This document shows, piece by piece, positions 1 to 64,000 of a DNA stretch of 64,000 bases. Positions within the stretch are counted from its first letter, which is position 1. Every line of letters begins with the position of its first letter. The translations under genes were made by a program, and so were the position numbers. Where the stretch lies: NCBI GenBank assembly GCA_937873495.1, contig CALMXZ010000013.1, positions 1-64,000 on the forward strand, given 5' to 3'. This DNA comes from an uncultured Trueperaceae bacterium (GTDB lineage Bacteria > Deinococcota > Deinococci > Deinococcales > Trueperaceae). The notes below the pieces were generated by a model. That model ran no database searches. It was not told where the DNA came from and was given only the letters and a program-made list of their open reading frames with translations.

Positions 1-578
1 GGCGGACCATGACGTCGAAGCGGTGGGGGGGGGGGCATGGGGGCCACCCCCCGCGCGCCAAAGCGCCCGCGGCGGCACCATCCCCCCTCAGCCGGGGGGG
101 GGCCCTCCGCCGTCACGGCCGCCCATAGAGGTGCCTGCGCCGCCTGATCGGCGGGGGGCACCGTCGGAAGACCGTCCCGCATGGCCCTCAGGTAGAAGCC
201 CGTTCCGCCCGTCACGAGGGGGACGCCGCCGCTCGCCAGTACCGAACCGATGGCCGCCTCCGCCAGGCGCACGTACTGCGCAACGGAGAACGGTTCGGAC
301 GGGTCGACGACGTCGAGCAGGTGATGCCTCACCGCCGCCCGCTCCGCCGTCGTCGGCTTGGCGGTGCCGATGTCCATGCCGCGGTAGACCTGCATGGCGT
401 CCGCCGAGACGATCTCGACGCGCACACCGGCAGCGAGGGCGGGGCCGTGCGTGCCTGCCAGCGCGAGGGCCAGGCGCATGGCGGACGCGCTCTTGCCGGA
501 GGCAGTCGGCCCCGCCAGCACCGGGATCACGGGGCGCGGCGCGTCCTGCGGACCTGTCACCGAGGCGCCTGAAGCCAT
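1..578 (-). CDS. miaA: tRNA dimethylallyltransferase MiaA, 5' part, disrupted near window edge
   Basis: Transfers a dimethylallyl group to A37 of tRNAs that read UNN codons. The N-terminus has the P-loop GPTASGKS (residues 23-30), then SADAMQVYRGMDIGTAKP and TGGTGFYLRAM, all typical of MiaA. The start is the ATG at 578. The reading frame stays open to base 1, but from about base 115 downward it no longer looks like MiaA. A plausible MiaA C-terminal stretch (RALWRAGG..., HRFDVMVR) appears in another frame, after G/C homopolymer runs (bases 27-37 and 101-108), and roughly 30 family residues are missing between. This is either a real frameshift and deletion or poor sequence at a contig end. The identity of the first 140 residues is secure. 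Confidence 0.82.
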   Translation of the reverse strand, partial: MASGASVTGPQDAPRPVIPVLAGPTASGKSASAMRLALALAGTHGPALAAGVRVEIVSADAMQVYRGMDIGTAKPTTAERAAVRHHLLDVVDPSEPFSVAQYVRLAEAAIGSVLASGGVPLVTGGTGFYLRAMRDGLPTVPPADQAAQAPLWAAVTAEGPPPAEGGWCRRGRFGARGVAPMPPPPPLRRHGP

Positions 579-625
579 GCCACAACGCTAACAAGCGGCT
601 CAAAGTCGGGTGCTAGACTCGCGCA

Positions 626-1018
626 ATGAGCATCGAAAAGTTCGGCACCGCCGGAGACATCCAGGAGCTGCTCGCGGTCAGGGACCATATCGAGGCCCTC
701 GTCGAACAGGCGAACGCGAAGCAGGCCAACGCCCCGAAGGCGGACTTCCTGGACCGCGGCGACGCCTTCCAGCTCCACCTCGAGGTGCCTGGCATCGACC
801 AGGCCGACCTCGAGATCGCGGTTGAGGACGGCGAGCTCTTGGTGGCGGGCCTGCGCGAGCCGCCGCTGTTCGACGGCCGCATGCTCTTCTCGGAGCGCGG
901 CGTCGGGCCGTTCCAGCGCTCCTTCGCGCTGCCGAGCCCGGTGAACAGGGACCTGGCCACCGCGCATCTGGCGAGCGGCGTCCTCACCGTCACGCTTCCC
1001 AAGCTCGTCGAGAGTTAG
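626..1018 (+). CDS. Hsp20/alpha-crystallin-type small heat-shock protein
   Basis: 130-residue cytoplasmic holdase-type chaperone. The alpha-crystallin domain runs from about residue 38 to the end. It shows the beta-strand pattern FQLHLEVPGIDQADLEIAVEDGELLVAG, and the family signature A.L.SGVLTVTLPK near the C-terminus. The N-terminal arm is short (about 38 residues, predicted helical) and there is essentially no C-terminal extension with an IxI motif, so oligomer assembly may differ from larger Hsp20s. It is divergent from miaA (48 bp between starts). The ATG at 626 follows no strong Shine-Dalgarno site. Confidence 0.88.
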   Translation: MSIEKFGTAGDIQELLAVRDHIEALVEQANAKQANAPKADFLDRGDAFQLHLEVPGIDQADLEIAVEDGELLVAGLREPPLFDGRMLFSERGVGPFQRSFALPSPVNRDLATAHLASGVLTVTLPKLVES

Positions 1019-1113
1019 GCGGGCCACCCGGGCTCCGCGGGCCGAGCTCGGCCCGATCGGGGGCGCCAGGGTGCCGCGCCCGCTGGGGCCGCAAGCGATC
1101 GCCAGGCGCCAGG

Positions 1114-1944
1114 TCACTCCAGGTCGACGTCCAGCTCGCCGCTGACGTTGCCGAGCACCACGACGTCGTTGCTGTCGAGGTAGTAGAGCAGGCGGTTCCC
1201 GCTCAGAACGTCCTCGCCCTTCACGCTGCGGGCCGGGTTGCCGGTGAGGATGGCCGTGCCGGCCTCCTCGTCCAGCTCGAGCCGTTCGCCCGTGGTAGTG
1301 CGGTCCTCGCTGACCACGCTCACGTTGCCCGTCAGGGTGGCGCGCTGGGCGCCGACCGCGAACTCCATGGCGTCTGCGGTGGCCCGCAGCGGCTCCCCAC
1401 CCCCGTCTGCGTCGCGCTCGAGGGCGATGGGGCCGCTCATCTCCCCCGTGTCCGCCTCGCGGTCGAGGAAGAAGCGCGTGCCCGTCACGCTCGTCTTGCC
1501 CTGCACGAGGCGCACGGTCGGTCCGCCTGCGGACGAGCGCTCGTCGATGCAGCCCGGCCGCGAGAACGTGACGCCGTCGCCGGTCAACTCCAACGTCTCC
1601 TCGCCCGCCGAGGCCTCGGCGTCGTCCGGCGTGGTGATGACGGCGAGCCTCGATGTCAGGACCGCGTCCTCGACGCGCGTCTCCACGGTGCCCGGCGCTG
1701 GCGCGTAGACGATGGTCGTGCGCTCCCCCTCCGAGCAGTTGCGGTTGTTACCGATGGTGCGCGCGCCGTCCGCTGCGAGCCCGAGGTTCGTGACCACGAG
1801 CTCGGCGTCGTCGCGCTTGATGGTGAAGGTGGTGCTCGTCTGGGCCAGCACGGTGCCGGCCGCCACGAGGGCCACGACCAGCGCTGCGAGCGCCGCCCGG
1901 CGCGGGAGCGCCGGCGTGCGCGGCCCTCGCGCCCGGCGCGTCAC
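1114..1944 (-). CDS. OstA/LptA-like periplasmic protein (second copy)
   Basis: 276 residues: a positively charged start, a membrane/signal segment at about 14-35 (AALAALVVALVAAG...LAQ), then an extracytoplasmic beta-rich region. Repeated strand patterns such as LTGNVSVVSEDRTTTGERLELDEEAGTAILTGNP match the OstA/LptA fold, in which stacked beta-taco units carry lipid between membranes. It overlaps the upstream OstA-like gene by 4 bp (ATGA), so the two are translationally coupled. Two Cys residues (N..NCSEGE and RPGCIDE) could form a disulfide. Known role by family: trans-envelope lipid or LPS transport. Whether the cargo here is LPS is unknown. Confidence 0.75.
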   Translation of the reverse strand: MTRRARGPRTPALPRRAALAALVVALVAAGTVLAQTSTTFTIKRDDAELVVTNLGLAADGARTIGNNRNCSEGERTTIVYAPAPGTVETRVEDAVLTSRLAVITTPDDAEASAGEETLELTGDGVTFSRPGCIDERSSAGGPTVRLVQGKTSVTGTRFFLDREADTGEMSGPIALERDADGGGEPLRATADAMEFAVGAQRATLTGNVSVVSEDRTTTGERLELDEEAGTAILTGNPARSVKGEDVLSGNRLLYYLDSNDVVVLGNVSGELDVDLE

Positions 1945-2927
1945 TCCGCGCCCGCTGGTCCTTCCTCGCCTGCCGGAGCGAGGGGGCGTTCCGTCAGGGC
2001 GAAGGTGGCCGCGTCGTAGACGCTCGGCACCGAGGCGTCGATGGCCTCGAAGAAGTCGTACTCGACGTCCTGCTGGATGCGGTCGGTGACGAGCGTCGTG
2101 CCGGAGTCCGCGTCGAGCGCCCGCGCCGGCTCCTCCGGGGTGCCGATGACCTCGGCGATGCCGGAGTTGTCGTCGAAGAAGACCTCGTTGCCAGTGCTGG
2201 TGATGGCGCCGTCCACCACGGTCACGTTGCCGCGCGCGTAGAGGAGCTTGGAGCCGGTCAGGACGCGGATCTCGTCGGCCGTTATAACGGTCGTCCCGCC
2301 GTCGTCGTCGAGGCGCGTGATGCGCGCCTGCGCGCCGGCGCTGGTGAGGACGCCGAGCTCGCGCCCCTCCTCGTAGATGAGCTCGCTCGCCTCTGCCGAC
2401 TGCTTGCCGTTCTGGAGCGCGACGTTGCCGCTGCTCGTGGAGCGATCCGTGTCGACGTCGAACGCGACGCTGTCGGCCGCGATCCGCACCTCGTCGTCAC
2501 CCTCGGCTTCGGGGGCCACGACCACCTCGGCGCGCCCGGCTAGGACTCCGAGGCCCGTCGCCTCGCTGTACTCGAGGCCCGGCCCGGTGGCCGTTAGGCG
2601 CCCGCGCTCGACGCGCACGCCGTCCGTGAAGGCCGCGACACGCTCCCCCCCGCGGGTGATCGACTCGCCCGCCGGCGCGCTCAACTCCACCCGGTGGCCG
2701 AAGATGCTCAAGGTCGAGACCATGGCGGTGATGCCGAAGGGCTCGGGGTGTTCGTAGACGATCGGCCCGGAGCGCAGGTTCCCGCTCTGCGTGCCGCCTG
2801 AGCCGTCGATGGTGATGATGCGCTTGCTCGTGGCCTCCTGGGCGCCGTCTTGCGCCAAGGCCTGGACGGCGAGGCCGGCCGCTAGGGCCGCGAGTAGTAG
2901 CGCGGTGCGTTTGTGACGGCTGATCAC
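1941..2927 (-). CDS. OstA/LptA-like periplasmic protein
   Basis: 328 residues with a clear Sec signal peptide (about residues 1-25, ending ALAQ). The mature part has repeated LptA-type beta units: VYEHPEPFGITAMVSTLSIFGHRVELSAP, then STSSGNVALQNGKQSAEASELIYEEG and KLLYARGNVTVVDGAITSTGNEVFFDD. At least two OstA-like repeats are visible. It lies between an LptC-like gene (4-bp overlap upstream) and a second OstA-like gene (4-bp overlap downstream), so the three form one translational unit. The likely role is a periplasmic bridge in outer-membrane lipid or LPS-like glycolipid export. Confidence 0.78.
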   Translation of the reverse strand: MISRHKRTALLLAALAAGLAVQALAQDGAQEATSKRIITIDGSGGTQSGNLRSGPIVYEHPEPFGITAMVSTLSIFGHRVELSAPAGESITRGGERVAAFTDGVRVERGRLTATGPGLEYSEATGLGVLAGRAEVVVAPEAEGDDEVRIAADSVAFDVDTDRSTSSGNVALQNGKQSAEASELIYEEGRELGVLTSAGAQARITRLDDDGGTTVITADEIRVLTGSKLLYARGNVTVVDGAITSTGNEVFFDDNSGIAEVIGTPEEPARALDADSGTTLVTDRIQQDVEYDFFEAIDASVPSVYDAATFALTERPLAPAGEEGPAGAE

Positions 2928-3490
2928 TGGTTCCTCCCGGGCGAGTCGACGATGAACTGGGCGTAACCAACCGTTCCAGGGCCGCCCGCTTCGAACTCCG
3001 TGAAATCGAAACTGATGCGCATGTCCTCGAAGACGCTCTCGCCCAGGTCCTTGCCGGTCATGACCGCGCGCGGGACCTCGAAGCGACCCGCCCGCTGGTC
3101 GATGAACACCGTGCGCGAGGCCTTGGCGCGCATGTCAAGGTCCAGGTCGTCGGCGACCAGGTGCGCGTGCATGTGATCGCCGCGCAGGTTGTCGGCCCGG
3201 TCGATGGTGACGCTCTCGGCCGTGAGGGTGAAGTCCGTCTCCCCCGCGACCACGCGGCGGCCGTCTGACACCTCGTCCAGCGTCGTCTCCTGGCGGTCAG
3301 GCGCGTAGGAGGCGGTCGGGGCGGAGAAGTACCACACCGCGTCCGGGTCGGATTGCGGGAAGAGCGTGAGGTCGACGGAGCTCAACTGGATGAGCGCGCC
3401 AGGGACGGTCGGCCGCGCCTGCGGCCGCAGCGCCAGAACGACGAGGCCCGCGACCACGACGATGAAAGCCAACGCTGCCCAGCGCACCAT
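2924..3490 (-). CDS. LptC-like inner-membrane-anchored protein
   Basis: 188 residues with one N-terminal transmembrane helix (about 5-24, ALAFIVVVAGLVVLAL) followed by a beta-rich periplasmic domain, the size and topology of LptC. The strand text (VWYFSAPTASYAPDRQETTLDEVSDGRRV) resembles the LptC signature in which modified lipids are handed from the LptFG exporter to LptA. It is the first of three overlapping genes with the two OstA-like proteins. No LptB, F or G is in the window. Placement by topology and neighbours is firmer than sequence identity. Confidence 0.7.
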   Translation of the reverse strand: MVRWAALAFIVVVAGLVVLALRPQARPTVPGALIQLSSVDLTLFPQSDPDAVWYFSAPTASYAPDRQETTLDEVSDGRRVVAGETDFTLTAESVTIDRADNLRGDHMHAHLVADDLDLDMRAKASRTVFIDQRAGRFEVPRAVMTGKDLGESVFEDMRISFDFTEFEAGGPGTVGYAQFIVDSPGRNQ

Positions 3491-3570
3491 ACGGCGAGAC
3501 TACCAGCGAGCGTGACTGAGAAAGGTGACCCCGGCGATAACCGAAGGCTTAGCGAGGCCGACCAGATCTG

Positions 3571-4047
3571 TCAGTCGAAGGTGACGGCCACCACGCGGTA
3601 GACGGCGGCGCCGACGGGCATCTGCACCGTGACGTCGTCGCCGACGCGGCGTCCGACGAGGCTCCGCCCGAGCGGCGACTCGTCGCTGACGCGCCCCTCG
3701 AGGATGTCGGCCTCGTGCGTGCCGACGAGGTGGAACACGACGCTCTCGCCGTCCTGCGACCGCAGGGTGAGCGAGGCTCCGAGGCGCGCGACGGCCTCGC
3801 CGCCGTCCTCGTGCTCGACGACCACGGCGCGGTGGACGAGCTCCTCGAGGTCGGCGATGCGTGCCTCGTTGGCGCTCTGCAGCAGCCGGGCCTCGTCGTA
3901 AGCGGCGCTCTCGCGCAGGTCGCCGTCCGCGAGGGCGGCGCCCATGTAGTCGGCGAGCTCCTGCCGCTTGTCTTCCTTCAAGTAGCGAAGCTCTTCCTTG
4001 AGCTTCTCGAGCCCGCGCGCGGTCATCTGGATGGGTTCCTTGGACAC
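3571..4047 (-). CDS. greA: transcription elongation factor GreA
   Basis: 158 residues, the usual GreA length. The N-terminal coiled coil (about residues 1-75) starts QMTARGLEKLKEELRYLK and contains the acidic tip ENGDLRE-like sequence as DGDLRESAAY, which projects into the RNA polymerase secondary channel to trigger cleavage of backtracked RNA. The C-terminal FKBP-like domain has the hallmark VSDESPLGRSLVGRRVGD. The start chosen is the GTG at 4047, preceded by GGTGAGGAG at good spacing. A longer reading frame from 4197 adds 50 Arg/Cys-rich residues unlike the family. It is transcribed towards the Lpt genes, 80 bp upstream of them. Confidence 0.93.
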   Translation of the reverse strand: MSKEPIQMTARGLEKLKEELRYLKEDKRQELADYMGAALADGDLRESAAYDEARLLQSANEARIADLEELVHRAVVVEHEDGGEAVARLGASLTLRSQDGESVVFHLVGTHEADILEGRVSDESPLGRSLVGRRVGDDVTVQMPVGAAVYRVVAVTFD

Positions 4048-4159
4048 TGTGCTCCTCACCTGGCGGGGGTAGGCTCCCGCTCCTGAACGCCACCCACGGC
4101 GGGCTTGGCGGCAAGCGAGTCGGCGGAAGCATCGGACCGCCGGGCAACGTCCGGTGGGG

Positions 4160-4190
4160 ATTATATGCCGGACCAACGCGCTCACGTCAG
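4160..4190 (-). promoter_or_regulatory. putative promoter of greA
   Basis: On the minus strand a perfect TATAAT (4165-4160) lies about 110 bp upstream of the greA GTG. The -35 region is poor: CTGACG at 4190-4185, with a 19-bp spacer. AT-rich hexamers are rare in this GC-rich sequence, which is the main support. Confidence 0.4.
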
Positions 4191-4256
4191 GGGGCACTTC
4201 CCATTCCGGGTGAACCCGAACCCCTTGCCGCTCTCCGTCGGCGCTACCATGCGCTC

Positions 4257-5369
4257 GTGGCGGCTAGGGATCGAGCGGAAGCGGGTGGTGCGCGGCCCGC
4301 TGGTCGCGCCGCCGCCCGCGAGCTGATCCTCCGCCACGGATGGAACACCACGGTCTACCAGGTCCTCAACCCCGATATCCGGCACTGGTTCACGCCCGAC
4401 GGTGAGGCGCTCGTCGGCTACGTCCAGCACGCCGGAGTGAGGGTGGTGGCCGGCGCTCCCGTCTGCGACTACGCCCGTCTGCCCGAGGTCGCGCGGGAGT
4501 TCGAGCGGGACGCCAGAGCCGAGGGCCTCGACACGTGCTACTTCGCAGTGGAGCCGCGCTGGTTGGAGCTCGTCAGACGCCGCTCGGAAGTGGCGCTCAT
4601 CGGAGCCCAGCCCGTTTGGGACGCCGCGACGTGGCGGGAGGCGGTCGACGCTCACGCGTCCCTGCGCGCGCAGTTCAACCGCGCGCGCAACAAGGGGGTG
4701 GCGGTCGAGCGCTGGCCGCTGGCGCGCCTCGTCACTGGTCAGCCCGGCGCCGCCGAGCTCCGTGGCCTGCGCGAGCGGTGGGCGGCCGCGCACGGGTTGC
4801 CGCCGCTCGGCTTCCTCACCGGCGTGGAGCTGCTGCCCGAGGACGCCGAACCCGACGGGCCCCTGACGCTGGACAGGCGTCTGTACGTCGCGTCGCGCCT
4901 TGGCGCGCCCGTCGGTTACCTGGTCGCCTCGCCCATCCCGATGCGCGGCGGCTGGCTCATCGAACAGGTCGTACGCGATCCGGCGGCACCCAACGGCACG
5001 GCGGAACTCCTCATAGACTCTGCGGCCACCGACCTGGCGAGCCTGGGCGCGAGCCGCCTCACGCTCGGCCTCTGCCCCCTCTCGCGCATGCACCGCCCCG
5101 TCGAAGAACCCCGCCGCGAGAGCCCGGCCTGGCTGAGGGTTGCGTTCGCCTGGGGCTACGCTCACGGCAGGCGCTTCTACGACTTCGCCGGCCTCGAAGC
5201 CTTCAAGGAGAAGTTCTGGCCGCCGCGCTGGGAGCCGATCTACCTGGTAGGGGGCGAGCGCATCGGGCTGCGGACGCTGTACGCGGTGGCAGCGGCGTTC
5301 ACGGGCGGGCGCCCGGTTGCCGCCTTGGCGCAAGGGGTGCGGAGGGCGTATGGGCCGCGGTGGCGGTGA
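4257..5369 (+). CDS. DUF2156 / phosphatidylglycerol lysyltransferase C-terminal-like protein
   Basis: 370 residues with no membrane segments. The whole length resembles the soluble GNAT-fold catalytic domain of lysylphosphatidylglycerol synthases (DUF2156): an early NPDIRHWFTPDGEALVGYVQHAGVRVVAGAPV, a middle RAQFNRARNKG, and the characteristic end FKEKFWPPRWEPIYLV. In full-length MprF enzymes this domain moves an aminoacyl group from tRNA to a membrane lipid. Here the N-terminal flippase part is absent, as in many stand-alone DUF2156 proteins, so the acyl acceptor cannot be assigned. The GTG start at 4257 is taken because the coding signal begins there; an ATG at 4249 is in another frame. Confidence 0.72.
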   Translation: MAARDRAEAGGARPAGRAAARELILRHGWNTTVYQVLNPDIRHWFTPDGEALVGYVQHAGVRVVAGAPVCDYARLPEVAREFERDARAEGLDTCYFAVEPRWLELVRRRSEVALIGAQPVWDAATWREAVDAHASLRAQFNRARNKGVAVERWPLARLVTGQPGAAELRGLRERWAAAHGLPPLGFLTGVELLPEDAEPDGPLTLDRRLYVASRLGAPVGYLVASPIPMRGGWLIEQVVRDPAAPNGTAELLIDSAATDLASLGASRLTLGLCPLSRMHRPVEEPRRESPAWLRVAFAWGYAHGRRFYDFAGLEAFKEKFWPPRWEPIYLVGGERIGLRTLYAVAAAFTGGRPVAALAQGVRRAYGPRWR

Positions 5370-5530
5370 GGGCTTTGGGGCAGGCCGCGTCGAGGTGGCC
5401 GTCGCCGCTGAGCGGCCGCTGAGGCCGCCCGCACCTGGGGTACAATCTGGTTCCGCGACCCGCCGGGGTCCGCGCGTGCCTCACACACGGCGGCTCGTAG
5501 GGATCGTGGCCGAGCGGACGCGGACGTTAG

Positions 5531-5606
5531 GGGCCCTTAGCTCAGCGGTTAGAGCAGTCGACTCATAATCGATTGGTCGCTGGTTCAAATCCAGCAGGGC
5601 CCACCA
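5531..5606 (+). tRNA. tRNA-Ile2 (anticodon CAU, lysidine type)
   Basis: A full cloverleaf: acceptor arms GGGCCCT / AGGGCCC pair perfectly, the D-arm is AGCTCAGCGGTTAGAGC, the anticodon loop is CTCATAA (CAU), the T-arm is GCTGG-TTCAAAT-CCAGC, and CCA is encoded at the 3' end. CAU could mean Met, but the body closely matches bacterial tRNA-Ile2 (for example E. coli ileX, recalled from memory), whose CAU wobble base is changed to lysidine by TilS to read AUA. The 3' half is the integration site of the neighbouring island, so the 3' part now in place probably came with the element. Confidence 0.93.
5562..5605 (+). repeat. attL-type direct repeat inside tRNA-Ile2
   Basis: The left copy of the 44-bp repeat covers the anticodon loop, variable region, T-arm and acceptor 3' strand of the tRNA. 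It differs from the right copy at three positions (5579 G/A, 5595 C/T, 5602 C/T). Confidence 0.85.
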
Positions 5607-5613
5607 ACGATAA

Positions 5614-5645
5614 CCCCGCCTAGGACGCGATAATCCGAGGCGGGG
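5614..5645 (+). terminator. stem-loop after tRNA-Ile2
   Basis: CCCCGCCT (5614-5621) pairs with AGGCGGGG (5638-5645), followed by CTTCTC. It is placed to end tRNA transcription. The run of T is weak and the loop (16 nt) is long. Confidence 0.4.
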
Positions 5646-5649
5646 CTTC

Positions 5650-6561
5650 TCAATTCGGGCCCGCCTCCACGCGATTACCACCAAGAATTACCACCTTGCG
5701 GTTCTCGGAACCTGTCAGCTGCGCCAGCGTCAGGGCGGCGCGAGGCGTGGCGCGCTCGAAGAAGTGCGCGTATCGCATGAGCGTGAACCCTGGGTCTTCA
5801 TGGCCGAGCTGCCGCGCCAAGTCGACCACGTTAGTGCCGGCAGCGATCGACATGCTGGCGAAGGTGTACCGGAGGTCGTGTATTCGGATGGGTGCGTCGC
5901 CGGCTCGGGCCGACCAGAACCGCGGTGCCCGTAGCAGGTTCGAGTGGTTGCCCATGCGCCCGGTGCTCGTAGGGAACATCAGTGGCGACTCGATGCGCGC
6001 CTCGGCGAGCCCGGCGCGGTGCCGCTGCAGGGTAGATACCGTGTCATCCGCCAGGGTGAGGATGCGGTTGCTTGCGGCTGACTTGGGTGCTGTCACGTCA
6101 CCGTAGCTGTTCATGGTGCGAGCGACATGCAGCCTGTTGCCGGTGAGGTCGTCCCATTCGAGGGCGAGCAGCTCGCCTGCGCGCAGGCCTGCCGTGAGCG
6201 CCAGGTAGAACAGTGCGTGGTAATCGGCGCCTTCGCCAAGCGTCGTGTTGGTGAAGGCGATGATCTCGCCTGCGGTCCAGACCGTGAGCACCTTCGCCTC
6301 GTGCTTGAGGGATCGCACCGGACGCGCGGGGTTGGCCGCTATGAGGCCCAGGACCATCGCGTCATCCAGGGCGTTGCCGAGGATGCCTTTGGCCTGGTTG
6401 GTGGCTCTGGCCGTGAGGGTGATGGTGCGGCGACTCTCTTTGCCGGCGGTGGTGCGGTGGTAGACGTACGTGACCTGCTTGCCGACGATCTCGCGCATCA
6501 TGCGCTGCACGTCCGCCGGGGTGATACTCGTGAGCTTATGTCGACCGAGGATCGACTTCAC
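5650..6561 (-). CDS. tyrosine recombinase (phage-type integrase), N-terminus compromised
   Basis: Site-specific recombinase of the island. From the GTG at 6561 it is 303 residues, with the full catalytic set: Arg127 (TAGLRAGEL), Lys160 (TAPKSAASNR), His228/Arg231 (IHDLRYTFAS), His254 (QLGHED) and the nucleophile Tyr264 (LMRYAHFF). The core-binding domain starts upstream of this GTG: clear integrase N-terminal sequence is read in the same frame up to about 6830, yet there is no ATG, GTG or TTG between the stop at 6870-6868 and 6561. Either the true start was lost by a small frameshift, or a rare start codon such as CTG is used. It ends 43 bp from the tRNA and is probably responsible for integration there. 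Confidence 0.85.
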   Translation of the reverse strand: MKSILGRHKLTSITPADVQRMMREIVGKQVTYVYHRTTAGKESRRTITLTARATNQAKGILGNALDDAMVLGLIAANPARPVRSLKHEAKVLTVWTAGEIIAFTNTTLGEGADYHALFYLALTAGLRAGELLALEWDDLTGNRLHVARTMNSYGDVTAPKSAASNRILTLADDTVSTLQRHRAGLAEARIESPLMFPTSTGRMGNHSNLLRAPRFWSARAGDAPIRIHDLRYTFASMSIAAGTNVVDLARQLGHEDPGFTLMRYAHFFERATPRAALTLAQLTGSENRKVVILGGNRVEAGPN

Positions 6562-6867
6562 GTGCGCGAGCTCCGCTCGGTACGTAGCGATCGCGCTCGG
6601 CTTGACCTCGAGCGCCTTCTGCTCGAGCCAGTCGTCGAGGTAGGCGGTGAGGGTGAGGGTCTTGTGTCGTGTGGCCGTCAGCCCGAGGGAGCGCTGTCGC
6701 CTGAGGTCGTCGAGCTTGGCCTGGCATTCCGCTTGGGTCTTGCCGTAGACCCAACGGCGGTCTGGTCGGCCGTCGGGGTGGGTGCCGACGGTGAGACCGC
6801 CGCGCCGCCTGCCGCGCCACTTGTGAGGGCGAGTGCCTAGACCGTCGGCGTTACAGTCATGTGGGGG
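6562..6867 (-). other. in-frame N-terminal integrase coding sequence lacking a standard start codon
   Basis: Continuing the integrase frame upstream gives an arm-type DNA-binding and SAM-like N-terminus: GLTVGTHPDGRPDRRWVYGK, then TQAECQAKLDDLRRQRSLGL and TLTLTAYLDDWLEQKALEVK. This is typical integrase sequence. The frame is closed at 6870-6868 (TAG). An ATG in a neighbouring frame (6860-6858) would give MTVTPTV and then stop, consistent with a one- or two-base indel near 6840. Confidence 0.65.
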
Positions 6868-6991
6868 CTAGTCAGTCTTCTGTGCTGTCGTGCTGTTGCC
6901 ATGTGCACGTAGCGATACGAGCCTCATTACGACCCCTCATATAGCGCTCCTCCCTGGTTCTGAGTTGCTTCACGGGTGGGCTATGAAGTTG

Positions 6992-7984
6992 TTAAGAGGT
7001 GGCGAACCCCGCGAGGTGCGCCAGTTCCTCAAAGTCGCTGGGTGGTAACGGCCAGGCCTCACGTGCCAGGTGCCACCGCTCTTCCATCAAGTAGAAGACC
7101 AGCAAGACCCCAGGCGCGCGGAAGAGCAATCGATCGTCGGCATGTTTCTCAATGACGTCAATTAACACTGGTCGTCCATCAACATATTTCGCGACCGCCT
7201 CTGCGGTGTCTACATCTCGCAGCTGCTTCACGTAGGCCGTTAGAAGGATGTCATTTAACAATCCGTCCACGGCGACCGTATCGAGTTTTGTCGCGTAATA
7301 CTTCGATAGGCCGTGCTCCATTTCCTCGAGCCGCGCGGTAGCATCCTTCATCGTACGAGCGACGAGTTCGAAGGTGTCATCGGTGCTTTCAATCATCGCC
7401 GCTCCTCTCGCTATTCGCCGTACGAGGTCATTATTCTCTTTCAGCTCACCCTTGTAAGTGGTGTTATGCGTGAGCTCGGAATGCGCGTGCTGGAGAAGCG
7501 TCTTGACCTGGACCTCGCACACAGTGCCAGGCGGCACAACGTGTCCAAAGGCGACCGTATCAGCAACTGGCTCAACGTGGATGTGTACCGCGACGTAATC
7601 AAACTCCTTCGGGTTCTTGGGTAGTTCGAGCTTGAAGCTGCGGTCGATTCGCGCGCTCCAAGCCTCAGAGCTGAGGATGAACTCCACGACCTCGTCTGCG
7701 TTTGATTGAAGTAGCGTGACGAAGCGCACGCCAACTTGGTCCGTGATGCCAGTGAGCGGGTCCGCATACTCCTTGTTTTCCTGCACCCTGTAGAGGGCCT
7801 TTGTAATGAACGAGTCGAGGTCTTTGACCCTTATGGCTGGTGGAACTGCCCAAAAGGCTGTCTTCACGGCTGTCTCGCGGTTCCGGAACCGACGCCGGAC
7901 AGCACGAGAGATGAACAGGCCCCATGCGCGCAACACTTCGCGCTTCGCCGCAAAAGCCTCACGGAGCTCTTGCTCTCGAGTCAT
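6992..7984 (-). CDS. RelA/SpoT nucleotidyltransferase-domain protein
   Basis: 330 residues. The RelA/SpoT synthetase domain spans about residues 45-180: a basic IRVKDLDSFITKAL segment, TDQVGVR (81-87; the metal-binding Asp and G-loop Arg), DYVAVH (129-134) and the EVQVKTLLQHAHSELTH block (157-173), which matches the ExQ(V)(R/K)T...H..(A/S)E..H signature. These catalytic positions look intact. There is no HD hydrolase, TGS or ACT domain, so it is a small-alarmone-synthetase-like enzyme with a C-terminal region (180-330) I do not recognise. The family makes (p)ppGpp or related alarmones, pyrophosphorylates tRNA, or acts as a toxin. It overlaps the upstream NdpA-like gene by 4 bp. It has more A/T than its neighbours and sits in a mobile island. 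Confidence 0.82.
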   Translation of the reverse strand: MTREQELREAFAAKREVLRAWGLFISRAVRRRFRNRETAVKTAFWAVPPAIRVKDLDSFITKALYRVQENKEYADPLTGITDQVGVRFVTLLQSNADEVVEFILSSEAWSARIDRSFKLELPKNPKEFDYVAVHIHVEPVADTVAFGHVVPPGTVCEVQVKTLLQHAHSELTHNTTYKGELKENNDLVRRIARGAAMIESTDDTFELVARTMKDATARLEEMEHGLSKYYATKLDTVAVDGLLNDILLTAYVKQLRDVDTAEAVAKYVDGRPVLIDVIEKHADDRLLFRAPGVLLVFYLMEERWHLAREAWPLPPSDFEELAHLAGFATS

Positions 7985-9087
7985 TGCAACGCGGTTGGGG
8001 CCATGGGAACCTTGATGATCATGCTCCCGTCCTCTTCGTTGAACGTGACGTTGGCAGTCAGCAAGTCCGTTGGGCCCGAGAGCACAAGATCATTTCCGAG
8101 TGAAAGGAATGTCCTATTCCGTTTGAGAGTGGACTCAAGGTCGATTGGGTCGAGCGGGATGGGTCCCTGGCTAACGCCCTTTGCCTTCAGGCTCTTCTCG
8201 AAGTCGTCCTGTAGCCCAGGCGGAACATGCCTTGTCACGAAGTCTCGCGCCTTTACGACAATCTGTGGACCGTTCAACTTGCTACCCGGTGGAAGGGAGA
8301 CGAACGAGTCCAGGTTCGACTTCAGGGCGAGCCTCTCTGCCGGTGTCATCTCCAATTCGTTCGCAACCGCTACAACCCCGTTGTACAGCGTGGTCGTCTC
8401 CATCCTGCCGGTGATCGCCAATGAAGCGCCAAGAAATCCGTGGGCGAAATACTTCGCTGGCCGCAATTCCCCACCCTTCTTCATGTCTCCGTCGAAGAGG
8501 TAAGCCAGGAAGTCCGACGGAGCGGTTCCCTTGCCAGTTTTGACCAGCGCGCACACCTTATGGGTTGTGGATTGGGATGTTAAGAGGAGGTCTTCTACTG
8601 CCTCGAGAATCGTACTCTCATCGACCTCTGAACCTGACAGTCCATTGACGAGTTCGCACTTGAATACGAGGCTGACGGGGTTGTGGTGTCCATCCTCGGC
8701 CTGGATCACGATAAGAATGCCGCCTGGGTACGTGCGGTTGCGGGCTTGTATTTCGCCAAGTAGCAGAGTCAACGAATGGCTGTGTTTCACGAACTCGTTG
8801 TCGCTTTCGGTCGTCGAGAGGGCTGACGCTAAGTGGAAGTACGATCCGACGTCAATCTTCTCAAACTCAATTGGCACAGACCAGGAGCGTTTGCCTAAGG
8901 ACTCTCCGATTCTGTCCTCGAGAATCAACGAAACGCTTGGCCCCACAGGCGTGAGTGAATTGGAGAGTTTCGGTGCTATGGGATCGCCACCAGGGCGGGG
9001 CTTGAACACCTGGTGCGCTATGACCCTCTTGATGCTCAGGCCTGCCAGGTCGAGTGGTGGAATCGAGCGAGTAGCGGACGCAGCCAT
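7981..9087 (-). CDS. NdpA-like (37-kDa nucleoid-associated) protein, tentative
   Basis: 368 residues, cytoplasmic. Two stretches suggest the NdpA/YejK (NA37) family: a middle HKVCALVKTG..APSDFLAYLFDGD..AKYFAHGFLGAS block, and a C-terminal segment RNRTFLSLGNDLVLSGP...NVTFNEEDGSMIIKVP that resembles the closing beta-strands of YejK. NdpA proteins bind DNA and are often found near mobile cargo. A strong AGGAGGGGG precedes the ATG at 9087. It overlaps the RelA/SpoT-domain gene by 4 bp (ATGA), so the two products are probably made in fixed ratio and may act together, for example as sensor and effector or antitoxin and toxin. The family call is by pattern only; the pairing is directly seen. Confidence 0.6.
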   Translation of the reverse strand: MAASATRSIPPLDLAGLSIKRVIAHQVFKPRPGGDPIAPKLSNSLTPVGPSVSLILEDRIGESLGKRSWSVPIEFEKIDVGSYFHLASALSTTESDNEFVKHSHSLTLLLGEIQARNRTYPGGILIVIQAEDGHHNPVSLVFKCELVNGLSGSEVDESTILEAVEDLLLTSQSTTHKVCALVKTGKGTAPSDFLAYLFDGDMKKGGELRPAKYFAHGFLGASLAITGRMETTTLYNGVVAVANELEMTPAERLALKSNLDSFVSLPPGSKLNGPQIVVKARDFVTRHVPPGLQDDFEKSLKAKGVSQGPIPLDPIDLESTLKRNRTFLSLGNDLVLSGPTDLLTANVTFNEEDGSMIIKVPMAPTALQ

Positions 9088-9167
9088 GCTTTCCCCCTCC
9101 TAGGGCTCTCTAAAGGTATTGCCGCAATGTTTCCTCTGGTTATTCCTCTCACGCCCTTACGGCGTTC

Positions 9168-9260
9168 TTATCCCTCCCCGCCTACATAGTGGATCGCCTT
9201 GAAGTTGACCTTGCCGTACACCTGGCCGACAACGCGGACTTGGTCAGCAACCAGACTCAC
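9168..9260 (-). CDS. possible 30-residue coupled ORF
   Basis: GTG at 9260 overlaps the TGA of the HsdR-N-type gene (GTGA) and encodes 30 residues, ending TAA at 9170-9168. The text (VADQVRVVGQVYGKVNFKAI followed by HYVGG) looks protein-like rather than random GC-rich shadow, and may be a small partner or the remnant of a longer gene. No family is recognised. Confidence 0.3.
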   Translation of the reverse strand: MSLVADQVRVVGQVYGKVNFKAIHYVGGEG

Positions 9261-10387
9261 TTGGCAGCCTCGATGGCGGCTAAGTACGAGGCAAGCAGTG
9301 GCTCGTCGATGCTGTAAAGGTCTGTGGTCTCAATTTGCTTTCCATCCGGGGAGAACTCGAAGCGCAGCTCGCCGTTCGGTCCTTCGCGGAACGTGAAGAG
9401 GCGGCCGCGGCGGGCTTGCTTGTAGAAGACGACGAAGGTCGTCTTAAAGTCGCGCCACTCTAGATGGGCAAGTTCTCGGTAGTGTTCTTCGTTTTTCACG
9501 AGGAAGGATAGGCGCTTGAGGACGTGTTGGTAGATGCCAAGTTCTGTGTCCGTGGTGATGATGCCGTCATCATCGTCCACTTGGCCGGCAGCGGCTGGTT
9601 CTTGTGAAGCTGGCGCAGGCTGCGGTGTGACTGGAGCGACCCTGACGAGGTCTTCGCGGTGGGCGAAGCCGACGCGGTCGAGGATGATCTTGTCCACGAG
9701 CAGGGAGATGGAGTCTCGCACGATGGGCAGGTGCTCTTCGACCAGTCGAGCTGTGCGTCGTCCTTCGACCTTTGCTGCGTCAAGTAGGAAGCGCGTGAAG
9801 TCCTCGGTGGGTTCTTTCATGAGGGCGTCGAGCGTTTCGATGTAGCGCGAGATGAAGATCTTTCGCTTGGCCTCGGCGCCCACGTTTTGAGGGTCGAACG
9901 TGCCCTTGCGGAGCCTGGAGAGCGCGTCAAAGCTGTTCTCGTCTATGTCGCCCTTGGCGATGGCGGCTAGATCGATGGTGACGTATGGCTCGTCGTCCAT
10001 CATGTTCTCGGCGTTGGTGTCCGAATAGAGCTCGAAGGTGAGTCCGTCAGTGAGGATGCCGAGCTTGGTAGTCGGGACTGCGTTGAAGTAGCCCTTGAGT
10101 TCCCCGCGATGGCTCTCAGTGAGGGCGCCCGTGCGCTTGCACTCGACGGCGATAACTGGGTCGCCGTCGTGGCAGATAGCGTAGTCGACGCGGTTCTTGA
10201 ACTTGTCAGAGAATGACGCTTGGCTTTCGGGGATGATCTCGTCTGGGTTGAGTGGGTCGTAACCGAGGAGTTGGAAGAAGGGTAGTACGAGGTATTGCTT
10301 GGCGGCTTCTTCGCTGGTAACGCGGTTGGCGCGGGTTACGGCGGTCTTGGCGTATTCGCTGACCTTCGCCTGGAACTCCTTGCTCAT
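9257..10387 (-). CDS. HsdR N-terminal-type PD-(D/E)XK nuclease-domain protein
   Basis: 376 residues from the ATG at 10387 (AGGGGG 6 bp upstream); a longer frame to 10435 adds 16 residues without a ribosome site. Residues about 20-160 match the type I restriction enzyme R-subunit N-terminal domain: LVLPFFQLLGYDPLNPDEIIPE, then VDYAI..(10)..PVIAVECK, giving Asp68, Glu82 and Lys84 of a PD-(D/E)XK active site, followed by YFNAVPTTKLGILTDGLTFELY. There is no DEAD helicase, HsdM or HsdS nearby, so this is an orphan of the COG4748 kind. An acidic linker (near PAAAGQVDDDDG) precedes a C-terminal domain (about 275-376) that may bind a ligand or DNA. It is first in the island's cargo and likely has its own promoter. 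Confidence 0.78.
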   Translation of the reverse strand: MSKEFQAKVSEYAKTAVTRANRVTSEEAAKQYLVLPFFQLLGYDPLNPDEIIPESQASFSDKFKNRVDYAICHDGDPVIAVECKRTGALTESHRGELKGYFNAVPTTKLGILTDGLTFELYSDTNAENMMDDEPYVTIDLAAIAKGDIDENSFDALSRLRKGTFDPQNVGAEAKRKIFISRYIETLDALMKEPTEDFTRFLLDAAKVEGRRTARLVEEHLPIVRDSISLLVDKIILDRVGFAHREDLVRVAPVTPQPAPASQEPAAAGQVDDDDGIITTDTELGIYQHVLKRLSFLVKNEEHYRELAHLEWRDFKTTFVVFYKQARRGRLFTFREGPNGELRFEFSPDGKQIETTDLYSIDEPLLASYLAAIEAAK

Positions 10388-10540
10388 GTGTGTCCCCCTT
10401 CTGGCCGCGGTTGGCTCCAACGGCGCTGGGCTCATCCTGGCTTGTGGCTCCTCCGTTATTGCACGCGGTGACTCACGTGGTTCTGACTAGCGGCTCGACA
10501 AGCGATTCATACGCTTCCAAAGCCGGCCTACTAGGTAAAT

Positions 10541-10584
10541 CTCATAATCGATTGGTCACTGGTTCAAATCCAGTAGGGCCTACC
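10541..10584 (+). repeat. attR-type direct repeat (partial tRNA-Ile2 copy)
   Basis: A second copy of the tRNA-Ile2 3' half; the 5' half is absent, so it is not a tRNA gene. Of its three differences from the left copy, two (10558 A, 10574 T) convert the closing G-C pair of the T-stem to A-T, so base pairing is kept. This suggests it descends from a functional tRNA of another lineage rather than from decay. Confidence 0.85.
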
Positions 10585-10657
10585 GCCTTCGCAGCCGGAC
10601 GAGGAAAGCCCGGTACTACCGCCACAGACTAGCCGAGCGCAGGCAGCCTATCGGCCC

Positions 10658-11011
10658 TTAGCCGTGGCGCTCCAGCACGACACCAATCCAGTAAGACAAG
10701 CCCGCATCGAACCGGATCGCCTCCGCGGAAAGCGTTAGCCAACCCGGCCCCATCGTCCTGCCGGCACCCATCTCGGCCTGACGCGCTCCGGGACGGCCGA
10801 TTAACTCGGCGTGCCGCTCAGCCGGAACTCGTACCAACAGCCCGCCGTCCTTCATGGCCGCCACGACCAGCCTCTCTTCGACCATGAACGAGCGTGTGCC
10901 GAACATCGAAGCTTCTCGGACGGAGGAGCGGTCGGCGAGCAGGGTGCGCAGGCGCGCGACCAGCTCGGCCTGAGCCGGTGTCATCTTCGGTTCAGCCTTG
11001 GTCTTGGTCAC
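10658..11011 (-). CDS. TfoX N-terminal domain protein
   Basis: 117 residues from the GTG at 11011 (VTKTKAEPKMTPAQAELV). It matches the stand-alone TfoX_N family: VREASMFGTRSFMVEERLVVAAMKDGGLLVRV and the conserved RPGARQAEMGAGRTMGPGWLTL. The family name comes from a competence regulator, but single-domain members are small cytoplasmic proteins of unknown role. A longer frame to 11098 adds 29 residues not typical of the family. It lies just outside the island and is divergent from the ABC exporter pair. Confidence 0.8.
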   Translation of the reverse strand: MTKTKAEPKMTPAQAELVARLRTLLADRSSVREASMFGTRSFMVEERLVVAAMKDGGLLVRVPAERHAELIGRPGARQAEMGAGRTMGPGWLTLSAEAIRFDAGLSYWIGVVLERHG

Positions 11012-11184
11012 ACTTGGAGCATAGACCGAGCCGGAGCCGCGCTCGTGTCGGGTCAGGTGCGGGGCTCCCGTGATGAACGGGCGCCGCCATGTGGCCAAGC
11101 GGACCTATTGTTGCGTGCGCGGCGACCGGCTACGCCTCGGCCTCGGAGTCTAGCGCCGGCAGCCACCGCACCTGGGAGCCCTAC

Positions 11185-11967
11185 ATGGCCGAACCCCTAC
11201 CACCCACCCCCATCCTCGCTGTCCGGAACCTGGTAGTGGCCTACGGCCGGAAGACCGCCGTCGACGGCGTGAGCTTCCAAGTTCACCGCGGCGAGATCTT
11301 CGGGCTGCTCGGGCCGAACGGTGCGGGGAAGACCAGCACCCTGAGCGCCATCGAGGGGTTGCTGAAGCCAGCCGGCGGCGAAGTGAGCGTCGACGGTATC
11401 GACGTCGGGCACGACCCGCTCGCCGCCAGGGCGCGCATGGGCGTGTTGCTGCAGGAGGCGAGCTTCCAGCCGCAACTGACCATCAAGCAGCTCGCGCGGC
11501 TGTACGCGGGCCTCTACGGAGTGGCGCTCGGCGACGCAGAACTCGTGGAGCGCCTGCGCAGCTTCGGGCTGGAGGGGGAGCTTGGCAAGCCGTTCAAGTC
11601 GCTCTCGGGTGGGCAGCAGCAGCGGTTCTCCATGCTCATCGCGCTGATCCACGCCGCGCCCCTGCTGCTGCTCGACGAGCCGACCGCGGGGCTGGACCCG
11701 CAGTCGCGCCGGAACCTCTGGGACCGCATCCAGGAACAGCAGGGGTCCGGTGGTAGCGTCCTGCTCACGACGCACTCCATGGAGGAGGCGCAGGCGGTCT
11801 GTGCGCGGCTGGCCATCATCGACCACGGCAAGCTCGTCGCGCTCGGCGCCCCGTCGGACCTCATCGCGAAGTACCGGGAGGACCCGCGCGTCTTGCGCGT
11901 GGCGCACGGCGCGGCGACCCTCGAAGACGTGTTCATCGCCCTGACAGGTAGTGAGATCCGTGACTGA
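11185..11967 (+). CDS. ABC transporter ATP-binding protein (ABC-2 exporter type)
   Basis: 260 residues from the ATG at 11185. Walker A GPNGAGKTS (43-51), Q-loop LLQEASF, signature LSGGQQQRFS, Walker B LLLLDEPTAG and the switch His (LLTTHSMEEA) are all present, so it should hydrolyse ATP. The sequence is of the CcmA/DrrA type that drives ABC-2 permeases in export of lipids, drugs or polysaccharides. The upstream extension to 11089 lacks family similarity. It overlaps the permease gene that follows, with which it forms the exporter. Confidence 0.9.
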   Translation: MAEPLPPTPILAVRNLVVAYGRKTAVDGVSFQVHRGEIFGLLGPNGAGKTSTLSAIEGLLKPAGGEVSVDGIDVGHDPLAARARMGVLLQEASFQPQLTIKQLARLYAGLYGVALGDAELVERLRSFGLEGELGKPFKSLSGGQQQRFSMLIALIHAAPLLLLDEPTAGLDPQSRRNLWDRIQEQQGSGGSVLLTTHSMEEAQAVCARLAIIDHGKLVALGAPSDLIAKYREDPRVLRVAHGAATLEDVFIALTGSEIRD

Positions 11968-12739
11968 CTCGACAGCCACAAGACGGAGGCCCGGGCTCGG
12001 CTTCCCCGCGCTGCTGCGCGCCGACCTCATCGCCACCACGCATAGTGCCGTGGTCCTGATGCTCAACTTCATCGTGCCGGTCGTCATCGTGGTGGCGTTG
12101 GGTCGCCGCGGCACGGCAAGCGCGCTTGCCGGAACGATCGGCGGCGACGCCTTCGCCATCGCGCTGGCGCTGACGATCGGCCTCATGACGTCCAGCCTGT
12201 TCGGGTACTCGATCGCGTTGGCCCGGGACCGCGAGGCGGGCGTCTTCCAGCGCCTGCGCCTCACCCCCACGCCGACCTGGCAGATCATGGGCAGCCGCCT
12301 CCTGCTCCAGCTGGCCGCCGACGTGGTGATGACGGTCATCGTCGTCGGCGTGGCCGCGGTCATGCACCACGCCGACTTCGGCGCGGGGCGGCTCCTGCTG
12401 CTCATGGTGATCTCGATCTTGGGAGCGGCGATGTTCCTGGCCCTGGCCCAGGCGCTCGTGGCCCTCGTGCGCTCGGCCGCGGTGGTCAGCGCAGTGAGCC
12501 GCTTCGCCTACATCGTCCTCTTGGGCTTGGGGCTGATCGGCGTGAGCGGTGCGCTGGGGCCGACGGTACAGGCCGTAGGCGCCTGGACGCCGGTGGGCGC
12601 GCTCATCAACGCGTACGCGGGCGCGGGCGGCCTGACGAGCTGGGGCTGGAGCAGCACGGCCGGGATGATCGCCATCGTCGGCTACACCGTCATCGGCGTG
12701 TACGTCGGGGTGAAGTGGTTCAGCTGGAGTACCCGGTAG
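11960..12739 (+). CDS. ABC-2 type transporter permease
   Basis: About 259 residues with six predicted membrane helices, the layout of ABC-2 permeases: VVLMLNFIVPVVIVVAL, AFAIALALTIGLMTSSLFGY, a coupling region with RDREAGVFQRLRLTPTPTWQI, then four more helices. The GTG at 11960 has GTGAG four bases upstream and overlaps the ATPase stop by 8 bp; an in-frame GTG at 11951 is the alternative. It works with the preceding ATPase as an exporter. The substrate is unknown. Confidence 0.87.
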   Translation: MTDSTATRRRPGLGFPALLRADLIATTHSAVVLMLNFIVPVVIVVALGRRGTASALAGTIGGDAFAIALALTIGLMTSSLFGYSIALARDREAGVFQRLRLTPTPTWQIMGSRLLLQLAADVVMTVIVVGVAAVMHHADFGAGRLLLLMVISILGAAMFLALAQALVALVRSAAVVSAVSRFAYIVLLGLGLIGVSGALGPTVQAVGAWTPVGALINAYAGAGGLTSWGWSSTAGMIAIVGYTVIGVYVGVKWFSWSTR

Positions 12740-12869
12740 CGCCAAGACGCTAACGGGAATTGGTAGCGGAGCCGTGCCGGGCAACGAGATGAGGTGGCAT
12801 CGGCTACGGCCCAGGTCGGCGGACCGTCGGTCGGGCCCTCGTGCGAGGCTGGTTACACGAGGAGGCGGT

Positions 12870-13142
12870 ATGATGCCTGGTAATACTACGGAGTCGAGTG
12901 TGTCCAAGGCCAAGGTGGCTATCACGATCGAGCGCAGGGTCCTGGAGGAACTCGACGAGGTCGTCAGGCAGCGGCGGTTCTCGAACCGCAGCGTGGGCAT
13001 CGAGGCGGCCGTGGTCGAGAAGCTCGCGAGGCTCAAGCGCACGAGGCTCATCGCGGCGCTTGACGACATCGATCCCGCCGAAGAGCGGGCCTTCGCCGAG
13101 GAGGATCTCAACTCTGGCTTGGCTACGTGGCCACGCTACTGA
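12870..13142 (+). CDS. ribbon-helix-helix antitoxin (MazE-like partner)
   Basis: 90 residues. The middle reads KVAITIERRVLEELDEVVRQRRFSNRSVGIEAAVVEKLARL, a ribbon-helix-helix DNA-binding pattern. The acidic C-terminal tail (AALDDIDPAEERAFAEEDLN) would wrap the toxin. GGAGG at 12861-12865 serves the ATG at 12870 or, with better spacing, the next ATG at 12873. It overlaps the MazF-type toxin gene by 16 bp, the usual antitoxin-first order, so it probably represses its own operon together with the toxin. Confidence 0.8.
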   Translation: MMPGNTTESSVSKAKVAITIERRVLEELDEVVRQRRFSNRSVGIEAAVVEKLARLKRTRLIAALDDIDPAEERAFAEEDLNSGLATWPRY

Positions 13143-13465
13143 GGGGCGAAGTCCGTTGGGCCGACCTGAGCCCTGGCCGCGGCAGTGCAGAGGCCGGCCG
13201 CCGGCCCGTGCTGGTCATCAGTCACGACGTGTTCAACGAGCGATCGGGCACCGTGATCGCCGTCGCTCTCACCAGCCAAGAGCCGCGGGCCGGGTTCCCC
13301 CTCACCCTCGAGTCGCGCGCCTCAGGGTTGCCGAAGCGTTCGTGGGTGAAGGTGAGCCAGGTCCGCACACTCGCGGTGGAGCGGATAGGTGGACTCATCG
13401 GCAAGGCGGCGCCGGAAGAGGTCGACCTGGTGGTGGAGGGGTTGAACGAGATCGTGGGCGGGTGA
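13127..13465 (+). CDS. mazF: MazF/PemK-type mRNA interferase toxin
   Basis: 112 residues, standard MazF length. Family blocks in order: LLRGEVRWADLSP, RPVLVISHDVFN, TVIAVALTSQEP, and SWVKVSQVRTLAVERI, which carries the conserved Gln-x-Arg-Thr. GEVRW supplies the usual active-site Arg region. MazF toxins cleave mRNA at short motifs when the antitoxin is degraded. The start overlaps the antitoxin's last codons, implying coupled translation. It lies between an ABC exporter and the catabolic cluster and has no attachment sites of its own. Confidence 0.88.
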   Translation: MATLLRGEVRWADLSPGRGSAEAGRRPVLVISHDVFNERSGTVIAVALTSQEPRAGFPLTLESRASGLPKRSWVKVSQVRTLAVERIGGLIGKAAPEEVDLVVEGLNEIVGG

Positions 13466-13532
13466 AGCCGAGTGAGCGCAGTCGCGGTGAAGGGGACCAA
13501 GTCGAACGCGGCTGGGCCGCTCGCCGCCCAGC

Positions 13533-14474
13533 CTAGAGCTGCCCGACGAGCTCCCCGTGCCCAGGCTCCGCGTCGCGTATGCGCAGCACTTCCCTGACGT
13601 AAGCGACCGAGGTCGGTTCGATCTGGTAGCGGACGGTCAGCACGTGGCCGGTAGGCCGCCAGCCCATCACGCGCTCGTGGATGGACTGCGTGTCGACGAG
13701 CACCCGGGCCGAGCGGACGGCGGCGGGTGCCTCCGGCGCGTCGATGAGGGTGGCGCAGCCTGGGGTGGCCCTGGCGTACGTCTTCACCATGCGTACCAGG
13801 CGCTCGAGCGTAGGGCGGTTGGACGACACGATGTTGATGTCGGCGCCGGGCTCCAGCTGGGCGAAGGCCACCAGGGTATCCGTCGTTGGCACCACGTTGA
13901 CGTTGAGGAGCGACCGCTCCGCTTCCACCATGGCGGAGACCTCCTCGTAATGGAACGGGGTGGTCAGGAAGATGTCGTCGGGGCCGCAGGCGCGGAGCCG
14001 ACCAGGGACCTCGTCGACTAGCAGCGGGTTGACGCTGCGGCGCAGCAGCGTCGACAGCCGGAGGGACAACTCCTCGACGTCCTTCCTGCTGCACTCCACC
14101 ATCCAGATGCCCGGCTCGGAGCCGAGGAACGCCTGGGACGAGCTCTCGGCCACGAGCTCCTCCCAGGCTCCGCGTGACAACCCCAGGTAACGGGCCTGCT
14201 CGGCCAGCGCCGCGAGGGAGGAAGACAGCTCGTCCACCGCCCCAACGCCGTGCTCCGGCCCGGGCACACAGACCACGAAGGTGCCGCTGCCGTGGACGGT
14301 GCGCACGATGCCGTCGTCCGCCAGCTCCTTGTAGATGCGGCTGACGGTGTTCGAGTGGACGTCGAACTCGTTGGCAGCCGTACGCGCGCTGGCCAACCGG
14401 TGGCCAACGGGGTAATCGCCCGACCGGATGCGGTCGATGATCACCTGCTTCAAACGTGTACCCTTGCCGGACAT
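13533..14474 (-). CDS. GntR-family regulator with a non-FCD ligand domain
   Basis: 313 residues. The N-terminal winged helix-turn-helix (about 5-70) has the GntR pattern: LKQVIIDRIRSGDYPVGHRL, ANEFDVHSNTVSRIYKELAD and GIVRTVHGSGTFV. The C-terminal 240 residues are not FCD, UTRA or aminotransferase-like; segments such as DDIFLTTPFHYEEVSAMV and DINIVSSNRPTLERLVRM suggest an alpha/beta sensor fold I cannot name. It is the last gene of the minus-strand run that begins with the binding protein at 22671, 37 bp after aspartate dehydrogenase, so it probably senses a product of that pathway and controls it. Confidence 0.78.
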   Translation of the reverse strand: MSGKGTRLKQVIIDRIRSGDYPVGHRLASARTAANEFDVHSNTVSRIYKELADDGIVRTVHGSGTFVVCVPGPEHGVGAVDELSSSLAALAEQARYLGLSRGAWEELVAESSSQAFLGSEPGIWMVECSRKDVEELSLRLSTLLRRSVNPLLVDEVPGRLRACGPDDIFLTTPFHYEEVSAMVEAERSLLNVNVVPTTDTLVAFAQLEPGADINIVSSNRPTLERLVRMVKTYARATPGCATLIDAPEAPAAVRSARVLVDTQSIHERVMGWRPTGHVLTVRYQIEPTSVAYVREVLRIRDAEPGHGELVGQL

Positions 14475-14511
14475 CTGCTAGTGCCTACCGCTCATGAGGT
14501 TAACCACTAGA

Positions 14512-15306
14512 CTACCCAATCGCGCGCACGGCGGATACTGCGGCGGCTCCCGCCAGGTAGGAGGTGCGGGGGTTCTGAGGGCTCGGTTGCGACCTGAGCC
14601 TCACCTCCAGGCTGGCCAGCGGCCCGGAGGCCTCGATCAGCTGCATGACGCCATCGGCGCTCGGGTCGGAGCGCACGACCACCCGGGTCAGGTCGGGCCC
14701 GATGCCTGCCAGGCTGAGCGCAACGGCGACGTTGACGTTCGCCGGGAAGCCGACCACGGCCTCGCGCGCGCTGCCTTCGAAGACCGTCACGGCACGGTCC
14801 TCCGGCAGCTCGATCCCGTTCTGTTCCAGGTAGGGCGCGCCCCGTAGGCCGGCCGGCTTCTTGGTCGACGTGATCCGCGCTGTGGTGAGGCCTCCCACGG
14901 CGGCCAGAGCGCGCACGCCGTCCAGCCCGGCTATGCCGCCGCTCGGCAACACGACCTGCACGCTGCCCCTGCGCTGGTACGCGTCGTAGACGCGCTCGTC
15001 GATCATCGCGCCTACGCTCATCACGATCGTGTTGATACCGGCTGCCCACAGCCCTGGTACGTGGGCGCGGACGGCCGCTCCGCCGGCGGCTTCCAACACC
15101 CATGTGGCGCCGCAGCTCGCGAGGTCGGTCGGTGCGACGACTTGCGCGCCGAGTTCGCCCGCGAGTTGCTTGGCGCCCACCGAGTCGACGGTGGAGCCGG
15201 CGACGGCCACCACGCGGACGTTGGGCAGCCGCCCGGCGACGACGGACTGCGCGACGACCGTGTTGATGCCGCCGGCCCCCAACAGGGCGAGATCGACCTG
15301 CGCCAC
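14512..15306 (-). CDS. L-aspartate dehydrogenase-like (NadX/DUF108 family)
   Basis: 264 residues from the GTG at 15306, which starts 2 bp after the stop of the M24 gene. The N-terminal Rossmann motif is LLGAGGINT (8-16). The family's C-terminal block is EGSAREAVVGFPANVNVAVALSLAG. These enzymes convert L-aspartate and NAD(P)+ to iminoaspartate/oxaloacetate and ammonia, and in catabolic operons run either direction. Here it follows importer, amidase, M14 and M24 genes, so it may remove or form aspartate as the end step. A longer frame to 15426 overlaps the M24 coding sequence and is not used. Confidence 0.8.
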   Translation of the reverse strand: MAQVDLALLGAGGINTVVAQSVVAGRLPNVRVVAVAGSTVDSVGAKQLAGELGAQVVAPTDLASCGATWVLEAAGGAAVRAHVPGLWAAGINTIVMSVGAMIDERVYDAYQRRGSVQVVLPSGGIAGLDGVRALAAVGGLTTARITSTKKPAGLRGAPYLEQNGIELPEDRAVTVFEGSAREAVVGFPANVNVAVALSLAGIGPDLTRVVVRSDPSADGVMQLIEASGPLASLEVRLRSQPSPQNPRTSYLAGAAAVSAVRAIG

Positions 15307-15308
15307 GG

Positions 15309-16448
15309 CTAGGAGCCGACCACCAGGTCGCGTGGCACGTCGGTCATGAGCTCGTAGCCGGTCGGCGTGACGAGCACGAGGTCCTCCATCTGGTACCCGC
15401 CCTGGCCGAGGATGTAACGGCCGCACTCGATCATCACGACCATGCCGGGCTCGAGGACGAACTTGGAGCCCTGGTAGATCATGGGCTCCTCGTGGATCTC
15501 CAGCCCTACGCCGTGGCCGGCGTGCTCGCGGTACAGCTGCGGGTCGATGGCCTGGCCGGCACGCAGCATCGCGGCGTAGACGTCGCCTGCGGTCGCGCCG
15601 GGCTTCACGGCCTCGATACCTGCCTCGACCGCGGCCCTGACGGCGGCGTAGTGCCGGGCGTCCTCGGCGCGCGCGCTCTTGCCGACCACGTACGTGCGTG
15701 CGAAGTCGCCCGGGTAAGAGCCGTAGACGGCGCCGAGGTCGAAGCGCAGGATGTCGCCTTCCTTGAGGGCGTAATCGGTGGGGGTGCCGTGGACGATGGC
15801 GCCGTTCTCGGCGGCGCCGACGATGAGGAAGTCGACGTACTCGCCGCCGGCTGCCAGGCAGGCTTCCTTCGCGAGTGCCGCCAGCTCCTTCTCCGTGATG
15901 CCGGGCCGGACGTTGTTCATGATCGCGCGGGCGCCGGCCTGCGTGGCGTCCATCGCCTTGCGGATGCGCCTGAGCTCTTCCTCGCTCTTGATCGCCCTGA
16001 GCCTGGCGAGCAGCGGGCTAGCCGGCTTGAAGGTCGCGTTCGGCAGCCCGGCCACGAGCGCCTGATGCACGTCGTAGGGCAGCGAGGCGTTCTCGAAGCC
16101 GATGACGCCGCGCTCCAGCCCGGCAGCGCGGACGATGTCGCATACGGCCCCCACCTTGTCGACGATCACGTTGGGGCGGCCCGGGTAGACGTACTCGGCG
16201 GTCGGGCGCACGTCCTCGATCCACGTCTGGCGCTTGGCGTCGTCGAAGTCCTGGTGGGGCACGAGGAACACGGGCGCGCGCGCCTCGTCGGCGAAGAAGA
16301 CGACGTAGTAGAGGCGCGGCTTGATGCGGTTGCTGTTCACGTGCATGAAATCGGTGAAGACGATGACGTTCTCGGTGTAGGCGACGACCAGGGCGTCGAG
16401 GCCCTCGTCTCGCATCATCTGGCGGGCTTTGTCGCGGTTGAGGAGCAT
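15309..16448 (-). CDS. M24 family metallopeptidase/amidinohydrolase (Xaa-Pro dipeptidase-like)
   Basis: 379 residues. The N-terminal creatinase-type domain covers about 1-150 and the pita-bread catalytic domain about 155-379. All five metal ligands are visible: Asp237 (RFDLGAVYG), Asp248 (YPGDFART), His312 (AGHGVGLEIHEEP), Glu341 (MIECGRY) and Glu355 (QMEDLV). M24 members include Xaa-Pro dipeptidases, creatinase and ectoine hydrolase. With an M14 AstE-type gene and an aspartate-family dehydrogenase in the same operon, a cyclic or N-acyl amino acid is a reasonable substrate, but this is inference. The start at 16448 lies 26 bp from the amidase stop. Cytoplasmic, no signal peptide. Confidence 0.87.
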   Translation of the reverse strand: MLLNRDKARQMMRDEGLDALVVAYTENVIVFTDFMHVNSNRIKPRLYYVVFFADEARAPVFLVPHQDFDDAKRQTWIEDVRPTAEYVYPGRPNVIVDKVGAVCDIVRAAGLERGVIGFENASLPYDVHQALVAGLPNATFKPASPLLARLRAIKSEEELRRIRKAMDATQAGARAIMNNVRPGITEKELAALAKEACLAAGGEYVDFLIVGAAENGAIVHGTPTDYALKEGDILRFDLGAVYGSYPGDFARTYVVGKSARAEDARHYAAVRAAVEAGIEAVKPGATAGDVYAAMLRAGQAIDPQLYREHAGHGVGLEIHEEPMIYQGSKFVLEPGMVVMIECGRYILGQGGYQMEDLVLVTPTGYELMTDVPRDLVVGS

Positions 16449-16474
16449 GTGGTTACCGTCCTTGGCTGCCTGGC

Positions 16475-18139
16475 TCAGGCGTGGAATCTGGGGCGCGCGG
16501 AGCGCTTGTCGTTGTTGAGCTCGATGGCTCGAGCGGCCGAGAGGATGACGGCCTCCTCGAACGGGCGGCCGTGGAGCTGAACGGAGAGCGGCATGCCGTT
16601 CGAGTCGAGCCCGGTCGGCACGCTCAAGCTGGGGAAGCCGGTGAGGTTGCTCAGCCGCGTGAAGCGCCCCTGACCGGTGCGGGGGTTGACGGTGGTGGCG
16701 CCGATGCGGAGCTCTGTCTCGCCGAGGCGCGCGGCCCGGTACGGCACCATGGGCGTGATCAGGATGTCGGCCGTCTCGTGCGCCGCCCTGACCTCCTCCA
16801 CCATGAGCCGCCGCAGCCGTTGCCCGAGGCGGTAGGCCGCCGCCGGGTAGAGCTCGGCGGCGAGGAGGAGCTCGTGGACGAACTTCCCGAGCTGGGCGCC
16901 CTGTTCGAGAAGGAAGCGGTACTTGCCGAAGTTGTCGACGTGGGTGACCACCCCGCCGAGGACCTCGCTGGCGCTGGCGTGCGGCAGGCGCACCTCGCGA
17001 ACGCTCGCACCCAGGCCGCGCAGCACCTCCACGGCGTGCTGCATGGTGCCCGCGATCTCGTCCTCGAGGGGCGTGTCGAGCCAGTCGACCGGCACGCCGA
17101 CGGTGAGGCCGGCGACATCGCCCGTCACACGCTCCGCCAGGCCCGCCTCGCCGGTCATGACCTCGAGCATGATCGCGGCGTCCAGCGTCGTCCTCGTCAT
17201 CGGACCGGTCACCGAGATGCCGTTGGTGCCCTTGCTTACCTCGACCAGCCCGGCGGTCGGTTTGACGCCGACGATGCCGCAGAACGCGGCGGGGATACGG
17301 ATGGAGCCGCCCGCGTCCGTGCCCGTTGCCGCCGCCGCCAGCCCCGTGGCGACCGCGACGGCCGAGCCGGAGCTCGAGCCGCCCACCTGCCTGGCCGGGT
17401 CCCACGGGTTGCGCGCCAGGCCGAAGACGTCGCCGTCTCCGCTGCCGAGTTCCAACGTGTTGGCCTTGCCGAGCAGCACCGTCCCTGCGCGCGCGAGGCG
17501 CTTGACGATGGGCGCGTCCTCGTCGGGCACGTTGTCCTTGAAGGCGGCGGTGTGGTAGGTCGTGCGGATCCCCTTGGTGGGGATGAGGTCCTTGTGGGCG
17601 ATGGGCACGCCGTGCAGCGGACCGCGGTAGACGCCTCGGGCGAGCTCGTGTTCGGCGCGCTCGGCGTCGGCCAGCGCTCGCTCGCCGGCGACCGTCAGGT
17701 AGGCGATGAGCTCGCCGTTGAGCTCTGCGATCGCACGGAGCTTCTCCTCCGCGAGCGCGACGGGCGACAGGCGGCGCTCGCGGATGCTCGCGGCCAGGTC
17801 GAAGAGGTCGCCGGCGTCGTCGGCCGTGCGGGCCGGCCACGTGCGTTCGGTCGGCCCGGCGGCGCCGGCCGGTCCGCCGGAGGCGGCAGCCGAGGCGCTA
17901 GCCGCCTTGCCGGTACGAAGGCCCGCGGCCCCGCCACCCGGCGCCTCGGGGCGCGGCAGCTCGAAGTCGACGAACGGGACGACGTCGCGGCCGACGACCG
18001 GCCGCCACCGCTCGGCCGCGGTCGCCACGGCGTTCAGGCGTGCCGCCACCCCGCCGGCCAGGTCGCTCGGCACGTCGATGCCGACCGACGCGCCGAGGGC
18101 GACGGCCCCTTCCGCGGTGATGGGCGCGCGCTCAGCCAT
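16475..18139 (-). CDS. amidase-signature hydrolase with fused AtzG/GatC-like N-terminus
   Basis: 554 residues. Residues about 5-62 (ITAEGAVALGASVGIDVPSD, then VAARLNAVATAAERWRP and VPFVDFELP) resemble the small AtzG/DUF4089 proteins that partner AtzE amidases. An Ala/Gly-rich linker follows (66-98). The amidase-signature domain (about 108-554) has Lys183 (PIAHKDLIPTKG), GGSSSGSA (253-260) and DAGGSIR with nucleophile Ser279, so the Ser-cisSer-Lys triad looks complete. The fusion is notable because the other amidase in the window keeps the small protein separate. The start at 18139 overlaps the upstream M14 gene by 8 bp. The substrate is unknown; an amide or ureido compound imported by the adjacent transporter is likely. 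Confidence 0.85.
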   Translation of the reverse strand: MAERAPITAEGAVALGASVGIDVPSDLAGGVAARLNAVATAAERWRPVVGRDVVPFVDFELPRPEAPGGGAAGLRTGKAASASAAASGGPAGAAGPTERTWPARTADDAGDLFDLAASIRERRLSPVALAEEKLRAIAELNGELIAYLTVAGERALADAERAEHELARGVYRGPLHGVPIAHKDLIPTKGIRTTYHTAAFKDNVPDEDAPIVKRLARAGTVLLGKANTLELGSGDGDVFGLARNPWDPARQVGGSSSGSAVAVATGLAAAATGTDAGGSIRIPAAFCGIVGVKPTAGLVEVSKGTNGISVTGPMTRTTLDAAIMLEVMTGEAGLAERVTGDVAGLTVGVPVDWLDTPLEDEIAGTMQHAVEVLRGLGASVREVRLPHASASEVLGGVVTHVDNFGKYRFLLEQGAQLGKFVHELLLAAELYPAAAYRLGQRLRRLMVEEVRAAHETADILITPMVPYRAARLGETELRIGATTVNPRTGQGRFTRLSNLTGFPSLSVPTGLDSNGMPLSVQLHGRPFEEAVILSAARAIELNNDKRSARPRFHA

Positions 18140-19310
18140 GGGCGGTTCGACCGGCCGCGGCCGCACGGCCGCGCTCGAAGGCCCCCGCGTTCAGGTAGGC
18201 GAAGATGGCGCCGCGGGCGGCCAGCACCTGCTGCTCGACACGCGTCGCCAGCGGTTGCCACCTGCCCGTCTCGTTGACGACGGTCACGGCGCCGAGCTCC
18301 GCGCAGAGGTGAGTGAACTGCCAGCCCTGGCCAGGGAACTCGTTCAGGCCCGTGAACACGCCGCCGCCCTCGTCGGTGAACTTGGCGGCGTGGGCGGCGC
18401 CGATGATGGGCACGATGTCCTCGACCCGTTCTATCGGGTGGCCCGCGGCGAAGACCGCGCCGGTCGCGCCGAAGTAGACCTCGGTGGCGCCGGGCCCCAG
18501 TGCCGGGTGCGCGAAGATGGAGAACTTGCTCCCCTGGCTCTCGTGCAGGTCGATCACCAGCTCCGGGCGCAGCTCGCGCACCAGGTCGCCGATGACGGCG
18601 ACCTCGACGGGCGCGTCGTCGAAGGAGAAGAGGCGGTTGAAGTTGCCGACGCCGCCCTCGGGCGTGACCCAGGCCGTGAAGGCGTGGTTGTAGACCCCGC
18701 AGCCCTCGACGTCAGGCAGGTTCTCCGGCAGCACCAGGCGGCGGGACTGTAGCGTCGTGACGACGCCCTGGTCCGCGTCCAGCACGTCGTGCAGGTGCTT
18801 CCAGATGTCCATGGGCCCCCGGCCGGCCTTGGCGACCGGTCGGGCGAGGAACGCTACCTCGCCGACCTGCGAGATGACGAGATCGTCCTCGCTGTACAGG
18901 ACCGTGCCCAGCTCGGCGAGGAGCTCGCCGAGGTCCGTGTCCGGCGCGAGCGTCACGCTCTTACCGGCCGCCAACGATAGGTAGTTGGCGTAGCCCTCCC
19001 AGCCGAGGGGGTCGCGGATGGGGACGATCACCACGCGCCGGTCGAGGTTGAGCTCCTTGGCCAGGGTGAGGGCCGCGAGGACGCCGGCCGGTTCGGTGGC
19101 GTGCGAGCCGGAAGTGATGACGATGGGCGGCGCGGCGTCGCGCGCGGCAGGGCCGCGTCCCGCTTGGCCGCGACTCGGAAGGTCGCGACCTGGGAGGTCG
19201 ATGGCGTGGATGCCACGGCCGAAGAGCGTGGTGCCGAGACGCCGCACCGGGAGGCCGTGCCGCTCGCAGAACGCGAGCAGTGTGGCTTCGTCTGTGACCG
19301 ATTGGGGCAA
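18132..19310 (-). CDS. M14-family AstE/AspA-like zinc hydrolase, long variant
   Basis: 392 residues starting at a TTG (19310) preceded by AGGAGG at 6-bp spacing; the open frame upstream overlaps the permease and is not coding. Zinc ligands are His70 and Glu73 (SGSHATEPAG) and His256 (VIDLHESQG). GNFNRLF at 223-229 supplies the substrate-binding Asn-Arg pair, and NETG near the C-terminus resembles the family's end. Relatives deacylate N-acyl amino acids (aspartoacylase, succinylglutamate desuccinylase, N-acetyl-diaminobutyrate deacetylase). It is longer and more divergent than the four other M14 genes in this window. Its product would release a free amino group for the downstream enzymes. Confidence 0.78.
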   Translation of the reverse strand: MPQSVTDEATLLAFCERHGLPVRRLGTTLFGRGIHAIDLPGRDLPSRGQAGRGPAARDAAPPIVITSGSHATEPAGVLAALTLAKELNLDRRVVIVPIRDPLGWEGYANYLSLAAGKSVTLAPDTDLGELLAELGTVLYSEDDLVISQVGEVAFLARPVAKAGRGPMDIWKHLHDVLDADQGVVTTLQSRRLVLPENLPDVEGCGVYNHAFTAWVTPEGGVGNFNRLFSFDDAPVEVAVIGDLVRELRPELVIDLHESQGSKFSIFAHPALGPGATEVYFGATGAVFAAGHPIERVEDIVPIIGAAHAAKFTDEGGGVFTGLNEFPGQGWQFTHLCAELGAVTVVNETGRWQPLATRVEQQVLAARGAIFAYLNAGAFERGRAAAAGRTAHG

Positions 19311-19345
19311 CTGTTCCCTCCTAGCTGCTGTGAGGAAGAGCTTCT

Positions 19346-20230
19346 TCAGTGGCGCAGGCGCGGGTCGAGGCGGTCGCGCACCCAGTCGCCGATCAGGTTG
19401 ACGGTCAGGACGGTCAGGAGGATGGCTACGCCCGGCAGGGCCGTGATCCACCACGCCATGACCATGTAGACCCGGCCTTCCGAGAGGATGCCGCCCCACG
19501 TCGGCGCGGGCGGCGGCACGCCGAGGCCGAGGAAGCTCAGCGCGGCCTCGGCGAGGATGAACTGGACGAACGCGAAGGTGGCGAGCACGAGCATGGTGCT
19601 GGTGACGCCGGGGAGGATGTGCTTCCAGAGGATCCTGGGCGTCGACGTGCCGAGGGCGACGGCGGCCTGGACGAACTCCTGGTCCTTGAGGACCAGGACC
19701 ATGGACCTGACCACGCGGGCGAATATCACCCAGCCGGTCACGCCCAACACGACGATGAGGTTGAGCAGGCCTGGGCCCCACACGGCCATGACGACGATGG
19801 CGAGCAGGATGAAGGGGAACGCCTGCTGCACGTCGGCGATACGCATGAACACGATGTCGATCCAACCGCCGAAGTAGCCAGATAGGACGCCGACCAGCAA
19901 CCCGAGGAGGCCGGCTATGGTGGTGGCGGCGAGACCGACCAGTAGAGATACGCGCCCGCCATAGATGATGCGGCTGAGCAGGTCGCGGCCTAGCGCGTCC
20001 GTGCCGAGCGGGTACGACCAGTCGCCTCCCGCGAACGCCGGCGGGAGCAGCGAGCGGTTGATGAGGTCCTGGGCGAGCGGGTCGTGGGGCGCGACGATGG
20101 GAGCCGCCAGCGCCGAGACGACTATGACGGCGAGGACCACGGTGGCGAGCACGATCGTCGCAGGCATGCGGCGCCTGCCGCGCGCGCGCCTGCGCAGCCG
20201 CTTGGCCTTGACGGCGGTGTCGGCTGCCAC
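19346..20230 (-). CDS. DppC-type ABC importer permease
   Basis: 294 residues. An N-terminal membrane helix at about 26-46 (IVLATVVLAVIVVSALAAPI) is followed by the hallmark LGTDALGRDLLSRIIYGGRVSLLVG, then five more helices with the EAA coupling loop (AAVALGTSTPRILWKHILPG) and the closing LNLIGDWVRDRLDPRLRH-like tail. The GTG start at 20230 shares one base with the DppB stop. It pairs with the DppB gene upstream to form the membrane channel. No ATPase gene is adjacent. Confidence 0.9.
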   Translation of the reverse strand: MAADTAVKAKRLRRRARGRRRMPATIVLATVVLAVIVVSALAAPIVAPHDPLAQDLINRSLLPPAFAGGDWSYPLGTDALGRDLLSRIIYGGRVSLLVGLAATTIAGLLGLLVGVLSGYFGGWIDIVFMRIADVQQAFPFILLAIVVMAVWGPGLLNLIVVLGVTGWVIFARVVRSMVLVLKDQEFVQAAVALGTSTPRILWKHILPGVTSTMLVLATFAFVQFILAEAALSFLGLGVPPPAPTWGGILSEGRVYMVMAWWITALPGVAILLTVLTVNLIGDWVRDRLDPRLRH

Positions 20231-21147
20231 TAGGCGTTCACCCGTGGGTCGAGCAGCGAGTACGAGAGGTCGACGAGCAGGTTGACGCCGACCACGATCA
20301 CCGCGATGCAGAGCGTCGCCGCCTGCACCAGCGGGAAGTCGCGCTGGCTGATGGCCTGCAGCACCAAGCGCCCGAGGCCTGGCCACGCGAAGATGGTCTC
20401 GGTTATCACGGCGCCGCCGAGCAGCGAGCTGGCGTCTAGACCGATGAGCGTGACGATGGGTATGGCGGCGTTGCGCAACCCGTGCTTGATGACCACCGTG
20501 AACTCGCGCAACCCCTTCGCCCTGGCCGTGCGCAACGAGTCGCTGCCGAGGACGTCGAGCATGTTGGTGCGCACGAGCCGCGCTATCCGCCCCATCGTGA
20601 AGGCGGCGAGCGTGACGGCCGGCAGGATCAGGTGCCTGAGGCTGCCACTACCGCCCGTCGGCAGTAGCCGAAGGGTGACGGAGAACAGCAGGATCAACAG
20701 GAGACCGAGCCAGAAGCCGGGCACGCTCTGGCCGACGAGCGAGGTGCCGATGGCCAGCCGGTCGAGGAAGCTGTTGCGGAACACGGCGCTCAGGATCCCG
20801 AGCGGCACCGCGACGACGAGCGCCAGCAGCAGGGCGGCGGCCGCGAGCTGGATGGTGTAAGGGAAGCGCTCGAGGACGAGCCCGATGGCGGGTTGGTGCT
20901 GCCACAGGCTGGTGCCGAAGTCACCTCGCAGTACGCCGCCAAGGAAGGCGACGTACTGCGAGAAGAACGGACGATCCAGGTTCATCGATCGGCGCAGGGC
21001 GTCGATGTCCGCTTGCGTAGCCGTCGGCCCCACCATCAGCGACACGGGGTCGCCGCTCAGGTGAGACAGCGCGAACACGGTGAACGACACGCCCAACAGC
21101 ACGAAGGCCGCTTGCGCCAGCCGTGATACCAGGAACCGCGGCTTCAT
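20230..21147 (-). CDS. DppB-type ABC importer permease
   Basis: 305 residues. Helix 1 (about 9-28) is followed by the typical LSGDPVSLMVGPTATQADID...LDRPFFSQY segment, then five helices with the coupling loop SLRTARAKGL..VIKHGLRNAAIP and the end DLSYSLLDPRVNA. The ATG directly abuts the TAG of the upstream binding-protein gene. It forms the inner-membrane channel with the DppC neighbour for peptide- or amide-like substrates. Confidence 0.92.
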   Translation of the reverse strand: MKPRFLVSRLAQAAFVLLGVSFTVFALSHLSGDPVSLMVGPTATQADIDALRRSMNLDRPFFSQYVAFLGGVLRGDFGTSLWQHQPAIGLVLERFPYTIQLAAAALLLALVVAVPLGILSAVFRNSFLDRLAIGTSLVGQSVPGFWLGLLLILLFSVTLRLLPTGGSGSLRHLILPAVTLAAFTMGRIARLVRTNMLDVLGSDSLRTARAKGLREFTVVIKHGLRNAAIPIVTLIGLDASSLLGGAVITETIFAWPGLGRLVLQAISQRDFPLVQAATLCIAVIVVGVNLLVDLSYSLLDPRVNA

Positions 21148-22671
21148 CTACCAGGAGACGTCTTCGTAGATGGAGATCAGGTCGTCGGAGCGCTGCTTCC
21201 ACTGCCAGACGTCCTTGAGGCCGTAGATGGAGGAGTTGTTCCAGAGGAAGATCCACGGCGGATCGTCGTGCGTGAGCTGGGCGGCCTGCCTGGCGAGGTC
21301 GGCGCGCGTGGCGTCGTCGAACTCGCTGGCCATCTTCGTCACGAGCGCGTCGACGGCCGGGTTGGTGTAGTGGTTCCAGTTGAACGTCCCGGTGCTGGCG
21401 ATCGCGATGCTGTAGATCTCGTAGGCGTCGACGCCCTGGGTGCCCTGGATGGAGAGGGAGTACATGGGCGACTGGGACTTCTCTTGCGTCAGGCGCGTGA
21501 CGAACTGGCCGTACTCGACCTCGACGAGCTTGACGGTGACGCCGACGGCGGCCAGGTCGGCCACCACGGCCTGCGCCTCCTCGGCGGTGAGGTAGCGCGC
21601 GGTCGCGAGCAGCTCGATCGTGAAGCCGTTGGGGTAGCCGGCCTCCGCCAGCAGCTCCTTGGCCTTCGCCGGGTCGTAGGGGTACGGCTCGATGCTCGGG
21701 TCGTAGCCGAGGTAGGTGGGCTGCGGGATGGGCTGGCTGATGAGCGTGCCGTAGCCGCGCTGCAGCGCCTGGACGATCGCCTGCCTGTTCACGGCGTAGT
21801 TGAGCGCTTGGCGCACGCGGACGTCGCGCAGCGGCTCGCCGCCGGCGACGGGGCTATCGGGCCACAGGCCGATGTAGACGGCGCGGGGCGACGGGCCGGA
21901 CTGGACCTGGACGCCCGGGGTGCGCTCGAGCAGGGGGACCTGGATGGCCGGGATCTCCCAGATCAGGTCGACCTCGCCGTTCTGGAGGGCGGCGACGCGC
22001 GAGGAGGGTTCGGGGATGGTGCGCCACACGACCTGCTGGATGCCGGCGACGCCGTTCCAGTAGCCGGGGTTGGCGGAGAACACGATGCGATCGCCCCTCA
22101 CCCATTCGCTGAGCAGGTAAGGGCCCGAGCCGATCGGCTTGGAGGCGAACTGCTCCTTGCCGACCTCGGCCAAGTACTTGGTCGGCATGATGAAGGCGTT
22201 GTCGGTCAGCGCGTTCGGGAGGAACGGGTCGGGCACGCTCGTGTGGATCTCGACCGTCTGGTCGTCGACCGCCACGACCTCGACGATGCTCCGGTAGCGC
22301 GAGGCCACGACGCTCTCGGGGGCCCGGTAGAGGTCGATGCTCTCCTTGACCGTGGTCGCGTCGAGGACCTCGCCGTTCGTGAAGGTCACGCCCTGGCGGA
22401 TGGTGAAACGCCAGGTGGTGGCGTCGACCGCTTCCCACGTCGTGGCGATGCGCGGCACCACGGTGCCGTCCGCCTCGCGGTGCATGAGCGAGTCGAAGAT
22501 CTGCAGGAAGCTGTTGCGCTCGAACAGGCCGCCGGTGCCCGGCGGGTAGAAGGTGGCGGTCTCGGCGGACATGCCGAGCACGAAGCTGGACTGGGGCGGT
22601 GCGCCTTGCGCCATGGCTGCCGACAGGGACAGCGCGGCCGCGAAGGCTAGGAGGCGGTGCAGTGCTTTCAT
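21148..22671 (-). CDS. family 5 ABC substrate-binding protein
   Basis: 507 residues. A Sec signal peptide (about 1-22, SLSAAMAQ) without a lipobox Cys implies a soluble periplasmic protein. Family 5 blocks are clear: WRFTIRQGVTFTNGEVLDATTV, IGSGPYLLSEWVRGDRIVFS, VRQALNYAVNRQAIV and AEEAGYPNGF-like sequence. It captures the substrate for the DppB/DppC pair that follows, and is first in an eight-gene run ending with a GntR regulator. No stem-loop separates it from dppB, unlike several other sets here. Confidence 0.92.
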   Translation of the reverse strand: MKALHRLLAFAAALSLSAAMAQGAPPQSSFVLGMSAETATFYPPGTGGLFERNSFLQIFDSLMHREADGTVVPRIATTWEAVDATTWRFTIRQGVTFTNGEVLDATTVKESIDLYRAPESVVASRYRSIVEVVAVDDQTVEIHTSVPDPFLPNALTDNAFIMPTKYLAEVGKEQFASKPIGSGPYLLSEWVRGDRIVFSANPGYWNGVAGIQQVVWRTIPEPSSRVAALQNGEVDLIWEIPAIQVPLLERTPGVQVQSGPSPRAVYIGLWPDSPVAGGEPLRDVRVRQALNYAVNRQAIVQALQRGYGTLISQPIPQPTYLGYDPSIEPYPYDPAKAKELLAEAGYPNGFTIELLATARYLTAEEAQAVVADLAAVGVTVKLVEVEYGQFVTRLTQEKSQSPMYSLSIQGTQGVDAYEIYSIAIASTGTFNWNHYTNPAVDALVTKMASEFDDATRADLARQAAQLTHDDPPWIFLWNNSSIYGLKDVWQWKQRSDDLISIYEDVSW

Positions 22672-22788
22672 TTGGGCTCCCTTGGTGCGTCAGTGCGGGC
22701 GGTCCGTGCCGTCCGGCTGGAGGTCATCTGGGGCTATGCTCCTCGAAGCGTGGGTCTGGTCTCGTCCTCACCTCCCGGTAGTGATTGG

Positions 22789-22800
22789 TGTAATAGTACA
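22789..22800. promoter_or_regulatory. possible operator in the divergent 22672-22923 region
   Basis: TGTAATAGTACA is an imperfect palindrome (TGTA....TACA) in the only AT-rich spot between two divergent units, the binding protein at 22671 and the isochorismatase-like gene at 22924. It has the general shape of a GntR site. No strong -35/-10 pair was picked out. Confidence 0.3.
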
Positions 22801-22923
22801 TAGGAGACTTGGAGGAGGGCAACGGGCGGCTCTGGCCACCGCGCTCCTCCGGCCCGCTCTGGTGCCGGACCGGCATGCCCGCATGACGATCCGCCGCCCT
22901 CCCAGCGGGGTTAGGAGTTGCTC

Positions 22924-23634
22924 ATGTACGACCACGTTGGAACCTGGTCCAAGGCCAAGACGAAAGCGTCAGACAACCCCCGACCGCCGCTCGAGCCCAA
23001 GCGGTCGGCGCTGCTGATCATCGACCTGCAGAACTACTCGTGCCACCCCGACTGCGGCTGGACGCCCGTCTACAAGGAGCACTTCCCCGAGGTGTACGCC
23101 TACCGCAACCCTCGCATGAACGAGCTCGTCATCCCCAACATCCGTAAGCTGATCGACTGCGCCAGGCGGAACCAGGCGCGGGTCATCTACTTCCGCCTCG
23201 GCTCGGCCCTCCCCGACTGGTCGGACGTCATGCCGTTCCACCGGGATGCGGCGCTCAGGACCCTGGAGCGCCACGGGCGCAAGATCATCGCGAACGTCGG
23301 AACGTTCGAGCACGAGGTGTTCGGAGAGATCGCGCCGGCGCCGGGCGACATCGTGATCGACAAGACCACCAAGAGCGCCTTCACTTCCACTGGCATCGAC
23401 CAGCTCCTGCGCAGCCTCGGGGTCGAGCATCTGGTGTTCTGCGGCGCCGCCACGGACGCGTGCGTCGAGACCACGGCCAGGGACGCGGCCGACCGCGGCT
23501 ATCACTGCACGATAGTCGACGACGGCTGTCTGGCCAGGGACCAGGAGTCGCACGACGCCTCCCTGCGGGCCTTCGACAAGCTGTTCGGCCGGGTCATGCC
23601 CGCGGCGGCCGTTCTCGAGGAGTACGGCTGCTAG
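22924..23634 (+). CDS. isochorismatase-family cysteine hydrolase
   Basis: 236 residues from the ATG at 22924 (AGGAG 8 bp upstream; a TTG at 22918 is too close to it). The catalytic triad of the cysteine hydrolase superfamily is visible: Asp in LLIIDLQN, Lys in VIDKTTKSAF and the nucleophile Cys in GAATDACVETT. Members hydrolyse C-N bonds in N-carbamoylsarcosine, biuret, nicotinamide and peroxyureidoacrylate, and some act on isochorismate. It stands alone, divergent from the 22671 importer operon, so a role on an amide/ureido substrate of that operon is plausible but not shown. Confidence 0.87.
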   Translation: MYDHVGTWSKAKTKASDNPRPPLEPKRSALLIIDLQNYSCHPDCGWTPVYKEHFPEVYAYRNPRMNELVIPNIRKLIDCARRNQARVIYFRLGSALPDWSDVMPFHRDAALRTLERHGRKIIANVGTFEHEVFGEIAPAPGDIVIDKTTKSAFTSTGIDQLLRSLGVEHLVFCGAATDACVETTARDAADRGYHCTIVDDGCLARDQESHDASLRAFDKLFGRVMPAAAVLEEYGC

Positions 23635-23692
23635 GCGGCGGAGCTCGGCCTGGCCGGGAACCGGGATCGGAGAGCGCGCTTCGGCTTGGCGC

Positions 23693-24622
23693 TCAGCGGT
23701 AGCGCACCCGGGGGTCTATCAGCCCGTACGCCACGTCGGTGATCACGTTCACGACGATGACTATCAGGGTCATGACCAGGACGATGCCCTGGATGAGGAC
23801 GAAGTCACGCGTGTACACCGACTGGATCGCCAACTGTCCGAGCCCCGGCCAGCCGAACACGGTCTCGACCACTACGGAGCCGCCGATCAGTTGAGAGAAC
23901 TGGATGGTTATCACGGTGATCGGCGCCATCAGCGAGTTCCGCAGCACGTGCCGGTAGTTGATGCGCGCGGGCGGCACCCCCTTGGCGCGGGCAGTACGGA
24001 TGAAGTCCTGGCTGATCACGTCCAGGACCGCCGATCTCGTGAGGCGGGCAAGGAGGGCGGTCGTCGGCAGCGATAGGGCCACGGCGGGGAGCACCAGGTG
24101 CCGCCACGTCCCTGACCCGCTGGTGGGCAGGATGCGCAGGTAGAGGCCGAACAGCAAGATGAACAGGATGGCTAGATAGAAGCGCGGCACCGCTTGGCCG
24201 ATCACGATGAGGAAGCGGATGAGGTTGTCGAGCCAGCGGCCGCGGTTGAGCGCCGCGATCGTTCCGAGGGGCAGGGACACGATGACGGACAGGGCGAGGC
24301 CGGCCGCGGCCAGGCCGAGGCTGGCGCCGAACCGCTCGCCTATCAGCGTCGCGACCGGCTTCGAGTAGCGCAACGACTGACCGAGGTCGCCCTTGAGCAG
24401 GCCGCGGACGTAGTCGAAGAACTGCAGGTAGACGGGTCGGTCGAGCCCCCAGGTCGACCGCAGCTCAGCCACGGCCTCGGGCGTCGCGAAGTCGCCGAGG
24501 TAGAGCTGCGCCGGGTCGCCCGTCAGGCGCACCAGGAAGAAGACGAGCGCGAGCAAGACCAGGAGCGTGGGAACGGCCTGGAGGAGTCGCCCTGCGATGT
24601 AGGAAACTGGTACGCCGAACAT
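23693..24622 (-). CDS. DppB-type ABC importer permease
   Basis: 309 residues from the ATG at 24622; the longer frame to 24676 runs through a stem-loop and is not used. The first helix is about 14-34 (LLQAVPTLLVLLALVFFLV). It is followed by LTGDPAQLYLGDFATPEAVAEL, a coupling loop FIRTARAKGVPPARINYRHV, and the DVAYGLIDPRVRYR terminus. Last gene of a minus-strand set (DppC, M19, binding protein, DppB). Confidence 0.92.
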   Translation of the reverse strand: MFGVPVSYIAGRLLQAVPTLLVLLALVFFLVRLTGDPAQLYLGDFATPEAVAELRSTWGLDRPVYLQFFDYVRGLLKGDLGQSLRYSKPVATLIGERFGASLGLAAAGLALSVIVSLPLGTIAALNRGRWLDNLIRFLIVIGQAVPRFYLAILFILLFGLYLRILPTSGSGTWRHLVLPAVALSLPTTALLARLTRSAVLDVISQDFIRTARAKGVPPARINYRHVLRNSLMAPITVITIQFSQLIGGSVVVETVFGWPGLGQLAIQSVYTRDFVLIQGIVLVMTLIVIVVNVITDVAYGLIDPRVRYR

Positions 24623-24647
24623 CCGACTCTCCCGGTGTGAAGGGCGC

Positions 24648-24674
24648 GTTGGCCGGCCCCCTCGGCCGGCCAAC
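24648..24674 (-). terminator. stem-loop between binding protein and DppB
   Basis: GTTGGCCGGCC (24648-24658) pairs with GGCCGGCCAAC (24664-24674) over a 5-nt loop. There is no T-run on the minus strand. It lies just after the binding-protein stop, so it more likely sets transcript ratio or 3'-end stability than ends transcription fully. Confidence 0.5.
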
Positions 24675-24691
24675 ACGCTTGGATCCGCAGG

Positions 24692-26215
24692 TCAGTCCTT
24701 GGGCTTGACGTCGTAGAGGAACAGGAACTGGTCTTCCCTCGGCACGAAGCCCTCTACCGTGGTGCGCGTGCCGTAGTAGTCGTAAGGGGCGAACAGGTAG
24801 ATGCCGTACGGCGACTCGCGGTCGATCTGGAGGAGCTGCGCGTAGAGCTCGGCCCTGCGGTCCGGGTCGACGGTGCGCGCGCTCTCGTTGTAGGCAGTCC
24901 ACCACTCGTCAGACCACGTGAGGAGGGGCGCCCCGCGAGCTTCCTTGCCGAAGGCCATGTAGTTGAACGTGAAGTCGAGGTCGGGCGAGAAGAGCAGGCC
25001 GAACGCGATGATGTGGCCGAGGGTCCGCTCCTTGCGCTCGGTGTTGAACTGCCCCCACTCCAGCGCGCGCTGCGTGACGGTCAGGCCGACGGACTCGAGG
25101 TAGGAGGCGAGAATCTCACCGACCTCCTTGTCCTTCGGGTAGGTGCCGACCGTGTAGGCGAGCGTCACGGGGAACCCGTTCGGGTAGCCGGCCGCTGCCA
25201 GCATCTGCCTGGCGCGCTCGGGGTCGTAGCCGAACGGCTCGACCTCCGAGTAGCCGAACTCCGCCGGCAGGGCGAACTCGCCGCCCAGCGTGGCGGCCTT
25301 GCCGCCGAAGACGGAGTCGACGATCGCCTGCACGTCGACCGCGTAGTTCAGAGCCAGCCGGACGTTGGGGTCGAGCAGGGGCTCGCCGCCCGGCATCTCG
25401 GCGTTGTAGGCGGCGAGGAACTTGCGCAGGCCGAGCAGTGAGTGCACCTCGACGCCGTCCACCGACTGCAGCCGGTCCGCCGCGGTGTCGGACAGCAGGT
25501 AGGCGATGTCCACCTCGCCGGCCTCGAGCGCCGCGCCGCGCGCGAAGTCGTCCGGCATGATCCGGAACACCACGTGCTCGTAGCCGGGCGTGCCGCGCCA
25601 GTACGCGTCGTTGCGCGAGAAGAGCACGCGGCTGCCGGCCTCGTGCGCGTCGAAGAGGTACGGCCCGGTGCCGATGGGCGCCTGCCCGAAGCCTTCCGGC
25701 CCGACCTCGGCGTAGTACGCGGGCGGCACCACGTAGCCGTAACGCCCGAGGCGCGTGATGAGCGTCGGGACGGGCGCCTTCGTGCGCACGATCAGGTGCA
25801 GGTCGTCGACGACCTCGAGCTCGGCGTCCTTGAGCCCGGCCGACGCTTGCGCCATCACCGGCTGTTGGCGCCAGGCGTCGATGCTGAACCGAACGGCCTC
25901 GGCGTTGAGCGGCTCGCCGTTGCTGAAGGAGATGCCGGGCTTCAGCGTCAGGACCAGCTCGGTCTCGGAGCGGAACTCCCAACCCTCAAGCAGCCAGGGG
26001 ATCGTGCGCATCGTGCCCGGCTCGAACACGGCGAGCTTCTCCATCGTCGCCTGGATGATGGCTTCGTTGGCGGCCGCCGTCGTCAGGAGCGGGTTCAGTG
26101 TCACGGGGTCCTGGTTGTGCGCGATCGTCAGCGTCTGCGCCGAAGCCACGGCGAGCAGCGTCGCGGCGACCACGACCAGGATGAGGTGTTTGAGTCTTCT
26201 TGCACCTGTTCTCAT
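24692..26215 (-). CDS. family 5 ABC substrate-binding protein
   Basis: 507 residues. Signal peptide about 1-26 (LLAVASAQ), no lipobox. Family 5 features: LTLKPGISFSNGEPLNAEAVRFS, PIGTGPYLFDAHEAGSRVLFS, NVRLALNYAVDVQAIVDSVF and RQMLAAAGYPNGFPV. It diverges from the other binding proteins in the window (LTIAHNQDPVTLNPLL near the start), so its ligand probably differs. It begins 10 bp after the M19 stop and is followed by a stem-loop and DppB. Confidence 0.92.
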   Translation of the reverse strand: MRTGARRLKHLILVVVAATLLAVASAQTLTIAHNQDPVTLNPLLTTAAANEAIIQATMEKLAVFEPGTMRTIPWLLEGWEFRSETELVLTLKPGISFSNGEPLNAEAVRFSIDAWRQQPVMAQASAGLKDAELEVVDDLHLIVRTKAPVPTLITRLGRYGYVVPPAYYAEVGPEGFGQAPIGTGPYLFDAHEAGSRVLFSRNDAYWRGTPGYEHVVFRIMPDDFARGAALEAGEVDIAYLLSDTAADRLQSVDGVEVHSLLGLRKFLAAYNAEMPGGEPLLDPNVRLALNYAVDVQAIVDSVFGGKAATLGGEFALPAEFGYSEVEPFGYDPERARQMLAAAGYPNGFPVTLAYTVGTYPKDKEVGEILASYLESVGLTVTQRALEWGQFNTERKERTLGHIIAFGLLFSPDLDFTFNYMAFGKEARGAPLLTWSDEWWTAYNESARTVDPDRRAELYAQLLQIDRESPYGIYLFAPYDYYGTRTTVEGFVPREDQFLFLYDVKPKD

Positions 26216-26224
26216 CTGTTCCTC

Positions 26225-27250
26225 CTACTTCCAGACCTGGCTGAAGACACGCATGAAGTTGCCGCCGAGGATCTTCGAGGTGTCCGCCTCGGAGAACCCG
26301 CGCCTGAGCAGGTTGGCCGTCAGGTTCGGCCAGTCACGCCAGCGCGAGAAGCCGGCGGCGTGCTTCTCCGTCGGGCCGTAGCCCCCGAAGAAGGTCGGGA
26401 AGGTCTTCTCGAACTTCTTCCGACCGACGTGGGCGAAGTGGTTGTCGTACTGGAAGTTGTCCGTTCCGATGCCGGCGTGGTCGATCCCGACGAGCCCGAC
26501 CACGTACTCGATGTGGTCGATGTAGTCGTCGATGCTGGGCCGCTGACCGCGGGCCTTCTCGACCATGATGGAGTGCGGGCACAGGCCGATGACGCCGCCG
26601 GTGCCGGCGACCGCCCTGATCAGCTCGTCGCTGACGTTCCGCCTGTGCGGGTTGAGCGCCCTGACCCCCGCGTGGGAGATGGTGACGGGGGCTCGCGAGT
26701 GCTTCGCGGCGTCCAGGCTGGTGCGTTCGCCGCCGTGGGAGAGGTCCACGACGACGCCGAGGCGGTTCAGCTCCTCGACGGCCTTCTGGCCGATGCGCGT
26801 AAGGCCGGTGTCGTTCGGCTCCATGCAGCCGCAGCCGATGGCGTTGCGCTCGTTGTAAGTCAGCTGCCCGATCCGGAGGTCGAGCTTGTAGAGCGCCCAG
26901 AGGTTCCTGGTGTCGTCTCCCATGGCGTGAAGGCCCTGGGTGCTGAGGATCACGCCCACCCGGCCGCTCCGCTTCGCCTCGTGGATGTCGTCGGCCGTGC
27001 GCACGATGAGCGCCTTGTCGGAGACGGACTCGATGATCCCGTGCTCTTCGTAGAGGCGATGCACCGCGCCGTGGAAGTCGTACGGGAAGGAGTCGGCGAT
27101 GGCGGAGTCGTTGAAGGCGGTGACCCCGCTGGCGAGGATGTGGTCGAACATCATGTCGTTGATCTCGGAATCCGGGTCGATGGGCGCGTACGTCTTGTTG
27201 AAGAGCCCGTCGATGATCGTCGCCTGCTTATGCAGATCAGCTGCTGACAT
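26225..27250 (-). CDS. M19 membrane-dipeptidase-family protein, atypical metal site
   Basis: 341 residues with no signal peptide, so likely cytoplasmic. The TIM-barrel family is identified by NERNAIGCGCMEPNDTGLTRIG, VVDLSHGGERT (His172), ISHAGVRALNPHRRNVSDE (His193) and IGTDNFQYDN (Asp264). The usual N-terminal His-x-Asp zinc pair is replaced by DGLFNK (14-19), and the bridging Glu position reads STQGL (103-107). A canonical two-zinc site therefore looks impossible without other ligands. The paralog at 57952 has the same changes. It lies between DppC and the binding protein, consistent with hydrolysis of the imported compound. Confidence 0.82.
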   Translation of the reverse strand: MSAADLHKQATIIDGLFNKTYAPIDPDSEINDMMFDHILASGVTAFNDSAIADSFPYDFHGAVHRLYEEHGIIESVSDKALIVRTADDIHEAKRSGRVGVILSTQGLHAMGDDTRNLWALYKLDLRIGQLTYNERNAIGCGCMEPNDTGLTRIGQKAVEELNRLGVVVDLSHGGERTSLDAAKHSRAPVTISHAGVRALNPHRRNVSDELIRAVAGTGGVIGLCPHSIMVEKARGQRPSIDDYIDHIEYVVGLVGIDHAGIGTDNFQYDNHFAHVGRKKFEKTFPTFFGGYGPTEKHAAGFSRWRDWPNLTANLLRRGFSEADTSKILGGNFMRVFSQVWK

Positions 27251-27267
27251 CTGTGTTGTTCCCTTCG

Positions 27268-28134
27268 TTACCTGGACCTGAGTGCGGGGTCGAAGCGGTC
27301 GCGCAGTGCGTCGCCTATGAAGTTGAGAGCGAGGATCGTCAAGGTGATCACGAGGCCGGGCAGCACCGAGGCCCAGGGGGCTTGGAAGATGTACTGGCGC
27401 GCCTCGCCGACCATCGCCCCCCAGGAGGAGGCCGGCGGCGAGATGCCCATGCCGAGGAAGCTGATGCTCGATTCGAGCAGGATGAAGCGCGAGACCAGGT
27501 AGGTCCCCATGACCGTGATCGTCGACATGAGGTTGGGCAGGAGGTGACGCAGGATGATCCGTGGGGAGCGGGAGCCGAGGGCGACGGAGGATTCGACGAA
27601 CGGCCTGCTGCGCAGCGCGAGGGCGTCGGCCCGGATCACGCGCGTGCAGTCCGCCCAGCCGGTGAAGGCGAGGATGGCGACGAGTGTCCAGAGCCCCCTG
27701 CCAAGGATGGCAGCCAGCGCCACGGCGACGAGGATCACGGGTAGTGATAGCAGCGCGTCGACGACCCTGAGCACGACCGCCTCGAACGCTCCGCCGAGGT
27801 AGCCGGCCGCGACGCCGAAGCCAACGGCGAGGACGATGGTGAGCGCCGCCGCGCCGACGGCGATCAGCAGCGTGTACCTGCCGCCGAACAGCAGGCGCGA
27901 GGAGATGTCCCTCCCGAGGGCGTCGGTGCCTAGGAGGTACCTCGTGCCCTGCTTACCCTCGCCCCCTACCGGCACGAACCTGTCCGACAGGTTGGTTACC
28001 TTCGGGTTGCGGGGGAGCCAGGAGTTCGGCAGCGATGAGCCGGCGACTGCCAGGAGCAGGAAGACGAGGCTGGCGACGGTCCAGACGTCGAGGCGCGTGC
28101 GCCTTCTGGGGTGCGGCCGAGCGGCTACTGACAT
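27268..28134 (-). CDS. DppC-type ABC importer permease
   Basis: 288 residues from the ATG at 28134; the longer open frame crosses the operator region. Helix 1 is about 17-35 (VASLVFLLLAVAGSSL). It is followed by YLLGTDALGRDISSRLLFGGRYTL, the coupling loop SVALGSRSPRIILRHLLPN, and the end IGDALRDRFDPALRSR. First gene of the set continuing with M19, binding protein and DppB. Its 5' region is shared with the divergent binding-protein gene at 28384. Confidence 0.9.
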   Translation of the reverse strand: MSVAARPHPRRRTRLDVWTVASLVFLLLAVAGSSLPNSWLPRNPKVTNLSDRFVPVGGEGKQGTRYLLGTDALGRDISSRLLFGGRYTLLIAVGAAALTIVLAVGFGVAAGYLGGAFEAVVLRVVDALLSLPVILVAVALAAILGRGLWTLVAILAFTGWADCTRVIRADALALRSRPFVESSVALGSRSPRIILRHLLPNLMSTITVMGTYLVSRFILLESSISFLGMGISPPASSWGAMVGEARQYIFQAPWASVLPGLVITLTILALNFIGDALRDRFDPALRSR

Positions 28135-28219
28135 GAGTAGCGTGAACTGTAACACCCAACACCTGGCTGCTGTCGAGCGGGTCGGGGCCGTCGGTAGTCG
28201 GCGGGACCCGGACCTAGTT

Positions 28220-28229
28220 TTGTCGACAA
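28220..28229. promoter_or_regulatory. GTCGAC-type operator (perfect TTGTCGACAA)
   Basis: A 10-bp perfect palindrome inside TTTTGTCGACAATCG. The same 15 bases recur at 46674-46688. The TnGT-N2-ACnA shape is what FCD-type GntR proteins usually bind. Confidence 0.6.
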
Positions 28230-28255
28230 TCGCCCCGTCGGGACCGCAGGGCTCC

Positions 28256-28284
28256 TTGACAGGCGCGCAGCGATTGTCTACAGT
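28256..28284 (+). promoter_or_regulatory. promoter of the 28384 importer operon with overlapping operator
   Basis: TTGACA (28256-28261), a 17-bp spacer and TACAGT (28279-28284). A half-conserved site TTGTCTACAG (28274-28283) overlaps the -10 box. This gives a leader of about 90 nt to the ATG at 28384, which has AGGAGG 7-8 bp upstream. Confidence 0.65.
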
Positions 28285-28329
28285 ACGTCCCAATCGCAGT
28301 CGAGGAACAGGGGAGCCGGTGCGTAGTTG

Positions 28330-28353
28330 CAGTCGACAATCGACCGTCGACAA
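28330..28353. promoter_or_regulatory. tandem GTCGACAATCG operators
   Basis: Two copies of GTCGACAATCG, starting at 28332 and 28346 (14 bp apart), lie in the leader downstream of the promoter. Placement suggests a roadblock or cooperative repression. Confidence 0.6.
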
Positions 28354-28383
28354 TCGTTAGGTGCCTAGACCAGGAGGAACAAG

Positions 28384-29937
28384 ATGAAGCGAGGCAATGA
28401 ACCCGTGAACAGGCTGGCGAGGCGGCTGTGGCTCGCGCTGCTGCTCGCCCTGCCGTTGCAGGCGCTGCTGGTCCATGCGCAGCAGGCCCCCGTCGAGGTA
28501 GTGATCGGGCTCACGGACGACCCGCCGTCCGGCGACCCCCACAAGTCGCGTGGCGCCAACGGCGGCCACCTGCTCTACAACGTCTACGAAGGCCTGGTCG
28601 CCCTCAACGGCGAGATGACGGAAGTGCTCCCCAAGCTCGCCACCTCGTGGGAGCAGGTCGACGAGTTCAGCTGGCGCTTCCACCTGCGCGAGGGCGTCAC
28701 GTTCCATAACGGCGAGCCGTTCAACGCCGAGGCCGTCAAGTACTCCATCGCCCGCCTGCTCGACCCGAACGCCGTGCGCCTCAACTCGGGCTACAAGCAC
28801 ATCAGCGAGGTGGAGATCGTCGACGACCATACGGTCGTGATCCACCTGTCCACCACCGATCCGATGTTCATCGAGCGGCTGCCCGACGTCCACATGGTGC
28901 CGCCCGTCTACACCGCCAGCGTCTCCGAGGAGGAGTTCGGGCGCAACCCGGTCGGCACGGGCCCCTACCGCTTCGTCGACTGGACCGTCGGCGACCACCT
29001 GACCCTCGAGGCCTACGACGGCTACTGGGGCACCAAGCCGGTGGTCGACAGGCTCGTGTTCCGCCCCATCCCGGAAGTCTCGACCCGCCTGGCGGAGCTG
29101 CAGACCGGCCGCGTCGACTTCATCACCGGCGTCAACTACGACACGGTCAGCGTCATAGAGAACGACCCCTCCCTCCGCGTCGAGTCGAACAGCGGGCGCC
29201 GCACCGTGTTCGTCCACGTCGACCAGCTCGGGGGCTTCGCGCCGCTCCAGGATGCCCGCGTCAGGCAGGCCGTCAGCCACGCCATCGACCGCCAGCTCCT
29301 CATCGACGGCGTCCTGAACGGTTACGGCACTCCGCTCGCCACGTTCTTCCGTCCGGACATGTTCGGCTTCGACGCCGACCTGCCCGCGCAGGCGTACGAC
29401 CCCGACCTCTCGCGCTCGCTGCTGGCCGAGGCCGGCTACCCCGACGGGTTCACCGTTCGCATGTCCACCAGCCCGACCACGGTGACGAAGGGCGACGAGA
29501 TCGCGCAAGCCATCGCGTCCATGCTCGGCGAGGTCGGCATCAAGGTCGACCTGCAGGTCGTCTCCGATCAGACGCAGCGCGACACGTACCTGGGGAACCC
29601 GGACAAGACCTCTGGCGCCGTCCCGCCGCTCTTCATGTGGAACTGGGGTTCCCAGCTCCCCGACGCCTCCAGCCCGCTGACCGGACTGCTGCGCACCGGT
29701 GGCGTCACCTCGTACATGTCGAACCCCGAGCTCGACGCGCTCATCGACCGCTTCGTGGCCGAGATGAACCCGGAGACGCGCCGCGCGCAGGCCATCGAGC
29801 TGCAGCAGTTCCTCTACACGGACCTGCCCGTGATCCCCCTCTACCTCCAGCTCGACCTCTACGGCGTCAACGAACGCATCGGGTGGACCGCCCGCAAGGA
29901 CGAATACATCCTCGGCGTCGACATGAGCCTGAGGTAA
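28384..29937 (+). CDS. family 5 ABC substrate-binding protein
   Basis: 517 residues. Signal peptide about 1-33 (ALLVHAQ), no lipobox. The start IGLTDDPPSGDPHKSRGANG marks a subgroup shared with the proteins at 47667 and 61163. Further blocks: LREGVTFHNGEPFNAEAVKYS, NPVGTGPYRFVDW, VRQAVSHAIDRQLLIDGVLN and LLAEAGYPDGFTVRM. It is first in a five-gene unit (binding protein, DppB, DppC, AtzG-like, amidase) under the GTCGAC-site promoter. The operon pairing predicts that an amide-containing compound is delivered to the amidase. Confidence 0.93.
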   Translation: MKRGNEPVNRLARRLWLALLLALPLQALLVHAQQAPVEVVIGLTDDPPSGDPHKSRGANGGHLLYNVYEGLVALNGEMTEVLPKLATSWEQVDEFSWRFHLREGVTFHNGEPFNAEAVKYSIARLLDPNAVRLNSGYKHISEVEIVDDHTVVIHLSTTDPMFIERLPDVHMVPPVYTASVSEEEFGRNPVGTGPYRFVDWTVGDHLTLEAYDGYWGTKPVVDRLVFRPIPEVSTRLAELQTGRVDFITGVNYDTVSVIENDPSLRVESNSGRRTVFVHVDQLGGFAPLQDARVRQAVSHAIDRQLLIDGVLNGYGTPLATFFRPDMFGFDADLPAQAYDPDLSRSLLAEAGYPDGFTVRMSTSPTTVTKGDEIAQAIASMLGEVGIKVDLQVVSDQTQRDTYLGNPDKTSGAVPPLFMWNWGSQLPDASSPLTGLLRTGGVTSYMSNPELDALIDRFVAEMNPETRRAQAIELQQFLYTDLPVIPLYLQLDLYGVNERIGWTARKDEYILGVDMSLR

Positions 29938-29955
29938 GCGACACCTACTCTCGAC

Positions 29956-29987
29956 TGGTTGGCCGGGGCGGACGCCCCGGCCAACCA
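29956..29987 (+). terminator. strong stem-loop between binding protein and DppB
   Basis: A 15-bp perfect inverted repeat (29956-29970 with 29973-29987), core GGTTGGCCGGGGC. There is no T-run after it. Likely it protects the 3' end of the binding-protein mRNA and reduces read-through into dppB. Confidence 0.55.
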
Positions 29988-30013
29988 CGCTAGTTGCCGG
30001 ATCGGAGCCGGAC

Positions 30014-30931
30014 TTGCTCTCTTACTCAGCGAGAAGGATCGCGCAAGCGGTCTTGGTGGTGTTCGCGGTTACGACCTTCGCGTTCGTGATCCTGCGAGCG
30101 GTCGGCGACCCGGCGCGCCTGCTCGTCAGCCCCGAAGGCACGATGGAGGACCTGCAGTCCTTGCGCCGCGTCCTCGGGCTCGACGTGCCGCTATGGCAAC
30201 AGTACGTGCGGTTCATCGGTCACAGCTTCGTCGGCGATTTCGGTTCGTCTTTCATCCACGGCACTGACGCGTTCAAGCTGGTCATCTCGCGGCTGCCCGC
30301 CACGCTGCTGCTCTCCGGCGCCGCCCTCCTCATCGGCGTGCCGTTCGGCATGCTCATGGGCGTCGTCGCCGCCGTCAACCGCAAGAAGGCCCTCGATCAG
30401 ATCGCCACGTTCCTGGCCGTCATAGGCCGCGCGACGCCGCACTTCTGGCTGGCGATCATGCTCATCATGGTGTTCAGCGTGCAGCTGCGCCTGTTGCCGC
30501 CGTCGGGCTACGGTTCGTTCGCGCACCTGATCATGCCCGCGGTGTCGCTGGGCGCCGGCTTGGCCGCCACCATCGCGCGCCTCACGCGCTCGTGCATGCT
30601 CGACGTCCTATCTCAAGACTACGTCCGCACGGCGAGGGCGAAAGGGCTCGGTCAGGACCGCGTCGTCCTCGGGCACGCGTTGAGGAACGCCCTCATCCCG
30701 GTCGTTACAGTCGTCGGCCTGCAACTGGGCTATCTGCTCGGCGGCGCCATCATCACCGAGACCGTCTTCGCCTGGCCGGGGATAGGGCGCCTGCTCATCA
30801 GCGCCATCAACAACTACGACTACCCCATCGTGCAGTCGGCCATCATCGTCATCGCTTCGGCCTTCGTGCTCATCAACGTGGCGGTCGACCTCGTGTACGC
30901 CCTGATCGATCCGAGGGTCCGTTATGACTGA
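30014..30931 (+). CDS. DppB-type ABC importer permease
   Basis: 305 residues starting at a TTG (30014), with GGAG about 8 bp upstream and no better start before the conserved helix. Features: AVGDPARLLVSPEGTMEDLQSL, six helices, YVRTARAKGLGQDRVVLGHA coupling loop, and the end DLVYALIDPRVRYD. Close paralog of the DppB proteins at 49290 and 62783. It overlaps DppC by 8 bp. Confidence 0.92.
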   Translation: MLSYSARRIAQAVLVVFAVTTFAFVILRAVGDPARLLVSPEGTMEDLQSLRRVLGLDVPLWQQYVRFIGHSFVGDFGSSFIHGTDAFKLVISRLPATLLLSGAALLIGVPFGMLMGVVAAVNRKKALDQIATFLAVIGRATPHFWLAIMLIMVFSVQLRLLPPSGYGSFAHLIMPAVSLGAGLAATIARLTRSCMLDVLSQDYVRTARAKGLGQDRVVLGHALRNALIPVVTVVGLQLGYLLGGAIITETVFAWPGIGRLLISAINNYDYPIVQSAIIVIASAFVLINVAVDLVYALIDPRVRYD

Positions 30932-31826
30932 TCCGGTGGCGTCGGCGCCCACCGCCGCCCGGAGCTCCGAGTCACGCGGCATCTCCCTTCGCTCGCTCCT
31001 TCGCAACAAGGCAGCGACCGCGGCGCTCGTCTACCTCCTTCTCGTCGGGTTGGCCGCCGCGCTGGCGCCCGTGCTGCCCATCGTCTCCCCTGACAAGCAG
31101 AACCTGCGGGCCCGCTTCGTCGCGCCCGTGTCGCAGGCCCCTGCGGCGGCCGGACATCCGCTCGGCACCGATCAGCTCGGTCGCGACATCCTGTCGCGCC
31201 TCGTCAACGGCGCGAGGGTATCGCTCTCCGTCGGTTTCCTTGTCGTCCTGATAGCTGCGGTGTTCGGTTCGGCGCTCGGCCTGCTCGCCGGTTACCTCGG
31301 GGGGCGCGTCGAGACGCTGATCATGCGGATCACGGACGTGTTCCTGGCGTTCCCCTTCCTGCTGCTCGCCGTGGTCTTCATGGCGACCTTGGGGCCGAGC
31401 CTGAAGAACGTGATCCTGGTCCTCAGCCTCACGGGCTGGGTGGAGTACGCGAGGGTGGTAAGGGCTCAGGTCCTCTCGCTGCGCAACATCGAGTACGTCA
31501 AGGCGGCGGAGAGCCTCGGAGCGCAGGCCCCCCGCCTGATGGCCAAGCACATCCTGCCGAACATCGTCGGCCCCACCATCGTCATCGCCAGCCTCCACGT
31601 GGGCAGCGTGATCATCGCCGAGGCCTCGTTGACCTTCCTCGGCCTCGGGGTGCCGCCATCGGTCCCGACCTGGGGCATGATGCTTGCCACCGGCCGCGAC
31701 TACCTGGCCGTCGCCTGGTGGTTGTCGACGCTGCCTGGAGTAGCGATCGTCCTCACCGTCCTCTCTCTCAACTTCCTCGGCGATTGGCTGAGGGACGCCA
31801 TAGACCCGACTCTCGGAAGGAGCTGA
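30924..31826 (+). CDS. DppC-type ABC importer permease
   Basis: 300 residues. The N-terminal helix (about 33-53) is followed by GHPLGTDQLGRDILSRLVNGARVSL, coupling loop ESLGAQAPRLMAKHILPN, and the end LGDWLRDAIDPTLGRS. The stop overlaps the start of the AtzG-like gene (TGATG), so importer and enzyme are co-translated. Confidence 0.92.
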   Translation: MTDPVASAPTAARSSESRGISLRSLLRNKAATAALVYLLLVGLAAALAPVLPIVSPDKQNLRARFVAPVSQAPAAAGHPLGTDQLGRDILSRLVNGARVSLSVGFLVVLIAAVFGSALGLLAGYLGGRVETLIMRITDVFLAFPFLLLAVVFMATLGPSLKNVILVLSLTGWVEYARVVRAQVLSLRNIEYVKAAESLGAQAPRLMAKHILPNIVGPTIVIASLHVGSVIIAEASLTFLGLGVPPSVPTWGMMLATGRDYLAVAWWLSTLPGVAIVLTVLSLNFLGDWLRDAIDPTLGRS

Positions 31827-32032
31827 TGGTTACGCAAGAGCTGGTTGGTTCCGATGCCGTAACGCTGGAGCAGGTCGACAAGGTCCTGCGCGCGCAGGGT
31901 TTCGCCGTGCCGCGCGCCGACCTCGAGGAGGTGACGGCGCGGATCAACGCGATCGTCGCCGGGTTCCTCCAACTCGACTACGTTGACACCCAGTTGGAGC
32001 CGTGGCCCCACGTGGGGGTGCTCCTCCGATGA
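31826..32032 (+). CDS. small AtzG/GatC-like amidase partner
   Basis: 68 residues: EQVDKVLRAQGFAVPRADLE, then EVTARINAIVAGFLQLDYVD and a short proline-containing tail. Size, helical pattern and position directly before an amidase-signature gene (4-bp overlap, ATGA) match AtzG/DUF4089 proteins, which bind and stabilise AtzE-type amidases in the way GatC supports GatA. The sequence match is only moderate; the context is strong. Confidence 0.65.
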   Translation: MVTQELVGSDAVTLEQVDKVLRAQGFAVPRADLEEVTARINAIVAGFLQLDYVDTQLEPWPHVGVLLR

Positions 32033-33471
32033 GCGCCAGACCGACCGAAGCCGTCGCGTTCATGAGCGGCGCCGAGCAGGCGAGGCTGATGGAGAGGGGC
32101 GAACTCACCTCCAGGGCCTTGGTGGAGCTGTACCTGGACCGCATCGCCGCCTACGATGCCGGACTCCACTCTTTCATCACGGTCTGCGGGCCCGCTGCCC
32201 TGCAGGCGGCCGAGGCGGCGGACGCCGAGCGCGCCGCCGGGGTGGTCAGGGGCCCGCTGCACGGGCTGCCCTTCGCCGTCAAGGACCAGTTCCAGGTGGC
32301 GGGCGTCGAGGTGACCGGCGGCTCGCGCTCCAGGCGCGGGCGCGTGGCTCAGTCTGACGCCACGGTCGTCGCGAGGCTGCGGGCCGCGGGCGCCGTGTTC
32401 CTCGGGACCCTGAACACCCACGAGTTCCACTGGGGACCGACGCAGGAGTTCCCGTACGGGACGCCGAAGAACCCGTGGAACCTGAGCCGTGATCCGGGCG
32501 GCTCGTCGAGCGGCTCGGCGAGCAGCGTGGCGGCCGGCCTATGCACGTTCAGCCTTGGAGGCGACACCGGGGGCTCCATCCGAGCGCCCGCCGCGCTCTG
32601 TGGGGTCGTCGGGCTCAAGGCGACCTGGGGGCGCGTGTCGAGGCAGGGGGTCTTCCCGCTGGCGTGGAGCCTCGACTGCGTCGGCCCGGTCACGCGCTCC
32701 GTCGCCGACGCCGCCTCGGTGCTCCGGGTGATCGCCGGCGCCGACCCTGGCGACCTAAGCGCCACGCCGCGGGCGGTGCCGGACTACTCGGGCGCCTTGG
32801 CCGGAGGCGTGAAGGGCATGCGCATCGGGGTGGTGGAGGACATGCTCACGAGCCGCATGGTCGGTGCCGAGGCGCGCGCGGCGTTCGAGGCGGCGATCGA
32901 GGTGCTGCAAGGGCTCGGGGCCGAGGTCGTAACGGTCTCCATCCCGAAGGTGAGCGACACGCGCTTCGTGATCCCCCTCCTGATCGACGCGGAGGCGTAC
33001 TCCTACCACCGCTCCGAGCTGCTGAGGGACTACTCCGGCTACGACGTGAACACGCGTATCAGCGCCATGGTCGGCGCGGCGATGCCAGCGGGCGTCGTGG
33101 CACAAGCGCAGCGCGCGCGGCAAGTGGTCAGCCTCGAGGTCGTGGCCGCGTTCGAGGGCGTCGACGTGCTGGCCAGCCCCGGCTCGCCCAGCGGCGCGCC
33201 GGAGAGCAGGCGGCGCGGCCACGTCGGGTCGAGGCGGCAGGCCGAGGAGAAGATCTTCGGCGTCGGCACCAGCGCCGGTCAGCTCACTCGCGTGTTCAGC
33301 CTGTCCGGCAACCCGGCCGTGACCTTGCCGTGCGGGTTCGACGCCGAGGGCATGCCCCTGTCCGTCCAACTCGCGGGGAAGCACTTCTGCGAGGCGGACA
33401 TGCTGCGCGTGGCGCACACGTACGAGGCGGCCACCGACTGGTGGACGCGCCACCCAAGCCTGGCCGGCTGA
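32029..33471 (+). CDS. amidase-signature hydrolase (AtzE-like)
   Basis: 480 residues, cytoplasmic. The Ser-cisSer-Lys triad is complete: Lys85 (LPFAVKDQF), GGSSSGSA (157-164) and DTGGSIR (179-185). The length and the preceding AtzG-like protein fit AtzE-type 1-carboxybiuret hydrolases and related broad amidases. The substrate cannot be read from sequence. Last gene of the importer operon starting at 28384; a bidirectional stem-loop follows. Confidence 0.88.
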   Translation: MSARPTEAVAFMSGAEQARLMERGELTSRALVELYLDRIAAYDAGLHSFITVCGPAALQAAEAADAERAAGVVRGPLHGLPFAVKDQFQVAGVEVTGGSRSRRGRVAQSDATVVARLRAAGAVFLGTLNTHEFHWGPTQEFPYGTPKNPWNLSRDPGGSSSGSASSVAAGLCTFSLGGDTGGSIRAPAALCGVVGLKATWGRVSRQGVFPLAWSLDCVGPVTRSVADAASVLRVIAGADPGDLSATPRAVPDYSGALAGGVKGMRIGVVEDMLTSRMVGAEARAAFEAAIEVLQGLGAEVVTVSIPKVSDTRFVIPLLIDAEAYSYHRSELLRDYSGYDVNTRISAMVGAAMPAGVVAQAQRARQVVSLEVVAAFEGVDVLASPGSPSGAPESRRRGHVGSRRQAEEKIFGVGTSAGQLTRVFSLSGNPAVTLPCGFDAEGMPLSVQLAGKHFCEADMLRVAHTYEAATDWWTRHPSLAG

Positions 33472-33512
33472 AGCCGGGAGCGCGCGGCCGCTAGGGTAGC
33501 GGGCGCGTAAGC

Positions 33513-33550
33513 GTGAGGGGGCAGCCACTTGAACGAGGCTGCCCCCTCAC
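33513..33550. terminator. bidirectional terminator-like hairpin
   Basis: GTGAGGGGGCAGCC (33513-33526) pairs with GGCTGCCCCCTCAC (33537-33550) over a 10-nt loop, between the convergent amidase and M14 genes. Confidence 0.6.
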
Positions 33551-33564
33551 CGCGTGAAGACGCG

Positions 33565-34578
33565 TCAAGCCGGCTGGGCGGTAGCGGCGTCCCCGAAGAT
33601 GTAGGCGTAATCCCCGGCGAAGACGCGCCCGAACACTCCGCGGATCATGATGAGGATGGTCCGGTCGAAGGGCGCCACGTACTCCTCGAGCGCCTCGAAG
33701 GTGTTGGGGTCGCGCACCGAGCCGACGGGCGTCCCCTTCGGAACGACCACTCCCAGCTTGTCGAACCCGACGGCCGGGATGAAGACGCCGCCTTGCAGGT
33801 GGCGGATGAGCTTGCGGTCGCCGATGACGGCTTGCCGCGGGTTGCGCGTCGGGGCGCCCGGCAGCATGTCGAGCACGCGCATGACGTTGTGCACGCCTGC
33901 CACGGAGCGCTCCAGCACCTTGTCGTCGCCGCTAGTGACCGAGCCTCCGAGCATGGCGACGACGGCGGGGATCCCGAGCGACTCCGCCAGCTCCGAGATG
34001 GAACTGACCGAATCGGGTTCCGTGCGGGTGATGGAGAGGTAGTCGGAGCCGAACGCCTTGGACAGCTCGAGGATGCGGGGCGAGACCGGACCGCCGCTCT
34101 GCTTCACCAGCGTGTAGTCGATGGCGCTCTCGAGGCCGCCGCTATGGAAGTCGATGAGGGCGTCGAGGTGCGGCAGGTACTCGGTGGCGATGGCGTGCGC
34201 CATCTGCGCCACCAGCGAGCCGGAGGCGGAGCCGGGGAAGACGATGTTCAGGTTCACGGCGTCGGTGGTCATGCCGATACCCGTCAACCGCGTGAACGTC
34301 TCGAACGCCACGGGGTTGCACACGGGCAGCCCGAGCACCGCGCCCCTCAAGATGGCCGGATCGAGCCCGTCGATGACCTCGTGGATGGTCCTGATCGCGA
34401 ACGCCTCGTCGCCGTGCGAGCCGGACTCGAGCCCGAGGACGGGCCCGTCGTGCAGCCCAACGACCGCGCGCACCACCAGCTCGAGCGTGTCGCCGCGCGG
34501 CATGCGCGCCACCGGGATGCGCACGAACTTGTGCTCGCCAGGGTGGACGGTGACGCCTGCGATGGTAATCGACTTCAT
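33565..34578 (-). CDS. M14-family AstE/AspA-like hydrolase with altered NxxR motif
   Basis: 337 residues from the ATG at 34578 (AGGAG upstream). Zinc ligands His55/Glu58 (SGSHGDEAF) and a later His in LIDFHSGGLES are present. Where relatives have N(M/L)NR(V/Q)FPG, this protein has NLNIVFPG, so the Arg that usually holds the substrate carboxylate is Ile. Ligand specificity has probably changed, or activity is lost. It heads away from the importer genes at 34628-37992, which are transcribed in the same direction just upstream, so it is likely the last gene of that operon. Confidence 0.8.
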   Translation of the reverse strand: MKSITIAGVTVHPGEHKFVRIPVARMPRGDTLELVVRAVVGLHDGPVLGLESGSHGDEAFAIRTIHEVIDGLDPAILRGAVLGLPVCNPVAFETFTRLTGIGMTTDAVNLNIVFPGSASGSLVAQMAHAIATEYLPHLDALIDFHSGGLESAIDYTLVKQSGGPVSPRILELSKAFGSDYLSITRTEPDSVSSISELAESLGIPAVVAMLGGSVTSGDDKVLERSVAGVHNVMRVLDMLPGAPTRNPRQAVIGDRKLIRHLQGGVFIPAVGFDKLGVVVPKGTPVGSVRDPNTFEALEEYVAPFDRTILIMIRGVFGRVFAGDYAYIFGDAATAQPA

Positions 34579-34627
34579 CAAAGATCACTCCTTCGAAGCG
34601 CGGGTCGATCGACGCGACCGACCCGCG

Positions 34628-35491
34628 TCAGCTCTTCAGGCGCGGGTCGAGCCTGTCGCGCAGGCCGTCGCCGATCAGGTTTATGGCCAGGACGGTCACC
34701 ATGATGGCTAGGCCCGGCAGCGTCGCCGGCCACCAGGCGATGAGGAGGTAGGTCCTGCCGTCGGAGAGGCTCGCGCCCCAGGACGGGGTGGTGGCGCCGA
34801 CCCCGAGTCCGAGGAACGACAGGGTCGCCTCGGAGACGATGGCGGTGGCGACGCGCGACGAGGCGATGACGATGATGGAGGAGAAGATGTTCGGCAGCAC
34901 GTGGCGAAGCATCACGCGCCATGCGCCGGCGGCCAGCGCCTGCGACGCTTCCACGAACTCCCGCTCCTTGAGGCCGAGGACCTTGGCGCGCGCGACGCGC
35001 GCGTACGGGACCCAGCTCGTGAAACCGAGCACGAGGATCACGTTGCCGAGCCCCGGACCGGTCAGCGCCATGACGACGAGGGCGAGCACCAGGAACGGGA
35101 ACGCGAGGAAGACGTCGACCACGCGCATGACGATGGCGTCGAACAGCCCGCCGACGTAACCGGACACGAGCCCGATGAGCGTTCCGAACGTGCCGCCGAT
35201 GGCCACGACGGTGAGGCCGACTATCAGCGACACGCGGGCGCCGTAGATCAGGCGCGAGAGGATGTCGCGCCCCAGGCCGTCCGTACCGAGCAGGAAACGC
35301 GGATCGCCCCCAAGCCAGGCCGGTGGCTTGAGGCGCATGATCAACGTCTGCGCCCCCGGGTCGTTGGGCGCCAGCCACTGGGCGGCCAGGGCGCACACCA
35401 CCGGGACGACGAGCATGACGCAGCCGATGACCAGCATCTTGTTCCGCCCGAGGTAGCGGAGCGAGCGCCGCAGGGAGGCCGACCTAGTCAT
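34628..35491 (-). CDS. DppC-type ABC importer permease
   Basis: 287 residues. Helix 1 is about 19-40 (MLVIGCVMLVVPVVCALAAQ), then FLLGTDGLGRDILSRLIYGARVSLI, coupling loop QALAAGAWRVMLRHVLPN, and the end LIGDGLRDRLDPRLKS. It overlaps DppB by 8 bp and is followed by the M14 gene after a 49-bp gap that contains a GC-rich inverted repeat. Confidence 0.92.
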   Translation of the reverse strand: MTRSASLRRSLRYLGRNKMLVIGCVMLVVPVVCALAAQWLAPNDPGAQTLIMRLKPPAWLGGDPRFLLGTDGLGRDILSRLIYGARVSLIVGLTVVAIGGTFGTLIGLVSGYVGGLFDAIVMRVVDVFLAFPFLVLALVVMALTGPGLGNVILVLGFTSWVPYARVARAKVLGLKEREFVEASQALAAGAWRVMLRHVLPNIFSSIIVIASSRVATAIVSEATLSFLGLGVGATTPSWGASLSDGRTYLLIAWWPATLPGLAIMVTVLAINLIGDGLRDRLDPRLKS

Positions 35492-36407
35492 AGCGGATCC
35501 TTGGGTCGAGGAAGCCGTAGACGATGTCGACCACGAGGTTGATGGCCACGAAGAAGACGGCGAACAGGACCACTGCGGCTTGCACGACCGGGTAGTCGCG
35601 GTTGGAGATCGACTGGATCATCAGCCGCCCGACCCCGGGCCACGCGAAGACGGTCTCGACGACCACGGAGCCGCCCAGCAGGGCGCCGAACTGGAGCCCG
35701 AGGACCGTTACGGTCGGGATGAGGGCGTTCTTGAGCGTGTGGTGCCACACGACGGCGCGAGGAGCCGCGCCCTTGGCCCTGGCCGTGCGCACGAAGTCTT
35801 GCGTCAGGGTCTCGAGCACGTCCGTCCTTATCAACCGCTGGACGATGGCGACCATGCTGGCGCCGAGGGTGAAGGCCGGCAAGATCAGGTTCTGCAGCTC
35901 GCCGCGCCCGGAGATCGGCAGCCACTTGAGCTGCACGCCGAAGACGAGGATGAGCATGAGGCCGAGCCAGAAGTTCGGCATCGACATTCCCAAGAGAGAG
36001 ACGGCGCTTATGCCGATATCGACGAGCGAGTTGCGCCTCAGGGCCGCCGCGATGCCGAGCGGCACGCCCACCGCCACGGCGAAGGCGAGCGCGATGAGGG
36101 AGAGTTCGAGCGTGGGGCCGAGGCGAGATACCACGCTTTGCATCGCGTCCTGGCCGCCGTAGTAGGAGACCCCGAAATCGCCACGCACCGCGTTGGTGAG
36201 GAAGAGCCACAGCTGTACGGGCAGAGGCTCGTCGATGCCGATGGAACGGCGGATGTCCCTGAGCTGCTCCGGCGTGATGGTCGTGTCGGGCGGGATGAGC
36301 ATGACCGCCGGATCGCCGAGCATACGTAGTAACAAGAAGACCGTGACCAGCACGCCGAACAGCGTGGGCACGGCCAGGCCTATGCGGCGGAGGGCGTACG
36401 TCAGCAT
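35484..36407 (-). CDS. DppB-type ABC importer permease
   Basis: 307 residues. First helix about 9-29, LGDPAVMLIPPDTTITPEQL segment, coupling loop FVRTARAKGAAPRAVVWHHT, and the end DIVYGFLDPRIRYD. It is separated from its binding protein (36490) by a strong hairpin. Confidence 0.92.
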   Translation of the reverse strand: MLTYALRRIGLAVPTLFGVLVTVFLLLRMLGDPAVMLIPPDTTITPEQLRDIRRSIGIDEPLPVQLWLFLTNAVRGDFGVSYYGGQDAMQSVVSRLGPTLELSLIALAFAVAVGVPLGIAAALRRNSLVDIGISAVSLLGMSMPNFWLGLMLILVFGVQLKWLPISGRGELQNLILPAFTLGASMVAIVQRLIRTDVLETLTQDFVRTARAKGAAPRAVVWHHTLKNALIPTVTVLGLQFGALLGGSVVVETVFAWPGVGRLMIQSISNRDYPVVQAAVVLFAVFFVAINLVVDIVYGFLDPRIRYD

Positions 36408-36440
36408 CTGGAGGGGGTCACCTCGCAGTCGGAGGCGTAA

Positions 36441-36476
36441 CGGGTCCGCTCCCTAGAGAAGGTGGGAGCGGACCCG
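36441..36476 (-). terminator. stem-loop between binding protein and DppB
   Basis: CGGGTCCGCTCCC (36441-36453) pairs with GGGAGCGGACCCG (36464-36476); loop 10 nt. Same position as the hairpins of the other importer sets. Confidence 0.55.
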
Positions 36477-36489
36477 TGTGCCCCGGACG

Positions 36490-37992
36490 TCAGTCGTTGA
36501 GGGTGGCCTGGTAGAAGTAGAGCCGCTCGTCGATGCGCGGTTCCCACGTCACCCGGTCGGACAGACCGTAGATGGAGTCCGTGTAGTACATGAAGATGTG
36601 GGTCGCCTGCTCCTTGACCCGCTCCTGGAGCTCGCCGTAGATGCGGGCGCGGTCCTCCTGGTCGAGGTTGAACCTCGCGGCGATGATCATCTCGTCCGTC
36701 ACGGGGTCGTTGTTGAAGGTGCCGGTCCCCTTGGAGTGGAACATGCCGTAGAAGATGCCGTCGGGGTCGTTGTCCCAGGTCTTCCACTGCCAACGGATCA
36801 TCGGGCCGCCGCTGCGGTCGCCGTACACGAGCGTGCGCATGACGCCGTACTCGTGCACGCGTAGGTTGACGTTGATGCCGACCTGGCCGAGGTAGGCGAC
36901 GACCGCCTGCGCGACCTCGATGTTGTTGGTGCCACCGACGGACGGCGTGATGTCGAAGTCGATGGAGAAGCCGTCGGCGTAGCCGGCTTCGGCGAGGAGG
37001 GACTTGGCCTTCTCGGGGTCGTATGGGTACGGCTCGACTTCGGGGTTGAAGCCGAGGACGAACGGATGCACCACGGTGGCGTAGCGGTGGGCGTAGCCGG
37101 ACAGCAGCGTGCTGATGATGGTGTCGAAGTCGACCGCGTAGTTCATCGCCTGCCTGACGCGCACGTCCTGCAGCGGACCTTCCACGTCGGTGCGGAGCGT
37201 GATGACCTCGTTGATCGGGCTGACGCGGGTCACGACGCGGGTACCGGCGTTCGAATCCACCAGGCCGATGAACTCAGGCTGCAGGCCGGTCACGATGTCG
37301 ACGCCGCCGGTGAGCAGCTCGGAGACGCGCGAGGACGCTTCCGGGATGGCGCGGAAGACCAGGCGATCGAACTGCGGGGCGCCGAGGTAGTAGTCCTCGT
37401 TGGCCGCGAGCACCACGCGGTCGTCTGCGATCCACTCGACGAACTTGAAGGGGCCGGTGCCGATCGGGTGGCGGTTGAAGTCGTCGCTCTTGGGGTTGCC
37501 GAGCATGCTCGGCGGGGCGATGAAGAAGTTCTTCATGCGCGCGGGCAGGAGGGGATCGGGCGCCACGGTCGAGATCTCGAACTGGTAGTCGCCCGTCTTG
37601 CGCCACCCGGCGAACACGTCGAACGAGTAGCTGGCGCGGGGCTCGTTCGGATCGCTCATGCGCTCGAGGTTGGCGATGACGACGTCGGCGTTGAACTCCT
37701 CGCCGTTATGGAACTTGACGCCCTGTTGGAGGTTGAAGATCCAGGTCGTGTCGGAGATGGCCTCCCACGAGGAGGCAAGCGACGGGGCCAGGTTGCCGTC
37801 CTTGTCGAGGCGCGTGATGCCGTCGAACAGCGCCATGAGCGCGTGCGCGGAGTTGCCGGGCGCGCGGTGCGGGTCGAGGTGATCGCCCAACGCTTCCACG
37901 GCGATGACGAGTTCGCCGGGGTTGGCGGCCAAGGAGCTTGGCGCCACCAAGAGCAAGAGCGCTGCGAGTACGGCAAGGATGGTTCTCTTCAT
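36490..37992 (-). CDS. family 5 ABC substrate-binding protein
   Basis: 500 residues. Signal peptide about 1-22 (APSSLAANP), no lipobox. Blocks: LQQGVKFHNGEEFNADVVIAN, HPIGTGPFKFVEWIADDRVVL, VRVRQAMNYAVDFDTIISTL and LLAEAGYADGFSIDF. First gene of the operon DppB-DppC-M14. A good promoter lies about 150 bp upstream, next to a GTCGAC site. Confidence 0.92.
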   Translation of the reverse strand: MKRTILAVLAALLLLVAPSSLAANPGELVIAVEALGDHLDPHRAPGNSAHALMALFDGITRLDKDGNLAPSLASSWEAISDTTWIFNLQQGVKFHNGEEFNADVVIANLERMSDPNEPRASYSFDVFAGWRKTGDYQFEISTVAPDPLLPARMKNFFIAPPSMLGNPKSDDFNRHPIGTGPFKFVEWIADDRVVLAANEDYYLGAPQFDRLVFRAIPEASSRVSELLTGGVDIVTGLQPEFIGLVDSNAGTRVVTRVSPINEVITLRTDVEGPLQDVRVRQAMNYAVDFDTIISTLLSGYAHRYATVVHPFVLGFNPEVEPYPYDPEKAKSLLAEAGYADGFSIDFDITPSVGGTNNIEVAQAVVAYLGQVGINVNLRVHEYGVMRTLVYGDRSGGPMIRWQWKTWDNDPDGIFYGMFHSKGTGTFNNDPVTDEMIIAARFNLDQEDRARIYGELQERVKEQATHIFMYYTDSIYGLSDRVTWEPRIDERLYFYQATLND

Positions 37993-38139
37993 GCTACTTC
38001 CCTCCTGCGTGCCATAAATCAGACGTCACCCACTGATGCGAGACTCGCGGCCACGAGCTGGTCCATCGGTCTCCCGGCGCTAGTTATGCGTCGCGCAGGC
38101 CAAAAGTCCTGGTGGATCAGTTTGGGACCTCCAACTTGG

Positions 38140-38184
38140 ACTATATGGGCAGAGATTGCTCATTGTCAACGGTCGGCTGTCGAC
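38140..38184 (-). promoter_or_regulatory. promoter of the 37992 operon with adjacent GTCGAC site
   Basis: On the minus strand: TTGACA (38169-38164), an 18-bp spacer and TATAGT (38145-38140). A GTCGAC core in CTGTCGACCA (38179-38184) lies immediately upstream of the -35 box, a position that could serve activation or control the divergent TPR gene. Confidence 0.6.
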
Positions 38185-38263
38185 CATGTACACTGACCAC
38201 ACCCCGTGCGCCGCCCCGACCTTCCGGAGGACGGTCGCACCGATAGTCGAGAGGTGGCGAGGT

Positions 38264-39874
38264 ATGTCGAGAAGGCCGGAAGCAGTCTCGTTCTTGGGCA
38301 AGCCGCTGTTCGCGGCGACCGTGCGCGCGGGGGCCGACGCCGCGGCCAGCGACGCCAAGGTGGCGGCGGCCGAGCGGACGGTCGCCGCGAGCGACAGCCC
38401 AGCGGCGCGCGTCGGGCTCATCGCGGTCCTACGGGAAGCCGGCAAGTACCGGATGGCGGTGGCCAGGGCCACGGCCGGTCTGAGGCGCTGGCCGGACGAC
38501 GCCGACCTCCTCGTCGAGCGCGGGCACACCTACGTGAACCTCAGGGCGGTCGAGGCGGCGCTCAGGGACCTGGAGAAGGCCGTGCGCTTGGCCCCCGGCT
38601 CGTTCGACGCCTGGTACCACTACGCCCTGGCCCTCTGGTTCTCGCGGAGTTTCGCCGAGGCGGCGGAAGCCTTCGACAAAGCCGCGGAGGTCACCCCGAG
38701 CGCCTCCAGCAGGCTGGCCGCCAGGACGTGGCAGTACACCGCCCTGCGCCGTAGCGGGAACGAGACCGTGGCGCGGGCGCTCCTCCCCACCATCGCGTGG
38801 GACGTCGACCTAGAGGGCAAGAACCTCAACTACCAGTTGCGCACCCGTTTCTACCAGGGAGGCCTGACGGAGGGCGAGCTAGTGGCCGCCCAGACGCCGG
38901 GCACCAAGTCGGAAGGCTCCTTGTCGTTCGGCCTCGGCACGTGGCACCTCGCCAACGGCGACGTGGAGGCGGCGCGCCGCCACTTCGTGACCGGAGCGGA
39001 CTCCGACTTCTGGCCGGCGTTCGGCGTCGCCGCCTGCGAACTGGAGTTGGCGCTGCTCGACGGGTCGGAGCCGACGGAGCCGGAGGCGTACGGCATCCTG
39101 GGAGACCCGCTCTACTCGGTCGTCTCGCAGGGCGACCAGGCGGAGGAGCTGGAGGCCAGGGTCGCGGAGGCGCGCGCCGCCCACGCGGCGGCCCCGGACG
39201 ATGTCGACAAGGCCCGCGCGCACGCGAAGGCCCTGGCCAGCGGCGCCGCGCGCTACCGGGAGGCCGTTGCGGTTCTCGACGCCGCCCTCGAGCGGTCCCC
39301 TGATCACCCGCTGCTCCTATGCGACCGCGGCCACTACCGCGTGAACATGCGCCGGTTCGAGCTCGCGAAGGCCGACCTGGAGCGCGCCAGGACGCTGGCT
39401 CCCGATTCCAACGACGTGTGGTACCACCTCGGTCTCTCACACTGGATGGTCGGCGAGTTCCCCGAAGCGCTGGTGGCCTTCCAGCGGGCGCTGGCCTTGG
39501 CCGAGAACGAGTCTCATACCGTAGCCTACACGGACTGGGTCTACCTGGCGCTGAGGCGGGTCGGCGACCACGCCGGCGCGGCGGCGGCGCTGGAGCCCAT
39601 TCACAAGGACATGGTCACGACGATGAACAACCACCTGTACTTGAAGCGCCTTCTCTTCTACAAGGGCGAGTGGACCGAGGCGCAGCTGGTCGAGGTGTTC
39701 GAGCAGGGCGGTCTGGCCTTCGCCGCCTACTACGGCCTGGCCTGCTGGCACCTCTACGAGGGCAACGCCGACATCGCCCGCGAGTACTTCCTCAAGGTCG
39801 TGGACAACGGGACGGCCTGGGGCGGGTTCGCGCACATCGCCTCGGAGGCCGAGCTCTACAGGGGGCTGTTGTGA
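38264..39874 (+). CDS. tetratricopeptide-repeat protein with internal duplication
   Basis: 536 residues from the ATG at 38264; an extension to 38156 would run through the control region. It is two copies of one unit, about residues 50-275 and 330-536. Matching segments are LEKAVRLAPGSFDAWYHYAL with LERARTLAPDSNDVWYHLGL, and GTWHLANGDVEAARRHF with ACWHLYEGNADIAREYF. TPRs bind other proteins. No signal peptide or membrane helix is visible, so it is probably cytoplasmic. The stop overlaps the RidA-like gene by 4 bp and a GntR gene follows, so it may scaffold or sense something in this pathway. No catalytic domain is recognised. Confidence 0.78.
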   Translation: MSRRPEAVSFLGKPLFAATVRAGADAAASDAKVAAAERTVAASDSPAARVGLIAVLREAGKYRMAVARATAGLRRWPDDADLLVERGHTYVNLRAVEAALRDLEKAVRLAPGSFDAWYHYALALWFSRSFAEAAEAFDKAAEVTPSASSRLAARTWQYTALRRSGNETVARALLPTIAWDVDLEGKNLNYQLRTRFYQGGLTEGELVAAQTPGTKSEGSLSFGLGTWHLANGDVEAARRHFVTGADSDFWPAFGVAACELELALLDGSEPTEPEAYGILGDPLYSVVSQGDQAEELEARVAEARAAHAAAPDDVDKARAHAKALASGAARYREAVAVLDAALERSPDHPLLLCDRGHYRVNMRRFELAKADLERARTLAPDSNDVWYHLGLSHWMVGEFPEALVAFQRALALAENESHTVAYTDWVYLALRRVGDHAGAAAALEPIHKDMVTTMNNHLYLKRLLFYKGEWTEAQLVEVFEQGGLAFAAYYGLACWHLYEGNADIAREYFLKVVDNGTAWGGFAHIASEAELYRGLL

Positions 39875-40335
39875 GCCTGCTCGAGGAGCGGCTCGCCGCC
39901 ATGGGCCTCACCGTGCCGGCCCGGGTGTGGAACAAGGGCAAGAACGTGGCCGTCAACCACGTCGGAGACCTCTTGTACGTGGGCGGACACGCCCCCACCG
40001 ACCCAGACGGCGTGATACGCCTGAAAGGTAAGCTTGGGAGGGACTTGTCGGTGGAACAAGGCTACCAAGCGGCCAGGAACTGCGCCGTGGTGGCGCTCGG
40101 CAACCTGAGATCGTACCTGGGCGACCTCGACCGCATCGTGAGGGTCGTGAAGGTGCTAGGGTTCGTGAACGCCACGGAGGAGTTCCAGCAGCACGGAGCG
40201 GTGATCGATGGGTTCTCGGATCTATGGATCGCGCTGTTGGGGGAGAACGGTCGGCACGCTCGCAGCTCGGTCGGCGTCGCGTCGCTGGCGAGTAACATCT
40301 GTGTCGAGATCGAGTTCATCGTGCAGATACGCTGA
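39871..40335 (+). CDS. RidA/YjgF-family protein
   Basis: 154 residues from a GTG overlapping the TPR stop (GTGA). Family marks: LLYVGGHAPTDPDGVIRLKGKL, YQAARNCAVVALGNLRSYLG, and RSSVGVASLASNICVEIEFI, which includes the Arg that binds the imine carboxylate. RidA proteins hydrolyse reactive enamine/imine intermediates to keto acids and ammonia. In a cluster rich in amino-acid-releasing enzymes this would detoxify such products. Confidence 0.87.
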   Translation: MSLLEERLAAMGLTVPARVWNKGKNVAVNHVGDLLYVGGHAPTDPDGVIRLKGKLGRDLSVEQGYQAARNCAVVALGNLRSYLGDLDRIVRVVKVLGFVNATEEFQQHGAVIDGFSDLWIALLGENGRHARSSVGVASLASNICVEIEFIVQIR

Positions 40336-40363
40336 CCGCTCGATACGAAAGTAGAGGTTCCCG

Positions 40364-41089
40364 ATGTTGCTGAGCGAAGCAACGACGACCGCAGGCATAA
40401 AGCGCTACACGCTCACCGAGCAGATAGTCGAGTGGCTCTCGTCGCGCATCATCACGGGGGAGTACCCGCCCAACGCCCCGCTCACGGAGGTAGACCTCGC
40501 CGAGACCCTCGGCTGCAGCCGCTCTCCGTTGCGGGAGGCCTTGAGGGTGCTGGCGCAGGAGGGCCTGGTGGAGCTCGTGCCTGGCAAGGGCGCGACAGTC
40601 AGTCCGTTCGAGCCGCGCCGCGCCGCGGAGTTCTACGACACGCGGGCGCTGCTCGAGTCGGCCGCAGCGCGGCTGGCCGTGCCCGCCATGACCCCGGCGC
40701 AGCGCGAGCGGCTATGGCACATCCTCCACGAACTGCGCGAAACGGCCGAGAAGGGCGACGTCGCCGCGTACCAAGACATCAACTGGTCGTTCCATACGGA
40801 GCTCTACAGCTTCTGCCCCAACTCGACCATCGTCGACCTCGTGCGCATGATCTGGCGCCGCACGTTGCGCTACGGCTACCTGCTGCGGGGCGACCCTTGG
40901 CGGCTCCGCGCGTCCGTGGAGCGCAAGACCCGGCTCATGACGGCGCTGGAAGCCGGTGACGCCGACGCCGTGGCCGACCAGATCACTAAGATCATCCTGG
41001 GGGGGAAGGGCGACGTGATGGAGGCGCTCACCCTGGGGGCCACCGACCCGTACCAGTACTGGATCAAGAAGCGCGAGGCGCTCAGCTAG
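40364..41089 (+). CDS. FCD-type GntR transcriptional regulator
   Basis: 241 residues. Winged HTH about 15-80: IVEWLSSRIITGEYPPNAPL, AETLGCSRSPLREALRVLAQ and GLVELVPGKGATVSPF. The all-helical FCD ligand domain (about 90-235) has SAAARLAVPAM and NWSFHTELYSF, which carries the usual Asp/His metal-site region. FCD regulators bind TnGT-N-ACnA-like palindromes and respond to carboxylates. It is co-directional with TPR and RidA (28 bp after RidA), and is a candidate for the GTCGAC sites, along with its paralog at 44787. Confidence 0.9.
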   Translation: MLLSEATTTAGIKRYTLTEQIVEWLSSRIITGEYPPNAPLTEVDLAETLGCSRSPLREALRVLAQEGLVELVPGKGATVSPFEPRRAAEFYDTRALLESAAARLAVPAMTPAQRERLWHILHELRETAEKGDVAAYQDINWSFHTELYSFCPNSTIVDLVRMIWRRTLRYGYLLRGDPWRLRASVERKTRLMTALEAGDADAVADQITKIILGGKGDVMEALTLGATDPYQYWIKKREALS

Positions 41090-41112
41090 GTTCATCGCCC
41101 TCGTACCGAACG

Positions 41113-41142
41113 CGGCGGGCCACCCGATCGGGTGGCCCGCCG
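41113..41142. terminator. bidirectional terminator hairpin
   Basis: CGGCGGGCCACCC (41113-41125) pairs with GGGTGGCCCGCCG (41130-41142); GATC loop, followed by TTCTC. It lies between the convergent GntR and M14 genes. Confidence 0.65.
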
Positions 41143-41181
41143 TTCTCGTGTCGTCGGTCGCCTAGCGAACCGTTACGACCC

Positions 41182-42159
41182 TCAGGCGTTCTCTATCACT
41201 TCGGCGGAGGAGAAGTCGCCGAGGATGTAGGCGTAATCGCCCGGGTTCACGCGCGAGAGGAGGCCGCGCATCATGATCATGATCGTCTCCTCGTACGGCG
41301 CGGTGAACACGTCGAGCTCCTCGAACGTCTGGGCGTTGAACACGCGCGCCAGGACGGTGCCGCCCTTCACGGACTTGCCGAGGCGGTCCATGAGCACTTC
41401 CGGCTGGAACATGCCGCCGTTGGTCGGGCGGACCAGGATGCGGCGGCGCATGAGGTACTGCTTCTTCGGCAGGACCTTCTTGCCTTCCCACATGCCTAGT
41501 TCGATCATGACGTTGAACACGCCCTGGACGCACTTCTCCAGGTAGTTCGGGTCGTTGGCCGGGATGGAGCCGCCCACTTCGACGACGACGGACGGCTTGC
41601 CCTGCTCGATCGCGAGGTCGGTGAGGGTGCCGGAGTGCACCGCCTTGGCGTGCTCGAACAGGATCTCGGTCCCGTAGATGCGCGAGAGCTGGCGCGAGCG
41701 CTCGTGCGTCTCGTTGCCGCCCGCATGGGTGAGCACGTAGTCGATGCCGCTCTCGACGCCGCCGCAGTGGAAGTCGAGGAGGTAGTCGACCTTGGAGACG
41801 AAGTTGCTCGAGATGGCGTGCGCCATCTGCTGCGTCAGCCAGCCGCCCTTGTCGCCGGGGAACACGCGGTTCATGTTGTTCATGTCGGTGTTCATGCCCT
41901 GGCCGGTCGTGCGCGTGAACGATTCGAACGCCACGGGGTTGCCTAGCGGTATCGCGAGGATCTTCCCTTTGAGCTTGGCGGGGTCGACGCGCCTGAGCAC
42001 TTCGCGTATGACGAGCACGGCGTAGGCTTCGTCGCCGTGGGACGTCGAGAAGAGGCCGAGGGTCGGACCCGTGCCGGCGCCCTGGAGCGTGTGCATGCCG
42101 ATGCTGAGGTTCTCACCGGACGACCTCGTGGTTACCGGTAGCCATTCGAACTTGACCAT
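41182..42159 (-). CDS. M14-family AstE/AspA-like zinc hydrolase
   Basis: 325 residues. Zinc ligands His41/Glu44 (STSHGDEAY) and His in LLDFHCGGVES. NMNRVFPG supplies the substrate Asn/Arg. The C-terminal beta domain ends YAYILGDFSSAEV. Predicted to remove an acyl group from an N-acyl amino acid or similar. The start overlaps the M20 stop (TGATG), and it is last in the amidohydrolase-M20-M14 unit. Confidence 0.85.
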   Translation of the reverse strand: MVKFEWLPVTTRSSGENLSIGMHTLQGAGTGPTLGLFSTSHGDEAYAVLVIREVLRRVDPAKLKGKILAIPLGNPVAFESFTRTTGQGMNTDMNNMNRVFPGDKGGWLTQQMAHAISSNFVSKVDYLLDFHCGGVESGIDYVLTHAGGNETHERSRQLSRIYGTEILFEHAKAVHSGTLTDLAIEQGKPSVVVEVGGSIPANDPNYLEKCVQGVFNVMIELGMWEGKKVLPKKQYLMRRRILVRPTNGGMFQPEVLMDRLGKSVKGGTVLARVFNAQTFEELDVFTAPYEETIMIMMRGLLSRVNPGDYAYILGDFSSAEVIENA

Positions 42160-43619
42160 CAGTTGTTCCCTTTCTTCTCATCCCCGATGCGGAGGTACTC
42201 GACGAACGTGGCGCAGACGGACTTGATGTTGTCCTTGAGGCCTTCGACCACGGCGTACTCGTTGGGGGCGTGGATGAGCCCGCCGTGTCCGAGGCCGTAG
42301 GCGATGAACGGGACGTTCAGGTACTCGTTGGTGAAGAGGTACGCGGGGCCGGAGCCCGGGTAGATGGGCCAGATCTCGCCGTTCGTGTGGCCAGCCTTGT
42401 CCATGGCCACGACGGCGGCGCGGGCCAGGTCGGAGTCGGGGTCGGACTTGGAGAACGGCGTCACCTCGCTGAACGTGACGCTGACTTCCGGGTAACCGTG
42501 CTCCGCGAGGTGGTCGAGGACGCTCTGGATGATCTTGTCGCCGTTCATGTTCGGGACCATCCGGACGTCGATCTTGACGCGCACGCGGTAAGGCACGATG
42601 GTCTTCTGGCCCGGGCCGGTGTAGCCGCCGTAGATGCCGTCGATGTTGAAGGAGGGGGTGAAGAGGAACTTCTCCATCAACGCCCGCCCCTCGAGGCCGT
42701 CCGTGAAGCGGGCGACATCGGCGCGCTCGGCGAACATCTGCGTGTCGAACGTGGTGAGCAGCCTGTCGAGCAGCTGCCTGTCCGTGTCGCCCGGGGGCAG
42801 CACGTCGTCGTAGAAGCCCTTCACGAGGACCTTGCCGTCCGGTGTGCGCAGGGTGGAGAGGGCGTGTACGAGGCGCCACACGGGGTTGTCGATCCAGGCG
42901 CCGTTCATGCCGTGGATGTCGACGCTGCGGGGGCCGCCCCAGTCGCCGCCCTTGATCTCGAGCTCGAAGTAGGCGATGCCCTTGTTGCCGAGCAGGACCT
43001 TCGGCTTGCCGTTCTCGTCCTGGCGTAGGCCAGGCAGGTAGACGCCGTCGGCCACGCGCAGCTCGTCGGCATGCTCCGGCACGAACTTCTTGAGGTTCTG
43101 GCTGCCCACTTCCTCCTCGCCCTCGATCACGAAGATGAGGTTGATGGGCGTGTAGCCGAGCACGGCCTGCATCGACTTGACCGCGCTGAAGAAGTTGACG
43201 AGCGGACCCTTGGAGTTGGTGATGCCGCGCCCAACGACGCACGGGCCGTAGCCTTCGACGTCGACGATGTCGGCGCTGAAGGGCTCCACGTTCCACTCCT
43301 CGAGCGGCTCGGGCGGTTGGACATCGTACAGGCAGTAGACGATGAGGGTGCCGGCGTCGGGGTCCTCGCTGTCAAGGCGCCCGTACACGACGGGGCTGCC
43401 GCTCTCGTACTCGACCAGGCGCGCGTCCTGCGATCCGAGGTCGCGGATCATGTCGCGGACCATGGTGGCGGCTTCCTGCACGCCCCAGTTCTGTGCGGCG
43501 ACGCTCGGCTGCCGCACGAGCCTCTTGATCTCGTCGAGGTAGCCGTCGAAGTTCTGGTCGATGTGCTCGTAGAGCTTGGCCAGGGCCTCGTCGAGGCTCA
43601 TGCTTCTCGTGACGGACAT
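42159..43619 (-). CDS. M20-family dipeptidase-like protein lacking two metal ligands
   Basis: 486 residues, AGGAGG upstream of the ATG. The family is clear from DVQPPEPLEEWNVEPF, EGEEEVGSQNL (166-176) and LIHAPNEYAVVEG. However, the zinc-binding His of the expected GHYDVQPPEP motif is Leu (CLYDV, 96-100), and the bridging Asp of GRG..DDKG reads GRGITNSKG (130-138). Both changes are certain in the DNA as given. It may bind one metal, use other residues or be non-catalytic. It lies between an amidohydrolase and an M14 hydrolase in one operon. Confidence 0.83.
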   Translation of the reverse strand: MSVTRSMSLDEALAKLYEHIDQNFDGYLDEIKRLVRQPSVAAQNWGVQEAATMVRDMIRDLGSQDARLVEYESGSPVVYGRLDSEDPDAGTLIVYCLYDVQPPEPLEEWNVEPFSADIVDVEGYGPCVVGRGITNSKGPLVNFFSAVKSMQAVLGYTPINLIFVIEGEEEVGSQNLKKFVPEHADELRVADGVYLPGLRQDENGKPKVLLGNKGIAYFELEIKGGDWGGPRSVDIHGMNGAWIDNPVWRLVHALSTLRTPDGKVLVKGFYDDVLPPGDTDRQLLDRLLTTFDTQMFAERADVARFTDGLEGRALMEKFLFTPSFNIDGIYGGYTGPGQKTIVPYRVRVKIDVRMVPNMNGDKIIQSVLDHLAEHGYPEVSVTFSEVTPFSKSDPDSDLARAAVVAMDKAGHTNGEIWPIYPGSGPAYLFTNEYLNVPFIAYGLGHGGLIHAPNEYAVVEGLKDNIKSVCATFVEYLRIGDEKKGNN

Positions 43620-43634
43620 GTACGCTCCTCCTGT

Positions 43635-44393
43635 CTAGTCGAGCTTGAGCAGCTTGCGGGCGGTGCCGCCGAGGATCTTGGCGCGCGACTCCTCGCTCAC
43701 GTCCATCTCGCGGATGGGGTCGAGGTTGTACTTGAAGCGCCACGTCCGGTTCGGGTTGGCGTCGGAGCCGTAGAGGATCTTGTCGTCGGAGCGCATCCAG
43801 TCGAGCATCTCTGGCCCGATGCGCGGGATGAGCCTGGCGACCTGCGCGAAGGTCAGCGTGGTGTCCAGGTAGACGTTCGGGTGCTTGCCGGCGATGTAGG
43901 GGTCCGGGCCGAACGGGTTGCCGTGCGCGATGATCATCGTGGTGTTCGGATGCCGGATGGCGAGTTCGTCGATCAGTAAGGGGTCACCGAACTTGATCAC
44001 GCCTTCCCGCAGGAACACGCCGCCCGTGTGGAACAGGACGGGCAGGTCGAGCTCGGCGCACTTCTCCATGAGCGGAGACACGCGGGGGTCGTCGATGGAG
44101 AAGTGCTGGATGGGCGGGTGGAGCTTCAGGCCGCGGAAGCCGTGGTTCCTGACCAGCTCCTCGAAGTCCTTGACGGCGTTCTTGCGGGTGGGGGTGACGG
44201 AGGCGAAGCCCGCGAGCCTGCTGGGGTGCTTCTCGACCAGCGACGCGATCAGGCGGTTGGACTCCTCCAGCTCCTCCTGGTCCTGACCGAGCGCCAAGAC
44301 GACGGAGAGCTGGATGCCCTCCTTGTCCATCTCGGCGAGGAAGTGATCGACGTCCGTCCTCGGTTGGATGTGGGTGTGAAAGTCGATTACCAC
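43635..44393 (-). CDS. ACMSD-type amidohydrolase (amidohydrolase_2)
   Basis: 252 residues from the GTG at 44393 (GGAGGG upstream). A TIM-barrel metal hydrolase/decarboxylase: His6-x-His8 (DFHTHIQ), LKLHPPIQHF, VLFHTGG, IIAHGNPFG and LYGSDANP. A close paralog lies at 46835. Relatives decarboxylate or hydrolyse small carboxylates. First gene of a three-gene unit; two GTCGAC cores lie about 105 bp upstream. Confidence 0.85.
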   Translation of the reverse strand: MVIDFHTHIQPRTDVDHFLAEMDKEGIQLSVVLALGQDQEELEESNRLIASLVEKHPSRLAGFASVTPTRKNAVKDFEELVRNHGFRGLKLHPPIQHFSIDDPRVSPLMEKCAELDLPVLFHTGGVFLREGVIKFGDPLLIDELAIRHPNTTMIIAHGNPFGPDPYIAGKHPNVYLDTTLTFAQVARLIPRIGPEMLDWMRSDDKILYGSDANPNRTWRFKYNLDPIREMDVSEESRAKILGGTARKLLKLD

Positions 44394-44786
44394 GGAACCC
44401 TCCGACCTTTCTGGCCCGGCCGGCGGTCGTGGCGGACCAGTTCTGGGTGTGGCGGCGCTCGGTTGTGCGCATGCCCGGGGCGTCCCCGGACAATATGTCG
44501 ACTGTCGACAGCCGCCTGGCGCAGAACATAGCACAGGCGGGCGCGCGCCATGTGGACGGCGCGCATGGGCGGCGGATAACGGGTGCCACCTCCACGCGCG
44601 GGCCCCGCGCACCCCTTCCGTCGAGACGCGGTGCGCGGACCGCGCCACCTCCACGCGCAGGGGCCGTGACCGGTCGTGCAGTACATCGCGCCGACCGGGC
44701 GCGAGGCCGGTAGACTTGGGGGCATCGACCTAGAGGGTTGGTGTTGGTGGCGGTAGGCGAGACGGGGCGGGAGGGCCCCACGATCG
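44394..44786. other. 393-bp intergenic region between divergent amidohydrolase and GntR genes
   Basis: It holds the GTCGAC operator pair (44497-44509), a possible minus-strand -10 box TATGTT (44530-44525) with no good -35, and a 15-bp direct repeat GCCACCTCCACGCGC at 44585-44599 and 44644-44658. No convincing coding sequence. Confidence 0.5.
44497..44509. promoter_or_regulatory. paired GTCGAC operator
   Basis: TGTCGAC-T-GTCGACA (44496-44510) is a 15-bp palindrome built from two GTCGAC cores 7 bp apart. It lies roughly 8-20 bp downstream of the transcription start expected from TATGTT. Confidence 0.6.
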
Positions 44787-45524
44787 ATGACGTTGCATAA
44801 CGGTAAGCAGGCGACCAAGAGGAAGAACCTCACGGGGCACATCGTGGCGGTGCTTACCGAGCGCATCATCCAGGGCGCCTACCCGCCCGACGCTCCCCTG
44901 CGCGAGATCGAGATAGCTGACGACCTCGGAGTCAGTAGGTCGCCGCTGCGCGAGGCCTTGCGCGTGCTGTCGGAACAAGGGCTGGTCGACATCGCCGCCG
45001 GCAAGGGCGCCAGGGTAGCCCCCCTGACGGTCAGGGCCGCGGGGGAGTTCTACGACGTCCGCGCCGTGATCGAGTCCTACTGCACGCAGCTGTCCGTTGA
45101 GGTGTGTTCCGACGCCCAGTTGGCCCAGCTCATGGGGGCGTTCGCGAGCCTCGAGAGAGCCGCCTCGGAAGGGGACGTGGCGGGCTTCCAGGACCAGAAC
45201 ACCGACTTCCACCTGCTGCTCTACTCCTTCTGCCAGAACAAGACGCTCGTCTCCGTCGTCGACACGGTCTGGAAGCGCGGCGCGCGGTACTCGCGGCTGC
45301 TGCGCCTCGACAGCGGCAGGTCAAAGGCGATCCTCGAGCGCAAGCGCGAACTGGTCAGGCTGATCTGGAGCCGGGACGCCCAGGGCGCAGCCGAGTGCGT
45401 GCGCGGCATCATCCTCTCAGGTAAGGAGGACGTGCTGGCCGCGATCGCGGCCGGTGACCCGTTCACGTACTGGGAGAAGGCCAAGGCGCGGCAGCGGTTC
45501 GCAGAGGTGGACTCGGTCAAGTAG
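44787..45524 (+). CDS. FCD-type GntR transcriptional regulator
   Basis: 245 residues, paralog of 40364. Winged HTH: IVAVLTERIIQGAYPPDAPL, ADDLGVSRSPLREALRVLSE, GLVDIAAGKGARVAPL. The FCD domain has FYDVRAVIESY and DFHLLLYSF. It sits between two operons that both carry GTCGAC sites (44393 minus, and the 46659/46835 pair), which makes it the nearest candidate repressor. Confidence 0.9.
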   Translation: MTLHNGKQATKRKNLTGHIVAVLTERIIQGAYPPDAPLREIEIADDLGVSRSPLREALRVLSEQGLVDIAAGKGARVAPLTVRAAGEFYDVRAVIESYCTQLSVEVCSDAQLAQLMGAFASLERAASEGDVAGFQDQNTDFHLLLYSFCQNKTLVSVVDTVWKRGARYSRLLRLDSGRSKAILERKRELVRLIWSRDAQGAAECVRGIILSGKEDVLAAIAAGDPFTYWEKAKARQRFAEVDSVK

Positions 45525-45539
45525 GCGGGCGCCATGCTT

Positions 45540-45572
45540 ACGGTCGTGGCTTGCGGCGCAAGCCACGACCGT
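45540..45572. terminator. bidirectional terminator hairpin
   Basis: A 15-bp perfect stem: ACGGTCGTGGCTTGC (45540-45554) with 45558-45572, over a GGC loop, just past the GntR stop. Confidence 0.6.
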
Positions 45573-45610
45573 GAACCGACTTACCCGAGTAGTGCGCGAA
45601 ACGCGTCGCC

Positions 45611-45648
45611 GCCGGGCGCGCCGCGGGTCAGACCCTGGCGCGCCCGGC
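45611..45648 (-). terminator. hairpin after the M14 gene
   Basis: GCCGGGCGCGCC (45611-45622) pairs with GGCGCGCCCGGC (45637-45648). It lies 10 bp past the M14 stop on the minus strand. Confidence 0.5.
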
Positions 45649-45657
45649 GACCTGAGT

Positions 45658-46659
45658 TCAGGCCAGCTGCTTCAGGGGTACGGCCGACTGACCGTCGCCG
45701 ATGATGTACGCGTAGTCGCCCGGCTGGACGGCCGACATCAGGGCGCGCATCTGGAAGATGATCGCGTCGTCCCACGGCGCCAGGATGCGCCCGGTCTCCT
45801 CGAGCGTGTAAGGGTCGAAGATGGTGCCTAGCACGGTGTCCTTCGCCAACGGCACGTTGAGTTCCGCCAGGCCGACGTTCGGCACGAAGATGCCGCCGGT
45901 CGGTATGCGGATGAGGGTGCGCCTGGTCATGACCACCTGGGAGTCCGGCAGGACGATCTCTCCCGCGACCATGCCGTAGTGCACCATGATGTTGCGGACA
46001 CCCCGCAACGCCTCCTGCATGTACTCGCCGTTCTGCATGAGCAGGCTGCCGCCTATCTCTGGCACGATGCACGGCACGCCCAGCTGGGCCGCGTACGCGG
46101 TGAGGGAGCCTTCGAAGAACGGACCGCGGTAGGCGACCTTCAGGCCGAAGAGCCGCGACAGTTCGTACGTCTGCTTGGCCCACTCGTCCTGCGACTCCTT
46201 GATGTAGATGTAGTGGATCAGGCGCTCGACCGAGCCGCCGTCGATGTGGATCACGGCAGTGCACCGCGGTACGAGGTCGGCCAGGGCGGCCGCCAGGCGC
46301 TCGGAGATCCACCCGTCCTTCTTGCCGGGGAACACGCGGTTCATGTTGAGCATGTCGAACGGCGTGTTCCTCGTCTCCTGCTCGAGTGAGAGCGGGTTGC
46401 CGACCGGGACGAGCAGCAAGGTTCCCGACAGCGACTTCGGATCGGTGGCCGCGAGGAGATCCTTGATCACCTTCGTGGCGTAGATCTCCTCGCCGTGGAT
46501 GGCGGCGACGACCATCAGGGTCTTGCCGGGCCGCGAGCCGTGCACGACGTGCACGGGGATGGCCAGGTCGTGGCCGCTCGACAGCCGGCCGACCTGCAGG
46601 TTGGCCATCCCGGTGGTGCCCGGGGCTACGCTCACGCCTTCGAGTTTGAACGGGTCCAT
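45658..46659 (-). CDS. M14-family AstE/AspA-like zinc hydrolase
   Basis: 333 residues from the ATG at 46659 (GAGGAGG upstream); the frame continuing to 46842 crosses the operator region. Zinc ligands His55/Glu58 (AAIHGEEIY) and His in AVIHIDGGS; NMNRVFPG supplies the substrate Asn/Arg. Close to the protein at 60029 (both HGEE and HIDGG). It is transcribed alone, divergent from the amidohydrolase-importer operon at 46835, with matched promoters and operators on both sides. Confidence 0.87.
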   Translation of the reverse strand: MDPFKLEGVSVAPGTTGMANLQVGRLSSGHDLAIPVHVVHGSRPGKTLMVVAAIHGEEIYATKVIKDLLAATDPKSLSGTLLLVPVGNPLSLEQETRNTPFDMLNMNRVFPGKKDGWISERLAAALADLVPRCTAVIHIDGGSVERLIHYIYIKESQDEWAKQTYELSRLFGLKVAYRGPFFEGSLTAYAAQLGVPCIVPEIGGSLLMQNGEYMQEALRGVRNIMVHYGMVAGEIVLPDSQVVMTRRTLIRIPTGGIFVPNVGLAELNVPLAKDTVLGTIFDPYTLEETGRILAPWDDAIIFQMRALMSAVQPGDYAYIIGDGQSAVPLKQLA

Positions 46660-46675
46660 CTCTGCCTCCTCGTTT

Positions 46676-46727
46676 TTGTCGACAATCGCTCGTTCCGGAG
46701 TGTAAGTCGAGCCCGCGACCCTGTCAA
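46676..46727 (-). promoter_or_regulatory. promoter and operator of the 46659 M14 gene
   Basis: Minus strand: TTGACA (46727-46722), a 17-bp spacer and TACACT (46704-46699). The perfect operator TTGTCGACAA (46685-46676) lies at about +7 to +16, where a bound protein would block start of transcription. Confidence 0.7.
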
Positions 46728-46762
46728 TCGCCGCCTGAATAAGCGCGTTGCAGACGGAGAAC

Positions 46763-46808
46763 TTGACAGCAGTAGAAGCCACAATGCTATCTTCGTGACA
46801 GTCGACAA
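46763..46808 (+). promoter_or_regulatory. promoter and operator of the 46835 operon
   Basis: TTGACA (46763-46768) and extended -10 TGCTATCTT (46785-46793, spacer 19). The operator CAGTCGACAA (46799-46808) lies at the expected start site. It mirrors the minus-strand promoter 36 bp away. Confidence 0.65.
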
Positions 46809-46834
46809 TCCCCCAAACCCAAGAGGAGGTCTTT

Positions 46835-47587
46835 GTGATCATTGACTTTCACACCCACGTGCAACCTGGTACCGACCTACCTGCCTTCCTGGCGGAGATG
46901 GACGCCCAGGGGATCGACATCTCGGTCATCCAGTCGTTGGGGGCCGACCAGGACACGCTCGACAAGGCCAACCCCCACATCGAGAAGGTGGTGGCTCAGC
47001 ACCCGGACAGGTTGATCGGCTTCGCGTCCGTCATGCCGACGCACAAGAACGCCGTGAAGGACCTCGAAGCGCTCATCGCCTCCGGCTTCAAGGGCCTGAA
47101 GCTGCACCCGCCCATCCAGCACTTCTCGGTTGACGACCCCCGCCTTGCCCCGCTCATGGACAAGTGCGCGGAACTGCGCATACCCGTGCTCTTCCACACG
47201 GGCGGCGTCTTCTTGAGGACCGGGGTCATCCGCTTCGGCGACTCGCTGCACTTCGACGAGCTCGCCATCCGGCACCCGGACACCACGATCATCATGGCCC
47301 ACGGCCAGCCGTTCTCCCACGACCCCTACATCGTCGGCAAGCACCCCAACGTGTACATGGACACCTCCGTGCGCTTCACGAACATCGCACGCTTGATCCC
47401 CAACATCGGCCCCGAGCTCCTGAGCTGGATCAGGTCGGACGACAAGGTCATCTACGGCTCCGACGCGAGCCCGACGAAGCTCTGGCGGTTCAAGCACAAC
47501 CTCGACCCGATCAAGGAGATGGCCTTCACGGAGGAGGCGCGCACGAAGATCCTGAGCGGCACGGCCAAACGACTGCTGGGGCTGTGA
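46835..47587 (+). CDS. ACMSD-type amidohydrolase (amidohydrolase_2)
   Basis: 250 residues from a GTG with AGGAGG upstream. Metal motifs: His6-x-His8 (DFHTHVQ), LKLHPPIQHFSVDDPR, VLFHTGGVFL, IMAHGQPFS and IYGSDASP. It is highly similar along its length to the protein at 43635, an obvious duplication. First gene of an operon that continues with a binding protein, DppB and DppC; it should act on what that importer brings in. Confidence 0.87.
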   Translation: MIIDFHTHVQPGTDLPAFLAEMDAQGIDISVIQSLGADQDTLDKANPHIEKVVAQHPDRLIGFASVMPTHKNAVKDLEALIASGFKGLKLHPPIQHFSVDDPRLAPLMDKCAELRIPVLFHTGGVFLRTGVIRFGDSLHFDELAIRHPDTTIIMAHGQPFSHDPYIVGKHPNVYMDTSVRFTNIARLIPNIGPELLSWIRSDDKVIYGSDASPTKLWRFKHNLDPIKEMAFTEEARTKILSGTAKRLLGL

Positions 47588-47666
47588 CTCGTCTCTGGCG
47601 ACAGGAGGTGGCCTCGTCAACCAAGCTGTCAGGCGGTCACGCAGCGACTCTCATCCAAGGAAGGAC

Positions 47667-49211
47667 GTGAACGAAGTGCGCAAGATACGTTCGGTGCTAC
47701 TGCTGTTTCTCCCCGCGGCTCTCATGCTCGGCGGCCTCGCGGTCGCGCAGGGGCAGCGGGAGGTCGTGGTCGGCCTCGCGGGCGATCCCCCCGGCGGCGA
47801 CCCGCACAAGGCCCGCGGGGCCCAGGGCGGACACATCCTCTTCAACCTGCATGCCGGGCTCGTCGAGCTGAGCGGCGACATGGAGAGGGTGTCTCCGATG
47901 CTCGCCTCGTCCTGGGAGCAACTCGACGCGCTCACCTGGCGTTTCCAGCTGCGAGAGGGCCTCGCCTTCCACAACGGCGAGCCGTTCAACGCCGCCGCCG
48001 TCGAGTACTCGTTCAAGCGCCTCATGGACCCCGCCGCGGTCCGCCTGAACTCCGACTTCCCCAACTTCGAGGCGATCGAGGCGGTGGGCGACTACGTCGT
48101 CGAGGTCCGGCTCAAGGCTCCTGTCCCGAGCTTCATGGCGGTGCTGTCCGGCTTCCTCGTCGTGCCACCGCAGTACACCTCCTCCGTCTCCGAGGAGCAG
48201 TACGCGCTCAACCCCGTGGGCATCGGCCCATACAAGTTCGTCAGCTGGCAGCCGGGGCAGCCGTTCGTGATGGAGGCGTTCGACGGCTACTGGGCAGGTA
48301 GGCCGGCCCTGGACCGCCTGGTGTTCCGTCCGATCCCGGAAGCGTCAACGCGCTTGGCCGAGCTCCTCGCCGGCACGGTCGACATCATCGCCGCGCCGAA
48401 CTACGACGACCTGAAGCAGATAGATGGCAACGCCGCCACCCGCGTGGAAGCCGCGCCGGGCAGGCGCACCGTCTTCCTGAACATGGACCACATCGCCGGC
48501 CTCGAGCCGTTGCAGGACGCCAGGGTTCGTCAAGCTATCGCCCATGCCGTCGACAGGCAGCTCCTGATCGACACGCTGCTCGGCGGCTACGGCGAGCCGC
48601 TCGCCACCCTGTGGCGCGCCGACATGTTCGGCTACGACCCAACGCTCGAACCCTACGCCTACGATCCCGACGAGGCGATGCGCTTGCTGAGCGAAGCGGG
48701 TTACCCGGACGGCTTCGCCGTGCGGATGCTCACCAGCGAGATCGTCATCAACAAGGGCCTCGAGGTCGCGGAGGCGGTGGCGTCGATGCTGACGGACGTC
48801 GGCATCGTCACCGAGGTCGTCGTGGTGCCCGACCAGGTCAGGCGCAACATGTACATCGCCAACGTCAACCGCGACCACCTCCAGCCCGGCGAGGTCGAGC
48901 CCATGTGGTTGGCGAACTGGGGCGCCGGCATCCCGGACGCCACGAGCGCCCTGCTGGGGCTGCTGCACACCTCGGGCACGTCCTCGTTCACGAGGATCCC
49001 CGAGCTGGACGCCAGGATCGACGCCTTCGCGTCCGAGGGCGACGAGGCGGTCCGCGTTGGCATGGCGCACGACCTCCAGGACTACCTGTACACCGAGATG
49101 CTGCAGGTCCCGCTCTTCCTCCAATCGAACCTGTACGGCGTCAACGAACGCCTCGACTGGTCCGCGCGGAAGGACGAGTACGTGCTGGGGATGGACATCT
49201 CCATCCGCTAG
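47667..49211 (+). CDS. family 5 ABC substrate-binding protein
   Basis: 514 residues from a GTG (47667) with AAGGAAGG upstream. Signal peptide about 1-28 (GGLAVAQ), no lipobox. Subgroup mark GLAGDPPGGDPHKARGAQGG is shared with 28384 and 61163. Further: LREGLAFHNGEPFNAAAVEYS, NPVGIGPYKFVSW, VRQAIAHAVDRQLLIDTLLG. It delivers substrate to the DppB/DppC pair downstream. Confidence 0.93.
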   Translation: MNEVRKIRSVLLLFLPAALMLGGLAVAQGQREVVVGLAGDPPGGDPHKARGAQGGHILFNLHAGLVELSGDMERVSPMLASSWEQLDALTWRFQLREGLAFHNGEPFNAAAVEYSFKRLMDPAAVRLNSDFPNFEAIEAVGDYVVEVRLKAPVPSFMAVLSGFLVVPPQYTSSVSEEQYALNPVGIGPYKFVSWQPGQPFVMEAFDGYWAGRPALDRLVFRPIPEASTRLAELLAGTVDIIAAPNYDDLKQIDGNAATRVEAAPGRRTVFLNMDHIAGLEPLQDARVRQAIAHAVDRQLLIDTLLGGYGEPLATLWRADMFGYDPTLEPYAYDPDEAMRLLSEAGYPDGFAVRMLTSEIVINKGLEVAEAVASMLTDVGIVTEVVVVPDQVRRNMYIANVNRDHLQPGEVEPMWLANWGAGIPDATSALLGLLHTSGTSSFTRIPELDARIDAFASEGDEAVRVGMAHDLQDYLYTEMLQVPLFLQSNLYGVNERLDWSARKDEYVLGMDISIR

Positions 49212-49228
49212 GCCCCCGCTGAACGAAC

Positions 49229-49266
49229 GGCCGCTCGGGAGCGCGTCCTCACGCTCTCGAGCGGCC
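49229..49266 (+). terminator. stem-loop between binding protein and DppB
   Basis: A 15-bp stem with one G-T pair (49229-49243 with 49252-49266), 8-nt loop. Same position as the other importer hairpins. Confidence 0.55.
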
Positions 49267-49289
49267 CGGATCCTCTGGAGGGAGAGTGC

Positions 49290-50207
49290 ATGGCGGAGTA
49301 TCTCGCGGGGCGCCTCGTCCAAGCGCTGCTAGTGATCCTCGCGGTGACGGCCCTGGCCTTCGTGCTCCTTAGGGTGGTCGGCGACCCCGCGCGGCTGCTC
49401 ATGAGCCCGGAGGGCTCCATGGCCGACCTGGAGTCGATCAGGCGCGCGCTCGGGCTGGACGCCCCTCTGTGGTTACAGTTCGTGCGGTTCCTCAAGGGCC
49501 TGGCCTTCGGCGATGTCGGGACGTCGTACACCTTCGGCCTTCCGGCCTTCCAGCTGGTCTTCCAGAGGGTGCCATACACCGTGCTGCTCACCATGGGCGC
49601 GCTCTTGGTCGGGGTACCAGCCGGCATAGCGCTCGGGGTCACGGCAGCCGTGAACCGCGGCTCCGCCGTCGACACGCTGGCCACCAACCTGGCCGTGCTT
49701 GGCCGCGCCGTCCCTAACTTCTGGCTGGCCATCATCCTCATCCTCTTGTTCGGGGTGCAGCTCAGGTGGCTGCCGCCGTCCGGCTCGGGGACCTTCCGCC
49801 ACCTCATCATGCCCGCCATCACGCTGGCCACCGGTTTGGCGGCCATCGTCGCGCGCTTGACGCGCTCGAGCATGTTGGAGGTGCTGCGGGCCGATTTCGT
49901 CAGGACGGCCTACGCCAAAGGCCAGACGCCCATGAAGGTCGTCTACCGCCATGCGTTCAGGAACGCCCTGCTTCCCGTCGTGACCATCGTCGGTCTGCAG
50001 ATGGGGCATCTGCTGGGGGGCGCCATCATCACCGAGACGATCTTCGCCTGGCCCGGGATCGGCCGGCTCCTCATCCAGTCGATCAACGACTACGACTACC
50101 CGGTGGTGCAGGCGGCGGTCCTCGTCATCGCCTTCGGTTTCGTGGCGTTGAACCTGCTGGTCGACCTGCTGTACGCGCTGATCGATCCACGGGTGACGTA
50201 CCGATGA
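49290..50207 (+). CDS. DppB-type ABC importer permease
   Basis: 305 residues, GGAGGGAG upstream of the ATG. VVGDPARLLMSPEGSMADLESI, coupling loop FVRTAYAKGQTPMKVVYRHA, and the end DLLYALIDPRVTYR. Very close to 30014 and 62783. Its stop overlaps the DppC start by 4 bp. Confidence 0.92.
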   Translation: MAEYLAGRLVQALLVILAVTALAFVLLRVVGDPARLLMSPEGSMADLESIRRALGLDAPLWLQFVRFLKGLAFGDVGTSYTFGLPAFQLVFQRVPYTVLLTMGALLVGVPAGIALGVTAAVNRGSAVDTLATNLAVLGRAVPNFWLAIILILLFGVQLRWLPPSGSGTFRHLIMPAITLATGLAAIVARLTRSSMLEVLRADFVRTAYAKGQTPMKVVYRHAFRNALLPVVTIVGLQMGHLLGGAIITETIFAWPGIGRLLIQSINDYDYPVVQAAVLVIAFGFVALNLLVDLLYALIDPRVTYR

Positions 50208-51073
50208 GCCGACCCGAGAGCGGACAGAAGCGGCTCGGTTACTCCAAGGCGCTGCTGAGGAGGCCGGCCGCCGCCATCTCCGTGGCGTTCCTGCTCGTGT
50301 TGGCGGTCGCGGCCGTCGCGGCGCCGTACCTCGCTCCGCACAACCCGGCCAGACAGAGCCTCCGCAGCAGGCTCCTCCCGCCCATGCCGTTGGCCGGCAG
50401 CCAGCAGACGCACGCTCTCGGCACCGACCAGTTGGGCCGCGACGTCCTCAGCCGGCTCCTTTACGGTGCCCGGGTATCGCTGCTGGTCGGTATGTCCGTG
50501 GTGGTCATCGCGGCGAGCATCGGCACGGGCCTCGGGCTGGCGGCCGGCTACTTGGGGGGTCGGGTCGACGCCGTGCTCATGCGCATCGTCGATATCTTCC
50601 TGGCGTTCCCGTTCTTGCTGCTCGCCATCGTCTTCATGGCGACCCTCGGGCCGGGCCTCAAGAACATCATCCTCGTGCTCGCCCTGACCGGGTGGCTCGA
50701 CTACGCCCGGACCGTGAGGGCGCAGGTCCTTGCGCTTCGCGAGACCGAGTACGTGACGGCGGCCGAGGCCCTTGGGGTGGTCAAGTCGGGCGTCATGTGG
50801 CGCCATATCTTCCCGAACATCCTCGCCTCGGTGATCGTGATCGCGAGCCTCCAGGTCGGCGCCGTCATCGTGGCCGAGGCCTCGCTGACCTTCCTGGGGC
50901 TCGGCGTCCCACCCGCGATCCCGACCTGGGGCACCATGCTGGCCACGGGGCGTGAGTACATGTCGTCCGCGTGGTGGCTGGCCACGCTGCCTGGCGTGGC
51001 CATAACGTTGACGGTGTTGGCGGTCAACACCATCGGAGACTGGCTCAGGGACGCGCGCGACCCGTACCTCTAA
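50204..51073 (+). CDS. DppC-type ABC importer permease
   Basis: 289 residues from the ATG at 50204. THALGTDQLGRDVLSRLLYGA, coupling loop EALGVVKSGVMWRHIFPN, and the end TIGDWLRDARDPYL. Last gene of the operon from 46835. No ATPase follows. Confidence 0.92.
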   Translation: MSRPESGQKRLGYSKALLRRPAAAISVAFLLVLAVAAVAAPYLAPHNPARQSLRSRLLPPMPLAGSQQTHALGTDQLGRDVLSRLLYGARVSLLVGMSVVVIAASIGTGLGLAAGYLGGRVDAVLMRIVDIFLAFPFLLLAIVFMATLGPGLKNIILVLALTGWLDYARTVRAQVLALRETEYVTAAEALGVVKSGVMWRHIFPNILASVIVIASLQVGAVIVAEASLTFLGLGVPPAIPTWGTMLATGREYMSSAWWLATLPGVAITLTVLAVNTIGDWLRDARDPYL

Positions 51074-51155
51074 TACTGCCTGCCGGGCGGCGCGTGTGAA
51101 GAACGGCGCGCCGGTTGCGGGTCGCGCACCCGTTTGATAAGTTTACTACGCGATA

Positions 51156-51184
51156 TTGACAGCTCGTGAGAAGACTGCTACGCT
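51156..51184 (+). promoter_or_regulatory. promoter of the sugar cluster
   Basis: TTGACA (51156-51161), a 17-bp spacer and TACGCT (51179-51184), in an AT-rich patch. The start site would be near 51191, which rules out the upstream in-frame start at 51166 and supports the GTG at 51214. Confidence 0.55.
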
Positions 51185-51213
51185 TCCGGCAACGCTTCCT
51201 CGAGGAGGTTTCC

Positions 51214-52125
51214 GTGCCGGAGTTGGTAGGGGTTGGTCATATCTGCCAGGACCATCTCTGCGTCATCGAGGCGTATCCGCCCGAGGACGGCTCCACGCGC
51301 ATCACGGAGATCGAGTTCCAGGGCGGCGGAGCCGCGGCCACCGCCACCGTGGCGGCCGCGCGGTTGGGGATCGACACCGCGCTGATCGGCAACCTCGGCG
51401 CGGACCGCATCGGTGATGAGATCGTCGACGAGCTCCTGAGGGAGGGGGTCGACGTCTCGGCCCTCGACCGCCTCGAGGGCGTCAGGAGCCTCTCATCCTA
51501 CGTAATGATCTGCCCGGAGCGCGGTACCCGCACGAAGTTCCCCTTCAAGGACCGCATGGCGCCCATCGCGTGGAGCCAGCTTCAGCGAGAGACGCTGAGC
51601 GGGGCGAAGGTCCTGCATCTGGACGGGACGCACTACGAGAACGCCGTTCGCGCCGCCTCGCTCGCCAAGGAGCACGGCGTGACCGTTTCGCTCGACGGCT
51701 CGACGCGGCAGCGCGACAACGACTTGAACCGGCGGCTCGCCTCCATGGCCGACGTCCTCATCACCAACGCCGTGTACCCGATGCTCGTCTCCGGCGAGGA
51801 GAGCCTGGGCGAAGCCCTGCTGGAGCTGAGCACGTGGGGGCCGGAGTTCGTGGCGGCCACCGCCGGCCAGGACGGCGTCTACGCCGTGGTCGGGGGCGAG
51901 GTGAGGCACTACCCCGCGTTCAACGTCGAGGTGGTGGACACCACCGGCGCCGGCGACGTGTTCCACGGGGCCTTCCTGGCGGCGCGCCTGCGAGGGAAGG
52001 GCGTCGAGGACTGCATCCGGTTCGCGCAGTACGCCGCGGGGAGGAAGTGCGGGCAGATGGGTGGACGACGAGGGATCCCGGACTGGGCGACGGTCGAGGC
52101 CGCGCTGTCCAGGCTCGAAGCATAA
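51214..52125 (+). CDS. PfkB-family sugar kinase
   Basis: 303 residues from a GTG (51214) with AGGAGG 5-6 bp upstream. PfkB marks: EFQGGGAAATATVAAARLGI near the start and VVDTTGAGDVFHGAFLAARL with the catalytic Asp. Relatives phosphorylate ribose, fructose, tagatose-6-P, fructose-1-P and others. With a class II aldolase, an RpiR regulator and a hexose-phosphate-type importer alongside, a hexose or hexose phosphate is likely. Confidence 0.88.
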   Translation: MPELVGVGHICQDHLCVIEAYPPEDGSTRITEIEFQGGGAAATATVAAARLGIDTALIGNLGADRIGDEIVDELLREGVDVSALDRLEGVRSLSSYVMICPERGTRTKFPFKDRMAPIAWSQLQRETLSGAKVLHLDGTHYENAVRAASLAKEHGVTVSLDGSTRQRDNDLNRRLASMADVLITNAVYPMLVSGEESLGEALLELSTWGPEFVAATAGQDGVYAVVGGEVRHYPAFNVEVVDTTGAGDVFHGAFLAARLRGKGVEDCIRFAQYAAGRKCGQMGGRRGIPDWATVEAALSRLEA

Positions 52126-52161
52126 CGACCCGAAGCAAGCAACACTCAAGGAGGTAACGAA

Positions 52162-53196
52162 GTGAAGCGCAGCATCCTGATCGCACTAGCAACCCTGGTG
52201 GCCTTCGTCGGCCTGGCCCACGCCCAGAGCGACCCGTCCGTCACCGGCACGTTGGTCATCTACACGACCACCTACGACATCGAGTACAAGCTCATCATCG
52301 AGCAGGGCTTCCAGGGCAAGTATCCGAACGTGAAAGTGGAGTCGGTGCAAGCGGGCGCCGGCGAGCTGAAGACGCGCATCCGCTCCGAGGCAGCCAACCC
52401 TCAGGCGGACGTGATGTTCGGCGGGCTCAGCTACGGCGACTCCGGTCTGGGTCTATGGGAAGAGTACGTGTCCTCCACGGACGCCAGCCTGCCCGAGCAC
52501 ATGCGCAACACGAGCGGCTACCTGACGTGGATGACCATCCAGCTCGAGAACCTGCTGGTGAGTTACGACGCCGCCAAGCGCGCCGGCATCGGCGTCGACG
52601 AGATCACGGGCTTCCGCTCCCTGCTCGACCCGCGGCTGAACGGCAAGATCATCTGGGCCGATCCCTCGGCGTCCTCGTCCGCCTGGAACATGCTGGCCAC
52701 CATGCTGGTGACCATGGGCGGCTACGAGAGCGACGCGGCCTGGGACTACGTCGACCAGCTCCTCGCCAACGGCCTGGTCATCGGCTCGAGCTCCAGCATC
52801 CCCTTCCGCTCCGTGTACGAGGGCGAGTACGTCGTCGGTCTCACTTACGAGGCGCCTGCCGTGTCGTACTACGAGGCCGGCTTCGACGGCACCGTCAAGA
52901 TCGTGTACATGGAGGAGGGCACCTCGGCCTTCCCCTTCGCTTCCGCGATCATCAAGGGCGCGCGCAACCTCGACCTCGCCAAGCTGTTCATGGATTACGT
53001 GGTCTCCGACGAGGCGCAGACGTTGTGGGCCACCTCGACGGCGCGTCAGGCGAACACCACCATCCCGACGACCAACCCGTTCCTCACCGACGCCGCTGAC
53101 ATCCTCATCATCGACTCCGACCACCAGTACCTGAGCGACCACCGGGAAGAGATCCTGGCGCGGTTCCAGGCGCTCTACGTCAAGCACAACAACTGA
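52162..53196 (+). CDS. FbpA/AfuA-type ABC substrate-binding protein
   Basis: 344 residues. Signal peptide about 1-21 (VGLAHAQ), no lipobox. The sequence GTLVIYTTTYDIEYKLIIEQ, then ADVMFGGLSYGDSGL and GKIIWADPSASSSAWNMLATM, belongs to the FbpA-like family 1 proteins once all called ferric-binding. The Tyr pair needed for iron is not obvious. AfuA relatives bind hexose phosphates, which would fit the kinase and aldolase neighbours. AAGGAGG precedes the ATG. Confidence 0.83.
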   Translation: MKRSILIALATLVAFVGLAHAQSDPSVTGTLVIYTTTYDIEYKLIIEQGFQGKYPNVKVESVQAGAGELKTRIRSEAANPQADVMFGGLSYGDSGLGLWEEYVSSTDASLPEHMRNTSGYLTWMTIQLENLLVSYDAAKRAGIGVDEITGFRSLLDPRLNGKIIWADPSASSSAWNMLATMLVTMGGYESDAAWDYVDQLLANGLVIGSSSSIPFRSVYEGEYVVGLTYEAPAVSYYEAGFDGTVKIVYMEEGTSAFPFASAIIKGARNLDLAKLFMDYVVSDEAQTLWATSTARQANTTIPTTNPFLTDAADILIIDSDHQYLSDHREEILARFQALYVKHNN

Positions 53197-53268
53197 AGGA
53201 GCCTAGGCTTCGCCCGGCGTGAGCGCGGCCGAGGCGCACGTACCTTCGACAAGACTCTCGCGTTCGAC

Positions 53269-53305
53269 GCTGGTAGGAGCCCCGCCCGCCGCGGCTCCTA
53301 CCAGC
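53269..53305 (+). terminator. stem-loop between binding protein and ATPase
   Basis: GCTGGTAGGAGCC (53269-53281) pairs with GGCTCCTACCAGC (53293-53305); loop 11 nt. It likely sets a higher level of the binding protein. Confidence 0.55.
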
Positions 53306-53324
53306 CAGGGGAAGGACCGCGCTC

Positions 53325-54422
53325 ATGAGCGTCAGCATCACCATCCAGAACGCCGTGAAACGCTACGGCGACGCGGTGATCATCCCGGACCTCTCGCTCG
53401 AGATCCGCGAGGGTGAGTTCTTCACGTTGCTCGGGCCGAGCGGTTGCGGCAAGACGACCCTGCTCAGGATGATCGCCGGGTTCAACTCCATCGAGGGCGG
53501 AGACTTCTACTTCGGCACCACCCGCATCAACGACCTCGACCCCGCCAGGCGGAACATCGGGATGGTGTTCCAGAACTACGCCATCTTCCCGCACATGACG
53601 GTGCGGGCCAACATCGCCTTCGGCCTGCTGAACCGCAAGCTGCCGGCCGGCGAGATAGCCGCCCGCGCGGACGAGTTCCTCGGCCTCGTGCGCATCTCCG
53701 AGTACGCGGACCGCTTGCCGGAGCGCCTCTCCGGCGGTCAGCAGCAGCGGGTGGCGCTCGCCAGGGCCCTGGCCATCCACCCCGACGTGCTCCTCATGGA
53801 CGAGCCGCTCTCCAACCTCGACGCCAAGCTGCGCCTGGAGATGCGCGAGGCTATAAAGGAGATCCAGCGGAGCGTCGGCATCACCACCGTCTACGTCACC
53901 CACGACCAGGAGGAGGCCATGGCCGTCTCCGATCGCATAGCCGTGATGAACGGCGGGGTGATCAGGCAGATCGGCACCCCGCGGGCGCTCTATCAGCGAC
54001 CGGCGGACCTCTTCGTGGCCACCTTCATCGGTCACACGAACGTTCTCGACGGCGAACTCAACAGGAACGGCGCCGAGAGCGGCGTGACGCTCGCCGGCGT
54101 CCACGTTCCGCTGCAGACCCTTGCCGGCGACGCCGGCCCGCAACGCGTCAAGGTCTCGGTGCGCCCGGAGGACTTCTATCTCGCGGGTCCCGGGGCCGGC
54201 GTCGTCGCTGGGGTAGTCGAGCGCAGCGTGTTCCTCGGACTGAACACGCACTACCACGTGCGTCTTCCCTCGGGTGAGGCCGTCGAGATCGTCCAGGAGT
54301 CCGTCATGGAGGACCCGATCGCGCCCGCCACGCCCGTGCGCCTCGGCATCAAGTCGCAGAAGATCAACGTCTTCGACGAGGCGGGCGCCGTCTCGCTGAT
54401 GGCCCCGCTGGTGGGAGCATGA
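53325..54422 (+). CDS. ABC importer ATPase (FbpC/AfuC/PotA-like)
   Basis: 365 residues. Walker A GPSGCGKTT (37-45), signature LSGGQQQRVALARAL, Walker B LLMDEPLSNLDAKLR, His in VYVTHDQEEAMAVS. A C-terminal TOBE-like domain (about 245-365) may bind regulators. It is the only importer ATPase in the window. It overlaps the permease gene by 4 bp. Confidence 0.93.
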   Translation: MSVSITIQNAVKRYGDAVIIPDLSLEIREGEFFTLLGPSGCGKTTLLRMIAGFNSIEGGDFYFGTTRINDLDPARRNIGMVFQNYAIFPHMTVRANIAFGLLNRKLPAGEIAARADEFLGLVRISEYADRLPERLSGGQQQRVALARALAIHPDVLLMDEPLSNLDAKLRLEMREAIKEIQRSVGITTVYVTHDQEEAMAVSDRIAVMNGGVIRQIGTPRALYQRPADLFVATFIGHTNVLDGELNRNGAESGVTLAGVHVPLQTLAGDAGPQRVKVSVRPEDFYLAGPGAGVVAGVVERSVFLGLNTHYHVRLPSGEAVEIVQESVMEDPIAPATPVRLGIKSQKINVFDEAGAVSLMAPLVGA

Positions 54423-56074
54423 TCCGCTCGCCGAGACGGCTGGAGCTGTGGCACGTCGTCAGCATCGGCATCCTCGCGGTGTACGGTCTGTTCCTCGTCT
54501 ACCCGCTGCTCGGCATGCTGAAGGACTCCGTTCTCACGGCGGACGGCTCCTTCTCGCTGCGCTACTTCCAACGCTTCTTCGGCGAGCGCTACTACCTCAA
54601 CACCGTGCTGAACAGCTTCAAGCTGTCCTTCGCCACGATGTGCTTCGCCCTGCTCGTCGGTATCCCGCTCGCCTATCTCTACAACTTCTACGTCATCAGG
54701 GGCCGCGCCGTCGTCCAGGTGCTGATAGTCCTGAGCTCCATGTCGGCTCCGTTCGTCGGCGCCTACGCCTGGATCCTGCTGCTCGGGCGCTCGGGCCTCA
54801 TCACGCGGTTCCTGCGCGACTCCGTCGGCATCGAGATCCCGACCATCTACGGTTTCAACGGGGTGGTCCTCGTCCTGACGCTGCAGCTCTACCCGCTGGT
54901 GTTCCTATACGTCTCCGGGGCGTTGCGCAACGTCGACCGGTCCTTGCTCGAGGCTTCCCAGAGCCTCGGCACCAGCAACCTGAAGCGCTTCTTTCGCGTC
55001 GTGTTGCCGCTATGCATGACCTCGATCCTCGCGTCCGCCCTGCTCGTCTTCATGCGGGCGATGGCCGACTTCGGCACCCCGCTCGTCATAGGCGAGGGCT
55101 ACCGGACCTTCCCGGTCGAGATCTACAAGCAGTACGTCGGCGAGACCTCGCAGAACTACAGCTTCGCCGCCGCCATCAGCGTCGTGGCCATCGCCATCAC
55201 CGCCATCGTCTTCCTCCTGCAGAAGCTGGCCGCCAACCGCTTCAGCTTCAAGATGAACGCCCTGAACCGCATCGAGCCGAAGAGGGCGAAGCCGCTGGCG
55301 TCCGTGCTGATCCACGCCTTCACCTACTTGGTCGTGACGGTGAGCATGCTCCCCCAGGCCTACCTGGCCTACAGCTCCTTCCGCAAGACCAACGTCTTCG
55401 GTAACTTCGTGGCCGGCTACTCGTTCGACAGTTACCGTGAGGCGTGGCGCTACGTGAGCAAGGCGCTGCCGACCACGCTGCTGATCGGCGGGCTGAGCCT
55501 GGTCGTGGTCGTCCTGATGTCCATCCTCATCGCCTACATGGTCGTCAGGCGCCGCAGCATCCTCAACAACACCATCGACACGATGTCGATGCTCCCCTAC
55601 ATCATCCCTGGCTCGGTGGTCGGGATCGCCCTCGCGCTCGCCTTCAGCTCCCGCCCGCTGGTCCTGACCGGGACGGTGGTGATCATGGTGGTCGCCATGT
55701 GCATCCGCCGGAGCCCGTACACCATCAGGAGCAGCGTCGCCATCCTCCAACAGATCCCGGTCGCCACGGAAGAGGCCGCCATCAGCCTCGGTGCGTCCAA
55801 GCTCAAGACGTTCTTCCGCATAACCACGCCCATGATGGCCAACGGCATCATCGCCGGCGCCATCCTGAGCTGGGTAACGATCCTGACGGAGCTCTCGGCG
55901 TCGATCATGCTCTACAGCGCCAAGACGCAGACCCTCACGCTGACCATCTACGTCCTCGTCAGCCGCGGCATCGACGGTCCGGCTTCGGCGGTCGCGACCA
56001 TCCTGATGCTGTTCACCGTGCTCTCCCTGGCGCTCTTCATGCTGCTCTCCAAGAACCGCGACTTGGCGTTGTAA
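54419..56074 (+). CDS. fused double-domain ABC permease (FbpB/AfuB-like)
   Basis: 551 residues with about 12 helices in two homologous halves, each with an EAA loop: EASQSLGTSNLKRFFRVVLP near 180 and EAAISLGASKLKTFFRITTP near 455. One polypeptide therefore supplies both channel halves, as in ferric and hexose-phosphate importers. It works with the ATPase and binding protein just upstream. Confidence 0.92.
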   Translation: MIRSPRRLELWHVVSIGILAVYGLFLVYPLLGMLKDSVLTADGSFSLRYFQRFFGERYYLNTVLNSFKLSFATMCFALLVGIPLAYLYNFYVIRGRAVVQVLIVLSSMSAPFVGAYAWILLLGRSGLITRFLRDSVGIEIPTIYGFNGVVLVLTLQLYPLVFLYVSGALRNVDRSLLEASQSLGTSNLKRFFRVVLPLCMTSILASALLVFMRAMADFGTPLVIGEGYRTFPVEIYKQYVGETSQNYSFAAAISVVAIAITAIVFLLQKLAANRFSFKMNALNRIEPKRAKPLASVLIHAFTYLVVTVSMLPQAYLAYSSFRKTNVFGNFVAGYSFDSYREAWRYVSKALPTTLLIGGLSLVVVVLMSILIAYMVVRRRSILNNTIDTMSMLPYIIPGSVVGIALALAFSSRPLVLTGTVVIMVVAMCIRRSPYTIRSSVAILQQIPVATEEAAISLGASKLKTFFRITTPMMANGIIAGAILSWVTILTELSASIMLYSAKTQTLTLTIYVLVSRGIDGPASAVATILMLFTVLSLALFMLLSKNRDLAL

Positions 56075-56139
56075 CGAACGACGACGATCCTACGACCAAC
56101 GTGGGCGTGACGAACGGTAAGCCCTAGGAGGGGCTGATC

Positions 56140-57006
56140 ATGGGATATGTGTCTTGTACCGAGATGATGGAAGACGCCAAGCGCGGCGGCTACGCCGTCG
56201 GGCAGTTCAACCTCAACAACATGGAGTCGATACGCGCTTACCTGCTCGCCGCGCAGGAGCTGCGCTCCCCCGTCATCCTCGGGGTGTCGAGCGGGACGGC
56301 CAAGTACATGGGCGGTTACCGCACCATCGTCTGCACCGTGAAGCCGTTCATCGACTTCCTCGGCATCTCCGTGCCCGTCGCCCTGCACGTCGATCACGGC
56401 AGCTTCGAGGAAGCGGTTGAGGCCATCGAGGCCGGCTTCAAGTCGGTCATGTTCGACGGGTCGGCGCTGCCCATCGAGGAGAACCTGCGGAAGACGGCCG
56501 ACCTCGTCGACCTCTGCCGCGAGGCGGGCGTCTCGCTGGAGTGCGAGGTCGGCGCCATCGGCGGCGAGGAGGACGGCGTGGCCGCGATGGGCGAGTGCGC
56601 CGATCCTGAGGAGTGCCGCCTGATAGCCCAGCTCGGCATGCAGATGCTGGCGGCCGGCATCGGGAACATCCACGGCAAGTACCCCGCCGACTGGCCGGGG
56701 TTGCGCTTCGACGTGCTCGAGGAGGTGGGCCGGGTCACGGGCGGGATGCCGCTCGTGCTCCACGGCGGCTCGGAGATCCCTGACGCCATGGTCCGCCGCG
56801 CGATCGGCCTCGGGGTCTGCAAGGTGAACGTGAACACCGAGTGCCAGCTCGCCTTCGCGGCCGGCGTGCGGCGCTACATCGAGGCAGGCCGGGACCTCAA
56901 GGGCAAGGGCTTCGCCACCAGAGCGCTGCTCGCGGACGGCCTCGAGGCGAGCAAGCGGGTCGCCATGGACAAGATGGAGCTCTTCGGCAGCGCCGGCAAA
57001 GCTTAG
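56140..57006 (+). CDS. class II fructose/tagatose-bisphosphate aldolase family protein
   Basis: 288 residues, AGGAGG upstream. Family marks: YAVGQFNLNNMESIRAYLLA, zinc His in ALHVDHGSFE (His86), MFDGS with Asp106, ECEVGAIGGEEDG, GNIHGKYP (His178), LVLHGGSEIP (His208) and KVNVNTECQ. Class II aldolases split fructose- or tagatose-1,6-bisphosphate into two triose phosphates. It probably finishes the path begun by the importer and PfkB kinase. Confidence 0.88.
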   Translation: MGYVSCTEMMEDAKRGGYAVGQFNLNNMESIRAYLLAAQELRSPVILGVSSGTAKYMGGYRTIVCTVKPFIDFLGISVPVALHVDHGSFEEAVEAIEAGFKSVMFDGSALPIEENLRKTADLVDLCREAGVSLECEVGAIGGEEDGVAAMGECADPEECRLIAQLGMQMLAAGIGNIHGKYPADWPGLRFDVLEEVGRVTGGMPLVLHGGSEIPDAMVRRAIGLGVCKVNVNTECQLAFAAGVRRYIEAGRDLKGKGFATRALLADGLEASKRVAMDKMELFGSAGKA

Positions 57007-57066
57007 GATCGGGCGTGGATCACCGACCGCGCCAGAGCATCAGGGCCGGCGGAGGGTAGGAGAGTA

Positions 57067-57882
57067 GTGGAACCTGCTGGCTTCCAAGGCTCCGAGGCGT
57101 TGCGACTGCGCGTGCTCCAGAAGTACGACGGCCTCAGCCGGGCCGAGCGCAGCGTCGCCGACGTCGCCTTGGCGCGCGGCGCCGGCCTCATCGACTGCAC
57201 CATCGCCGACCTGGCGCGGGAGAGCGGCGTGAGCGAGCCGACGGTCGTCCGCTTCTGCAACAGCATCGGCTTCCGCGGCATAAAGGAGTTGAAACGCGCG
57301 GCCGTCAGCGTCCCGACGCGAGCCGGCCCCGCGGGCGAGCGCGTGGAGCTTGGCGAGGTCGACTCGGAGGAGAAGCTGATCTCCTTCGTGCTCGGCCACA
57401 TGCAGGACGCCCTGCGGGAGACGTACGAGACGTTGGACAGGCAGAGGCTGGCCGCCGCCATCGACCTCTTGGAGGACGCGCGCTTCCTGCGGGTGGTGGG
57501 GACGGGCGGCTCGGCCATCGCCGCGCGGCACGCCCAGCACTACTTCAGGAGGCTCGGGATCCCGTGCGCCACCTTCTCCGTCTACGAGCCGGAAGAGGTC
57601 GTCATGGAGCGCTACGACGAGGGCGACGTCGTCCTCGCGTTCTCCATGTCCGGCAACACTCCCCTGGTCGTCGACATCGTCGCCGACGCCAAGCGCAAGG
57701 GCGCGCGGGTCATCTGCGTGACGGCCTGGGGCGAGAACCGCCTCCGCGAGCTGGCCGACGTCTCGCTGCAGACGCCCTTCTGCGGCGAGGGCGCCGTCTA
57801 CGGGCATCGCGCGTTGGAGCGCACGGCGCAGGTGGCGGTCGTGAACCTGCTGTACGCCGGCCTGTCGCTGCGGCGCCGCTAG
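57067..57882 (+). CDS. RpiR/MurR-family regulator (HTH + SIS)
   Basis: 271 residues from a GTG. HTH_6 domain about 15-80: LSRAERSVADVALARG, ARESGVSEPTVVRFCNSIGF. SIS domain about 115-265: LRVVGTGGSAIAARHAQHYF and VLAFSMSGNTPLVVDIVADA, a sugar-phosphate-binding fold. It likely controls the 51214-57006 cluster in response to a phosphorylated sugar. It is co-directional with the aldolase, 60 bp downstream. Confidence 0.9.
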   Translation: MEPAGFQGSEALRLRVLQKYDGLSRAERSVADVALARGAGLIDCTIADLARESGVSEPTVVRFCNSIGFRGIKELKRAAVSVPTRAGPAGERVELGEVDSEEKLISFVLGHMQDALRETYETLDRQRLAAAIDLLEDARFLRVVGTGGSAIAARHAQHYFRRLGIPCATFSVYEPEEVVMERYDEGDVVLAFSMSGNTPLVVDIVADAKRKGARVICVTAWGENRLRELADVSLQTPFCGEGAVYGHRALERTAQVAVVNLLYAGLSLRRR

Positions 57883-57896
57883 CCGGCGGCGGCCGG

Positions 57897-57927
57897 CAGG
57901 CGACCCGCAGGCGACCCGCAGGCGACC
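57897..57927. repeat. short tandem repeat
   Basis: Unit CAGGCGACCCG, about 2.8 copies, in the 69-bp gap between the convergent RpiR and M19 genes. Confidence 0.6.
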
Positions 57928-57951
57928 GGCCGCCCCGTCTCTAATGCGTCC

Positions 57952-58998
57952 TTACCGCCAGACCGCGCCGAACACGCGCATGAAGTTGCCGCCGAGGACC
58001 TTCTTGGTGTCCTCGACGCTGAACCCGCGGCGCATGAGCGAGGCGGTGAGGTTCGGCCAGTCCGACCACTTCGAGAACCCCTTGGCGTGCTTCTGGTCCT
58101 CCGGGTAGCCGCCGAAGAAGCCGGGGAAGGTCCGCTCGAAGTTGGCGCGGCTGACGCGCACGTAGTGGGTGTCGTACTGGAAGTTGTCCGTCCCGATCGC
58201 GGCGTGGTCGATACCGACGCGCTCCACCACGTACTGGATGTGGTCGATGTAGTCGTCGACGGTCGGCCACTGCTTGCGCTGCTTCTCGACCATGATGGAG
58301 TGCGGACAGAGGCCGATGACGCCGCCGGTAGCGGCCACGGCGTCGATCAGCTCGTCCGTCACGTTGCGCGTGTGGGGGTTGAGCTTCCTGATCCCGGCGT
58401 GCGAGACGATCACGGGCGCCTTGGAGTGCCTGGCGGCCTCCAGTGCCGTGCGCTGGCCGACGTGCGACAGGTCGACGACCATGCCGAGGCGGTTCATCTC
58501 CTCGACGACCTTCTGCCCTACGCGCGTGAGGCCCGTGTCGTTCGGCTCCATGCAGCCGCAGCCGATGGCGTTGCGCTCGTTGTACGTGATCTGCGCGATC
58601 TTGATGTCGAGGTTCTTCAGCACCCACAGGTTGCGCGTGTCCTCGCCGATGCATGCGAGCCCCTGGGTGGAGAGGACGATGCCGACCCGGCCGCTGCGCT
58701 TGGCCTCGTGGATGTCGTCGACGCTCCTGACGACCAGCGACTTCTCGGGGAACGCCTCCGCGATGCCGTGCTCGTGGTACAGGTTCATCATCGCTTCTTG
58801 CATCGACTGCGGGTAGGCGTCGGCCACGATGGAGTTGCAGAACGCCGTGACGCCGCTGGCGAGGATGTGGTCGAACATGAGGTCGTCGATGCCGCCTTGC
58901 GGTGGGATCGGCGAGTACAGCTTGCAGAACAGGCCGTCGATGACGATGGAGTTGGCGTGTACGCCCTCTGGCGTGGTTGCGACCGTGCTGCTACTCAT
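57952..58998 (-). CDS. M19 membrane-dipeptidase-family protein, atypical metal site
   Basis: 348 residues, paralog of the gene at 26225 over its whole length. It keeps DLSHVGQRT, VSHAGIRKLNPHTRNVTDE and IGTDNFQYD, but has IDGLFCKLY instead of the N-terminal His-x-Asp motif, and STQGL instead of the bridging Glu. The shared changes in two copies argue for a conserved, different chemistry. It begins 24 bp downstream of the FCD regulator on the same strand, so both may share a transcript. Confidence 0.82.
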   Translation of the reverse strand: MSSSTVATTPEGVHANSIVIDGLFCKLYSPIPPQGGIDDLMFDHILASGVTAFCNSIVADAYPQSMQEAMMNLYHEHGIAEAFPEKSLVVRSVDDIHEAKRSGRVGIVLSTQGLACIGEDTRNLWVLKNLDIKIAQITYNERNAIGCGCMEPNDTGLTRVGQKVVEEMNRLGMVVDLSHVGQRTALEAARHSKAPVIVSHAGIRKLNPHTRNVTDELIDAVAATGGVIGLCPHSIMVEKQRKQWPTVDDYIDHIQYVVERVGIDHAAIGTDNFQYDTHYVRVSRANFERTFPGFFGGYPEDQKHAKGFSKWSDWPNLTASLMRRGFSVEDTKKVLGGNFMRVFGAVWR

Positions 58999-59022
58999 AC
59001 TGCTCGTCTTCCTCCTAGGGTC

Positions 59023-59754
59023 TCATACCGCCTCGCCGTTCTCGGCCTCGAGTTGCGCCAGGCGCTCGACGAGTCGGGTTTCACCGTCTTCCAGGGTCTC
59101 GGCGATCGCCTGCCGCACCTTGGCAGGGTCGCGCTCGCGCAGCGCGTCGAGGAGGACCCGGTGGCGGTCATCGCTATGTCTGATGTTCTGTGGGGTGAAC
59201 GGGATGCGTTGTCTGATCTCGAGCAGCACCTCGAACGTCACCTCCCACAGACGCGTCATGACGGGGTTGCCGGCGAGTTCGCTCAAGGTGCGGTGGAACT
59301 GCCGGTCGAGCTTCACGTGCCGCTGAATGTCGGTGTCCGGGGTGCTCTCCATCGCCAGGCACAACGCCTCGAGTTCGGCGAGATCGTCGTCTTCCAGATC
59401 GGTCGCGGCAAGCTCGCCAAGTTCGCACTCGAGGAGGCGACGGACCTGGTAGAGGTGTCTGATCTTCAGCTCGCGCGCCAACATGTCGACGTACAACGCC
59501 TTGGTCAACGCCAGCATGCTCATCTCGGCGCTCACGAACGAGCCTTCCTTGCGACGCGTGACGAGCCCGAGCATCTCGAGGGCCTTTAGCGCCTCGCGGA
59601 CGGACGAGCGCCCGACGCCGAGCTGCTCGCTCAGACCGTGCTCCGTCGGCAGGCGGTCGCCCGACTTGAGGGCGCCGGTGCTGATCAGGGCCATGATCTG
59701 ATCGATCACGGTGTCCGAGACGCTCGACCTGTCTACCCGGGTGAAAACGGACAT
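59023..59754 (-). CDS. FCD-type GntR (FadR-like) regulator
   Basis: 243 residues. Winged HTH: VIDQIMALISTGALKSGDRL, SEQLGVGRSSVREALKALEM, GLVTRRKEGSFVS. The FCD domain (about 85-235) has LLECELGELAATDLE and RQFHRTLSELAGNPVM. It probably represses itself and the M19 gene, and perhaps the divergent M14-importer operon, through the palindrome at 59860. Confidence 0.9.
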   Translation of the reverse strand: MSVFTRVDRSSVSDTVIDQIMALISTGALKSGDRLPTEHGLSEQLGVGRSSVREALKALEMLGLVTRRKEGSFVSAEMSMLALTKALYVDMLARELKIRHLYQVRRLLECELGELAATDLEDDDLAELEALCLAMESTPDTDIQRHVKLDRQFHRTLSELAGNPVMTRLWEVTFEVLLEIRQRIPFTPQNIRHSDDRHRVLLDALRERDPAKVRQAIAETLEDGETRLVERLAQLEAENGEAV

Positions 59755-59843
59755 TCCTCATTCTGCAGCAAGCTGCAGCCTCCTCTCTCATCGCCACGGT
59801 TACCGAGGACACTTCCGTATTGACAACGCCTCGACCCCCCAAT

Positions 59844-59872
59844 ATTATCAGACCCACAGATTGTCTGACAAT
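59844..59872 (-). promoter_or_regulatory. promoter and operator of the FCD regulator
   Basis: Minus strand: TTGTCA (59871-59866), a 16-bp spacer and GATAAT (59849-59844). The palindrome ATTGTCTGACAAT (59860-59872) covers the -35 box, so binding would shut the promoter. Confidence 0.65.
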
Positions 59873-59930
59873 CAGTCAATCGTAAGGGCGGCCGACCGCA
59901 AGCCGGCCCCCGCGACGGGAGCTAGACGAC

Positions 59931-60032
59931 GTGCACAAGGCGTTCGATCTCGGACTCGACAGAGAGCAGGAACAGCGCGCCGCGGCGCTCCATCGGCTGA
60001 GGGTCTTCGAGCAGAGCCGGAGCGGCAGATGA
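59931..60032 (+). CDS. possible 33-residue leader ORF
   Basis: GTG at 59931 to TGA at 60032, overlapping the ATG of the M14 gene (ATGA). It encodes a charged helical peptide (KAFDLGLDREQEQRAAALHR). No family is recognised. It could couple translation of the M14 gene, which lacks a strong ribosome site, or be chance. Confidence 0.25.
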   Translation: MHKAFDLGLDREQEQRAAALHRLRVFEQSRSGR

Positions 60033-61015
60033 GCACCTTCCGTCACCTGGGGCTCGAGGGCGCGCCGGGCGCGCGCGGCATGACCCGCCTGCCCGTGTCG
60101 GACGTGGCGGGCGGCTACTCGCTCAGCGTCCCGCTCCACGTGCTCAACGGCGCGCATCCCGGCCCGACGCTGATGGTCGTCGGCGTCGTGCACGGCGAGG
60201 AGATCTTCGCGATCGACGCCATCCGCACGGCGTTGGCGAGCGTCGACCTGGCCCGGCTGCACGGGACGGTCATCGCCGTTCCGGTCGCGAACCCGCCCGC
60301 GCTGGCGGCGAACACCCGTAACAACCCGCTCGACATGCTCGACCTCAACCGCCAGTTCCCCGGCAGCGAGGAAGGGTGGTTGAGCCAGCGCATCGCGGCC
60401 GCCATCGCCCCGCTCGTCGACCGCAGCGACTGTCTCCTCCACATCGATGGCGGCGCCATCGAACGCGTCATCCACTACGTCTTCGTGAAGTCGGACGGCT
60501 CGGGGAACAGCGTCACGGAGCGCCTCTCGCGGGCGTTCGGGCTCAAGCTCCTCTACCGCGGCTCGCACTCGACCGGCTCCGTCACGAGCTACGCGGCGGG
60601 GCGCGGGATCCCGGCGGTCCTGGCCGAGATCGGCGGCAGCACGCTCTACACCGACCCCCGCTACCTGCAGCGCGCCTCCACAGGGGTGCTCAACGTCATG
60701 CGCGCACTCCACATGCTGGACGGCGTCGTGGCCGAGCCCGCCGAGCAGCTGCTGCTCACGCGGCGCACCCTCCTGCGGGTGCCGGTCGGCGGGATCTTCC
60801 ACCCTGCCGTCGGGCTCGAGGCGATCGACGGTGAGGTGAAGGGCGGGACCGTGCTCGGCACGGTCATGGACCCGTACTCGCTCGAGCAGGTCGGCGAGAT
60901 ACGTGCCCCTTACGCGCGCTCCGCGCTGCTCCAGATGCGCGTCCTGCCGTCGGCGGTCCAGCCGGGCGACTACGCCTTCATCATCGCCGACCTCGACTCG
61001 GCCGAGCCGGCATGA
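60029..61015 (+). CDS. M14-family AstE/AspA-like zinc hydrolase
   Basis: 328 residues from the ATG at 60029. Zinc ligands His55/Glu58 (GVVHGEEIF) and His in CLLHIDGGA; DLNRQFPG supplies the substrate Asn/Arg. Closest in the window to the gene at 45658. It is followed by a binding protein, DppB and DppC in the same direction, so this set repeats the M14-plus-importer pairing. Confidence 0.86.
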   Translation: MSTFRHLGLEGAPGARGMTRLPVSDVAGGYSLSVPLHVLNGAHPGPTLMVVGVVHGEEIFAIDAIRTALASVDLARLHGTVIAVPVANPPALAANTRNNPLDMLDLNRQFPGSEEGWLSQRIAAAIAPLVDRSDCLLHIDGGAIERVIHYVFVKSDGSGNSVTERLSRAFGLKLLYRGSHSTGSVTSYAAGRGIPAVLAEIGGSTLYTDPRYLQRASTGVLNVMRALHMLDGVVAEPAEQLLLTRRTLLRVPVGGIFHPAVGLEAIDGEVKGGTVLGTVMDPYSLEQVGEIRAPYARSALLQMRVLPSAVQPGDYAFIIADLDSAEPA

Positions 61016-61162
61016 GTGGGCTCGGGCGGCGCGGGGAACGGCGAGGCCGGGTACGAAGTCGGCGCGCGACTCGCCTGCGAGGAGGTTCATCGAGGCCGTA
61101 GATAATCGACTCCGTTGATAGGCGGGGGTTGACACGAGACACACCCTTCGGAGGTAACGCAC

Positions 61163-62692
61163 ATGCGACACAGGCACTTGATCCTCACGCTCCTGGCTTC
61201 ACTGCTACTGTTCAGCTCGTTCGTCCACGCCCAGAACACCGGACCGACGACCGTGACCATCGCCCTGACGGACGATCCGCCGTCCGGCGACCCGCACAAG
61301 ACGAGGGGCGCCAACGGCGGACACCTCCTGTTCAACCTGTTCGAAGGCCTCGTCCAGCTGAGCGGCGACATGATGTCCGTCACGCCGGCGCTTGCCACCT
61401 CATGGCAGCAGATCGACGACCTGTCCTGGAGCTTCACGCTCCGCGAGGGCGTCAAGTTCCATAACGGCGAGCCGTTCACCGCCGAGTCGGTCCGCTACTC
61501 GATCGAGCGCATCCTCGACCCCAACGCCGTGCGCTTCAACACCGACTTCCGCCAGATCGGCGATGTCGATGTGGTCGACGACTACCATGTCCTCATCCAC
61601 CTCAAGACGCCGGATCCGGTCTTCATCGCCAAGATCGCCGGCCTCCACATGGTGCCGCCCGTCTACACCGCCTCGATCAGCGAGGAGGAGTTCGGCACCC
61701 ACCCCGTCGGCACCGGCCCGTACAAGTTCGTCGAATGGGTCCTCGGCCAGCGCCTCGTGCTCGAAGCCAACGACGACTACTGGGGCGGCCGCCCCGCTAT
61801 CGACCGCCTCGTGTTCCGCCCGATCCCTGAGGCCTCCACGCGTCTGGCCGAGCTCCAGGCCGGCACGGTCGACATCATCGTCGGCTTGAACTACGACGCC
61901 ATCCCGCTCGTCGACGCCGACCCCAACCTGCGCGTAGAGGCCAACTCCGGGCGCCGCACCGTGATGATGCACATGGACCTGCTCAACGGCGCGAAGCCGG
62001 TGCAAGACGTGCGCGTCAGGCAGGCCATGAGCTACGCCATCGACAGGCAGCTCCTCATAGACACCGTCCTCAACGGCTACGGCACCCCCCTCGCCACCAT
62101 CTTCCGCCCCGACATGGCCGGTTACTCCGCCGACTTCCAGCCCTACCCGTACGATCCGGAGCGCGCCAAGGAGCTCCTGGCCGAGGCCGGTTACCCGAAC
62201 GGCTTCTCCATCCGCTTCATGACGAGCGACGGTATCGTCAACAAGGGTGTCGAGGTGGCCGAGGCGCTCGGCGCCATGCTCAGCGACGTCGGCATCAAGG
62301 TCGAGGTCCTGCCCGTTGCCCTGCAGGTCATGCGCGACATGTACATCGGCAACCCCGACCCGGCCGGTGGCAACGTCGAGCCGCTGTTCATGTTCAACTA
62401 CGGCGCCGCCATCCCCGACGCCACCAGCCCGCTCAAGGCGCTCGTCCAGACGGGCGGCATCGAGGCCTTCTACAACGACCCAGTCTTGAACAAGCTCGTC
62501 GACGAGTACGGCTCCGAGGTCAACGTCGAGGCCCGCAACAAGGTCGCCCACGAGATCCAGGAGAAGCTCTACAACGACCTGCCGGTCATCGCCCTCTACC
62601 TCCAGCTCGACACCTACGGCGTGAACGAGCGCCTCGACTGGAAGGCCCGCAAGGACGAGTACATCCTCGGCAAGGACATCACGCTCCGCTGA
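61163..62692 (+). CDS. family 5 ABC substrate-binding protein
   Basis: 509 residues, GGAGG upstream. Signal peptide about 1-24 (SSFVHAQ), no lipobox. IALTDDPPSGDPHKTRGANG at the mature start is nearly identical to the protein at 28384, and the two share long blocks (LREGVKFHNGEPFTAESVRYS, HPVGTGPYKFVEW, VRQAMSYAIDRQLLIDTVLN). Recent duplicates with probably similar ligands. Confidence 0.93.
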   Translation: MRHRHLILTLLASLLLFSSFVHAQNTGPTTVTIALTDDPPSGDPHKTRGANGGHLLFNLFEGLVQLSGDMMSVTPALATSWQQIDDLSWSFTLREGVKFHNGEPFTAESVRYSIERILDPNAVRFNTDFRQIGDVDVVDDYHVLIHLKTPDPVFIAKIAGLHMVPPVYTASISEEEFGTHPVGTGPYKFVEWVLGQRLVLEANDDYWGGRPAIDRLVFRPIPEASTRLAELQAGTVDIIVGLNYDAIPLVDADPNLRVEANSGRRTVMMHMDLLNGAKPVQDVRVRQAMSYAIDRQLLIDTVLNGYGTPLATIFRPDMAGYSADFQPYPYDPERAKELLAEAGYPNGFSIRFMTSDGIVNKGVEVAEALGAMLSDVGIKVEVLPVALQVMRDMYIGNPDPAGGNVEPLFMFNYGAAIPDATSPLKALVQTGGIEAFYNDPVLNKLVDEYGSEVNVEARNKVAHEIQEKLYNDLPVIALYLQLDTYGVNERLDWKARKDEYILGKDITLR

Positions 62693-62706
62693 CCCCTCGT
62701 CAAACG

Positions 62707-62743
62707 GCGCTGGCCGGCCCCCATTCCAGGGGCTGGCCAGCGC
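62707..62743 (+). terminator. stem-loop between binding protein and DppB
   Basis: A 15-bp stem with one G-T pair (62707-62721 with 62729-62743), 7-nt loop, then TCCGGTTTT. The T-run makes this the most terminator-like of the importer hairpins. Confidence 0.6.
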
Positions 62744-62782
62744 TCCGGTTTTCCGCTACTTCACTAGATTCTTCGAGGAGAG

Positions 62783-63700
62783 ATGGGCCGTTACGTAGTC
62801 AGGCGTTCATTGCAGGCCGTGTTCGTGATCCTGGCCGTGCTGGTGGTCACGTTCATACTCCTGCGCGCGATCGGCGACCCAGCCCGGCTCCTCGTGAGCC
62901 CGGAAGGTTCGCGCGAGAACCTGGCGCAGATCCGTCACGCCCTCGGGCTCGACGTACCGCTGCACGTCCAGTTCGTCCGGTTCATAGCGGAAGTCGTCAA
63001 AGGCGACTTCGGGAACTCGTTCACGTTCGGGAGGCCGGCGCTCGGCCTCGTGCTCGAGCGCATGCCGGCGACGCTACTGCTGACTCTGGTGGCGCTCGGC
63101 CTGGCCGTTCCGACGGGCATGTTCCTCGGCACGGTCTCGGCCGTCAGGCGCAACTCCGTCTACGACAACCTGGCGACCACCCTCGCCGTGCTTGGCAGGG
63201 CGGTCCCCAACTTCTGGCTGTCGATCATGCTCATCGTCGTGTTCGGCGCCTACCTGAAGTGGCTGCCCCCTTCCGGCTTCGGCACGTGGCGGCACATCGT
63301 GTTGCCCGCCGTGGCCCTGAGCGCCGGGCTGGCGGCGATGGTCGCCAGGCTCACGCGCTCGAGCCTGCTCGAGGTGATGGGCCACGACTTCGTGCGGACC
63401 GCGAAGGCGAAAGGGCTCACGGAGACCAGGGTCCTGAACCGCCACGTCATGCGCAACGCCCTCATCCCTATCGCCACGGTGGTCGGCCTCCAAGCAGGGC
63501 ACCTGCTGGGGGGCGCCATCATCACGGAGACGATCTTCGCGTGGCCCGGCGTTGGCAGGCTGCTGACGCAGTCGATCTACGCCTACGACTACCCGGTCGT
63601 GCAGACCAGCGTCTTCATCATCTCCGTGACGTTCGTGTTCCTCAACCTGGCCATCGACCTCCTCTACGCGCTCATCGACCCGCGCATCCGCTATGAGTGA
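62783..63700 (+). CDS. DppB-type ABC importer permease
   Basis: 305 residues. AIGDPARLLVSPEGSRENLAQI, coupling loop FVRTAKAKGLTETRVLNRHV, and the end DLLYALIDPRIRYE. Close paralog of 30014 and 49290. It overlaps the next gene by 8 bp. Confidence 0.92.
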   Translation: MGRYVVRRSLQAVFVILAVLVVTFILLRAIGDPARLLVSPEGSRENLAQIRHALGLDVPLHVQFVRFIAEVVKGDFGNSFTFGRPALGLVLERMPATLLLTLVALGLAVPTGMFLGTVSAVRRNSVYDNLATTLAVLGRAVPNFWLSIMLIVVFGAYLKWLPPSGFGTWRHIVLPAVALSAGLAAMVARLTRSSLLEVMGHDFVRTAKAKGLTETRVLNRHVMRNALIPIATVVGLQAGHLLGGAIITETIFAWPGVGRLLTQSIYAYDYPVVQTSVFIISVTFVFLNLAIDLLYALIDPRIRYE

Positions 63701-64000
63701 GACCAAGACCAGAAGGCGTCGCCCGACCGGCCTGCGCATGTTGTTGCGGAGCCGCACGGCGACAGTTGGCGCCATCATCCTGGTCTGCCTCGCGGCGACG
63801 GCGGCTTTCGCCCCGCTGCTCGCGCCTCACGACCCCGCCAAGCAGGACCTACGGGCGAGGCTCGCACCGCCGATGTGGGTCGCCAAGGGCACCCCGGCGC
63901 ACGCTCTTGGCACCGATCAGCTGGGTAGGGACGTGTTGTCGCGCGTCATCTACGGCACGCGCATCTCCCTGCTGGTAGGCGTGTCCGTCGTGCTGTTGGC
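63693..64000 (+). CDS. DppC-type ABC importer permease, truncated by window end
   Basis: The first 102 residues are visible: a basic start, a helix at about 22-43 (TVGAIILVCLAATAAFAPLL) and HALGTDQLGRDVLSRVIYGTRISL. The rest lies beyond base 64000. Confidence 0.9.
   Translation, partial: MSETKTRRRRPTGLRMLLRSRTATVGAIILVCLAATAAFAPLLAPHDPAKQDLRARLAPPMWVAKGTPAHALGTDQLGRDVLSRVIYGTRISLLVGVSVVLL

Follow-up and report, generated by a model that had tools for sequence, protein, structure and literature searches.

For operators of the FadR subfamily of GntR-type regulators, a survey of binding sites (PMC4494728) gives the consensus NyGTM-N0-1-KACNy; it further reports, for GntR sites, extra boxes lying 7-12 nt from the operator centre and a correlation between the residue at position 39 of the helix-turn-helix and the central operator bases, with Thr tending to A/T. 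In Agrobacterium fabrum, a member of the VanR group of FCD-GntR proteins, Atu1419, forms a tetramer that brings together, by looping, two 10-bp palindromes spaced 190 bp from each other in one divergent region (PMC7797058). While control of this kind is ordinary in bacteria, in the lineage considered here it has not been mapped before; a literature search for the 10-mer described below, and for AstE or importer regulons under GntR control, returned nothing relevant.

The window (the whole stretch of DNA that was analysed, 64,000 nucleotides from an uncultured Trueperaceae bacterium) contains at 46660-46834 an intergenic region, region A, flanked on one side by a minus-strand gene for an AstE/AspA-type (M14-like) deacylase/desuccinylase family protein (45658..46659; Pfam PF24827, the closest NCBIfam model being DoeB with a score far under its cut-off). 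On the other side lies a plus-strand gene for an Amidohydrolase_2 family protein (46835..47587; PF04909), which heads an operon with an SBP_bac_5 solute-binding protein (47667..49211, plus strand; PF00496) and DppB/C-type permeases. A first-pass annotation of this DNA had described two promoters here, and its letters and spacings proved correct on direct reading. The minus-strand promoter of the AstE/M14-like gene (46699..46727) consists of TTGACA at 46727-46722, a 17-nt spacer and TACACT at 46704-46699, and was also returned by a promoter scanner; the plus-strand promoter of the amidohydrolase-importer operon (46763..46793) consists of TTGACA at 46763-46768, a 19-nt spacer that falls outside the scanner's range of 16-18, and an extended -10 element, TGC-TATCTT, with the hexamer at 46788-46793.

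Each of these promoters is followed by a candidate operator. The first (A1, TTGTCGACAA, 46676..46685) is a perfect 10-bp palindrome that runs on as TCGC on the plus strand; read in the direction of the minus-side gene (46685-46676), it begins 13 nt past the -10 element, or about +8 to +17 relative to the predicted start site. The second (A2, CAGTCGACAA, 46799..46808) is an imperfect palindrome, symmetric at three of five half-positions, that begins 5 nt past the plus-side -10 element, or about -1 to +9 on the same reckoning. The earlier placement of both operators near the start of transcription is thereby borne out, and so is the arrangement of back-to-back promoters each with a downstream site; the description of that arrangement as a 'mirror image' holds only loosely, given the unequal distances from the -10 elements (13 versus 5 nt), the long 19-nt spacer and the imperfection of A2. 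The centres of A1 and A2 are separated by 123 bp and enclose both promoters. A sister genome (G004) retains the two sites along with the two promoters (including the minus-side -35 and -10 elements), with A1 found at L034 6287 and the counterpart of A2 reading AAGTCGACAA.

A second intergenic region, region B (28135-28383), lies between a minus-strand DppC-like gene and a plus-strand SBP_bac_5 gene (28384..29937; Pfam), which is the first gene of a second importer operon and is preceded by a plus-strand promoter, TTGACA-17-TACAGT (28256..28284). Four sites are found here: B1 (TTGTCGACAA, 28220..28229), which in G004 and in a further genome, G003, is a perfect 16-bp palindrome, CGATTGTCGACAATCG; B2 (TTGTCTACAG, 28274..28283), which overlaps the -10 element and is conserved in G004; B3 (CAGTCGACAA, 28330..28339), after which comes a TCGAC half-box; and B4 (CCGTCGACAA, 28344..28353), 14 bp from B3. 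The centre-to-centre distance from B1 to B4 is 124 bp. Because G004 retains all four sites despite a different gene on the opposite side, it is most likely the SBP operon that the region-B sites serve. Searched as a pattern, GTCGACAATCG occurs four times in the genome to which the window belongs (G000), each time within the window and exclusively in these two intergenic regions, A and 28135-28383. Repressors typically bind at +1 to +17, across a -10 box, or in the spacer that separates the promoter hexamers; the sites described here, which lie either just past the start of transcription (+1 to +17) or across a -10 box, fit repression rather than activation.

A related class of sites is found at two more positions. 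The double operator in region C (GTCGACTGTCGAC, within ATGTCGACTGTCGACAG; 44497..44509), in which CTGTCGACAG at 44502 overlaps another GTCGAC, is located 13 nt downstream of a -10-like element, TGCTATGTT, belonging to an amidohydrolase-M20-AstE operon (amidohydrolase at 43635-44396, minus strand) that is divergent from the regulator gene P1 described below. The double operator in region E (GTCGGCTGTCGAC, 38172..38184) lies between the minus-strand gene SBP_36490, whose promoter reads TTGACA-18-TATAGT (38169-38140, minus strand), and a plus-strand operon encoding TPR, RidA and a second regulator, P2. The double-site pattern GTCGRCTGTCGAC occurs exactly twice in each of three genomes (G000, G004 and G005), each time in regions C and E (38172 and 44497 in the window), and both sites fall in blocks that are conserved when the three genomes are aligned. 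More generally, the interval 20000-63700 is unusually dense in related operons for amide/peptide catabolism, with at least five SBP_bac_5/DppB/DppC importers, at least four AstE/AspA-like genes, two amidohydrolase_2 genes, two M19 genes, one M20 gene and several regulators.

The first-pass annotation had further pointed to two nearby FCD-type GntR genes (at 44787 and 40364), and both identifications hold. P1 (44787..45524, plus strand) and P2 (40364..41089, plus strand) each match PF00392 (GntR) and PF07729 (FCD) above the Pfam cut-offs, which places them in the FCD/FadR subfamily, and they are 48% identical to one another. An AlphaFold model of P1 (pLDDT 84.7) matches the VanR-group FCD structures McbR, AlkR and Atu1419. 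At the columns that hold the metal ligands, for which we take the reference set to be Asp/His/His/His (from TM0439 and Atu1419), P1 carries N138, H142, K186 and I208 and P2 likewise carries N/H/K/I, such that three of the four ligands appear to have been lost; on account of these residues, both proteins lie outside the metal-binding FCD subset while remaining FCD members, and a metal-dependent effector site in either is unlikely. When GTDB contigs were scanned using the alignment of P1 and P2, distant FCD proteins alone were recovered. Two observations count against these proteins as readers of the sites. The P1 gene has no TTGTCGACAA directly in front of it, the nearest region, C, being about 280-290 bp away on its upstream side; and in the draft genome G003, where the 16-bp palindrome of region B lies at a contig end (L080, contig C109, 53-66), neither P1 nor P2 was found, for which an assembly gap may be the cause.

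The simplest reading of how two paralogues and two site classes correspond, and the one that the sequences make most likely, is that P1 reads the TTGTCGACAATCG sites of regions A and B, and that P2 reads the double sites of regions C and E and is autoregulated. A less likely alternative is that one regulator serves all of the sites, with P2 (or P1 and P2 interchangeably) binding both classes and P1 being a redundant paralogue. The recognition helices of the two proteins are identical (SRSPLREA), the GTCGAC core and a common grammar, GTCGAC-N-RTCGAC, are found in both classes (GTCGACAATCGAC at 28332, GTCGACTGTCGAC in region C), and P2 is the paralogue found in all three genomes, all of which speaks for such a reading. 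It is opposed by the distribution of the proteins and sites: G004 possesses both P1 and P2 together with both site classes, whereas G005, which possesses P2 and both double sites, lacks P1, the region-A genes and any copy of GTCGACAATCG genome-wide. In addition, the letters that distinguish the classes (AAT versus CTG) stay separate in the genomes carrying the sites, and the wings of the paralogues differ (AGKGAR versus PGKGAT). The division of labour between P1 and P2 is nonetheless provisional, because it draws upon three genomes only and because the target genes vanish together with P1.

The first-pass proposal that the site shape fits FCD-type GntR proteins agrees with the published consensus, in that TTGTCGACAA, read as GTC.GAC, matches NyGTM-N0-1-KACNy with N0 (A2 being an imperfect palindrome), and with the occurrence of the palindrome upstream of FCD-GntR genes in other genera (PMC4494728 for the consensus). 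A search for GTCGACAATCG across 61 related genomes, with the surroundings annotated, gave 42 sites in genomes of the family other than G000 and G004; nine of these precede the matched domain of an FCD-GntR gene by 82-176 bp, versus about 0.07 expected by chance on our own estimate (~12 FCD genes x ~400 bp per 3 Mb), and another six are close to where an SBP_bac_5 gene starts. Gene models in those genomes come from a simple gene caller, and intergenic status there is approximate. The operators in other genomes often extend as TTGTCGACAATCGAC, with an added half-box 6-10 nt from the centre that resembles the published extra boxes (PMC4494728). These observations bear upon a second, improbable alternative, in which the sites serve an activator or some other regulator and P1 and P2 are incidental neighbours. 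An RpiR protein (57067) and another FCD-GntR protein (59754) are indeed encoded in the same window, and the position of an operator is not by itself proof of repression. To the contrary, the palindrome follows FCD genes across genera, the operator positions fit repression, and the genes for the 59754 protein and for a relative encoded on contig C4 have an odd-spaced palindrome of their own, TTGTCTGACAA, upstream. RpiR and the 59754 protein were set aside as readers of the sites, the latter with that palindrome in view.

The notion that these are SalI-like GTCGAC sequences which arose by chance in a genome rich in GC, next to promoter matches that are equally fortuitous, draws upon the abundance of looser matches (44 in the window at two mismatches) and is effectively refuted by conservation in G004 and by the family-wide position upstream of FCD genes, exact TTGTCGACAA occurring twice in the window versus 0.01 in dinucleotide shuffles and GTCGACAATCG four times versus 0.06 expected. 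The genome-wide motif search suggested in the first-pass annotation found exact TTGTCGACAA twice in the entire 3.43-Mb genome, both copies inside the window (one in region A and one in region B), and left the FCD-GntR idea standing. Near-matches of the form GTCGACAATC[C/A/T] elsewhere in that genome added no regulon members: two lie within gene models, and one lies at a gene start (contig C3, 68504), for which no membership is claimed.

The GTCGAC palindromes very probably serve as operators for a GntR repressor of the FCD type (FadR subfamily), with P1 and P2 governing a regulon of four intergenic regions that would switch several operons for amide/peptide uptake and hydrolysis. The local regulon envisaged by the first-pass annotation is supported, but was drawn too narrowly: region B with its four sites (28220-28353) and the double sites at 38172 and 44497 were missed, as were the grounds for telling P1 from P2. 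In the absence of inducer, dimers occupying the operators near the two start sites, one per operator, would block RNA polymerase in both directions, and the outer operators of region A may be bridged across their 123 bp by a tetramer, forming a loop; looping is suggested by analogy with the distant homologue Atu1419 and by the 123- and 124-bp spacings. A compound that the amidohydrolase/AstE/importer pathway consumes or produces would bind the protein and release it from the DNA; judging by the AstE-like, M20, amidohydrolase and SBP_bac_5 genes, this effector may be an acylated amino acid, peptide or amide. The same type of operator would control the SBP_28384 importer operon through four sites, while the variant double site GTCGRCTGTCGAC would control the amidohydrolase-M20-AstE, SBP_36490 and TPR-RidA-GntR operons, with P1 acting on the first site class and its paralogue P2 on the second, including its own operon. 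An observation confined to 175 bp is in this manner extended to a prediction on the scale of the genome, in which two regulators act through two classes of operator in four intergenic regions, and which further provides a functional handle on amidohydrolase, AstE and peptide-type importer operons, in that operons under one regulator should have a common inducer.

The wider family allows the operator centre to be compared with the recognition helix. All family FCD hits of the protein search down to E = 3.2e-15 were taken, regardless of motif. A CG-centred palindrome of the TTGTCGACAA type lies upstream in eight of eight proteins with the helix SRAP (Ala), versus one of 22 with the helix SRTP (Thr), where a GTATAC-centred (TA) palindrome is found in eight of the 22 (Fisher p = 1.5e-6 for the contrast, a value that ignores relatedness; on the tree, the CG label needs about three changes, which leaves the counts partly dependent on one another). 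The single exception is an SRTP protein, G019:C16, with TTGTCGACAA upstream. Numbered as in PMC4494728, the residue that varies is position 39 of the helix-turn-helix, which corresponds to Thr46 in FadR of E. coli; in both P1 and P2 it is Ser. Among the 15 FCD proteins of G000, 13 helices were read (all except those of L155 and L156), and SR[S/A]P occurs in P1 and P2 only. SRTP FCD genes in other genera (L110, L112, L128 and L123) have a perfect TTGTATACAA upstream, sometimes paired, and an SRTP FCD gene of G000 (L157, contig C10 near 79344) has GTGTATACAT just upstream, which fits the TA-centred class. Separately, a perfect palindrome, ATTGTCTGACAAT, lies at 59860-59872 upstream of the third FCD-GntR gene of the window (59754, helix GRSSVREA), and the same TTGTCTGACAA precedes a second GRSSVREA FCD gene of this genome (L153, contig C4). 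The site of these two proteins, TTGTC-T-GACAA, is the P1/P2 half-site made one base wider; both carry Ser at position 39, and C.G flanks the centre of their odd-spaced palindrome.

A one-residue code can be tentatively proposed for many FCD-GntR proteins of this family, in which Ala or Ser at position 39 would specify C.G beside the centre (TTGTCGACAA) and Thr would specify A.T (TTGTATACAA), and in which P1 and P2 would have divided an ancestral GTCGAC operator into single-palindrome and overlapping double-site classes that insulate two neighbouring catabolic regulons; the combined proposal is plausible, but falls somewhat short of being probable. Such a rule links one protein residue to the DNA letters that are read, and is simple enough to be checked by one point mutation. 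The correlation at position 39 adds a specific prediction, from Ala/Ser to C.G, to the published work on GntR specificity (PMC4494728).

Compared with the sites compiled in that survey (PMC4494728), those described here share the NyGTM-N0-KACNy shape, the occurrence of double sites in divergons and the extra half-boxes 7-12 nt from the centre; as in the FadR subfamily generally, they lie at the promoters of the regulator and/or its cognate operons and are conserved among relatives. They differ in lineage and in target genes, and in a C.G centre that is tied to Ala/Ser at position 39. The FadR-subfamily sites of the LldR/DgoR type, with a 3-nt distance between GT and AC (PMC4494728), have the same GT...AC half-sites, as seen at 59861-59871 (TTGTCTGACAA), but their centre is odd, and in this genome that form goes with the GRSSVREA proteins rather than with P1 and P2. 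Atu1419 (PMC7797058) differs in a TA centre (ATGTATACAT) where the present sites have CG, in an operator spacing of 190 rather than 123 bp, and in the binding of zinc, three of the four ligand columns being occupied in P1 and P2 by Asn, Lys and Ile. It is like P1 and P2 in its GntR and FCD domains and matching fold, in an even-centred 10-bp palindrome with GT and AC at a 2-nt distance, in the placement of two operators in a divergent intergenic region, and, as predicted for P1 and P2, in the control of a local catabolic cluster.
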